Positions 1 to 34,893 of a stretch of 34,893 nucleotides of DNA are shown here, in pieces. Numbering within the stretch: position 1 is the first letter of the stretch; each line of letters opens with the position of its first letter. Location of the stretch: assembly GCA_022825945.1 (NCBI GenBank), contig JAJDVS010000048.1:1-34893 (forward strand), in the 5' to 3' direction. Both the position numbers and the translations under genes were made by a program. The notes beneath the pieces were generated by a model, which did not search any database, had not been told where the DNA came from, and saw only the letters and a program-made list of their open reading frames with translations. Source of the stretch: Pseudomonadales bacterium. Its GTDB lineage: Bacteria; Pseudomonadota; Gammaproteobacteria; Pseudomonadales; Pseudohongiellaceae.

Positions 1-2
1 CC

Positions 3-3000
3 GCCCCGGCCGCGGCGCAGACGCCGACGGCCAACGCCGACGGCTCCTACACGGTGCCCGGGGACTGGGCGCTCAAGCCTTCCGGCGTTGCCGGCGGCAA
101 GTTCCGGCTCCTGTTCGTGACCACGGGGCGCCGCGGCGCGCAGTCGGGCAACATCGCCGACTACAACACTTTCGTGCAAACAGAGGCCGCGAGCGGCCAC
201 GCGGCCATCCAAGCCTACAGCAACCAGTTCAGGATGGTTGGCTCGACCTCCTCGGTCGATGCCCGCGACAACACCATGACCACCGGGACCGGCGTGCCCA
301 TCCACTGGCTGAACGGCGCCAGGGTCGCGGACGACTACAACGATTTCTGGGACGGCTCCTGGGACGCGCAGATGGCGGGCGACACGCGCAATGCCAGTGG
401 CGTGGCGCAACCCGGCGCCCGGAAGCACTGGACCGGCAGCCGAACAAACGGCACCTCCTTCTTCCCGCTGGGGCCGGTAAACGTCAACTGGGGTGAGTGG
501 GGTTCGGGCACGAATCCGATTAACCAGGGGCAGGACAGCAGCGCCCAGCAGCGGCGACTGCTGGCCCTGTCGCCGGTGTTCCGGCTGCCGACGGCCGTGA
601 CCGTTGCGGCGGAGGCGGCGGTGGTGGCGGAGGGGGCGGATGTGGTCTTCACGCTGACCGCGACGCCGGCGCCGGACGCGCCGCTGTCGGTCACGGTGGC
701 GGTTTCGGGGGAGACGCGCACGGTCATCATCCCGGTGTCCGGCACGGCGACCCTGACGATCCCCACGGCGGGCGACGGGTTCGACGCGCCGCAGGGCGCG
801 GTGACGGCGGCGGTGCGGCCCGGCGGGGGCTACGAGGTCGGCGACCCGTCCTCGGCCACGGTGGGGGTCTCCGACGCCGACGAAGACCCGCTGACGGCGA
901 GGTCGCTGGTCCCGGTCGGCGGGACGACGCTGCCGGAGGGCGCGGGCGCCGATATCATTATTGTCCTGTCGAGACCCCTGGCCGCCGACGAGACGGTGAC
1001 GCTGCCGCTGACGATCGTCGGGGGCACCGCCGGCAGGTCGGACTACCGGCTGGTCTGCATCGCATCGAGCCCCGCCGGGGGCACCTGCAACGGCTTTGAC
1101 GGGACCGATCCCTCGATCACCCTCAGCGGCGCGCGTTTGGACGGCGGACACAGAATAACGGGTCCGCTGCGGATCGAGGCCGTCGAGGACAACACGGCCG
1201 AATCGGACGAGACGGTCATTCTGTCGCTCGGGGGCGGGGCGCAGAGGACCATCACCCTCCGGGACGCGCCGTCGTCGGTGGCACTGTCCTTCAATCTGGG
1301 GGCCTTCTCGGGAGAAGAGGACGATGGCTTCGCCCAGCCGACGCTGCGGGTGGACGCCGCGCCGGGCCGCGACATCGCGGTGCCGCTGGTCTTCACGGAC
1401 ATCACGGCCAGGGCCGGGGCGGATTACGTCGGGAAGGCCACGGCGACGTTCGCGGCGAACGGCTTGACCGTCAACTCCATTGACATCGGGATGCTGGAAG
1501 ACGCCCGGTGCGAGGGGGACGAGACCTTCCGGGTGGAGATCGACGCGTCGCGGCTGCCGTCCTGGGTGACCGTGGGCGCGCAGGACTCGACGGTGTTCAC
1601 CATCGAGGACAACGACTGCACGGTCACGGTCTCGAGCGATGGCGCGGCGACGGAGGGCACGGACGCGAGCTTCACGGTGCGCGTGGATCCGGCGCCGGTC
1701 AGGAACCTGAACCTGGAGATCGGCTACGCGGTATCGGAGGATGCGGGCAACAGCCGGGAATTCGTGGCCGCGGGGGACAAGGGCGCGGGGAAGACGGTCA
1801 CCGTCGGCATGGGGAGGACGGTCACCGTCGGCATGGGGAGGACGATCACCGTCGACGCGAACAAGGCGCAGGTGACGGTCCCGACGCTGCATGCCGCGGG
1901 CGCGGATGCGAACGGGGTCGTGACGCTGACCCTGGAGGCCCCGGGGCCCAGCGCCCAATACACGCTCGGCAGCCCGTCGTCGGCGTCGGTGCGCGTGATC
2001 GACGAATCTTATCCGGCGTCCCATGTGAGCTTCACGGGTGTCGCCAAATCGGCGGGAGGGCCGCTCGATCCCGCCTCGACGGACGGGTCGCACGAGGTGA
2101 ACGAGAGCGCGGGTTCGGTATGGGTGGAGCTGGAGTTGAGCGAGAAGCCGGAGTTCACGACCACCATGTATGTCCGGGAGAGGGGTTCGGGCACCACGGC
2201 CACGCGCGGCGGGGACTACAAACGTGGTGGGCCGTCCGGCTGGATCGCGAACTTCGGGACCGGGCGCAAGGCGCGGTTCCGGATCCCGATCATCGACGAC
2301 GGGATCGACGACGACAGTGAGACGCTGACGCTGGAGATCTACGGGGCGGACAGCGCCACGTCGCAGTTCAACGAGGTCGTCGGCTCCTACACCGACAGTC
2401 AGGGCAATACCCACGACACGCATGGCTTCGGCGCCAGCACCGGCGCGCTGGGGACCTACACGCTGACGATCCGGGACTACACGTCGAGCCAGGCGGGCGA
2501 CGACGTCGATGTGTGGCTGTCGAAGTCGGTCTACAAGGTGACCGAGGGCGACGCGTTCGAGGGGATGGTGCACATCGGGCAGCCGCGTGGCGCGGACACC
2601 GTGATCAGCCTGACCGACACGCGGGGCACGGCCGGGCCCGGCAGCGACTACACCGCCGGCCCGTACCCGGTCACGGTGCCGGCGGGCGAGACGGGCGCCG
2701 CGTTCACGATCCGGACCCTGGATGACGAGGACCTGGAGAACAAGTCGGAGTCGTTCAGGGTGCGGATCGACGACGCCAGCCTGCCGGCGGGGTTCGTGAC
2801 GTCGAACGGGACCGGCAGGCCGGAGGAGGCCCGCGTCGACATCATGGAGAACGATTACACCTTCTGTTTCGACCAGCGCAGCTATGCGTTCAATGAGGGC
2901 GGGGAAGCGGTCATGGGGCTCACGTTCTCGGTGCCGCTGCCCGAGGGCGGCTGGTTCAAGTTCCTGTACGCCAACCGGAACGCCGGCGACAGCGACTATA

Positions 3001-6000
3001 CGAAGGTGAACGCCTACCCGGACGTGTTCTGGCTCCCGGCGGGGACGGAGGAGTACACGCTCAGGGTCCCGATCGCCGCGGACAACCTGTTCGAGAACAA
3101 CGAGCTTTTCGCCGTCACGGCCGAAGTGCCGGTCCTTCCGGCGGGATACAACGCATGCTCGGTCGAAGTCATCATCAGGGACATCGCCCCCGAGGTGGAT
3201 TTCCAGGCGGCGGCGTACACGGCCCACGAGGGGCGGGACGCGGAGGTGGGGATCCGGGTGGTGGAACGGGGAACCGACGACCTCGTGAAGCTCGGCAAGC
3301 CGGTGACGCTGCACATCGCCGCCGCGGGCACGGGCACGGCGACCGCGGGGACGGACTACGCGGCGGGCCCGTGGACCCTGACCATCCCGGCGGGGGCGTC
3401 GAGGGGCGTGCTGCGGATTCCGGTGCATGCGGATTCGGCGAGCGACGACGGGGAGACCATCGACCTGGAGATCAGGCGGATGGGGACGGGCACGTCCCAC
3501 CAGGACGCGCGGCTTGCCGACGCGAACGGCGCCGTGCTGTCCAACGGCCTCCATGTCCGGGTGAGGCGGGAGACCGATCCGCCGGAGGGCTGGGCCGCGG
3601 GCGCGGCGACGGTGACGATCCAGGGCGCGTCGGGGGCGCCGTCGCGCACGCCGGTGGTGTCGATCGAGGCGGGGCCGCAGGTGACCGAGGGGAGCGACGC
3701 GACCTTCACGCTGACGGCGAGCCCGGCGCCGCTGGCGCCGCTGGACGTGAGCGTCCATGTCGGGGAAGCCGACGTGTCGCACGATCTGACCGATCCGTTC
3801 AGCGGGATCCGGCGGCATCTGGCCGAAGGGGACCGGGGCCTGAAGACGGCGACCGTGGACACCACCGGGAGCACGGTCTTCACCGTGCCGACGCAAACCA
3901 ACGGGGCGGCGAACACCGGCTCGATCCGGGTGGTGCTGATGAACCCGTCGCTGGTGTTCGGCGACCGGGAGGCGGACTACGCGCCGGGCAAGCCGGGCGT
4001 GGCGTATGTCGGGGTGGACGCGGCGCCGCCGGAATTCCCGGCGCTGCGGTCGGAGGCGCGGGAGTCGGCGGTGGCCGGGACGCCGGCCGAGCCGGTCCGG
4101 AACCTCCGGGTGGCGGCAACCGACGCGACGAGCGCCGAGGTGTCCTGGGACGCGGTTCCCCATGCCACGGCCTACGAGGTGGAGTGGGAGGCGGGTGGCG
4201 GGTCCGACCGCATCGGCGGCGCCCATACCGGTGTCACCGGGACCTCGGCGACGATCCACCACCATGCCCCGTCGGCGATGACGCTGACGGTCCGGGTCGT
4301 GCCGTGGCACGTGACGGACCACGGCGAGGTGCGGATGCACGAAGCGCTCGCGGCCACGGCGACGCTGGACGTGGGTCCGGAGGATCCGCTGGCCGCGGCG
4401 GCGGACCAATGCAAGGCGGGCCTGCGGCCCACCATCGAGGGCTACATCGGCGAGCAGGCCGACGGGACGCCGCACGCGACGCGCTGGAAGCGGGTGCTGG
4501 CCGCCTTCGGGGTGGACAACGGCTACACGGGGATGACGGCCGCCGAGGCGCAAACGTACGCCGACCGGGGCTGGACCCGCTGGGACCCCGTGGTGGAGGC
4601 GCTGGCGTGCCTGGAGGCGGCCGCCGCGGCCGCCGCGGGCGGGGACGACTCCCCCGCTCCGGCCGATCCCGAGATCGCGGTCGCGGGGGGCGATGGCGTC
4701 GCCGAGGGCGGCAACGCGTCGTTCACGGTGACGGCGACGCCCGCGCCGGCCGCGCCGCTGACGGTGGCGCTGACCATTGGCCAGCGCGGGGACTACGCCG
4801 CTCCGGGCGAGACCGGGACGCGGCAGGTCGTGATCCCGACCGGAGGCAGCGCGACCTTCGAGGTCGCGACGGTGGACGACGCCGCGCACGAGCCGGACGG
4901 CTCGGTGGACGCCACCGTCGACGCCGGCGCGGGCTACACGGTGGCGGACCCGCCGGGGGACGCGGCCTCGGTGGCGGTCGCCGACGACGATCCCGCGCCG
5001 GCGGTTCCCGAATTCTCCATCGGCGACGCGGCGGCCGCCGAGGGCGACCGGTTCATGTGGTTCACGGTCACCCTGGGCATGGCCGCGGACCGCCCGGTGG
5101 GTGTTTCCTGGCGGACCCGGGAATCGACGCCGGCCTCGGCGCGGGCCAACAGCGATTTCCTGCCGATCGATTTCGGTTCCCTCGAGTTCGCCCCGGGGGA
5201 GACGGTCCGGCGGCTGTGGGTCTACATTCTCGATGACGGCGTGGACGAGGACGCGGAGACCTTCGAGGTGGTGCTGTCGAGCCCGACGGGGGGCGCGGGG
5301 ATCGCCGACGGGGTGGCGGTGGGGACCATCGGGGATCCGGGCGCGACGCCGCCGCCGGCCGCGCGCGAAGACGGCGACGATCCGCCGGCGACCGCCGGCG
5401 CCTGCGTGGACGTTTCCCAGTGGAAAACCGTCAAGGGCTACTACGACGCCAACGCGAACAAATCCCCCAACTACGGCGCCAACTGGTACCGGGTGCTGAT
5501 CGCCTATCGACAGGACCGCGCCGACCAGGCCCTGCCCGCCTGGGTGGGCCAGACGGCGGAGCCGACCGCGGCCTACACCGCGGAGGAGGCGAAGGACGGG
5601 GAATCGAGGTGGTCCGGCTGGACGCCGGTGCGCGAGGCGCTGGAGTGCCTGGAAAGAACCCACGGCGGCTCGACGGACTCCGCCGTCGGCGGCGTCCCGA
5701 CAGTGGGCCAGTCCGGCGAAGTGGGGAACAAAAATCCCGGCGGGGCAAGGGAACGCGACCGCTGGAACCCGCAAGACAGCCCGGGAGGCTTCGAGCCGGA
5801 TGAAACACCCGGTTTCGCCGCCCGGACTCCGCGGGACACCCAGGCGGACGCGCCGCCCGGTTTCGCCGCCGGAAGCTGCGTATCCCCGCAACTGCGATCC
5901 GAGGCGGTGGCGAGAGCCGGCGAAACCTGGCGCGGCGCGGCCCACGTGGAGCGCTGGCTGCGGGTGGCGCGGACCTTCTCCGGCGGCGCCAACGACGCCA

Positions 6001-6122
6001 CGATCGTCACCCCCGCCGAAGCGGGCTTCCACGCCGCCGCCGGCCGCCCCGGCTGGCTCCCCGTGGCCGACGCGCTGCGATGCATGGAGCAACAATCCCT
6101 GCGGGAGGCGATGTCGCGATAG
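3..6122 (+). CDS. Giant exported Calx-beta repeat protein (5' partial)
   Basis: The frame is open to the left edge. The residues before the GTG at 54 include APAAAQTPT, which looks like the end of a signal peptide (A-x-A then Q), so the start lies upstream and that GTG is probably internal. Numbering from the GTG: residues 1-185 form an N-terminal module (FRLLFVTTGRRGAQSG, IADYNTFV) that I do not know by name. Eleven or so Calx-beta-like repeats follow, marked by an xEGxxxxFTVT-type strand and DDD/DNE turns (for example near 190, 295, 535, 828, 945, 1055, 1210, 1540 and 1660). A fibronectin type III domain lies at about 1343-1435. Three Cys-bounded modules lie at 1453-1519, 1784-1865 and 1942-2010. 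No C-terminal anchor or sorting signal is visible. Calx-beta repeats usually bind Ca2+ in adhesins and surface proteins, so a secreted or surface adhesive role is inferred. GC content, especially at third positions, is clearly higher than in the following genes. Confidence 0.85.
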   Translation, partial: APAAAQTPTANADGSYTVPGDWALKPSGVAGGKFRLLFVTTGRRGAQSGNIADYNTFVQTEAASGHAAIQAYSNQFRMVGSTSSVDARDNTMTTGTGVPIHWLNGARVADDYNDFWDGSWDAQMAGDTRNASGVAQPGARKHWTGSRTNGTSFFPLGPVNVNWGEWGSGTNPINQGQDSSAQQRRLLALSPVFRLPTAVTVAAEAAVVAEGADVVFTLTATPAPDAPLSVTVAVSGETRTVIIPVSGTATLTIPTAGDGFDAPQGAVTAAVRPGGGYEVGDPSSATVGVSDADEDPLTARSLVPVGGTTLPEGAGADIIIVLSRPLAADETVTLPLTIVGGTAGRSDYRLVCIASSPAGGTCNGFDGTDPSITLSGARLDGGHRITGPLRIEAVEDNTAESDETVILSLGGGAQRTITLRDAPSSVALSFNLGAFSGEEDDGFAQPTLRVDAAPGRDIAVPLVFTDITARAGADYVGKATATFAANGLTVNSIDIGMLEDARCEGDETFRVEIDASRLPSWVTVGAQDSTVFTIEDNDCTVTVSSDGAATEGTDASFTVRVDPAPVRNLNLEIGYAVSEDAGNSREFVAAGDKGAGKTVTVGMGRTVTVGMGRTITVDANKAQVTVPTLHAAGADANGVVTLTLEAPGPSAQYTLGSPSSASVRVIDESYPASHVSFTGVAKSAGGPLDPASTDGSHEVNESAGSVWVELELSEKPEFTTTMYVRERGSGTTATRGGDYKRGGPSGWIANFGTGRKARFRIPIIDDGIDDDSETLTLEIYGADSATSQFNEVVGSYTDSQGNTHDTHGFGASTGALGTYTLTIRDYTSSQAGDDVDVWLSKSVYKVTEGDAFEGMVHIGQPRGADTVISLTDTRGTAGPGSDYTAGPYPVTVPAGETGAAFTIRTLDDEDLENKSESFRVRIDDASLPAGFVTSNGTGRPEEARVDIMENDYTFCFDQRSYAFNEGGEAVMGLTFSVPLPEGGWFKFLYANRNAGDSDYTKVNAYPDVFWLPAGTEEYTLRVPIAADNLFENNELFAVTAEVPVLPAGYNACSVEVIIRDIAPEVDFQAAAYTAHEGRDAEVGIRVVERGTDDLVKLGKPVTLHIAAAGTGTATAGTDYAAGPWTLTIPAGASRGVLRIPVHADSASDDGETIDLEIRRMGTGTSHQDARLADANGAVLSNGLHVRVRRETDPPEGWAAGAATVTIQGASGAPSRTPVVSIEAGPQVTEGSDATFTLTASPAPLAPLDVSVHVGEADVSHDLTDPFSGIRRHLAEGDRGLKTATVDTTGSTVFTVPTQTNGAANTGSIRVVLMNPSLVFGDREADYAPGKPGVAYVGVDAAPPEFPALRSEARESAVAGTPAEPVRNLRVAATDATSAEVSWDAVPHATAYEVEWEAGGGSDRIGGAHTGVTGTSATIHHHAPSAMTLTVRVVPWHVTDHGEVRMHEALAATATLDVGPEDPLAAAADQCKAGLRPTIEGYIGEQADGTPHATRWKRVLAAFGVDNGYTGMTAAEAQTYADRGWTRWDPVVEALACLEAAAAAAAGGDDSPAPADPEIAVAGGDGVAEGGNASFTVTATPAPAAPLTVALTIGQRGDYAAPGETGTRQVVIPTGGSATFEVATVDDAAHEPDGSVDATVDAGAGYTVADPPGDAASVAVADDDPAPAVPEFSIGDAAAAEGDRFMWFTVTLGMAADRPVGVSWRTRESTPASARANSDFLPIDFGSLEFAPGETVRRLWVYILDDGVDEDAETFEVVLSSPTGGAGIADGVAVGTIGDPGATPPPAAREDGDDPPATAGACVDVSQWKTVKGYYDANANKSPNYGANWYRVLIAYRQDRADQALPAWVGQTAEPTAAYTAEEAKDGESRWSGWTPVREALECLERTHGGSTDSAVGGVPTVGQSGEVGNKNPGGARERDRWNPQDSPGGFEPDETPGFAARTPRDTQADAPPGFAAGSCVSPQLRSEAVARAGETWRGAAHVERWLRVARTFSGGANDATIVTPAEAGFHAAAGRPGWLPVADALRCMEQQSLREAMSR
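1787..1854 (+). repeat. 24-bp tandem repeat inside the Calx-beta gene
   Basis: Two full 24-bp units (1787-1810 and 1811-1834) and most of a third (1835-1854) follow each other with only one or two substitutions. They encode in-frame repeats of TVTVGMGR. Because the unit is a multiple of three, gain or loss of a copy would change protein length without a frameshift. Confidence 0.85.
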
Positions 6123-6146
6123 GTCCGAGGTTCAGCCCCACCCCCC

Positions 6147-6348
6147 TGTCATTCCGCGCGGAGTGAAGGTCCCCCCTTCATCCCGCGCGCAGTCGCGGAA
6201 TCTCCCGTCGATTGGCGGTGCCGGGTTCATGGGATTCCGCGACTCCGCTTCGCTGCGCGCAGAATGACGGAGGAAGAACTTCGCGCGGGATGACAGGGGA
6301 GGGACTGCGCGCGGGATGACGGAGGAGGGACTGCGCGCGGAATGACGG
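6147..6348. repeat. Palindromic GATTCTGCG-type repeat cluster, locus A
   Basis: The 320-bp gap between the Calx-beta gene and the moxR-like gene is filled by degenerate copies of a dispersed palindromic repeat. It starts with a plus-oriented piece (TCATTCCGCGCG, 6149-6160) and a second one ending in CGCGGAATCTCC (6194-6205). A near-complete minus-oriented unit follows at 6232-6270 (GGATTCCGCGACTCCGC ... GCGCAGAATGACGG). Three shortened tails come next (about 6280-6297, 6303-6322 and 6329-6348), each ending in GGATGAC or GAATGAC and spaced about 26 bp. No ORF with coding character is present. Confidence 0.85.
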
Positions 6349-6406
6349 AAGTAGGTGTTTACCGCCGGCGAGGGCGAGCCGGCGAATGGATTCCAGCGGC
6401 ATGTGG

Positions 6407-6412
6407 TATAAA
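6407..6412 (+). promoter_or_regulatory. Possible -10 box for the moxR-like operon
   Basis: TATAAA, running on as TATAAAAT, stands 30 bp before the ATG at 6443 in an otherwise GC-rich gap just after the repeat cluster. No convincing -35 box was found at 16-18 bp, so this is only a candidate. Confidence 0.3.
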
Positions 6413-6442
6413 ATTGCCGCTTTTCAAAACCAGGGAATCCAC

Positions 6443-7285
6443 ATGAACTTTGCCGGGACCGACGCCTATGTGGCCACCGGGGAATTGCAGATGGCGGTCA
6501 ACGCCGCGATTCGGCTGCGCAAGCCACTATTGATCAAGGGCGAGCCGGGAACCGGCAAGACCATGCTCGCCGAACAGATTGCCCTCGCGCTCGATCTGCC
6601 CTTCATCCAGTGGCATATCAAATCCACCACCCGGGCCCAGCAGGGCCTGTATGAGTACGATGCGGTGTCGCGCCTGCGGGATTCCCAACTCGGCGAAGAG
6701 AAAGTACACGACATCGGCAACTATATCGTCCAGGGCAAGCTCTGGCAGGCTTTCGCCTCGGAGCGGCAGTGCGTATTGCTGATCGACGAAATCGACAAGG
6801 CCGATATCGAATTCCCCAATGACCTCCTGCTCGAACTCGACAAGATGGAATTTCATGTCTACGAAACCCGGGAACTGATCAAGGCCCGAACCCGGCCCAT
6901 TGTGGTGATTACCAGCAACAATGAAAAGGAACTGCCGGACGCTTTCCTGCGCCGCTGTTTCTTCCATTACATCGATTTCCCAGACGCCCTCACCATGGAA
7001 AAAATCATCGATGTCCATTACCCCGATATCCGCAAGAAACTGGTGCGCGAGGCCATGGAGATTTTCTTTGACCTGCGCAAGGCGCCGGGCCTGAAGAAAA
7101 AGCCCTCCACATCCGAACTGCTCGACTGGCTCAAGCTCCTGATGGCCGACGACATGCCCGACGACGTGCTCAAGGACCGCGACTCGGCAAGCGCGATTCC
7201 GCCGCTGTACGGCGCCCTGCTGAAAAATGAGGGGGACGTGCAATTGCTCGAAAAACTCGCTTTCATGCACCGCGCCGGGCGCTGA
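6443..7285 (+). CDS. MoxR-family AAA+ ATPase
   Basis: This 280-residue protein is a MoxR-type AAA+ ATPase, a family thought to act as chaperones that mature or insert cofactors into partner complexes together with VWA proteins. Visible motifs are Walker A GEPGTGKT (33-40), Walker B LLIDEID (112-118), a sensor-1 segment ITSNNEKELPD (157-166) and arginine-finger candidates at LRR (169-171). The ATG at 6443 was chosen over an upstream in-frame start at 6386 because the protein then begins at the conserved region and has AGGGA six bases upstream. It is followed after 22 bp by a VWA/CoxE-like gene on the same strand, the classic MoxR-VWA pairing. The client is unknown. The pair differs in sequence from RavA-ViaA, and no oxidoreductase operon lies beside it. 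Confidence 0.9.
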   Translation: MNFAGTDAYVATGELQMAVNAAIRLRKPLLIKGEPGTGKTMLAEQIALALDLPFIQWHIKSTTRAQQGLYEYDAVSRLRDSQLGEEKVHDIGNYIVQGKLWQAFASERQCVLLIDEIDKADIEFPNDLLLELDKMEFHVYETRELIKARTRPIVVITSNNEKELPDAFLRRCFFHYIDFPDALTMEKIIDVHYPDIRKKLVREAMEIFFDLRKAPGLKKKPSTSELLDWLKLLMADDMPDDVLKDRDSASAIPPLYGALLKNEGDVQLLEKLAFMHRAGR

Positions 7286-7307
7286 AGCCAAAGCCGGTTG
7301 CCAACCG

Positions 7308-8486
7308 ATGCTCATCCGTTTTTTCACCCACCTCAAGGACAGCGGCCTGCCGGTTTCGGTGACGGAACTGTTCGCCCTGCTTGAGTGCCTCGACGAAAAC
7401 ATCGTCTTCGGCAACGTGGATGAGTTCTACCATCTCGCCCGCCTGTGCATGGTCAAGGACGAAAAACACTTCGACCGCTTCGACCGGGCCTTCTCCAGCT
7501 ACTTCAAGGATATCGAGGCGGCCGGCGACATCCTGCTCCACAAGCTGCCCGGGGAATGGCTGCGGCGCCGCTTCGAGGCTTCTCTCAGCGAGGAGGACAA
7601 GGCGCGCCTCGAAAGCCTCGGCGGCCTCGGGAAACTGCTTGAGGAATTCCGCAAGCGACTGGAAGAACAGGGCAAACGACACGAAGGCGGCAGCAAGTGG
7701 ATCGGCACCGGCGGCACTTCGCCTTTTGGCGCCTATGGTTACCATCCCGAGGGAATCCGCATCGGCCAGCCGGAAGGCGGAAGCGGCAAGGCGGTCAAGG
7801 TCTGGGACCGGCGCGAATACCGCGACCTCGACGACAGCGTGGAGATCGGCACCCGCAATATCAAGCTCGCCCTGCGCAAGCTGCGCAGGTTCGCGCGCAC
7901 TGGCGCGGAGGAGGAACTCGACATGAACGGCACGATTTCCTCCACCGCCAAAAAGGCCGGCCTGCTAGACATCAAGATGGTCCCGGAGCGCCACAACGCG
8001 GTGAAGGTGCTGCTGTTCTTCGATGTGGGCGGCTCCATGGACCCGCACATCAAGGTCTGCGAGGAGCTGTTTTCGGCGGCGCGTTCCGAGTTCAAGCATC
8101 TGGAATACTATTATTTCCACAACTTTCTCTATGAATCGGTCTGGACCCGGGGCCGGCGGCGCCATGCCGAAACCGAATCGACCTTTGAACTGATTCACAA
8201 GTATCCCGCGGACTACAAGGTCGTCTTTGTCGGCGACGCCACCATGGCGCCCTATGAAATCACCCACGCCGGCGGCAGTATCGAGCATTACAACGAGGAG
8301 CCCGGCGCGGTCTGGATGCGGCGCATGAGCGAGCATTTCGAGCATCTGGTCTGGCTCAATCCCACGCCGCGGGACTATTGGGAACACAGCTATTCCATCG
8401 GGCTCGTGCGGGAACTCGTGACAAACCGCATGATGCCGTTGACCATAAAGGGGCTGGAAGAAGCCATGGCCCGGCTATTGCGCTAG
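7308..8486 (+). CDS. VWA-domain CoxE-like protein, partner of the MoxR ATPase
   Basis: This 392-residue protein carries a C-terminal von Willebrand A fold with a MIDAS-like motif D239-V-G-G-S243 (DxGxS), which coordinates Mg2+ in this family. The N-terminal half, with ARLCMVKDEKHFDRFDRAF, resembles the CoxE/COG3552 group. Members work with MoxR AAA+ proteins, apparently in assembly of metal-containing enzymes. No signal peptide or transmembrane segment is seen, so it is likely cytoplasmic. The ATG at 7308 fits the family start. It has no Shine-Dalgarno sequence. Instead a small hairpin (CGGTT-GCC-AACCG, 7295-7307) abuts the start codon, suggesting translational coupling to the upstream gene. 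Downstream it runs convergently into dinB, with a two-hairpin repeat between them. Confidence 0.88.
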   Translation: MLIRFFTHLKDSGLPVSVTELFALLECLDENIVFGNVDEFYHLARLCMVKDEKHFDRFDRAFSSYFKDIEAAGDILLHKLPGEWLRRRFEASLSEEDKARLESLGGLGKLLEEFRKRLEEQGKRHEGGSKWIGTGGTSPFGAYGYHPEGIRIGQPEGGSGKAVKVWDRREYRDLDDSVEIGTRNIKLALRKLRRFARTGAEEELDMNGTISSTAKKAGLLDIKMVPERHNAVKVLLFFDVGGSMDPHIKVCEELFSAARSEFKHLEYYYFHNFLYESVWTRGRRRHAETESTFELIHKYPADYKVVFVGDATMAPYEITHAGGSIEHYNEEPGAVWMRRMSEHFEHLVWLNPTPRDYWEHSYSIGLVRELVTNRMMPLTIKGLEEAMARLLR

Positions 8487-8492
8487 GAGCGT

Positions 8493-8562
8493 GAGCAAAA
8501 CAAAACCACGTTTTTGTTTTGCGATAATGAAAAACTCTACGGATGGAGTTTTTCAGAGAATA
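8493..8562 (+). repeat. Two-hairpin dispersed element, copy 1
   Basis: First of three near-identical copies (others at 18474-18546 and 27330-27402). Stem I pairs GCAAAACAAAA (8495-8505) with TTTTGTTTTGC (8512-8522) around a 6-nt loop. The spacer is GATAAT. Stem II pairs GAAAAACTCT (8529-8538) with GGAGTTTTTC (8545-8554) around the loop ACGGAT. The one change in stem II relative to the other copies (C to T) is kept as a G-U pair. The element lies between convergent genes and contains the stop codon of dinB, so it may also act as a bidirectional terminator. Confidence 0.9.
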
Positions 8563-9587
8563 TTTGGGTCTTCAGGCAATCGAATTCCCACGCCGAGCAG
8601 GCGCACCGGCTTGCCGCCGCGCTGGAATCCGGTGTCCAACAGCTGCGCGAAATTTTCCGCCACAAGCGATGTGGACTGCATTTCCACTGTGGTCTGGCTG
8701 AAATCGTGGAACTTGATTTTCACCACTTGCTTGCGAATCCGCACCGGGCCGGGCCGCCCGCCGATGCGCTGCTCCAACTGGGCGATCAGGCCCGGCAACT
8801 CCGCGAGACAGGCCGGCAGGTCCGGCAGATCACTGGCGTAGGTGCGCTCCACGCTGATGGATTTGCGGATCCGGTGCGGCTGCACCGGCCGCTCGTCAAT
8901 GCCCCGGCTCTGCAGATACAGCCGCTGGCCAAAGCGACCGAAACGCCGCTGCAATTCATCCCGGGACAGGCCCTGCAATTCACCGCAGGTGGCAATACCG
9001 AGTTCGCGCAGTTTGCCACTGGTTACCTTGCCCACGCCATGCAGTCTGGAAACCGGTAATTTCCCAATGAAATCCCCCACCGCCTCCGGGGCCACCAGAT
9101 ACTGGCCATCGGGTTTGTTCCAGTCGCTGGCGATCTTGGCGAGGAGCTTGTTCGGCGCGATGCCGGCGGAGATGGTGATGCCGATTTCTTCCCGCACCGC
9201 CTTGCGTATCGCCTCGGCGACACGAACCGCATCGCCGCCGAACTCCCTGCAGTCGCTGACATCGAGATAGGCTTCATCGAGTGAGAGCGGTTCGATGATG
9301 TCCGTGTAGCGGCGGAAAACTTCGTGCACCTGGCGGGAAATCCGCCGGTATTTTTCCATGTCCGGGTGGATGATGATCAAATTGGCGCAGCGCCGCCGGG
9401 CCGTGGCCGAGGGCATGGCGGAATGAATGCCGAACTTGCGCGCCACGTAGTTGCAGGTGGCGATGACTCCCCGCTGTTCCGGCAAGCCGCCCACGGCCAC
9501 GGGCTTGCCCGCCAGGGCGGGATTGTCCCGCTCCTCCACCGAAGCATAGAAGCTGTCGCAATCACAATGGATGATGTGGGGCGCCAT
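8553..9587 (-). CDS. dinB: DNA polymerase IV (Y-family translesion polymerase)
   Basis: This 344-residue protein is DNA polymerase IV, an error-prone Y-family enzyme that copies past lesions. It has the N-terminal metal-binding segment IIHCDCDSFYASVEE (catalytic Asp near 9), SLDEAYLDV with D104 and E105, the helix-hairpin-helix region (KLPVSRLHGVGKVTSGKLRELGI) and a little-finger domain (RKSISVERTY). It is the last gene of serA-serC-dinB, starting 17 bp after serC. The usual C-terminal clamp-binding peptide (QLxLF type) is not evident: the protein ends LLGVGIRLPEDPNIL. Its last two or three codons and its TGA stop fall within the dispersed two-hairpin element, so the original end may have been replaced. 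No LexA box was looked for beyond the immediate upstream sequence, which is serC. Confidence 0.95.
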   Translation of the reverse strand: MAPHIIHCDCDSFYASVEERDNPALAGKPVAVGGLPEQRGVIATCNYVARKFGIHSAMPSATARRRCANLIIIHPDMEKYRRISRQVHEVFRRYTDIIEPLSLDEAYLDVSDCREFGGDAVRVAEAIRKAVREEIGITISAGIAPNKLLAKIASDWNKPDGQYLVAPEAVGDFIGKLPVSRLHGVGKVTSGKLRELGIATCGELQGLSRDELQRRFGRFGQRLYLQSRGIDERPVQPHRIRKSISVERTYASDLPDLPACLAELPGLIAQLEQRIGGRPGPVRIRKQVVKIKFHDFSQTTVEMQSTSLVAENFAQLLDTGFQRGGKPVRLLGVGIRLPEDPNIL

Positions 9588-9604
9588 GGCGGGCGACCGC
9601 GAAC

Positions 9605-10696
9605 TCAGGCGCGGCTGCGCTCGAAATGTTTCATGAAGTCCGCCAGCGCCTTGCAGCCGGCGGTGGGCATGGCATTGTAGATCGACGCCCGGGCGCCGCC
9701 CACATTGCGGTGTCCCTTGAGAGCGTAAAGGCCATTGTCGCCCGCCTCCCGCAGAAAGTCCCCGAGCCGCGCGTCATCGGCGAGATGGAAAGTCACGTTC
9801 ATGTGGGAGCGATGCGGCGGATGGGCTGTGCCCAGGTAGAAATCGCTTTGGTCAATGACATCGTACAGCAGCGCCGCCTTGGCCGTGTTGCGTTGCTCGA
9901 TGGCCGCCACGCCGCCTTCATCCCGCAGCCATTCAAGCACGAGCTTCATCAGGTACAGGGCGAAAGTGTTGATGGTATTGGCCAGGGAATGTTTTTCGGC
10001 GCAGGCCCGGTAATTGAGCAGGGTGGGGGTTTCCGGCAGGGCGTGGCCGAGCAGGTCTTCCCGGATAATCACCACGGCAAGCCCGGAAGGTCCGAGGTTT
10101 TTCTGCAGCGAAGCGAAAACCGCCCCGAACCGGTTCATGTCGAATCGCCTCGACAGCAATTCCGAAGTCATGTCGGCCACCAGGGGGATGGCGCCGGTGT
10201 CGGGAAAATCATTCCAGCGGGTGCCGTAGATCGTATTGTTGCTGGTGATGTGGACATAGGAAGCATCCGGCGCCAGCCCGTCCGGCCGGAACTCGGGAAT
10301 CCGGTCGAAATTACTGGCGGCGCTGCTGCGGGAAGTATCGATTTCGCCATAGCGGGTGGCTTCCTTCGCCGCAAGACTGGCGAAATTGCCGGACACCACA
10401 TAGGCGGCCCGGCGCGCCGGGCCGCGCTGGATCAGATTCAGGGGAATCGCCGAAAACTGCATCTGGGCGCCGCCGTGAACGTAGAGGATCCGGTAGTTTT
10501 CCGGGATTTCCGCAAGTTCGGCGAGCAGCGCGTCGGCGGCCTCGACGACTTCCATGAAATCCGCCGAACGATGGCTGATTTCAATCACCGAAGCGCCGAT
10601 CCCCCGGTAATTCAGAAATTCCCGCTGGGCCTGCTCCATCACGGGATCCGGCAGCATGGCGGGGCCTGCGCCAAAATTGTAAACCCTTCCACTCAT
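9605..10696 (-). CDS. serC: Phosphoserine aminotransferase
   Basis: This 363-residue PLP enzyme converts 3-phosphohydroxypyruvate and glutamate to phosphoserine, the second step of serine synthesis (it also acts in pyridoxine synthesis). Family motifs are YNFGAGPAMLP at the N-terminus, LYVHGGAQMQF (71-81), DMTSELLSR (175-183) and the PLP lysine in ASLQKNLGPSG (K199). The ATG at 10696 was chosen because AGGAG lies 9 bp upstream and the length equals that of E. coli SerC. An in-frame extension back to 11035 is non-homologous overlap with serA. The gene begins 11 bp after the serA stop, so the first two serine steps are co-transcribed. Confidence 0.96.
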   Translation of the reverse strand: MSGRVYNFGAGPAMLPDPVMEQAQREFLNYRGIGASVIEISHRSADFMEVVEAADALLAELAEIPENYRILYVHGGAQMQFSAIPLNLIQRGPARRAAYVVSGNFASLAAKEATRYGEIDTSRSSAASNFDRIPEFRPDGLAPDASYVHITSNNTIYGTRWNDFPDTGAIPLVADMTSELLSRRFDMNRFGAVFASLQKNLGPSGLAVVIIREDLLGHALPETPTLLNYRACAEKHSLANTINTFALYLMKLVLEWLRDEGGVAAIEQRNTAKAALLYDVIDQSDFYLGTAHPPHRSHMNVTFHLADDARLGDFLREAGDNGLYALKGHRNVGGARASIYNAMPTAGCKALADFMKHFERSRA

Positions 10697-10707
10697 GGCG
10701 CAGGCTC

Positions 10708-11889
10708 CTAGAACGCGGTGACTTTGATGACCTGTTCCACGCCGCGCATGGCGTCGAGGATTTTTGGCGACGCCGGCTGCTCGAGATCGATCAGGTTGTA
10801 GGCGATATCGCCGCGGCTCTTGTTGAGCAGGTCGACTACGTTGATATTCTGGTCGGCGAGAATCGAGGTGATCTGCCCGAGCATTTTCGGCACATTGCGG
10901 TTCGCTATGGCCAGCCGCGTTCCCGGCGCCGCGCCGGGTATCCGTTCCAGATGCAGATTGGGGAAATTCACCGAATTGCTGATATTGCCGTTTTCCAGGA
11001 AATCCCGCAGTTGATTCGCCGCCATGACGGCGCAATTCTCCTCCGCCTCCCGGGTGCTCGCGCCGATATGGGGCATGCTGATGACGTCGTTCCGCCCGAT
11101 CAGTTCGGCCTGGGGAAAATCACTGACGTAGTTTTGCAGTTGCCCGGAATCCAGGGCTTCCCGCAGGGCTTCCACATCGACGATTTCCATCCGGGCGAAA
11201 TTGAGCAGGCTGGCGCCGGGCTTCATGGCGGTGAACAGCTCGCGATTCATCAGGCCCCGGGTCGAATCGAGCACGGGCAGGTGCAGGCTCACATAATCCG
11301 AACTGGCCACCAGGGCCTGCAGGCTGTCCTTGCGCTTGACCTTGTTGGGCAGGCGCCAGGCGGCCTCCACCGACAACGCCGGGTCATAGCCGTGGACTCT
11401 CATGTTGAGCCGGATGCCCATTTCGGCCACCCGGGAACCAATGGCCCCGAGCCCGATCACGCCAAGGGTCTTGCCGGCGATTTCCGAGCCCTTGAACTGC
11501 TTCTTGTTCGATTCGATCAGGCGCGAATACTCGGCCGGGTCGCTGACGCCATTCTCTTCGGCGAAACGGATGCCCGGAATAATCCCCCGGGAAGCGAGCA
11601 GCAGGCCGCAGAGCACGAGTTCCTTCACCGCATTGGCGTTGGCGCCGGGGGTATTGAAAACCACCACCCCGGCCCTGGTGCAATCCTCCACCGGCACGTT
11701 GTTGGTGCCGGCCCCGGCCCGGGCCACCGCCCGCAGCCCGCCATTGACCATGGCCGGGTCGAGCTTGTGGCTGCGCAGCAGGATCGCGTGGGGGTCCACC
11801 TGGGAGTTGCCGAAGCGGTACATTTTCGGCGGGAAAATCGCCAGTCCCCGGTCCGCGATCGAATTGTAGAGCTGGATACGGTACATCAT
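10708..11889 (-). CDS. serA: D-3-phosphoglycerate dehydrogenase, short ACT-containing form
   Basis: This 393-residue enzyme oxidises 3-phosphoglycerate to 3-phosphohydroxypyruvate with NAD, committing carbon to serine. The Rossmann motif GVIGLGAIGSRVA lies at 143-155. The catalytic Arg, Glu and His are assigned as R233 (NFARMEIVD), E262 (DFPQAEL) and H274 (MPHIGASTREAEEN). A C-terminal ACT domain starts near 320 (RLAIANRNVPKMLGQITSIL) and normally mediates serine feedback. The usual ALDVFxxEP segment is replaced by YVSDFPQAEL, typical of a divergent subgroup of about 390 residues. Two start codons are adjacent (ATGATG, 11889 and 11886). AGGGA upstream is better spaced for the second. It is transcribed divergently from the metallo-hydrolase gene. 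Confidence 0.95.
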   Translation of the reverse strand: MMYRIQLYNSIADRGLAIFPPKMYRFGNSQVDPHAILLRSHKLDPAMVNGGLRAVARAGAGTNNVPVEDCTRAGVVVFNTPGANANAVKELVLCGLLLASRGIIPGIRFAEENGVSDPAEYSRLIESNKKQFKGSEIAGKTLGVIGLGAIGSRVAEMGIRLNMRVHGYDPALSVEAAWRLPNKVKRKDSLQALVASSDYVSLHLPVLDSTRGLMNRELFTAMKPGASLLNFARMEIVDVEALREALDSGQLQNYVSDFPQAELIGRNDVISMPHIGASTREAEENCAVMAANQLRDFLENGNISNSVNFPNLHLERIPGAAPGTRLAIANRNVPKMLGQITSILADQNINVVDLLNKSRGDIAYNLIDLEQPASPKILDAMRGVEQVIKVTAF

Positions 11890-11960
11890 GTTTCCCTGAA
11901 TACGACAAGCTGAACGAATTGGATGAATCCGAGGCCGCGGCCACTCCCGCGGGGGCCGCG

Positions 11961-11966
11961 ATTATG
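11961..11966 (-). promoter_or_regulatory. Possible -10 box for serA-serC-dinB
   Basis: Read on the minus strand this is CATAAT within GCCATAAT, 72 bp upstream of serA. An identical GCCATAAT faces the other way at 12061-12068. No clear -35 hexamer is present, so both boxes of the divergent region are tentative. Confidence 0.25.
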
Positions 11967-12062
11967 GCGCGGATGGCGCCTGAATGCCAGTGGGTGGGGC
12001 TTCTCGGAAGCGGCTCGCGGCGTCTCATTTCCATGATTCAACGCATGGCGATGCAACTTTGC

Positions 12063-12068
12063 CATAAT
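12063..12068 (+). promoter_or_regulatory. Possible -10 box for the metallo-hydrolase/DUF523 operon
   Basis: CATAAT lies 28 bp before the GTG start at 12097 in the divergent intergenic region. TTCAAC at 12038-12043 could be a -35 box, but the 19-bp spacing is poor. Confidence 0.3.
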
Positions 12069-12096
12069 GGGGGCTGGGCGGGGAAGGAGGTGGAAA

Positions 12097-12936
12097 GTGT
12101 GGGCGAAAGCGGGTGTGCCGGAGCGGGTGGGGCGGGTGGATTTGCCTGTCTGGCGGATTCTTGGGCGCAATCCCGGGCCCATGACCGGGCCGGGGACGAA
12201 TAGTTACCTGATCGGGGACAAGCGGCTTTGCCTGGTGGACCCGGGACCGAAGGACAAAGTCCAGTTGCGGAACTTTCTCGATGCCATTGGCGGGCGGGAG
12301 CTGGTCTACATTCTTGCCACCCATACCCATGGCGACCATTCTCCCGGCGCGGCCGCGCTGCGGGCCGCCACCGGGGCGGAACTCGTTGGCCTGCCGGCGC
12401 CGGTCCAGGGGCATAACGACACGAGTTTCCGACCCACCCGCCAGTGGCGCCACGGCGATCTGCTCGATTGCGGCGAGTATGGCATTCGCATGCTGCATAC
12501 GCCGGGCCATGTTTCCAACCATTTCTGTTATCTGCTTTGTGAAGAGCAACTGCTGTTTACCGGGGATCATGTGCTGGAAGGCACCACTTCGGTGATTCTG
12601 CCTCCGGACGGCAACATGAGCGATTATCTTGCCAGCCTCGAGGCCCTGCTTGAGATTCCGCTGCGCTATCTCGCCCCGGGGCACGGCGGGATTATCGAGA
12701 AGCCGCACGAGGAAATCCGCAAGCTCATCCGGCACCGGATGTACCGGGAAGGCAAGGTGGAGCGCGGGCTTGCCGCCCGCGGCGGCGGCAGTCTGGCGGA
12801 ACTTGTCACAGTAGTGTATGACGATGTCGATTCCGCCATGCACGGCTGGGCCTGCCGCACCATGCTGGCGCATCTGGAAAAACTCGAGCGGGAAGGCCGC
12901 GCGCGGCGCGACGGCGAGCGATGGCTGCCGGCCTGA
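12097..12936 (+). CDS. Metallo-beta-lactamase-fold hydrolase (LACTB2-like)
   Basis: This 279-residue protein has the metallo-beta-lactamase fold: H76-T-H-G-D80-H81 binds the metal pair, followed by HTPGHVSNH and the TGDHVLEG segment, with GHG near 191. The C-terminal winged-helix-like tail (HRMYREGKVERGL ... HLEKLEREGRARRDGERW) places it in the LACTB2/COG0491-type group, whose members include RNA-cleaving and thioester-hydrolysing enzymes. The substrate cannot be told from sequence. The start is GTG at 12097 rather than the ATG at 12067: a perfect AAGGAGGT (12084-12091) stands 5 bp before it. The 3' end overlaps the DUF523 gene by 16 bp, implying translational coupling. Confidence 0.85.
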   Translation: MWAKAGVPERVGRVDLPVWRILGRNPGPMTGPGTNSYLIGDKRLCLVDPGPKDKVQLRNFLDAIGGRELVYILATHTHGDHSPGAAALRAATGAELVGLPAPVQGHNDTSFRPTRQWRHGDLLDCGEYGIRMLHTPGHVSNHFCYLLCEEQLLFTGDHVLEGTTSVILPPDGNMSDYLASLEALLEIPLRYLAPGHGGIIEKPHEEIRKLIRHRMYREGKVERGLAARGGGSLAELVTVVYDDVDSAMHGWACRTMLAHLEKLEREGRARRDGERWLPA

Positions 12937-13889
12937 GCGGGAAGATACCCGTCGGCGTCAGCAGTTGCCTGCTTGGCGAGCGGGTTCGCTACGACGGCGG
13001 CCACAAACGCCATGACTATGTGGTCGAGTCGCTCGGCAAGTATTTCGAGCTTCATCCCTTTTGCCCGGAATTCGCCGTCGGCCTCGGCGTTCCGCGCAAA
13101 CCGATACAGTTGACGAGGGACGGCACGGGGGAACTCCGCTGCGTTCAGGTGGATGACCCCCGGGTTGACCATGGCCGGGCGTTGCGCGACAGTCTGGATG
13201 CCGAGCGAATCCAGAGGCTCGGCCTGTGCGGCTACATCCTCAAGAAGGGCTCGCCAAGCTGCGGCATCGAAGCCGTGCCGGTTTGGCGGGGAGAAAACCC
13301 GGTGGGCGAAAGCAGCGGCATCTTCGCCCATGCCCTCATGCAGGCTTTCCCCTGGCTGCCGGTGGAAGACGAAGGCCGGCTTGGGGAGGCGCCATTGCGG
13401 GACAACTTCATCCAGCGCGTTTTTGTGTTGCGGCGCTGGTTCGCGCTGATGGAAGAATGGCGATCGAAACCCGGCCCGGCCGCGCTGACCCGCTTTCACG
13501 CCCGCCACAAGCTCATCATCATGAGTTGCGATCCGGCCAGTTATCCCACCCTGGGCCGGTTGCTCGCGGAAGCCCGCAAGGATGATCTGGCGGGCATTGC
13601 AAAGCAATATCTGTCAGGACTCATGGCTGCCCTGGGGCAACCGGCCAGCCCGGGCAAGCATGCGAACGTGCTGCTCCACGTGCTGGGCTATCTGAAACAC
13701 AAGCTCGACCGTGATGAACGCGAAGCGCTGCGGCAAGGCATCGACGACTTCCAGGAGGGCCGGGTTTCCCTGCAAACCCCCATCAGCTTGCTCAACCGCC
13801 AGTTCAGCCGGCATCCCGACCCATACATCGCCGATTCCTGGTACATGAATCCGGAGCCCGGGGAATTGGCTCTGCGGTCTGGAAGTTGA
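12921..13889 (+). CDS. DUF523-DUF1722 fusion protein (TudS/YbgA type)
   Basis: This 322-residue protein joins an N-terminal DUF523 domain (about 8-150) to a C-terminal DUF1722/YbgA domain (about 180-305). Three cysteines expected to hold a [4Fe-4S] cluster in DUF523 proteins are present: C16 (SSCLLG), C48 (PFCPE) and C114 (KKGSPSCG). Stand-alone DUF523 includes the thiouracil desulfidase TudS, so sulfur removal from a thiolated base is a plausible role. DUF1722 is of unknown function. Its core FHARHKLIIMSCDPASYPTLG is clear. The ATG at 12921 lies within the end of the metallo-hydrolase gene, and the two are surely one operon. Downstream is a cluster of palindromic repeats. Confidence 0.88.
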   Translation: MAAGLSGKIPVGVSSCLLGERVRYDGGHKRHDYVVESLGKYFELHPFCPEFAVGLGVPRKPIQLTRDGTGELRCVQVDDPRVDHGRALRDSLDAERIQRLGLCGYILKKGSPSCGIEAVPVWRGENPVGESSGIFAHALMQAFPWLPVEDEGRLGEAPLRDNFIQRVFVLRRWFALMEEWRSKPGPAALTRFHARHKLIIMSCDPASYPTLGRLLAEARKDDLAGIAKQYLSGLMAALGQPASPGKHANVLLHVLGYLKHKLDRDEREALRQGIDDFQEGRVSLQTPISLLNRQFSRHPDPYIADSWYMNPEPGELALRSGS

Positions 13890-13911
13890 AATCCGCCTCC
13901 ACGCCTCTTTC

Positions 13912-14052
13912 CGTCATCCCGCGGGGAGATTCTGCGACTCCGCTTCGCTCCGCGCAGAATGACGGGGTGGGGTGCTCCGCTGCGCGCAGAATGACGGGGT
14001 GGGGTGCTCCGCCCCGCGCAGAATGACGAAGGGGGGACTCCGCGCAGAATGG
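13912..14052. repeat. Palindromic GATTCTGCG-type repeat cluster, locus B
   Basis: Most of the 318-bp gap before the nhaC-like gene is a repeat cluster. A full minus-oriented unit (GATTCTGCGACTCCGC ... CGCAGAATGACGG) at about 13927-13965 is followed by three shortened tails (CGCAGAATGACGGGGTGGGG type) about 31 bp apart, the last cut to CGCAGAATGG. It is the same family as loci at 6147-6348, 15714-15827 and 18395-18430. The remaining 14053-14207 shows no feature I can support. Confidence 0.85.
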
Positions 14053-14207
14053 TCGAGGGATGGCTTCTCGCGGTGTGGCGAGGGACGGGCAATAGACACG
14101 GCGGCGGCTGTGCCAGTATGCTTGGCGCTCCTTGCGAAACGCGCGGGCCATTACCCGCGGTCCGCGATTTGCCGGACTGGGGGGACGCGCCGAAAAGCGG
14201 CGAGCTT

Positions 14208-15695
14208 ATGGGACAGCACACCAGCGACGCGGCCCGGGAGCCTTCCCGGGAAAGAAAGCCGACCGTGGCCCAGGCGCTGCTGCCGGTGCTGGCGCTGGTT
14301 GTGATGCTGGCTTTTTCGGTCTATCTGTTCGGCGAAGACGCCAGCTACGGCCCGAACCAGATCGCCCTGGTCGCCGGCGCCGCGGTGGCCGCGGCGGTGG
14401 GCTGGCGCAACGGCGTCGGCTGGCAGCAGATCGAGAACGCCATCATCTCGGGCATATCGATTTCCCTCAAGCCCATTCTCATCCTGCTTTGCGTGGGGCT
14501 GCTGATCGGCAGCTGGATCATGGGCGGCACCGTGCCGACGATGATCTATTACAGTCTGCTCATTCTCGATCCGTCCATCTTCTATTTCGCCTCCTGCCTG
14601 ATCTGCGCCCTTATCGCCCTCAGCATCGGCAGTTCCTGGACCGTGGCGGGCACCGTGGGAATCGCCCTGATCGGCGCGAGCGCGGGGCTCGGGCTGTCTC
14701 CGGCGATTACCGCCGGCGCGATCATTTCCGGCGCCTATTTCGGCGACAAGATGTCGCCCCTGTCGGAAACCACCAACCTCGCTCCCGCGGTGGCGGGGAC
14801 CGACCTGTTCAGTCACATCGGCCACATGGTGTGGACCGCGGTGCCAAGCATCCTCATCGCGCTGTCGCTGTATGGGCTGATCGGGCTCAGTATCGATTCC
14901 GGCGCCAGCGCCGACGATCTTGCCATCACCATGGCCCTGCTTACCGAGAACTTCATGATTTCGCCGATCATGCTGCTGCCGGTGCTGGCCCTGTTGTGGA
15001 TGGCCAATCGCAAGCTGCCGCCGATCCCCACGATTCTCGCCGGGGGCGTGTTCGGCGTCGTGCTCGCCCTGCTGTTCCAGCGGCAGGCCATCCTCAATCT
15101 GCCCGGCGACGACCCCAATCTGTTGCTCGCCCTGGCGCGGGGCGTCTGGGAAACCTTTTTCAATGGCTTTGTGCTGCAAAGCGGCAACGCCACCCTGGAC
15201 GATCTCATGTCCCGGGGCGGCATGAGTTCCATGCTCAATACCGTATGGCTGATTCTCTGCGCCATGGTGTTCGGCGCCACCATGGAGCGGGTCGGCTTGC
15301 TGCGGCGGCTGGTGGATTTCGCGCTGTCCTTCGTTCACAGCACCGGCAGCCTGATCGCCACCACCGTGGCCACCTGCATCGGCGCCAACATCATCACCTC
15401 GGACCAGTACATCTCCATCGTGCTGCCGGGGCGCATGTACAAGCTGGAATACCAGAGCCGCGACCTCGACCTGAAAAACCTGTCGCGCACCCTGGAAGAC
15501 TCGGGCACCATCACCTCGCCCCTGGTGCCATGGAACACCTGCGGCGCCTACATGAGCGGTACTCTTGGGGTGGCCACCCTGGCCTACTTCCCCTTCTGCT
15601 TCTTCAACATGATCTGCCCGGTCATTGCAATCATCTACGGTTTTTCCAACTTCAAGATCGCTCCGGCGGGAACGCCCGGGCGCCAGTTGGCCTGA
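14208..15695 (+). CDS. nhaC: NhaC-family Na+/H+ antiporter
   Basis: This 495-residue integral membrane protein of the NhaC family exchanges cytoplasmic Na+ for H+ across the inner membrane. It has about eleven hydrophobic segments and the family signatures SSWTVAGTVGIALIG and AYFGDKMSPLSETTNLAPA, plus EDSGTITSPLVPWNTCGAYM towards the end. The ATG at 14208 was chosen because it leaves a short hydrophilic N-terminus before the first membrane segment (AQALLPVLALVVMLAFSVYL). The frame remains open to 14004, but that extension runs through the palindromic repeat and is unlikely to be coding. No strong Shine-Dalgarno sequence is visible. It is monocistronic, flanked by repeat clusters on both sides. 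Some NhaC relatives exchange other substrates, so ion specificity is by family only. Confidence 0.9.
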   Translation: MGQHTSDAAREPSRERKPTVAQALLPVLALVVMLAFSVYLFGEDASYGPNQIALVAGAAVAAAVGWRNGVGWQQIENAIISGISISLKPILILLCVGLLIGSWIMGGTVPTMIYYSLLILDPSIFYFASCLICALIALSIGSSWTVAGTVGIALIGASAGLGLSPAITAGAIISGAYFGDKMSPLSETTNLAPAVAGTDLFSHIGHMVWTAVPSILIALSLYGLIGLSIDSGASADDLAITMALLTENFMISPIMLLPVLALLWMANRKLPPIPTILAGGVFGVVLALLFQRQAILNLPGDDPNLLLALARGVWETFFNGFVLQSGNATLDDLMSRGGMSSMLNTVWLILCAMVFGATMERVGLLRRLVDFALSFVHSTGSLIATTVATCIGANIITSDQYISIVLPGRMYKLEYQSRDLDLKNLSRTLEDSGTITSPLVPWNTCGAYMSGTLGVATLAYFPFCFFNMICPVIAIIYGFSNFKIAPAGTPGRQLA

Positions 15696-15713
15696 TGGTT
15701 CCCTTTCGCCGGT

Positions 15714-15827
15714 CCCACTGTCATTCCGCGCGTAGCGAAGCCGTCCTGCCCGTCATTCCGCGCGTAGCGAAGCCGTCCTGCCCGTCATTCTGCGCGTAGC
15801 GAAGCGGAGTCGCAGAATCTCAGTGGG
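15714..15827. repeat. Palindromic GATTCTGCG-type repeat cluster, locus C
   Basis: Two identical 32-bp units (15721-15752, 15753-15784; each begins TCATTCCGCGCGTAGCGAAG) are followed by one full unit (15785-15820) ending GTCGCAGAATCTC. The whole is bracketed by inverted CCCACTG (15714-15720) and CAGTGGG (15821-15827). Units point opposite to those of loci B and D. The cluster lies between nhaC and proA. Confidence 0.88.
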
Positions 15828-15856
15828 TCCGGCGCAACGACAGCGGGTTTCGGGGT

Positions 15857-15862
15857 TATAAT
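15857..15862 (+). promoter_or_regulatory. Possible -10 box for proA-nadD-rsfS
   Basis: A perfect TATAAT stands 45 bp before the proA ATG in an otherwise GC-rich stretch just after repeat locus C. No good -35 match is found at 17 bp, so an activator or a weak promoter is possible. Confidence 0.4.
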
Positions 15863-15907
15863 TTCGCGCCGGGTTCCGCACCGCCCGATCTATCGAATGC
15901 AAGCCAG

Positions 15908-17167
<1,260 letters not shown>

Positions 17168-17174
17168 ATCGTTC

Positions 17175-17807
17175 ATGACCCGCGTCGGCGTCTTCGGCGG
17201 CATGTTCGATCCGGTGCATCATGGGCACCTGGCGGTAGCCCGGCACGCGGTGGAATTCCTCGATCTCGATCGACTGCTGCTGATCCCCTGCAAGCTTCCC
17301 GGTCACCGCGGGCTTCCCGCGGCAAGCGGCGAACAACGCCTCCGGATGCTGGAACTCGCCGCGGCGGATGATCCCCGCATTGCCGTGGACCCCATCGAGC
17401 TTTACAGTGAGGGCGTGTCGTATACGGTCCACACCCTGGCCCGCCTCCGCCGGCGCCTGCCCGATGCCCGCCTCGTGCTGGTGCTCGGCATCGACGCCTT
17501 TCTCGGCCTGCCGAACTGGCGCGACCCGGAGCAATTGTTCCGGATGGCGCATATGCTGGTAATCGCAAGACAAAACCTGCCGATGGATTACGATATGGCG
17601 GGCAGATTGGGAGGCGCGATGGCGCGGGACCCGGAACAGATGTTCAGCGGCAAGGCGGGCAGGGTGCTGCTGAGTCCCGAACCTGCGATGGACGCATCTT
17701 CTTCGGCCGTCCGGGAACGGCTCGCCAATGGGAAACGGGCCCAGGTGCCCGAGCCGGTGCGCGCCTACATCAGGGGACAGGGTCTGTACCGCGGGGAGAA
17801 TACATGA
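17175..17807 (+). CDS. nadD: Nicotinate-nucleotide adenylyltransferase
   Basis: This 210-residue enzyme adenylates nicotinate mononucleotide to deamido-NAD, an essential step of NAD synthesis. The nucleotidyltransferase motif GGMFDPVHHGH is at 8-18 and the second ATP-binding motif SSSAVR at 175-180 (family ISSTxIR). Length is normal. Its stop codon overlaps the rsfS start (ATGA), indicating translational coupling, and it lies 7 bp after proA. Confidence 0.96.
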   Translation: MTRVGVFGGMFDPVHHGHLAVARHAVEFLDLDRLLLIPCKLPGHRGLPAASGEQRLRMLELAAADDPRIAVDPIELYSEGVSYTVHTLARLRRRLPDARLVLVLGIDAFLGLPNWRDPEQLFRMAHMLVIARQNLPMDYDMAGRLGGAMARDPEQMFSGKAGRVLLSPEPAMDASSSAVRERLANGKRAQVPEPVRAYIRGQGLYRGENT

Positions 17808-18190
17808 CGGCGCCGGCAAGGAAGAAGGAACCGCCAGGGCCACTCGACGAAGGGCAGATCGCCCGGCTGGTGGAAAGCATTCTCGAAGACGGCAAGGCGG
17901 AGTCGATAAGCTGCATCGATGTGCGGCAACTGACTTCCATAACCGATTACATGGTCATGGCGACGGGAAACTCCCGCATCCATACCAGGGCGCTGGCCGA
18001 CGCCATCGTCGAGAGAATGAAGGGGCAGGGCGTCGCTACCAATGGAATCGAAGGCCTTCCAGCCGCCGAATGGCTCCTGGTGGATCTCGGCCCGGTGGTG
18101 GTCCACATCATGCTTGCCCAGGTCCGCGCCCTCTACGACCTCGAAGAACTATGGAACCTGAAACCGGCGAACTGGGAGCCTGCGCCGTAG
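17804..18190 (+). CDS. rsfS: Ribosomal silencing factor RsfS
   Basis: This 128-residue protein of the RsfS/Iojap family binds uL14 on the 50S subunit and blocks joining with 30S in starvation. The conserved core is DITDYMV-like (TSITDYMVMATGNSRIHTRALADAI) and EWLLVDLGPVVVHIML, followed by YDLEELW. The start overlaps nadD by 4 bp. The last four residues (EPAP) and the stop codon lie inside the left arm of a large inverted repeat (18175-18335), so the extreme C-terminus may come from an inserted element. rlmH, the usual next gene, is missing. Confidence 0.95.
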   Translation: MTAPARKKEPPGPLDEGQIARLVESILEDGKAESISCIDVRQLTSITDYMVMATGNSRIHTRALADAIVERMKGQGVATNGIEGLPAAEWLLVDLGPVVVHIMLAQVRALYDLEELWNLKPANWEPAP

Positions 18191-18335
18191 GAATTCGCGA
18201 AAGCGAAAATGCGCTATCGCCGCGCCTCTGGTTGGTCGATTGAGGCGAATATTGGTGAATATGCAACGAAATCGACCAACCAGAGGCGCGGATGAGAGCG
18301 GATTTGCAGCCGTGAATTCCTATGGCGCAGGCTCC
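18175..18335. repeat. 161-bp inverted repeat, MITE-like, overlapping the rsfS 3' end
   Basis: Outer arms 18175-18199 and 18311-18335 (25 nt) are complementary except at two positions that can form G-U pairs. Inner arms 18220-18241 and 18270-18291 are perfectly complementary over 22 nt. The stretches between outer and inner arms are partly complementary. The 28-nt apical part contains a short ATATT/AATAT stem. The whole could fold into one long hairpin or cruciform. No transposase gene and no clear target-site duplication are visible. It fills the place where rlmH usually stands. Confidence 0.9.
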
Positions 18336-18394
18336 TGGGAGTGACAAGGCAGTGGAAACATACTGCTACCCCGCTTTCCCGCAAACCTGACGGA

Positions 18395-18430
18395 GATTCT
18401 GCGACTTCGCTTCGCTACGCGCAGAATGAC
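18395..18430. repeat. Palindromic GATTCTGCG-type repeat, locus D (single unit)
   Basis: One minus-oriented unit in which ATTCTGCG (18396-18403) pairs with CGCAGAAT (18420-18427) around a CTTCGCTTCGCTACG-type centre. It is the cleanest single copy of the family seen in multiple copies at 6147-6348, 13912-14052 and 15714-15827. Confidence 0.88.
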
Positions 18431-18446
18431 AGTGAAAGGAAACAAG

Positions 18447-18473
18447 GAAAGCTCTGATTAAGTCAGAGCTTTC
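18447..18473 (+). repeat. Hairpin repeat with TTAAG loop, copy 1
   Basis: GAAAGCTCTGA (18447-18457), loop TTAAG and TCAGAGCTTTC (18463-18473) give an 11-bp perfect stem. A second copy at 27178-27208 has a paired change in the stem (GAAAG/CTTTC becomes GGAAG/CTTCC). It is joined directly to the two-hairpin element at 18474. Confidence 0.9.
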
Positions 18474-18546
18474 GGGAGCAAAACAAAGCCACGCTTTTGT
18501 TTTGCGATAATGAAAAACTCCACGGATGGAGTTTTTCAGAGAATAC
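18474..18546 (+). repeat. Two-hairpin dispersed element, copy 2
   Basis: Stem I: 18478-18488 with 18495-18505 (one G-U pair). Spacer GATAAT at 18506-18511, preceded by TGC so that it resembles an extended -10 box. Stem II: GAAAAACTCC (18512-18521) with GGAGTTTTTC (18528-18537), loop ACGGAT. It ends about 90 bp before the mrdA start, in the mrdA sense orientation. Confidence 0.9.
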
Positions 18547-18571
18547 CAAGTGATTTCATGCCGCAAATCAG

Positions 18572-18577
18572 TACAAT
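18572..18577 (+). promoter_or_regulatory. Possible -10 box for mrdA-rodA
   Basis: TACAAT (5 of 6 to consensus) lies 60 bp before the mrdA ATG, just downstream of the hairpin elements that separate mrdA from rsfS. GTGATT at 18550-18555 is a weak -35 candidate. A local promoter is expected because the elongasome genes are cut off from proA-nadD-rsfS by 447 bp. Confidence 0.35.
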
Positions 18578-18637
18578 AGGGGGAATTGCCCACAGGCCGC
18601 CAGGCCCCGCCGCAGCCGCGGCGCCGGGAGGCGTTCC

Positions 18638-20611
18638 ATGACCAGCAGGTGGAAATTCCGCGACCATGAGGCCGAGGGCCGGATGTTCAACCGGCGGGTC
18701 AATCTCGTCCTGTTTTTCATCTTCCTGATGCTGGCCACCCTGGTGGCGAAGCTCGTCGACCTTCAGGTGATGCGGTACGAGTATTTCGCCGCCCGTTCCG
18801 ACGGCAACCGCCTGCATGTCCAGTACGTGCCTCCCGAACGCGGATTGATCTATGACCGCGCCGGCGCCCTGATCGCCGACAATACGCCGGTGTACAGCCT
18901 CACCATCGTGCCGGAAGAAGTCGACGACCTCGAGGCGACCCTGGACTATCTCGCCGGGCTCGTGTCGCTTGACGCTGATGACATCGAGACCTTCGATGAC
19001 CAGTTGCGCCGCAGCCGGGTGCCGTATTCCTCCGTTCCCCTGCGCTATGTGCTCACCGAAGAGGAAAAGTACCGGGTGGCGGTCAACGGCCATCGCATGC
19101 CCGGGGTGCGTATGGAGCCACAGCTCATGCGCCATTATCCCTTCGCCGATCTCACCGCCCATGCCGTGGGCTATGTCTCCCATATCAACCAGCAGGAACT
19201 CGACGCCCTGGACGAAACCGAATTCGAGAATTACGGCGGAACCACCCATATCGGCAAGACCGGCGTGGAGCGCACATACGAGCACCTGCTCCACGGCCAG
19301 GTGGGCTATGAAACCGTGGAAAAGAACAACCGCGGGCGGGTCACCCGGGTGCTCGAGCGCACCGAGGCCATTCGCGGGCGCGATATCGTCCTGCATCTCG
19401 ATTACCGGTTGCAGCAGGTGGCCGTGGAAGCCCTGGGCGACTACCGCGGCGCCGTGGTGGCCATCGAGCCCGCCAGCGGCGGCATTCTGGCCATGGTCAG
19501 CAAGCCGGGCTTTGATCCGAACCTGTTCGTCACCGGCATCAGCAACCGCGACTACAGCGCCCTGGTCACCGACGAGATCAATACGCCATTGTTCGACCGC
19601 AGCACCAACCCCTATCCCCCGGGCTCTACCATCAAACCCGTTCTGGGGCTTGCGGGGCTGCATTTCGGCCATATCGACTATGAATTCACCATCATGGACC
19701 CGGGCTGGTTCCGGCTCCCCGGCGTGTCCTACCGCTGGAACAACTGGACCATGCGCACCGCCATCGGCGGCGGCCACGGCGAGACCGATCTGCGCAAGGC
19801 GATTTACCAGTCCAGCGACACCTTTTTCTACCAGCTTGGCCACACCATGGGCATCGACCGGATTCACGATTTCATGTCGCTGTTCGGCTTTGGCGACAAT
19901 CTGGCCCTGGATATCAATTATGCCCGCACCGGGGTTCTGCCTTCCCGGGACTGGAAAATGGAGACCCGCGGCGAACCCTGGTATCCGGGGGACACCATCA
20001 ATTCTTCCATTGGCCAGGGCTACATGTGGGCGACGCCCCTGCAGCTTGCCACCGCGGCCGCGGTGATCGCCAATGAAGGCCGCATGGTGCGGCCGCGCAT
20101 GCTGAAAAGCGTGGCTGGCGAATTGTGGGATTTTCCGGAACAGGATTCCGTGCCCGATGTGCTGCTGGAAGACCCGGACTACTGGCGCTACATGCGCGAC
20201 GCCATGACCATGGTGGTGCATCGCCCCTATTCCAATGTATTCCGGGACTACGGCACCGCCTACGAATACACCGCCAGGGCGGACCCGGACATGAACTACC
20301 TGCTCGCCGGCAAGACTGGCACCGCCCAGGTGGTCGGCATCGACCAGAGCATTCGCTCCAGCGAGGATATCCGGGTTTCCGACCTGAACAAGGACCACGC
20401 CCTGTTCATCGCCTTCGCCCCCGCCGCCCACCCCGTCATTGCGCCGCGGATTGCGCTTGCGGTCTTTGTGGAAAACGGCGAATCGGGCAGCGCCGTCGCC
20501 GGCCCGGTGGCCAAGCGGATCAGCGACGCCTGGCTGCTCGATATCCTCGACCTTGATCTGGACGTGGAGCCGGCGGTGGAAAGCTCCGAGGCGGGCCAGG
20601 TCGGTGAATAG
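18638..20611 (+). CDS. mrdA: Penicillin-binding protein 2 (elongasome transpeptidase)
   Basis: This 657-residue protein is PBP2, the DD-transpeptidase that cross-links peptidoglycan during rod elongation with RodA. An N-terminal membrane segment (NLVLFFIFLMLATLVAKLVD, about 26-45) anchors it with the catalytic domain in the periplasm. A dimerisation region follows (PPERGLIYDRAGALIADN). Active-site motifs are S330-T-I-K333, SSD at 392-394 and K559-T-G561. The nucleophile has the same number as in E. coli PBP2. The C-terminal tail is acidic. The stop overlaps the proposed rodA GTG by 8 bp. rlmH, normally upstream, is replaced by repeats. Confidence 0.97.
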   Translation: MTSRWKFRDHEAEGRMFNRRVNLVLFFIFLMLATLVAKLVDLQVMRYEYFAARSDGNRLHVQYVPPERGLIYDRAGALIADNTPVYSLTIVPEEVDDLEATLDYLAGLVSLDADDIETFDDQLRRSRVPYSSVPLRYVLTEEEKYRVAVNGHRMPGVRMEPQLMRHYPFADLTAHAVGYVSHINQQELDALDETEFENYGGTTHIGKTGVERTYEHLLHGQVGYETVEKNNRGRVTRVLERTEAIRGRDIVLHLDYRLQQVAVEALGDYRGAVVAIEPASGGILAMVSKPGFDPNLFVTGISNRDYSALVTDEINTPLFDRSTNPYPPGSTIKPVLGLAGLHFGHIDYEFTIMDPGWFRLPGVSYRWNNWTMRTAIGGGHGETDLRKAIYQSSDTFFYQLGHTMGIDRIHDFMSLFGFGDNLALDINYARTGVLPSRDWKMETRGEPWYPGDTINSSIGQGYMWATPLQLATAAAVIANEGRMVRPRMLKSVAGELWDFPEQDSVPDVLLEDPDYWRYMRDAMTMVVHRPYSNVFRDYGTAYEYTARADPDMNYLLAGKTGTAQVVGIDQSIRSSEDIRVSDLNKDHALFIAFAPAAHPVIAPRIALAVFVENGESGSAVAGPVAKRISDAWLLDILDLDLDVEPAVESSEAGQVGE

Positions 20612-21743
20612 CCGAACCTACGGGCAAGCGGCGGCGCCCCAGGGCCGCTGGGCGGGCCGCAGCCCCAATGTGGATATCGGCCTGCTGCTGATCGTGGGCC
20701 TGCTCGGCATTTTCGGCCTGACCGCCCTGTACAGCGCTTCCGACGGCGACAGCGCCCTGATCCAGCGGCAGGCGGCCATCACCGGGCTTGGCTTGATCGC
20801 CATGCTGCTGGTGGCGCAACTCGACCTGCGTCTGGTGCAGCGCTTCGCCCCGCATATATATCTCGGCGGCCTCGCCCTGCTCGCCCTCGTGCTCGCGTTC
20901 GGGGTGGAAGCCAATGGCGCCCGCAGTTGGCTCAATTTGCCGGGGCTGCCGAGTTTCCAGCCTTCGGAGTTGATGAAATTCATCATCCCCGGAATGCTCG
21001 CCGCCTATCTGGCCTCGCAGCCCCTGCCGCCCCGGTTTCCGCGCATCCTTGTCGCCGGGCTGCTGGTATTGCTGCCCGCGGGGCTGATCGTGCTGCAGAA
21101 CGACCTCGGCACCGCCATGCTCGTGGCCATGGCGGGATTCTTCGTGCTGCTGCTTGCCGGCATGAGCCTGCGGCTGATCGCCTTTGGCGGCCTGCTTGCC
21201 CTGCTTGCCTCGCCGGTATGGTTTCTGTTCTACGCCCAGGAACATCAGAAAAACCGCATCCGGAGCTTTATCGACCCGTACAACGACCCGGCCGGGGCGG
21301 GCTACAATATCATCCAGTCCCAGATCGCCATCGGTTCCGGGGGCGTCACCGGCAAGGGATTCGGCGAAGGCGACCAGTCCCGGCTCGATTTCATTCCCGA
21401 ATCCCATACCGATTTCATCTTCGCCGTCATCGCCGAAGAGTTCGGCCTCGCCGGCGCCCTCGCTCTGCTCGGGCTTTTTGTGCTGCTGCTCTGGCGTGGC
21501 CTGCGGATTGCGGTCAATGCCGGCGACATGTTCGCCCGGCTGCTTGCCGGCGGCATCGTGCTCATCGTTTTTTTCAATGTGTACGTGAACATGGCCATGG
21601 TGATCGGCCTGTTGCCGGTGATCGGGCTTCCCCTGCCCCTGATCAGCCGGGGAGGCACGGCTATCATCGCTTTCTTCATCGGCTTTGGCCTGCTCATGTC
21701 CATCGAGGCGGACAGCCGCAAGGGCAGTGTGAGAAATCGCTAA
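20604..21743 (+). CDS. rodA: RodA, SEDS peptidoglycan glycosyltransferase
   Basis: This 379-residue polytopic membrane protein of the SEDS family polymerises lipid II into glycan strands with PBP2. Signatures include FQPSELMKF, LQNDLGTAML, the ESHTDFIFAVIAEEFGL loop and PVIGLPLPLISRGGTA near the C-terminus (SRGGT where many homologues have SYGGT). About ten hydrophobic segments are visible. GTG at 20604 is the most likely start: it overlaps the mrdA stop and gives normal length with a short hydrophilic N-terminus. The same frame stays open upstream inside mrdA, but that part is antiphase overlap. An alternative GTG near 20669 would also precede the first helix. Confidence 0.95.
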   Translation: MNSRTYGQAAAPQGRWAGRSPNVDIGLLLIVGLLGIFGLTALYSASDGDSALIQRQAAITGLGLIAMLLVAQLDLRLVQRFAPHIYLGGLALLALVLAFGVEANGARSWLNLPGLPSFQPSELMKFIIPGMLAAYLASQPLPPRFPRILVAGLLVLLPAGLIVLQNDLGTAMLVAMAGFFVLLLAGMSLRLIAFGGLLALLASPVWFLFYAQEHQKNRIRSFIDPYNDPAGAGYNIIQSQIAIGSGGVTGKGFGEGDQSRLDFIPESHTDFIFAVIAEEFGLAGALALLGLFVLLLWRGLRIAVNAGDMFARLLAGGIVLIVFFNVYVNMAMVIGLLPVIGLPLPLISRGGTAIIAFFIGFGLLMSIEADSRKGSVRNR

Positions 21744-21797
21744 ATCGTATTCAATTCCGGGCGTTATTCTGAGAGGGGGTTCGGTGGAATTGCCATC

Positions 21798-22628
21798 ATG
21801 TGCTCAGGAGTAAACAGACTGCTCGTCCTGCTGTTGTTCGCCGCGCTGCTCGCGGGCTGCGGCGCGAGCGGGAGCCGTTATTCGATTTCCCGGGACCGGG
21901 CTCCCGCCGGCGGCGTGGACCCGGCCAGCGTGCCGCTCGTGGTGCCCCGTCCCGTGGTTCGCACCGCCGCGGGCAACCGCAGCCCATACACGGTTTTCGG
22001 CCAGACCTATTCGGTAATGCCCACCGAGGAAGGCTACCTCGCCCGGGGCGTCGCTTCCTGGTATGGGGAAAAGTTCCATGGCCACCGCACCGCCAATGGC
22101 GAAATCTATGACATGTACAAGGCTTCCGCCGCCCATACCTCGCTGCCGATTCCGAGCTTTCTCCGGGTGACCAATCTGGAAAACAACCGCAGCCTCGTGG
22201 TGCGGGTCAATGATCGCGGGCCCTTTCACGGCGGGCGCATTGTCGATCTTTCCTATGCCGCCGCGGTCAAGCTCGGTTTTGCCGACCAGGGCACCGCCCG
22301 GGTGCAGCTTGAAGCGATCGTGCCCGGCGCCGGGGAGGAGGTCGCTCCCGCGCCGAATCCTCCGGTTCTCGCCGCGGCAAGCCCGGCGGGCGCTGAACTC
22401 TATCTCCAGGTGGGCGCATTCGCCGCGCGGGACTCGGCGGAAAGCGTGACGCGCCGGGTGCGCGCCCATACCAGCCGCCCGGTATTCATCGCCAGCGTCG
22501 CCAGCGGCGAGCGCGGCCTGCTGCACCGAGTGCGAATCGGGCCGATACGGGGAGCGGGGGAGGCCCGCGACCTGATCCGGACACTGGTTGCCGCCGGTCT
22601 GGGAACTCCCTACACTGTAGCCGAATAG
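21798..22628 (+). CDS. rlpA: RlpA-like lipoprotein, septal lytic transglycosylase family
   Basis: This 276-residue protein has a lipoprotein signal peptide with lipobox LLAGC (lipidated C21), so it is outer-membrane anchored facing the periplasm. A double-psi beta-barrel follows (GVASWYGEKFHGHRTANGEIYDMY to LEAIV, about 83-175) with the conserved acidic residue in VNDRGPF (D139), the catalytic Asp position in RlpA transglycosylases. A C-terminal SPOR domain (about 200-272), which targets denuded septal glycan, completes it. RlpA in Pseudomonas cleaves stemless glycan during daughter-cell separation. It sits between rodA (54 bp) and dacA (53 bp). mltB, often between rodA and rlpA, is absent. 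Confidence 0.94.
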   Translation: MCSGVNRLLVLLLFAALLAGCGASGSRYSISRDRAPAGGVDPASVPLVVPRPVVRTAAGNRSPYTVFGQTYSVMPTEEGYLARGVASWYGEKFHGHRTANGEIYDMYKASAAHTSLPIPSFLRVTNLENNRSLVVRVNDRGPFHGGRIVDLSYAAAVKLGFADQGTARVQLEAIVPGAGEEVAPAPNPPVLAAASPAGAELYLQVGAFAARDSAESVTRRVRAHTSRPVFIASVASGERGLLHRVRIGPIRGAGEARDLIRTLVAAGLGTPYTVAE

Positions 22629-22681
22629 GCAGTGGCGAAGAGGTTTCAACCACAGCAATCCAGCCAAGGCGGATACCATCC

Positions 22682-23881
22682 ATGTTTTCCCCATCAGCGC
22701 ATCAATCACCGATCAAACCCCCTCGCCGGGTGTGGCGTCTGCCGCTCGCCTGCGCCATGGCCCTGAGCGCCGCGTTCGCCAGCGCCCAGAGCATCATTCC
22801 CCGGGCGCCGGACATCGCCGCGAGCAGCTATATTCTCGTGGACGCCGCCACGGGCCACGTCATCATGGAAGAGAACGCCGCCGAGGCCCTGCCGCCGGCG
22901 AGCCTCACCAAGATCATGACCGCCTATATCGCCATCGAGGAAATCATCAGTGGCAATCTCGCCATGGAGGATGAAGCCCACATCAGCGAAAAAGCCTGGC
23001 GCATGGACGGCTCCAAGATGTTCGTGGGGGTCAACACCCGGGTCAGCGTCGCCGATCTGTTGCGCGGCATCATCATCCAGTCCGGCAATGACGCCAGCGT
23101 CGCCATCGCCGAGCATATCGCCGGCAGCGAGGACGCCTTCGCCGACATGATGAACCAGTACGCCGAAGCGCTTGGCCTGGAGCAGTCCTTCTTCATGAAT
23201 TCCAGCGGCCTCGATTCCGACGAGTACTACAACACCATGTCGGCCCGGGATCTGGCGCTGCTGGCCCGGGCCACGATTACCCGCCACGCCGAGTACTACC
23301 CCATGTACGCCGAACGGGAGTTCACCTATAACGACATTCGTCAGCCCAACCGCAATACCCTGCTGTTCCGCAACGCCAATGTGGACGGGCTCAAGACCGG
23401 CTGGACCGACCGCGCCGGGTACTGCCTGGTGACTTCGGCGGAACGCGACGGCATGCGCCTGATCGCCGTGGTCATGGGCACCGAAAGCGAAGCCGCCCGG
23501 GCCATCGAAAGCCAGAAAATGCTCGCCTACGGCTTTCGCTATTACGAAACCTGGCGGCTCAACGACGCTGGCCAGACTTTTGCCAGCGTGCCGGTGTGGT
23601 CGGGCCAGCGGGACACCCTGGACCTGGGCATAGATGGGGAAGTCCTGCTCACCATCCAGCGCGGCCGGGGCGAGAACCTGGAAGCCTCGATCAACGTGGA
23701 CGAAGTGATCTACGCGCCCATCGAAGCGGGCCAGGTCATGGGAAGCATCGATATCAGCCTCGACGGCGAAATCGTCCACAGCGACGAAATCATCGCCCTG
23801 CGGGCGGTGGAGCGGGGTGGCGTCATGAAACGCATGACCGACTGGTTCAGCCTCCGATTCAACGAACTGCTTGCCAATTGA
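22682..23881 (+). CDS. dacA: D-alanyl-D-alanine carboxypeptidase (PBP5/6 type)
   Basis: This 399-residue low-molecular-weight penicillin-binding protein trims the terminal D-Ala of peptidoglycan pentapeptides. A signal peptide (CAMALSAAFASAQS) precedes the peptidase S11 domain. Motifs are S74-L-T-K77, S134-G-N136 and K238-T-G240. A C-terminal PBP5 beta domain follows, and the terminal amphipathic helix (KRMTDWFSLRFNELL) should attach it to the outer face of the inner membrane. The TGA stop overlaps the TTG start of lipB. The DUF493/ybeD gene often found next is not present. It could equally be named dacC. The paralogue cannot be distinguished. Confidence 0.95.
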   Translation: MFSPSAHQSPIKPPRRVWRLPLACAMALSAAFASAQSIIPRAPDIAASSYILVDAATGHVIMEENAAEALPPASLTKIMTAYIAIEEIISGNLAMEDEAHISEKAWRMDGSKMFVGVNTRVSVADLLRGIIIQSGNDASVAIAEHIAGSEDAFADMMNQYAEALGLEQSFFMNSSGLDSDEYYNTMSARDLALLARATITRHAEYYPMYAEREFTYNDIRQPNRNTLLFRNANVDGLKTGWTDRAGYCLVTSAERDGMRLIAVVMGTESEAARAIESQKMLAYGFRYYETWRLNDAGQTFASVPVWSGQRDTLDLGIDGEVLLTIQRGRGENLEASINVDEVIYAPIEAGQVMGSIDISLDGEIVHSDEIIALRAVERGGVMKRMTDWFSLRFNELLAN

Positions 23882-24579
23882 GCGCCATCGACAGGACATC
23901 CCCGGCCCCGCGTGAATTCGGCCCCAGTGACTACACCGATGTCTGGCGCCGCATGCGGCGCTTTGTCCGGGAGGCGGATTCCGGAACCCGGGAAGAAATC
24001 TGGCTGCTGAGCCATCACCCGGTGTTCACCCTGGGCCAGGCCGGCAAGCGCGAGCATCTGCTCGATACCGGCGAAATCCCGGTGCTTGCGTCCGACCGGG
24101 GAGGGCAGGTCACCTACCACGGCCCAGGCCAGCTCGTGGCTTATCCCCTGCTCAACCTGCGCCGCCGCGCCATGGGCATCCGCGAGCTTGTCCAATTGAT
24201 CGAGCAGGCTCTGATCGATTCCCTCGCCGGAGTGGGAATCAGGGCCAAAACCCGGCAAGGCGCGCCGGGAGTCTATGTGGGGCCGGCCAAAATCGCCGCC
24301 CTGGGCCTTCGTATCAGGCGCGGCTGGAGTTGTCACGGCCTCAGCCTCAATGTGGATATGGACCTGGGCCCTTTCACCCTGATCAATCCCTGCGGCTATC
24401 CCGGGCTCAAGACGACCCAGGTTGTGGATTACATTCCCCGCCGGCCGGAACTGCTGCGGGACATGGGCGACTTGCTTGTCACCAGCCTGCTGCGGCGGCT
24501 CGAAGCTTTCCCGCCGCGGGCATCGGGCATTCGCCGGCAAGCCCGGGAATTGCCACCGCCGGAGGCCGCCCATGCCTGA
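23878..24579 (+). CDS. lipB: Lipoyl(octanoyl) transferase
   Basis: This 233-residue enzyme moves octanoyl groups from acyl carrier protein to lipoyl domains. The family signature region [34 protein letters not shown], the catalytic lysine K138 (GPAKIAALG) and cysteine C172 (INPCGYPG) are all present. No ATG or GTG precedes the conserved core in frame. The TTG at 23878 overlaps the dacA stop as TTGA and is the likely start, coupling translation to dacA. The 3' end overlaps lipA by 8 bp. Confidence 0.93.
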
Positions 24580-25537
24580 GAGAAAGCGACGCAATGTGCT
24601 TGTTGAAGGCCAGAAACTGCGGGGCGTCGACAAGTTGCGGCGCATCCCGGTCAAGGTGGCGCCAAGCGAACAGATACCGGCCAAGCCTCCCTGGCTGCGG
24701 GTAAAGATTCCCGCCTCGCCCCGGGTGGCCGGGCTGCGCCGCAAATTGCGCAGCCACAGGCTTGCCTCGGTCTGCGAGGAAGCTTCCTGCCCCAATATCG
24801 GCGAGTGTTTCAGCCATGGCACGGCGACCTTCATGATCATGGGAGATATTTGCACCCGGCGCTGCCCGTTCTGCGATGTGGCCCATGGCAAACCGCGGCC
24901 CCTCGATGAAAACGAACCGCGGGAACTCGCCCGGGCCATCCGCGACCTCGAACTCCGTTATGTGGTGATTACCTCGGTGGACCGGGACGACCTGAAAGAC
25001 AGCGGCGCCGCCCACTTCGCCGCCTGCATCCGCGCCAGCCGGGAACTCAACCCCGACACCCGCATCGAGATTCTCACCCCGGATTTCCGCGGCCGCATGG
25101 AAATCGCCCTGGAAACGCTCAACGAGGCGCCGCCGGATGTGTTCAATCACAATCTGGAGTCGGTCCCGCGCCTGTACCGCAAGGTGCGTCCTGGCGCCGA
25201 TTATGCCTGGTCACTGCGTTTGCTGAAGGAATTCGATCGCTTGCAGCCCAAGGTTCCCACCAAATCCGGCTTGATGCTGGGCCTTGGCGAAGAACTCGAA
25301 GAAGTGCGCCAGGTAATGAGGGATTTGCGCGGACACGGCGTGGCCATGCTGACCCTTGGCCAGTATCTGCAACCCAGCCGCCACCATTTGCCGATCGCCC
25401 GCTTTGTTCACCCCGATGAATTCGACGCGCTTGGCGAATACGGCGAATCCATCGGCTTCCGTCATGTGGCAAGCGGACCGCTGGTGCGTTCTTCCTATCA
25501 CGCCGACGAGCAGGCCAGACTGCTGCGCAGCGCCTGA
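24572..25537 (+). CDS. lipA: Lipoyl synthase
   Basis: This 321-residue radical SAM enzyme inserts two sulfur atoms into octanoyl groups to give lipoate. The auxiliary cluster motif C68-x4-C73-x5-C79 (sacrificial sulfur donor), the radical SAM motif C94-x3-C98-x2-C101 and the C-terminal RSSY serine (S308) are intact. ATG at 24572 is supported by GGAGG at 24561-24565. A longer frame to 24422 overlaps lipB and lacks homologous content. It works directly after LipB in the same operon. Confidence 0.97.
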
Positions 25538-25540
25538 GGC

Positions 25541-25786
25541 ATGCAGATTCCAGGCTGGATAGCCGCAGCCGTCCTCATCGCCGCCGCGCCCGCCGCCATC
25601 TGACTGCTCACCGCCAACAGCCTCTGGCTGGGCCGGCAAAGCCTGCTCCTGCGCGCCAATCCCTGTTCTTTGCTTGCTGACCCGCCTGTGCCACAATGCC
25701 ACCCAACCCCGCAACAGAATAAAATCCACCAGCAACGCCAGCAACCCGGTCGGCGAATCAGTGATCCTGGTAATCGACGGGGGCGC
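25541..25786 (+). pseudogene. Possible broken small ORF between lipA and scpA
   Basis: An ATG at 25541 opens a frame reading MQIPGWIAAAVLIAAAPAAI, then a TGA, then continues open as LLTANSLWLGRQSLLLRANP and on to a TAA near 25786. The first part looks like a membrane segment. Reading through the TGA would give one peptide of about 80 residues. I recognise no family. The opposite strand is also open and overlaps lipA antisense. It may be a decayed gene or simply non-coding spacer. The 280 bp from 25538 to 25817 hold nothing else I can support. Confidence 0.2.
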
Positions 25787-25817
25787 AGATAAACGCAGCT
25801 TCAACGGAATCGTTCAA

Positions 25818-26642
25818 GTGGCAACTTCTTCCAGTTCCGAATCGCCTGGCCAGCGGACTTTGCCCATTGCCTATGTCGCAGGCGCGGCTTTGGAGGAGTT
25901 GCCGACGGATCTTTACATCCCGCCCAACGCCCTGGAAGTCTACCTCGAAGCCTTTGAAGGGCCGCTCGACCTGCTGCTCTATCTCGTCAAGCGCCAGAAT
26001 ATCGACATTCTCGAAATCGATGTGGCGGAGATCACCGAGCAGTACATGGCCTATATAGAGCTGATGCAGGCGGGCCAGTTCGAGCTTGCCGCGGAGTATC
26101 TCGTCATGGCGGCCATGCTCGCCGAGATCAAGTCGCGCATCCTGCTGCCGCGACCGGAGACCGGCGACGAAGAGGAAGCCGACCCGCGCATGCAACTGAT
26201 TCGCCGCCTGCTCGAATACGAACGCTACAAGCAGGCGGCGGAAAATCTCGACAAGCTGCCCCGGCTCAACCGGGAACTGCATCAGGCCAGGGCGGAGCCG
26301 CCGAGTTTCGAGCGCACCGTTCCCCGGCCCGTGGTGGAATTGTCCGATCTGCTCGCCGCCATGACCAATGCCCTGCGTCAGGCGGAATTGTTCGAACATC
26401 ATCATGTGCAGGTGGAAACCATCAGTCCCCGGGACAAGATGAGCCAGGTGCTGCGCCGCCTGAACCGGGAGCAATTCCTGCCGCTCACCGCCATGCTCGA
26501 TCCGCGGGAAGGCCGTCTCGGTATCGTGGTCACCTTTCTCGCGGTCATGGAACTGACCCGCAACGCCTTGGTGGAGATCGTGCAGACCGAAGGTTTCGGC
26601 CCCATCCACCTGCGTCTCGCCGAAGAAGGACCGGGCCCGTGA
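25818..26642 (+). CDS. scpA: Segregation and condensation protein A
   Basis: This kleisin-family protein joins ScpB and SMC (or acts with other condensins) to compact and segregate the chromosome. The hallmark YIPPNALEVYLEAFEGPLDLLLYLV and RQNIDILEIDVAEITEQY lie at the N-terminus, and the C-terminal winged helix (REGRLGIVVTFLAVMELTRNALVEIVQ) closes the SMC head. GTG at 25818 gives 274 residues with a normal leader before the conserved core. The frame is open back to a TTG at 25674 but that extension has no recognisable content and no good ribosome site. The scpA stop overlaps the scpB start (GTGA). Confidence 0.93.
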   Translation: MATSSSSESPGQRTLPIAYVAGAALEELPTDLYIPPNALEVYLEAFEGPLDLLLYLVKRQNIDILEIDVAEITEQYMAYIELMQAGQFELAAEYLVMAAMLAEIKSRILLPRPETGDEEEADPRMQLIRRLLEYERYKQAAENLDKLPRLNRELHQARAEPPSFERTVPRPVVELSDLLAAMTNALRQAELFEHHHVQVETISPRDKMSQVLRRLNREQFLPLTAMLDPREGRLGIVVTFLAVMELTRNALVEIVQTEGFGPIHLRLAEEGPGP

Positions 26643-27190
26643 ACCAGGATCTGAAAGCCATTGTCGAAGCCCTGCTGCTTGCCGCCGACCGGGCGCTTTC
26701 CCTCGATGAAATCCGCGCGGTGTTCGATGCCGGAGAGCGGCCGGAACGCGAAGCGGTGGAGGAAGCCCTGGCCGGCCTCGCGGAAGACTGCGGCCCGCGA
26801 GGCGTGGAACTCAAGGAAGTCGCCTCCGGTTACCGCCTGCAGGTTAAACAGGAACTTGCCGAATGGGTCAGCCGCCTGTGGGAGGAAAAGCCGCCGCGCC
26901 ATACCCGGGCGCTGCTCGAAACCCTGGCGTTGATCGCCTATCGGCAGCCCGCCACCCGGGGCGATGTGGAGGAAGTGCGCGGCGTTGCGGTCAGCACCGG
27001 CATCATCCGCACCCTGCTTGACCGGGAATGGATCCGGGTTGCCGGCCATCGCGAAACTCCCGGGCGCCCGGAACTGTTCGTGACCACCAGGCAGTTTCTC
27101 GACTATTTCAATCTCAAGAGTCTGGCGGAGTTGCCGCCGCTGGATGAAATCAGCGAAGAAAACGGTGCTGGAGCACTAGGGAAGCTCTGA
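26639..27190 (+). CDS. scpB: Segregation and condensation protein B
   Basis: This 183-residue protein has two winged-helix domains and dimerises to bind ScpA. Motifs are IVEALLLAADRALSLDEI, LLETLALIAYRQPATRGDVEEVRGV and GRPELFVTTRQFLDYFNLKSLAELPPL. GTG at 26639 overlaps the scpA stop. The last three residues (GKL) and the TGA are encoded by the left arm of a 13-bp palindromic hairpin (27178-27208) that also exists upstream of mrdA. The gene end therefore appears to have been remodelled by a repeat. Confidence 0.94.
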   Translation: MNQDLKAIVEALLLAADRALSLDEIRAVFDAGERPEREAVEEALAGLAEDCGPRGVELKEVASGYRLQVKQELAEWVSRLWEEKPPRHTRALLETLALIAYRQPATRGDVEEVRGVAVSTGIIRTLLDREWIRVAGHRETPGRPELFVTTRQFLDYFNLKSLAELPPLDEISEENGAGALGKL

Positions 27191-27208
27191 TTAAGTCAGA
27201 GCTTCCCT
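27178..27208 (+). repeat. Hairpin repeat with TTAAG loop, copy 2
   Basis: AGGGAAGCTCTGA (27178-27190), loop TTAAG, TCAGAGCTTCCCT (27196-27208): a perfect 13-bp stem. Compared with copy 1 (18447-18473) one stem position changes on both sides so pairing is kept. The left arm encodes the end and stop of scpB. No U-run follows, so it is not a standard intrinsic terminator. Confidence 0.9.
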
Positions 27209-27331
27209 GCGGCACATGGAAGTGCCGCCGAATTCGATGGGTGAAGGCAAGCGTTTTCGAAGCGCAGCTTCGAGCGCGGCCGCAACGGTACGGAGCTACG
27301 CTCCGTAACTGGAGCAAGCCATTGAATTCGG
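27209..27331 (+). other. Multi-hairpin structured intergenic segment
   Basis: Successive inverted repeats fill this segment. GCGGCAC/GTGCCGC (27209-27228) has loop ATGGAA. An outer pair of 13 nt at 27228-27240 and 27319-27331 (one G-U) encloses two further hairpins: 27257-27263 with 27267-27273 (7 bp, extendable by GCG/CGC) and 27289-27296 with 27300-27307 (8 bp, loop TAC). It separates the TTAAG hairpin from the two-hairpin element, which are fused in the copy before mrdA. It could be a structured RNA or a patchwork of palindromic repeats. Confidence 0.7.
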
Positions 27332-27402
27332 GAGCAAAACAAAACCACGCTTTTGTTTTGCGATAATGAAAAACTCCACGGATGGAGTTTTTCAGAGAAT
27401 AC
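27330..27402 (+). repeat. Two-hairpin dispersed element, copy 3
   Basis: Stem I: GCAAAACAAAA (27334-27344) with TTTTGTTTTGC (27351-27361). Spacer GATAAT (27362-27367). Stem II: GAAAAACTCC (27368-27377) with GGAGTTTTTC (27384-27393), loop ACGGAT. Nearly identical to copies at 8493-8562 and 18474-18546. It stands 44 bp before rluB, in the sense orientation. Confidence 0.92.
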
Positions 27403-27446
27403 CTGGGATTTGAGCGGCAGGGCGAGACCGTCCCGGCTGATCATGC

Positions 27447-28193
27447 ATGAGCGAAAAACTGCAAAAAGTGCTTGCCCGGGCAGGGCTTGGCTCGCGCCGG
27501 CAGCTTGAAGGCTGGATCCGGGACGGCAGGATTCAGGTGAATGGCCGTATCGCCAGCCTCGGCGACCGGGTCGAAGCCGGCGACCGCATCAGCGTGGACG
27601 GCAGGAAGTTCAACCATAATCCCAAAACCCGGCCGCGTTGCCGGGTGCTTCTCTACAACAAGCCCGATCACGAAGTCTGCACCCGTTCCGACCCCCAGGG
27701 CAGGCCCACGGTATTCGACCGCCTTCCGCCCCTGCGCAACAGCCGCTGGGTGGCGGTGGGCAGGCTCGACCTGAATACCAGCGGTTTGCTGCTGTTCACC
27801 AATGACGGCGAACTCGCCAACCAGCTCATGCATCCGGCCAGCGGCATTGATCGCGAATACGCCGTGCGGGTGCTTGGCAAGGTCAGCGACGGCATGGTGC
27901 AAAACATGCTGGACGGAGTCGAAATCGACGGCCAGTTTTGTCGTTTCAGCGACATCCGCCATTTTGGCGGCGAAGGCGTCAACCAGTGGTATCACGTGGT
28001 GCTAATGGCGGGCCGCAACCGCGAAGTGCGCAAGCTGTGGCAGTCCCAGGGCTTGCGGGTCAGCCGCCTGAAAAGGGTTCGCTTTGGTCCGGTCTTTGTT
28101 CCCAGTTCGGTAAAGGCTGGCCGATTTCACGAACTGGACCCGGCGGAAATCGATGAACTGCGCCGCTACGGCAATCCGCTCAAGGGGGGTTGA
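27447..28193 (+). CDS. rluB: 23S rRNA pseudouridine synthase, RluB type
   Basis: This 248-residue enzyme has an N-terminal S4 RNA-binding domain (EKLQKVLARAGLGSRRQLEGWIRDGRIQVNG) and a RsuA-family catalytic domain with the aspartate in GRLDLNTSGLLLFTNDGEL. RluB makes the pseudouridine near position 2605 of 23S rRNA. The assignment to RluB rather than RluE/F rests on the adjacency to scpA-scpB. It is shorter than E. coli RluB, lacking the long basic C-terminal tail. ATG at 27447 was chosen because it gives the expected MSEKLQKVLA start. Another ATG 4 bp earlier is out of frame. Confidence 0.92.
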   Translation: MSEKLQKVLARAGLGSRRQLEGWIRDGRIQVNGRIASLGDRVEAGDRISVDGRKFNHNPKTRPRCRVLLYNKPDHEVCTRSDPQGRPTVFDRLPPLRNSRWVAVGRLDLNTSGLLLFTNDGELANQLMHPASGIDREYAVRVLGKVSDGMVQNMLDGVEIDGQFCRFSDIRHFGGEGVNQWYHVVLMAGRNREVRKLWQSQGLRVSRLKRVRFGPVFVPSSVKAGRFHELDPAEIDELRRYGNPLKGG

Positions 28194-28254
28194 AATCCCG
28201 GCTGCCCGGAGCTCGGCCGTGAATCCGGCGGACAGGTCCGCGGCGGGTCGATAG

Positions 28255-28968
28255 TCAAATATCGGAGGATTGGGGTTTGCGATAGCAGGCGATGTAATTC
28301 ACCGCCAGACTCTCTTCCAGAAAATATCTTTTGGTCAATGGATTGTATCCCATGCCAATCTGTGAATCGAGGTCCAGGCCGGCGCTCCGGCACCAGCCGG
28401 CGAGTTCCGATGGCCGGATCAGTTTCGCATACTCGTGGGTGCCCCTGGGCAGCAGGCGCAAGATGTACTCGGCGCCGACAATGGCGAACAGCCAGGACTT
28501 GGGGTTGCGGTTGATGGTGGAAAAAACCGCCAGTCCGCCGGGCTTGAGCAATTTCCCGCAGGCCGCCACCACCGATGCCGGGTCGGGAACATGCTCGAGC
28601 ATTTCCAGGCAGGTTACCAGGTCATAGTGCGCCGGCTGCTCAGTCGCAAGCTGTTCGGCGGTGCATTTGCGGTAGTCGATATCGAGGCCGCTTTCGGCAA
28701 GATGCAGCCTGGCCACCGCAAGCGCCGCCTCGGCCATGTCTATGCCGGTGACTTCCGCGCCGTGGCGGCGCAGGGCTTCGGTGAGAATGCCGCCGCCGCA
28801 GCCCACATCGACGACTTTTTTCCCTGCGGGATTTTCCCTGCCGGCGATATGGTTCATGCGCAGGGGATTGATTTGATGCAGGGGCCGGAACTCGCTTTCC
28901 GGGTCCCACCAGCGGCTGGCCAGCGCCTCGAACTTGCGGATTTCCTGCGGGTCCAGGTTTTCAGGCAT
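28255..28968 (-). CDS. ubiG: 3-demethylubiquinol/polyprenyl-dihydroxybenzoate O-methyltransferase
   Basis: This 237-residue SAM-dependent methyltransferase carries out both O-methylations of ubiquinone synthesis. SAM motif I is VVDVGCGGGILTEALRRHGAEVTGIDM, then CLEMLEHVPDP and KPGGLAVFSTINRNPKSWL. The ATG at 28968 gives the conserved start (NLDPQEIRKFEALASRWWDPESEFRPLHQINPLR). It overlaps the stop of the upstream amidohydrolase by 8 bp. That neighbour pair, MTA deaminase next to ubiG, is also found in Pseudomonas. The gene is convergent with rluB, 61 bp away. Confidence 0.96.
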   Translation of the reverse strand: MPENLDPQEIRKFEALASRWWDPESEFRPLHQINPLRMNHIAGRENPAGKKVVDVGCGGGILTEALRRHGAEVTGIDMAEAALAVARLHLAESGLDIDYRKCTAEQLATEQPAHYDLVTCLEMLEHVPDPASVVAACGKLLKPGGLAVFSTINRNPKSWLFAIVGAEYILRLLPRGTHEYAKLIRPSELAGWCRSAGLDLDSQIGMGYNPLTKRYFLEESLAVNYIACYRKPQSSDI

Positions 28969-30301
28969 CGGGCCGCACCTGCTCTTGCCAATGTTCCGCA
29001 GCCGCCAGCATCGCCTCTTCATCCAGAGTCAGCAGGCGTCCTCCGGCAAGCAGGGCTTCACCTGCGCACCAGACGTGGCTGACCTGGGAGGACTGGGCCG
29101 CATACACCAGATGCGAGCACACATCATACAGGGGAGCCGTATTCAGCCGGCCCAGATCCACCGCCGTCAGGTCCGCCCACTTGCCGGTTTCCAGGCTGCC
29201 GGCGCAATGGTCAATGCCCAGGGCCCGGGCGCCGTTGATGGTGGCCATTTCCAGCACCCGGGTAGCGGGCAGGGCGGCGGCGTCCTTCGCCGTCAGCTTG
29301 CCGAGCAGCGCCGCGCTGCGCATTTCTCCGAACATGTCCAGATCATTGTTGCTCGCGGCGCCATCGGTGCCGAGCGCCACATTTACCCCGCCCGCCAGCA
29401 GATCCGCCACCCGGCAGGCGCCGCTGGCAAGTTTCATGTTGGATTCCGGGCAATGCATCACCGAAGCCCCCGCCCCGGCAAGCAGGGCAATCTCCCCATC
29501 CAGCAACTCGGTGGCGTGTACACACTGAAAGCGTTCATTGACCATGCCCAGCCCCGCCAGCCGCGCCAGGGGACGCTGTCCGTCACTGCGCCGCGCGTCC
29601 CGCACCTCCGCGGCGGTTTCATGGACGTGCATGTGCACCGGCGCGCCAAGCTCCGCCGATAATTCCACCGCCGCCCGCAATTGATTATCGGAAACCGTAT
29701 AAGGGGCGTGGGGGCCAAGGGCGAAATGCAGGCGTTCATGGTCTCGATAATGCTCGCAAAGCTGCCGGGCCTTGTTAAGGTAATCCTGCGCGTCCGCCGC
29801 CCAGACTGAAGGAAACTCCAGAATCGGTCCGCAAAGCTGCGCCCGCATTCCGGTCTCTTCCACACACCCAGCCACCACATCGGGGAAGAAATACATATCC
29901 GCGAAACAAGTTGTTCCGCCGCGGATCATTTCCGCCATGGCCAGCCGCGCCCCGGCCGCGACGAAATCCGGCGCTATCAGCCGGTTCTCCAGAGGCCAGA
30001 CATGATCTTCCAGCCAGGCCTGCAAGGGCAGATCATCCGCCACCCCCCGCAGCAGGCTCATGGGGCTATGGCCATGGCTGTTGATCAGGCCGGGAATCAA
30101 GGCGTGCCGCTCCAGGGCGAGCATGTCCGCCCCCGGCCACATTCGTCGCGCTTCCGCCAGCGGAACCAGCCCCGCAATGCGCCCATCGCGCACCGCCACC
30201 ACATGGTCCACCAGGACTTTCTTCCGGGGAACCACGGGCACAACCCATTTCCCATGTATCAGCAAATCAGGCTGTTCCAGCGAAGAATCAAGCAAAACCA
30301 T
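28961..30301 (-). CDS. mtaD: MTA/SAH deaminase-like amidohydrolase
   Basis: This 446-residue TRZ/ATZ-type amidohydrolase has metal-binding H76-x-H78 (NSHGHSP), HMHVHETAAE, HATELLDGE, the HCPESNMKLASG loop and GTDGAASNNDLDMF with the catalytic Asp. In Pseudomonas the homologue beside ubiG deaminates 5'-methylthioadenosine to 5'-methylthioinosine, a purine and methionine salvage step. Family members also act on S-adenosylhomocysteine, which is the by-product of UbiG. The exact substrate is inferred from context. It lies 24 bp after the M20 peptidase gene and overlaps ubiG. Confidence 0.88.
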   Translation of the reverse strand: MVLLDSSLEQPDLLIHGKWVVPVVPRKKVLVDHVVAVRDGRIAGLVPLAEARRMWPGADMLALERHALIPGLINSHGHSPMSLLRGVADDLPLQAWLEDHVWPLENRLIAPDFVAAGARLAMAEMIRGGTTCFADMYFFPDVVAGCVEETGMRAQLCGPILEFPSVWAADAQDYLNKARQLCEHYRDHERLHFALGPHAPYTVSDNQLRAAVELSAELGAPVHMHVHETAAEVRDARRSDGQRPLARLAGLGMVNERFQCVHATELLDGEIALLAGAGASVMHCPESNMKLASGACRVADLLAGGVNVALGTDGAASNNDLDMFGEMRSAALLGKLTAKDAAALPATRVLEMATINGARALGIDHCAGSLETGKWADLTAVDLGRLNTAPLYDVCSHLVYAAQSSQVSHVWCAGEALLAGGRLLTLDEEAMLAAAEHWQEQVRPDA

Positions 30302-30325
30302 GATCTCTCAATGGGGGCGAGACGC

Positions 30326-31660
30326 TCAGTCGCTTTCGCCGACCGCCCGGTCCTGCAATAGCGGCGCGCTCAGACCTTCGATGCCGGCGAGAGCGAGGAT
30401 TGTCAGGAGGACGGTTTGCGGGCCGAGATGGGATTCCTCGGGGGCGAACCACTCGCCGGGGGAGTGGGCGCCGCCGCCGTCGCCGCCGCCGGCCATGGTG
30501 ATGGCGGGAATGCCCAGCGACATGGGCACATTGGCGTCGGTGCTGGAAATGCCGAGTTCGCGCAGGGGGATGTTGCCCGCGTCAAAGGCCATGGCCGCCG
30601 CCTGTACAATGGGGCTGCTTGCCGGCGTCAGGCCCGTGGGACGGTCGCCGATCAGCACGAAATCCACGCTGATCTCGCCATTGTTCCAGCGCGTGTTTTC
30701 CGCCGCCACCGCCGCCAGGGCGGCTTCCCTGGCCCGGGTTTCGAGCATGGCCAGCTCTTCCGGGCTGTTGGAGCGCATGTCGATGGCGAACACCGCGTCG
30801 GCGGCGATGGAGTTTACCGAGGTGCCGCCGTCCACCGTGCCCACGGTGAAGGTCGTCTTGGGATAGCTTGGCGTGCGCAGCTCGGCGATGCCGGCGATCG
30901 CCCGGCCCATGGCGTGAATCGCGCTGGCGAGTCCGAATGAGCCGAAGGAGTGGCCGCCCGGCCCGCTGAAGCGAAACTCGAAACGCCGGGAGCCCGTGCC
31001 GCCGATGGTGATGCGGGACATGCGCACGCCATCCACCGAGATGAAACCGTCGATTTCCGGATAATCGCGGAAAATCGCCTTGACGCCGCGCAGGTCGCCG
31101 CGGCCCTCCTCTCCCACATTGCCCGCGAACAGGATATCGGCGCCGGTTTCGATGCCGCTTTCATCGAGCACCTCGATCACCGCGAGCAAAACCGCGAGCC
31201 CGCGGCTGTCGTCGCCTATGCCCGGGGCGTAGTACCTGCCATTGCGGAATTGCACGCTGACGTCGGTCCCGATCGGGAATACGGTATCGAGATGGGCGCT
31301 GATGAGCAGGGTGGGGCCTGTGCCGCTGCCGCGGCGCAGGCCGATGGCATTGCCTTCGCTGTCGATATGGGTGTTGGCCAGCCCCCTGGCCCGGAGTTGT
31401 TCGCGATAGTAGGCGGCGCGCTCGTCTTCCAGGAATGGCGGCGCGGGAATTTCGGTGATGCGGATCTGCTCCTCGATGGTGGCGGCCTCGCGCAGGCGGA
31501 GTTGCTCCAGGGCTTCGCTGACCCGCGGGTCGGCGCGCACGGCGTTGAATGCCTCGCGCAGGACGGGGTCAATGGGGACCAGGGTCTGGCCCGTCTGGGC
31601 GTGGACCATGCCGGTCCACAGCAGCAACCCCGATACCACAAGGCAAAAACGTCTCGCCAA
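30326..31660 (-). CDS. Secreted M20-family metallopeptidase
   Basis: This 444-residue protein starts with a signal peptide (FCLVVSGLLLWTGMVHAQTG) and is probably periplasmic. M20 zinc ligands appear in order: SAHLDTVFP, GIGDDSRG, NVGEEGRGDLRG (catalytic and bridging Glu) and HSPGEWF near the C-terminus, with a lid or dimerisation domain between (SGPGGHSFGSFG ... FAIDMRS). M20 members include di- and tripeptidases and deacylases, so the substrate is not predicted. It lies 50 bp downstream of the CDP-alcohol phosphatidyltransferase gene and 24 bp upstream of the amidohydrolase gene. Confidence 0.88.
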   Translation of the reverse strand: MARRFCLVVSGLLLWTGMVHAQTGQTLVPIDPVLREAFNAVRADPRVSEALEQLRLREAATIEEQIRITEIPAPPFLEDERAAYYREQLRARGLANTHIDSEGNAIGLRRGSGTGPTLLISAHLDTVFPIGTDVSVQFRNGRYYAPGIGDDSRGLAVLLAVIEVLDESGIETGADILFAGNVGEEGRGDLRGVKAIFRDYPEIDGFISVDGVRMSRITIGGTGSRRFEFRFSGPGGHSFGSFGLASAIHAMGRAIAGIAELRTPSYPKTTFTVGTVDGGTSVNSIAADAVFAIDMRSNSPEELAMLETRAREAALAAVAAENTRWNNGEISVDFVLIGDRPTGLTPASSPIVQAAAMAFDAGNIPLRELGISSTDANVPMSLGIPAITMAGGGDGGGAHSPGEWFAPEESHLGPQTVLLTILALAGIEGLSAPLLQDRAVGESD

Positions 31661-31710
31661 GACCTTCTCCGAACCTCATAGCGGGACGGCCATTGTACAC
31701 GGTTTGTTTC

Positions 31711-32235
31711 TCAAGTTTGGCGGATGGCCAGGGCGCGGTCGGCCATGGACAGCAGGGTGGTGAGGACAAGCGCGTAACAGAGCAGGCCAGTGGTCAGCAG
31801 AAGCGTTTCCCTAAGTGGTTCAATCAGGCGGGCGGTGGCAATGAGGATCAGCGGAACGAAATAGAAAACGCCGTTCCAGCGGCCGAGGAAGCTCATGCGC
31901 AGGGACTTGCGGTTTTGCGGATAGCGCGAGTCGAGCACGTACTGCAGGAAGGCGGCGGCGATCAGCGGCGGCAGCAGCCAGGGCGCCGCTCCCGCGATTG
32001 CGGCGCCGGCGAGGCAGGCGGTGACGAACAGGCAATCGGTGGCATGATCGAAGAATTGCCCGGCAGCCGAAGCCGTGCCACTTGCCCGGGCGAGCTTGCC
32101 GTCAAGAAAGTCCGAAACGATGGCGGCGAGCAGCAGGATGGCCAGGGCGGGCGGCGGCAGCAGGCTTTCCACGGCAAAGGCCGCCGCCGCCGGCAGGACG
32201 AGCAGCAGCCGTAGCCCCGTGAGCAGATTGGCCAT
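31711..32235 (-). CDS. CDP-alcohol phosphatidyltransferase
   Basis: This 174-residue membrane enzyme has the full family motif D42-x2-D45-G46-x2-A49-R50-x8-G59-x3-D63-x3-D67 and five or six hydrophobic segments. The family transfers a phosphatidyl group from CDP-diacylglycerol to an alcohol (glycerol phosphate, inositol, choline and others). The acceptor cannot be read from the motif. It is separated by only 10 bp from the upstream flippase-like gene, which supports a shared lipid task. It is unlikely to be the sole pgsA, which normally sits by uvrC, but that cannot be tested here. Confidence 0.88.
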   Translation of the reverse strand: MANLLTGLRLLLVLPAAAAFAVESLLPPPALAILLLAAIVSDFLDGKLARASGTASAAGQFFDHATDCLFVTACLAGAAIAGAAPWLLPPLIAAAFLQYVLDSRYPQNRKSLRMSFLGRWNGVFYFVPLILIATARLIEPLRETLLLTTGLLCYALVLTTLLSMADRALAIRQT

Positions 32236-32245
32236 CTTGCCCGTC

Positions 32246-33220
32246 TCAGCCGAACAGGTCGCGCTGGGCCTTGCGCCAGAACACGAGTCCGATCAGCGCG
32301 TTGAACAGGATGAAGAAGTTGTGCTGCACCAGGCCGAAAGCCGCCATCTGGCCTTCATTCTCGGGAAACAGGATGACCCAGAAGGTAATCGCCGCCGCCC
32401 GCATGGGGGTGGGCACCGTGGCGGCGAAGAAGATCACCGGCAGATAGGGCAGCAGCATCAGGATCGAGGCATCGACTCCGAACAGATTGAGCGCCACGGT
32501 ATACACCACCACGGCGGCCAGCAGGGCGGGCGAGCGCAGCAGGAAGAAATAGAGATAGTGGCGGGCGTCCGCCTGCTTGAAGGCGTTCAGGACGCGGCGC
32601 TCGCGCAGTTGCAGCCCCGGCAGCAGCCTGCCCTTGAAATACGCCAGCCAAAGCAGCCAGAACAGGCCGCCGCCCAGGGCGATCCAGGGAATCAGGCTGA
32701 AAACCTCCGGCAGGCCCTCGCTGCCGAATGCGTAGCCGATGGTGGCCCAGATCAGCAGATAGAACAGCTCGCAGAACATGATGAACAGCATCACCGAGCC
32801 CACTTCCCAGCCGGGGACGCCGTGGCGCCGGTTGAGATACCAGGCCATGGCGCCCTTGCCCACCTGCTCATTGAAGATCGAGATGATGTAGGTGCTGGCC
32901 CGCACCGGCAAAATGTCCCGGTAGCGGATCTTGCCGATGAACCAGTTCAGCGCCCGGGCCGCCACCAGGGTGTCGATGGCGAAGTAGAACAGCGAGTAGG
33001 ACATCATCAGCAGCAGCCAGTAGCCCCAGCTCACATTGGCGAAGACGCCGGCCATGTACGCCGCGAGGGACAGTCCTTCCCGGGCGGCGGCGCCCGCGAT
33101 GCGAAAATACAGGTAGGTGAAACAGCCGATGGTGATGAGCAGGAAAATCGCGCGACCGATGCGCCCACCGGTCTTCGGCGGGGCGTTTTCCGTTACTTTC
33201 GCTGGATTGTCTTCATTCAT
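32246..33220 (-). CDS. Flippase-like integral membrane protein (LPG synthase TM-like)
   Basis: This 324-residue protein has about eight hydrophobic segments and resembles the membrane part of lysylphosphatidylglycerol synthase/flippase-like proteins. A hydrophilic N-terminal tail precedes the first segment (IFLLITIGCFTYLYF). NEQVGKGAMAWYLNRRHGVPGWEVGSVMLF resembles the conserved cytoplasmic turn of that family. No soluble transferase domain is attached. The family is linked to lipid flipping or head-group transfer. The exact role is unknown. The start overlaps the end of the epimerase gene by 8 bp, and the next gene follows after 10 bp. Confidence 0.7.
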   Translation of the reverse strand: MNEDNPAKVTENAPPKTGGRIGRAIFLLITIGCFTYLYFRIAGAAAREGLSLAAYMAGVFANVSWGYWLLLMMSYSLFYFAIDTLVAARALNWFIGKIRYRDILPVRASTYIISIFNEQVGKGAMAWYLNRRHGVPGWEVGSVMLFIMFCELFYLLIWATIGYAFGSEGLPEVFSLIPWIALGGGLFWLLWLAYFKGRLLPGLQLRERRVLNAFKQADARHYLYFFLLRSPALLAAVVVYTVALNLFGVDASILMLLPYLPVIFFAATVPTPMRAAAITFWVILFPENEGQMAAFGLVQHNFFILFNALIGLVFWRKAQRDLFG

Positions 33221-34100
33221 GGGGGGATTTCTCCATGAGCCTGGCCAGGGTGGTTTTCAGGGGTGTCAAGGTAATTCCAAGTGCTTTGTCGGCGTTTTCG
33301 TGAACGGCTTCGTCGGTGGTGATGACATCGATGACCGCCGGGGTAATGCCGCCTCGCAGCCGACTCGTCAGGGCTGCGCCCAGCTTTGCCGCAAGGATGG
33401 GAATGCCGCGGATGCGGATGGACTTTCCGAGCAATTCGGCGGCCCGCCCCACCAATTCGCGGTAAGCGATTCGCTCCGGGCCGGCGAGCTCGTGGACCCC
33501 GGCCTCGGGATTGCGGCAGGCGGCGAGAATGGCGGCGCAGAGATCATCCACGTCCAGCGGCTGCAACACATATTTCCCGCCGCCGAGCAGGCTCGCCTTG
33601 CCGCGTTCGGCGGCGGCGAGCAGGGCCGCCGAGCCGGCGCTGCCGGGGCCAAGCAGGATGGGTGTCCTGATAATGACTCCCGCGGGGGCGTCACCCGCCG
33701 CCACGAGCTCCGCCTCGCCCTTGGAGCGGAAATAGGGGTTGGCGCTTGCCGGAGAGGCGCCGAGCACGCTGACGAATACCAGCGACTTCAGCTTGCCATG
33801 CCGGGCGGCGTCCGCCACGGCGGCGGTGGCGTCGACATTGGCTTCCCGGTAACTCGTATGCTTTCCCGGAATCAGGATTCCGGCCAGGTGAACGACGCTG
33901 CCGCATTCATCCAGCAAGGCGTCGAGGCTGTCCGGCTCCTGGTAGGAAATGATTCGCGGCGAGATCAGGTCGTGCGTGGGCAGGGAGCGCAATGCGCGCT
34001 CCGAGCGCACTCCGGCATTGACGGCGATACCAGCGTTCGCGGCCTGCTCCAGCAGTCGCAGGCCAACGCTGCTGTTCGCTCCTGTAACGGCGATTCTCAT
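33213..34100 (-). CDS. NAD(P)-dependent epimerase/dehydratase-like protein
   Basis: This 295-residue protein has an N-terminal Rossmann fold with TGANSSVGLRLL (6-17) and belongs to the atypical SDR/NDUFA9-like group. VVHLAGI, ASANPYFRSKGEAELVAAG (Y and K of the YxxxK-like motif region, here YFRSK) and PLDVDDLCAAI support the fold. Substrate unknown. It heads the run epimerase, flippase-like, CDP-alcohol phosphatidyltransferase, which suggests sugar or polyol head-group chemistry for a membrane lipid. Upstream is a string of hairpins. Confidence 0.8.
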   Translation of the reverse strand: MRIAVTGANSSVGLRLLEQAANAGIAVNAGVRSERALRSLPTHDLISPRIISYQEPDSLDALLDECGSVVHLAGILIPGKHTSYREANVDATAAVADAARHGKLKSLVFVSVLGASPASANPYFRSKGEAELVAAGDAPAGVIIRTPILLGPGSAGSAALLAAAERGKASLLGGGKYVLQPLDVDDLCAAILAACRNPEAGVHELAGPERIAYRELVGRAAELLGKSIRIRGIPILAAKLGAALTSRLRGGITPAVIDVITTDEAVHENADKALGITLTPLKTTLARLMEKSPHE

Positions 34101-34120
34101 GTAGTTCCTGTCATTCTGTT

Positions 34121-34236
34121 AGGACGTTCATGCCGTCCTTGGCGCTACGTTTTTGGTTTCGCCAACCCCCGGTCTCGACATCCTTGTCGAGCCGTTCGGC
34201 CCTCGAAAAGCGTTGCTTTTCGTCGGCTGCGCCGAC
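34121..34236 (-). other. Array of five consecutive hairpins between the cofH-type and epimerase genes
   Basis: Inverted repeats in order on the plus strand: AGGACG/CGTCCT (34121-34139), TTGGCG/CGCCAA (34139-34165), CTCGACA/TGTCGAG (34174-34191, 4-nt loop), CGAAAAGC/GCTTTTCG (34204-34222) and GTCGGC/GCCGAC (34222-34236). On the transcribed minus strand the third reads CTCGACAAGGATGTCGAG, whose ACAAGGATGT equals the CsrA/RsmA consensus with GGA in the loop. The array follows the cofH-type stop directly and precedes the epimerase start. Confidence 0.75.
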
Positions 34237-34242
34237 CAGGCC

Positions 34243-34893
34243 TCACCCAGCTACTGCGTCCAGGCTCTTGACGCGCTGCCTGCGGCCCGCGGGATCGAGC
34301 GTGACGGCTTGCAGTTCAGGCGCCGCATACGCCCTTTGCGCCTGTTCGGGCCGCGCGTCTTCATATAGTGTGGTGCGCATGCGGGGAATGCGGCCGATTC
34401 CCCGGATCGCGGCGTCGATAGCCGCTGGCGGCCATTCCTGCCCGTGTTCGGCGCCGGCCGCGCGAGTGATGCTCTCGTTCATCAGGCTGCCGCCGAGATC
34501 GTTGGCGCCGGCGGCAAGGGCCAGCAACACGCCTTCGCGGCCCAACTTGACCCAGGACGCCTGGATGTTTGCGATCCGGCCATTGAGCGCCAGGCGCGGA
34601 ACCGCGTGCATGAGCAGGGCTTCGCGGAAGCTCGGCCCGGCGCGGGAGCGGCCCTTGAGATACATCGGCGCCTCCTGGGCGACATAGGGCAGGGGCACGA
34701 ACTCGGTAAAGCCGCCGGTGCGCCCTTGCAGTTCGCGGACCGCCAGCAGATGCGCGGCCCAATGTTCGGGCGCATCGACATGGCCGAACATGATGGTCGC
34801 GGTGCTGCGCAGGCCGACTGCATGGGCCGTGGCCATGACTTCCAGCCATTGCGCGGTATTGATCTTGTCGGCGCAGATGATCCGCCTGACGTC
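34243..34893 (-). CDS. cofH: FO synthase subunit 2 (CofH type), 5' partial
   Basis: The C-terminal 216 residues of a radical SAM FO synthase are present, cut by the window edge (the frame is open to 34893). Recognisable segments are RRIICADKINTAQWLEVMATAHAVGL, TATIMFGHVDAPEHWAAHL, TGGFTEFVPLPYVAQEAPMYLKGR, NIQASWVKLGREG and ANDLGGSLMNESITRAAGAEHGQEW. CofH joins a tyrosine-derived radical to the ribityl-uracil product as part of building FO, the chromophore of coenzyme F420. The radical SAM CxxxCxxC motif would lie outside the window. It may instead be the second half of a fused FbiC-type enzyme. Confidence 0.9.
   Translation of the reverse strand, partial: DVRRIICADKINTAQWLEVMATAHAVGLRSTATIMFGHVDAPEHWAAHLLAVRELQGRTGGFTEFVPLPYVAQEAPMYLKGRSRAGPSFREALLMHAVPRLALNGRIANIQASWVKLGREGVLLALAAGANDLGGSLMNESITRAAGAEHGQEWPPAAIDAAIRGIGRIPRMRTTLYEDARPEQAQRAYAAPELQAVTLDPAGRRQRVKSLDAVAG

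Follow-up and report, generated by a model that had tools for sequence, protein, structure and literature searches.

Two dispersed repeat families carrying predicted CsrA-type hairpin loops in a Pseudohongiellaceae genome

Hairpins with the hexaloop ANGGAN were found to belong to two dispersed repeat families, named here element 1 and element 2, in the genome of a Pseudomonadales bacterium (Pseudohongiellaceae). The window, i.e. the whole stretch of DNA analysed (34,893 nucleotides), contains copies of both. Judged from letters and folds, these are probably mobile 3′-UTR or intergenic repeats whose hexaloops would present CsrA sites when transcribed; we put the probability of this reading a little above even. 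Element 2 is the strongest case for candidate CsrA sites: its stems covary, yet C[A-N-GGA-N]G is retained in two loops, N varying freely.

Hairpins of the window and their number

The CsrA-type hairpins of the window are as follows.
27209..27228, plus strand: hairpin B of element 1, GCGGCAC[AUGGAA]GUGCCGC, CsrA-type hexaloop at 27216-27221.
27367..27394, plus strand: hairpin E of element 1, TGAAAAACTCC[ACGGAU]GGAGTTTTTCA, CsrA-type hexaloop at 27378-27383.
34174..34191, minus strand: first CsrA-type hairpin of element 2, CUCGAC[AAGGAU]GUCGAG.
34132..34143, minus strand: second CsrA-type loop of element 2, GCC[AAGGAC]GGC, 45 nt from the first.

An earlier note on this DNA had pointed to loops of the CsrA/RsmA form at three places. 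Its ACATGGAAGT at 27214-27223 was found with those letters, at that position and on a 7-bp stem, and ACAAGGATGT was likewise recovered on the minus strand at 34178-34187 on a 6-bp stem (sequence and fold in both cases). CACGGATG was present at 27377-27384 and 18521-18528 in a hairpin of 11-12 bp but, contrary to the claim, not in copy 1 of the repeat; hairpin E of that copy reads TACGGATG (8530-8553) and is closed by a U-G pair, missing the consensus C. The three window hairpins (27214, 27377 and 34178) each have a hexaloop ANGGAN and a C-G closing pair, and the window loops do match the CsrA/RsmA form claimed for them. The second loop of element 2 (34132-34143) was missing from the earlier list.

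Short hairpins with ANGGA unpaired are the preferred target described for CsrA in the available part of PMC7366521. The hairpins of both elements have this form, being short, with ANGGA unpaired and its GGA inside the apical loop. The CsrA consensus is likewise matched by their closing pair, C-G, and by the freedom of the N positions. Both features argue against another reader of GGA loops (a different RNA-binding protein, a loop-receptor contact or a Shine-Dalgarno-like contact), which is quite improbable even though GGA is also Shine-Dalgarno-like, CsrA binding here is a prediction from sequence, and conservation extends to further loops of element 2.

The hairpins had been presented as three unrelated stems converging on one loop. 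Two of them (27214 and 27377) instead belong to a single mobile repeat, as its hairpins B and E; the third (34178) is part of the second dispersed repeat, element 2. A census was made on both strands of 757,843 bases (40 stretches plus the window, 29% of the assembly). Among the 850 hexaloop hairpins with a perfect stem of at least 6 bp, 35 had an ANGGAN loop, vs 0-3 in eight runs of order-1 Markov sequences. The excess over controls that the earlier note had proposed to look for was present, but all 35 hairpins are copies of elements 1 and 2 and none occurs elsewhere in the sample; it is therefore due to copy number and not to independent convergence. Counted by different stems, ANGGAN lay outside the 15 richest loop classes. 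The occurrence of three stems in one window had spoken for independent hairpins in unrelated UTRs that converged on CsrA sites; this idea is refuted in the sample and can hardly be credited any longer. Sites particular to mrdA, rluB and the epimerase gene are unsupported as stated, the hairpins being members of large repeat families.

Element 1 and its copy at csrA

The copies of element 1 in the window, and the gene into which copy 3 reaches, are as follows.
27180..27402, plus strand: element 1 copy 3, hairpin chain A-B-C(inner module M)-D-E; flanks CTAG (27176-27179) and CTGG (27403-27406).
18447..18548, plus strand: element 1 copy 2, hairpins A-D-E; flanks CAAG (18443-18446) and CAAG (18549-18552).
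8487..8563, plus strand: element 1 copy 1, hairpins D-E, U-G-closed loop; flanks CTAG and TTGG.
26639..27190, plus strand: scpB, stop codon within hairpin A of element 1 copy 3.

Element 1 is a mosaic: its hairpin modules follow one another as A-B-C-D-E, the right end (GAGAATAC) being fixed and the left part variable. Copy 3 folded at -114.4 kcal/mol (z -11.2). Copy 1 lies between convergent genes and overlaps the end of the minus-strand gene. Hairpin E had 57 exact copies genome-wide and 85 rows at up to three mismatches (control pattern 0); these rows represent 79 distinct places, six rows being near-palindromic places read on the opposite strand. Hairpin B was found in 40 exact copies, and allowing up to two mismatches gave 60 rows (control 1). 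Orientation relative to the neighbouring genes showed no clear bias (n=47: ++ 15, +- 12, -+ 10, -- 8, two one-sided).

Hairpin-E contexts (131) were collected from the genome itself and from the MAGs (Pseudomonadales bacterium, JAJECW, JAJEGU, JAJDSZ) among the matches listed. Identical 4-mers flanked 36 of the 58 copies with both ends readable, vs a mean of 10.0 and a maximum of 18 in 2000 shuffles; TTAG and CTAG were favoured. Element 1 moves, since it has these 4-bp target duplications and since its copy at csrA (see below) is absent from the other csrA loci. Compared as candidate terminal inverted repeats, its ends agreed at 8/11 positions by eye (GGAAGCTCTGA vs GTATTCTCTGA). The target of IS5 is YTAR. 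The best reading of these letters is an IS-type miniature element with 4-bp target duplications, a MITE of IS5 type being considered. No autonomous IS with element-1 ends was found among the five DDE_Tnp_1 loci of the genome; eight long spans bounded by such ends were also recorded. A REP/RAYT system was rejected, with 0 matches to PF01797 (Y1_Tnp) in the 96%-complete assembly. At two loci (L111 and L172), solo palindromic mini-copies of about 50 bp consist of two element-1 right ends around an ACGGAT loop, with CTAG on the left.

GGA was kept in 130 of the 131 contexts, a count biased by the fact that most loci were fetched through hairpin E itself; the exception, a palindromic copy, was read from its opposite side. 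The base before GGA was C in 118 contexts, G in 6, T in 4 and A in 3, and the hairpin-E cores were identical in 116. In stretches fetched by place with loose outer anchors, ANGGAN was kept in 25 of 29 hairpin-E matches. The remaining four were two GCGGA, one AGGCGG and one another hairpin. Copies that have lost the ANGGAN form read CACGTATGG and CAGGCAGG.

A csrA/rsmA gene, whose presence the earlier note had asked to be checked, was confirmed by a single csrA match. The protein is canonical-looking (MLILTRR...HREEIY), with the residues expected for RNA binding. The 3′ end of csrA holds an element-1 copy (L001, G000:C38:14743-14994, minus strand). As for scpB (27180-27190), the last codons and the stop (..GKL*) were supplied by the insertion; the stop codon of csrA is within hairpin A and hairpin B comes next. 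In sister genomes csrA ends differently. Of the 28 csrA loci found, one was cut by a contig end; 26 besides the own one could be read on the 3′ side, and none of these has an element-1 copy there. csrA was detected in 28/30 genomes of the genus (the two genomes without a match have a completeness of 75% and 69%) and in 21/21 genomes at the order level, so its phyletic distribution is uninformative. RF00166 (RsmZ) gave no match in the genome, and control genomes likewise gave none over the cut-off. Scores of other sponge RNAs in the window were below threshold (RsmV 10 bits, RsmW 13.3 bits).

Structure, genomic place and movement of element 2

Element 2 and its neighbours in the window are as follows.
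34121..34249, minus strand: element 2, three-helix domain, then two CsrA-type hairpins.
34243..34893, minus strand: upstream gene with a CofH_C domain, incomplete at the window edge; the TGA in GGGTGA of element 2 serves as its stop codon.
33213..34100, minus strand: downstream gene, NAD-dependent epimerase/oxidoreductase-like, matches below curated cut-offs.

Element 2 measures about 129 nt. It was represented by 49 match rows and 36 model matches in its own genome, by 42-59 copies in each of five sister genomes (G018, G021, G022, G032 and G036), and was present in 14 of the 58 genomes searched, own included; the six rich genomes gave 283 matches in all, and beyond them 1-6 copies were found. 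An alignment of 22 close copies gave the three-helix domain and two hairpins, with loops C[ANGGAN]G or, in some copies, the five-base AGGAN. GGA was kept in all 44 loops; at position 2, all four bases occurred in the first loop, and three of them in the second. The two GGA are 45 columns apart (columns 67 and 112). One CsrA dimer can span two sites 10-63 nt apart; in element 1, the arrangement of sites varies with the modules present. In the lowest-energy fold of the window copy, the second loop is mispaired, its GGAC being paired with a downstream GUCC.

The named structure was paired in 98.7% of 594 cells of the 22-copy alignment. Both sides changed in 13 of the 27 pairs, a value reached in 0 of 500 shuffles; the helix below the second loop has only 3 pairs, which are invariant. 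In a wider alignment of 59 distinct rows, fitted to the model, 30/36 pairs changed on both sides. Among 38 near copies, the A, G, G and A positions of the two loops were altered in 5/304 cells, and, with gaps counted, loop position 2 differed from its commonest base in 15/38 copies for each loop. The GCA and GAA loops of the element were likewise conserved in these 38 copies.

When paired loops were counted in 44 near rows, two were present in 33, one in 10 and none in one. Distant copies (G011, G012, G013, G025) had two paired loops in 6/8 rows and one in 2/8, on other stems, e.g. GCCAACCC[AAGGAT]GGGTTGGC and CCGGCC[ATGGAT]GGCCGG. This loop count yielded 38 distinct stem-loop forms, one of which is a neighbouring hairpin E. 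No paired loops were found in 6/7 rows of the homologs in G009, G014, G039 and G041, and the seventh row (G009) gave a weak 3-bp match elsewhere; the loop is therefore a feature of an element-2 subgroup. These four genomes do have csrA.

G-U occupied 2/594 pair cells of the close copies, vs 57 cells with both sides changed; the wide alignment does contain G-U pairs (e.g. 33 at columns 140-241). Template switching during replication can produce double changes in one event, according to the available part of PMC8794818. Given this and the few G-U pairs, the pairing indicates that the hairpins were kept and is not proof of RNA selection. The loop pattern of element 2 is not explained by template switching.

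Element 2 starts behind GG, often at gene ends. In its own genome, 36 pieces of at least 75 nt were found; a left gene was called for 35 and was co-directional for 29 of these. After merging into 28 sites, one without a left gene, the upstream gene was co-directional at 22/27. A further count, with related genomes added to the own one, covered 49 sites: 25 co-directional, 6 opposite, 7 near an edge and 11 geneless within 400 nt. Genes were called for both counts by a codon-usage script, not by a curated finder, and thresholds differ between the counts. The TGA of element 2 itself is the stop codon of the upstream gene in 9 of the 49 sites. Ten upstream proteins were scanned and belong to diverse families, so no regulon is visible.

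Element 2 was found between rpmJ and rpsM in its own genome (one full and one weak match), twice in G032, twice in G018 and once, shortened, in G021. None was found at the other 21 of the 24 rpsM loci, over all of which the element-2 model was run. The spacer was measured in the nine of 24 genomes in which rpmJ was read by script: 33 nt in G022, 28 in G014, 67 in G027, 120 in G041, 138 in G025, 47 in G036 (a remnant by eye), 104 in G021, 347 in G032 and 397 in G018. The element has been gained, lost or doubled upstream of rpsM. In 8/56 copies, the sequence up to the element start is repeated behind the element over 14-80 nt; these eight include one site counted in two genomes (L259, L151) and a pair from a single tandem array (L269). 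Taken together, the gain and loss at rpsM and the flanking repeats indicate that element 2 also moves. Direct repeats that stop at the element start look like the product of a copying mechanism with long target duplication, and the route of movement is perhaps one that leaves such long duplications.

The direct repeat at L259/L151 is the 5′ part of a tRNA gene, and another flanked copy was seen at L097:1469-1595. In L265 (G025; 1366-1822, minus strand), a tandem pair of element-2 copies follows a 5S rRNA gene of the same strand. The 5′ flanks of element 2 in G013, G009, G014 and G011 appeared 5S-like by eye.

Strong folds, the part of the copies that lie at or behind stop codons and the position of copy 1 of element 1 between convergent genes would also suit 3′-end structures that block exonucleases or transcription (REP/BIME or terminator-like), with incidental loop letters. 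This is improbable. A terminator scan with a simple pattern (G+C-rich hairpin plus T run) gave 0 in 26600-28200 and 8300-8800, the regions of element-1 copies 3 and 1, incidental loops should not hold A-N-GGA-N while N and the stems vary, and copies lie inside the rpmJ-rpsM spacer in the own genome, G018, G021 and G032.

A similar inner module (GGGTGAAGGCAAGCG..CGAAGCGCAGCTTCG..CTGGA) occurs in hairpin C of element 1 (window 27239-27316) and in element 2. It was also seen at L220, L223, L226, L230 and L258, and the homologs in G039 and G041 are similar by eye. From these letters it is as if modules had been exchanged between the families.

The loops might instead act at the DNA level, as fixed-loop hairpins recognized in single-stranded or cruciform DNA by the mobilizing enzyme of the element and shared by descent. 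We regard this as unlikely, while noting that both families look mobile, that a module is common to them, that G-U pairs are rare in close element-2 copies, and that element 1 is nearly identical from copy to copy, the same core in 116/131 hairpins E being partly due to the way in which loci were fetched. Such recognition gives no reason to expect the CsrA form on three different stems from two families, or the orientation of element 2 with the upstream gene. In addition, the genome lacks a Y1 transposase match, and 0/5 DDE_Tnp_1 loci have element-1 ends.

Known systems and the predicted role in CsrA regulation

No Rfam family reached its gathering score in the window, and TwoAYGGAY, TD-2 and ivy-DE did not reach theirs in the window or in 10 further loci. 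TwoAYGGAY (RF01731), unmatched at gathering score in the window, is listed in the available text of PMC2864571 as a candidate RNA of human gut, gamma-Proteobacteria and Clostridiales; it was proposed to be CsrA-binding from CsrA-motif matches (PMC4333381, available part). TD-2 (RF03162) has AuGGAu and AcGgAU as consensus loops, and its end hairpin resembles E of element 1, but it scored 17.7 of the 48.7 required. ivy-DE (RF02999) aligns with hairpins A and B of element 1 (27.9 bits, E 0.0031), below its gathering score of 41.4. No paper was found under the names TD-2 or ivy-DE in the literature searched. Loose Rfam matches to c-di-GMP-II-GAG, mir, TCV_H4 and AaHKsRNA22 were below threshold and were dismissed.

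Other dispersed repeats were compared. BOX, RUP and SPRITE of pneumococcus have MITE features, and an effect on co-transcribed genes is assumed for all three; BOX is built of hairpin modules, and element 1 works like BOX-type repeats. However, host and sequence are different, and CsrA-type loops are unmentioned in the available part of the source (PMC3049150). QMITE of Coxiella are miniature elements yielding sRNAs, for which the available text of a review gives no CsrA link (0 occurrences of CsrA; PMC10969869). The TAACTGA repeats of Beggiatoaceae are dispersed, also in ribosomal-protein operons, and are possible post-transcriptional sites. CsrA was considered for them by their author, but they are without GGA and recognition by canonical CsrA was thought unlikely (PMC4679880, available part). 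Elements 1 and 2 are filed as members of none of the compared systems.

Among the matches listed for related sequences, those in Holosporales, Deferribacterales and Halobacteriales were rejected as being at chance level (about 7 expected for an 18-mer in 257 Gb by our own arithmetic); three spirochaete matches have longer matching stems and were not dismissed. In one Spirochaetes MAG (L113, JAFGJX010000070.1, about 7340-7510), a hairpin chain contains the same E hairpin and a CsrA-type GGCGATAC[AAGGAT]GTATTGCC; the chain gave no Rfam match at E 0.05.

Two further structures were noted in the window. A third dispersed repeat (GTCATTCTGCGCG..GAAGC..GCAGAATCTC) occurs at 6230-6356, 13926-14065, 15716-15824 and 18390-18440, in part as tandem units spaced by 26 and 32 bp. 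Nested inverted repeats at 18175-18335, with arms of 34 nt (18220/18258) and 25 nt (18175/18311), form a large hairpin, and similar letters were seen by eye in some other loci.

For the favoured reading, in which the hexaloops are CsrA sites, the following mechanism is proposed. The two families, apparently mobile and non-coding, would carry the hairpins as modules, and their copies would be transcribed as 3′-UTR or intergenic RNA. The C[ANGGAN]G hexaloops on such transcripts would most likely be bound by the CsrA of the genome, and the two loops, about 45 nt apart in most close copies of element 2, would suit one CsrA dimer. With less certainty, the many copies may buffer free CsrA, and host mRNAs, that of csrA itself included, may be brought under its influence through stability or titration. 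A wider proposal is tentative, and we consider it more doubtful than probable: that both families took on CsrA-type hairpins, scatter 3′-UTR sites over a Pseudomonadales group and form a genome-wide CsrA sink with the csrA mRNA in the circuit, so that mobile elements, not point mutation, would wire the Csr network.

No description of CsrA/RsmA sites on mobile repeats was found in the literature searched (titles and starts of abstracts, most subscription journals and all preprints lying outside). The matter bears on how global RNA-binding regulators acquire new targets. Elements 1 and 2 also allow the proposal in the literature that CsrA binds TwoAYGGAY-like RNAs to be put to a concrete test. 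If the reading is true, tens of sites would be added together by a mobile element that brings the hairpin with it and inserts at gene ends; the new sites would fall where transcription is likely, and the regulator could be soaked up.
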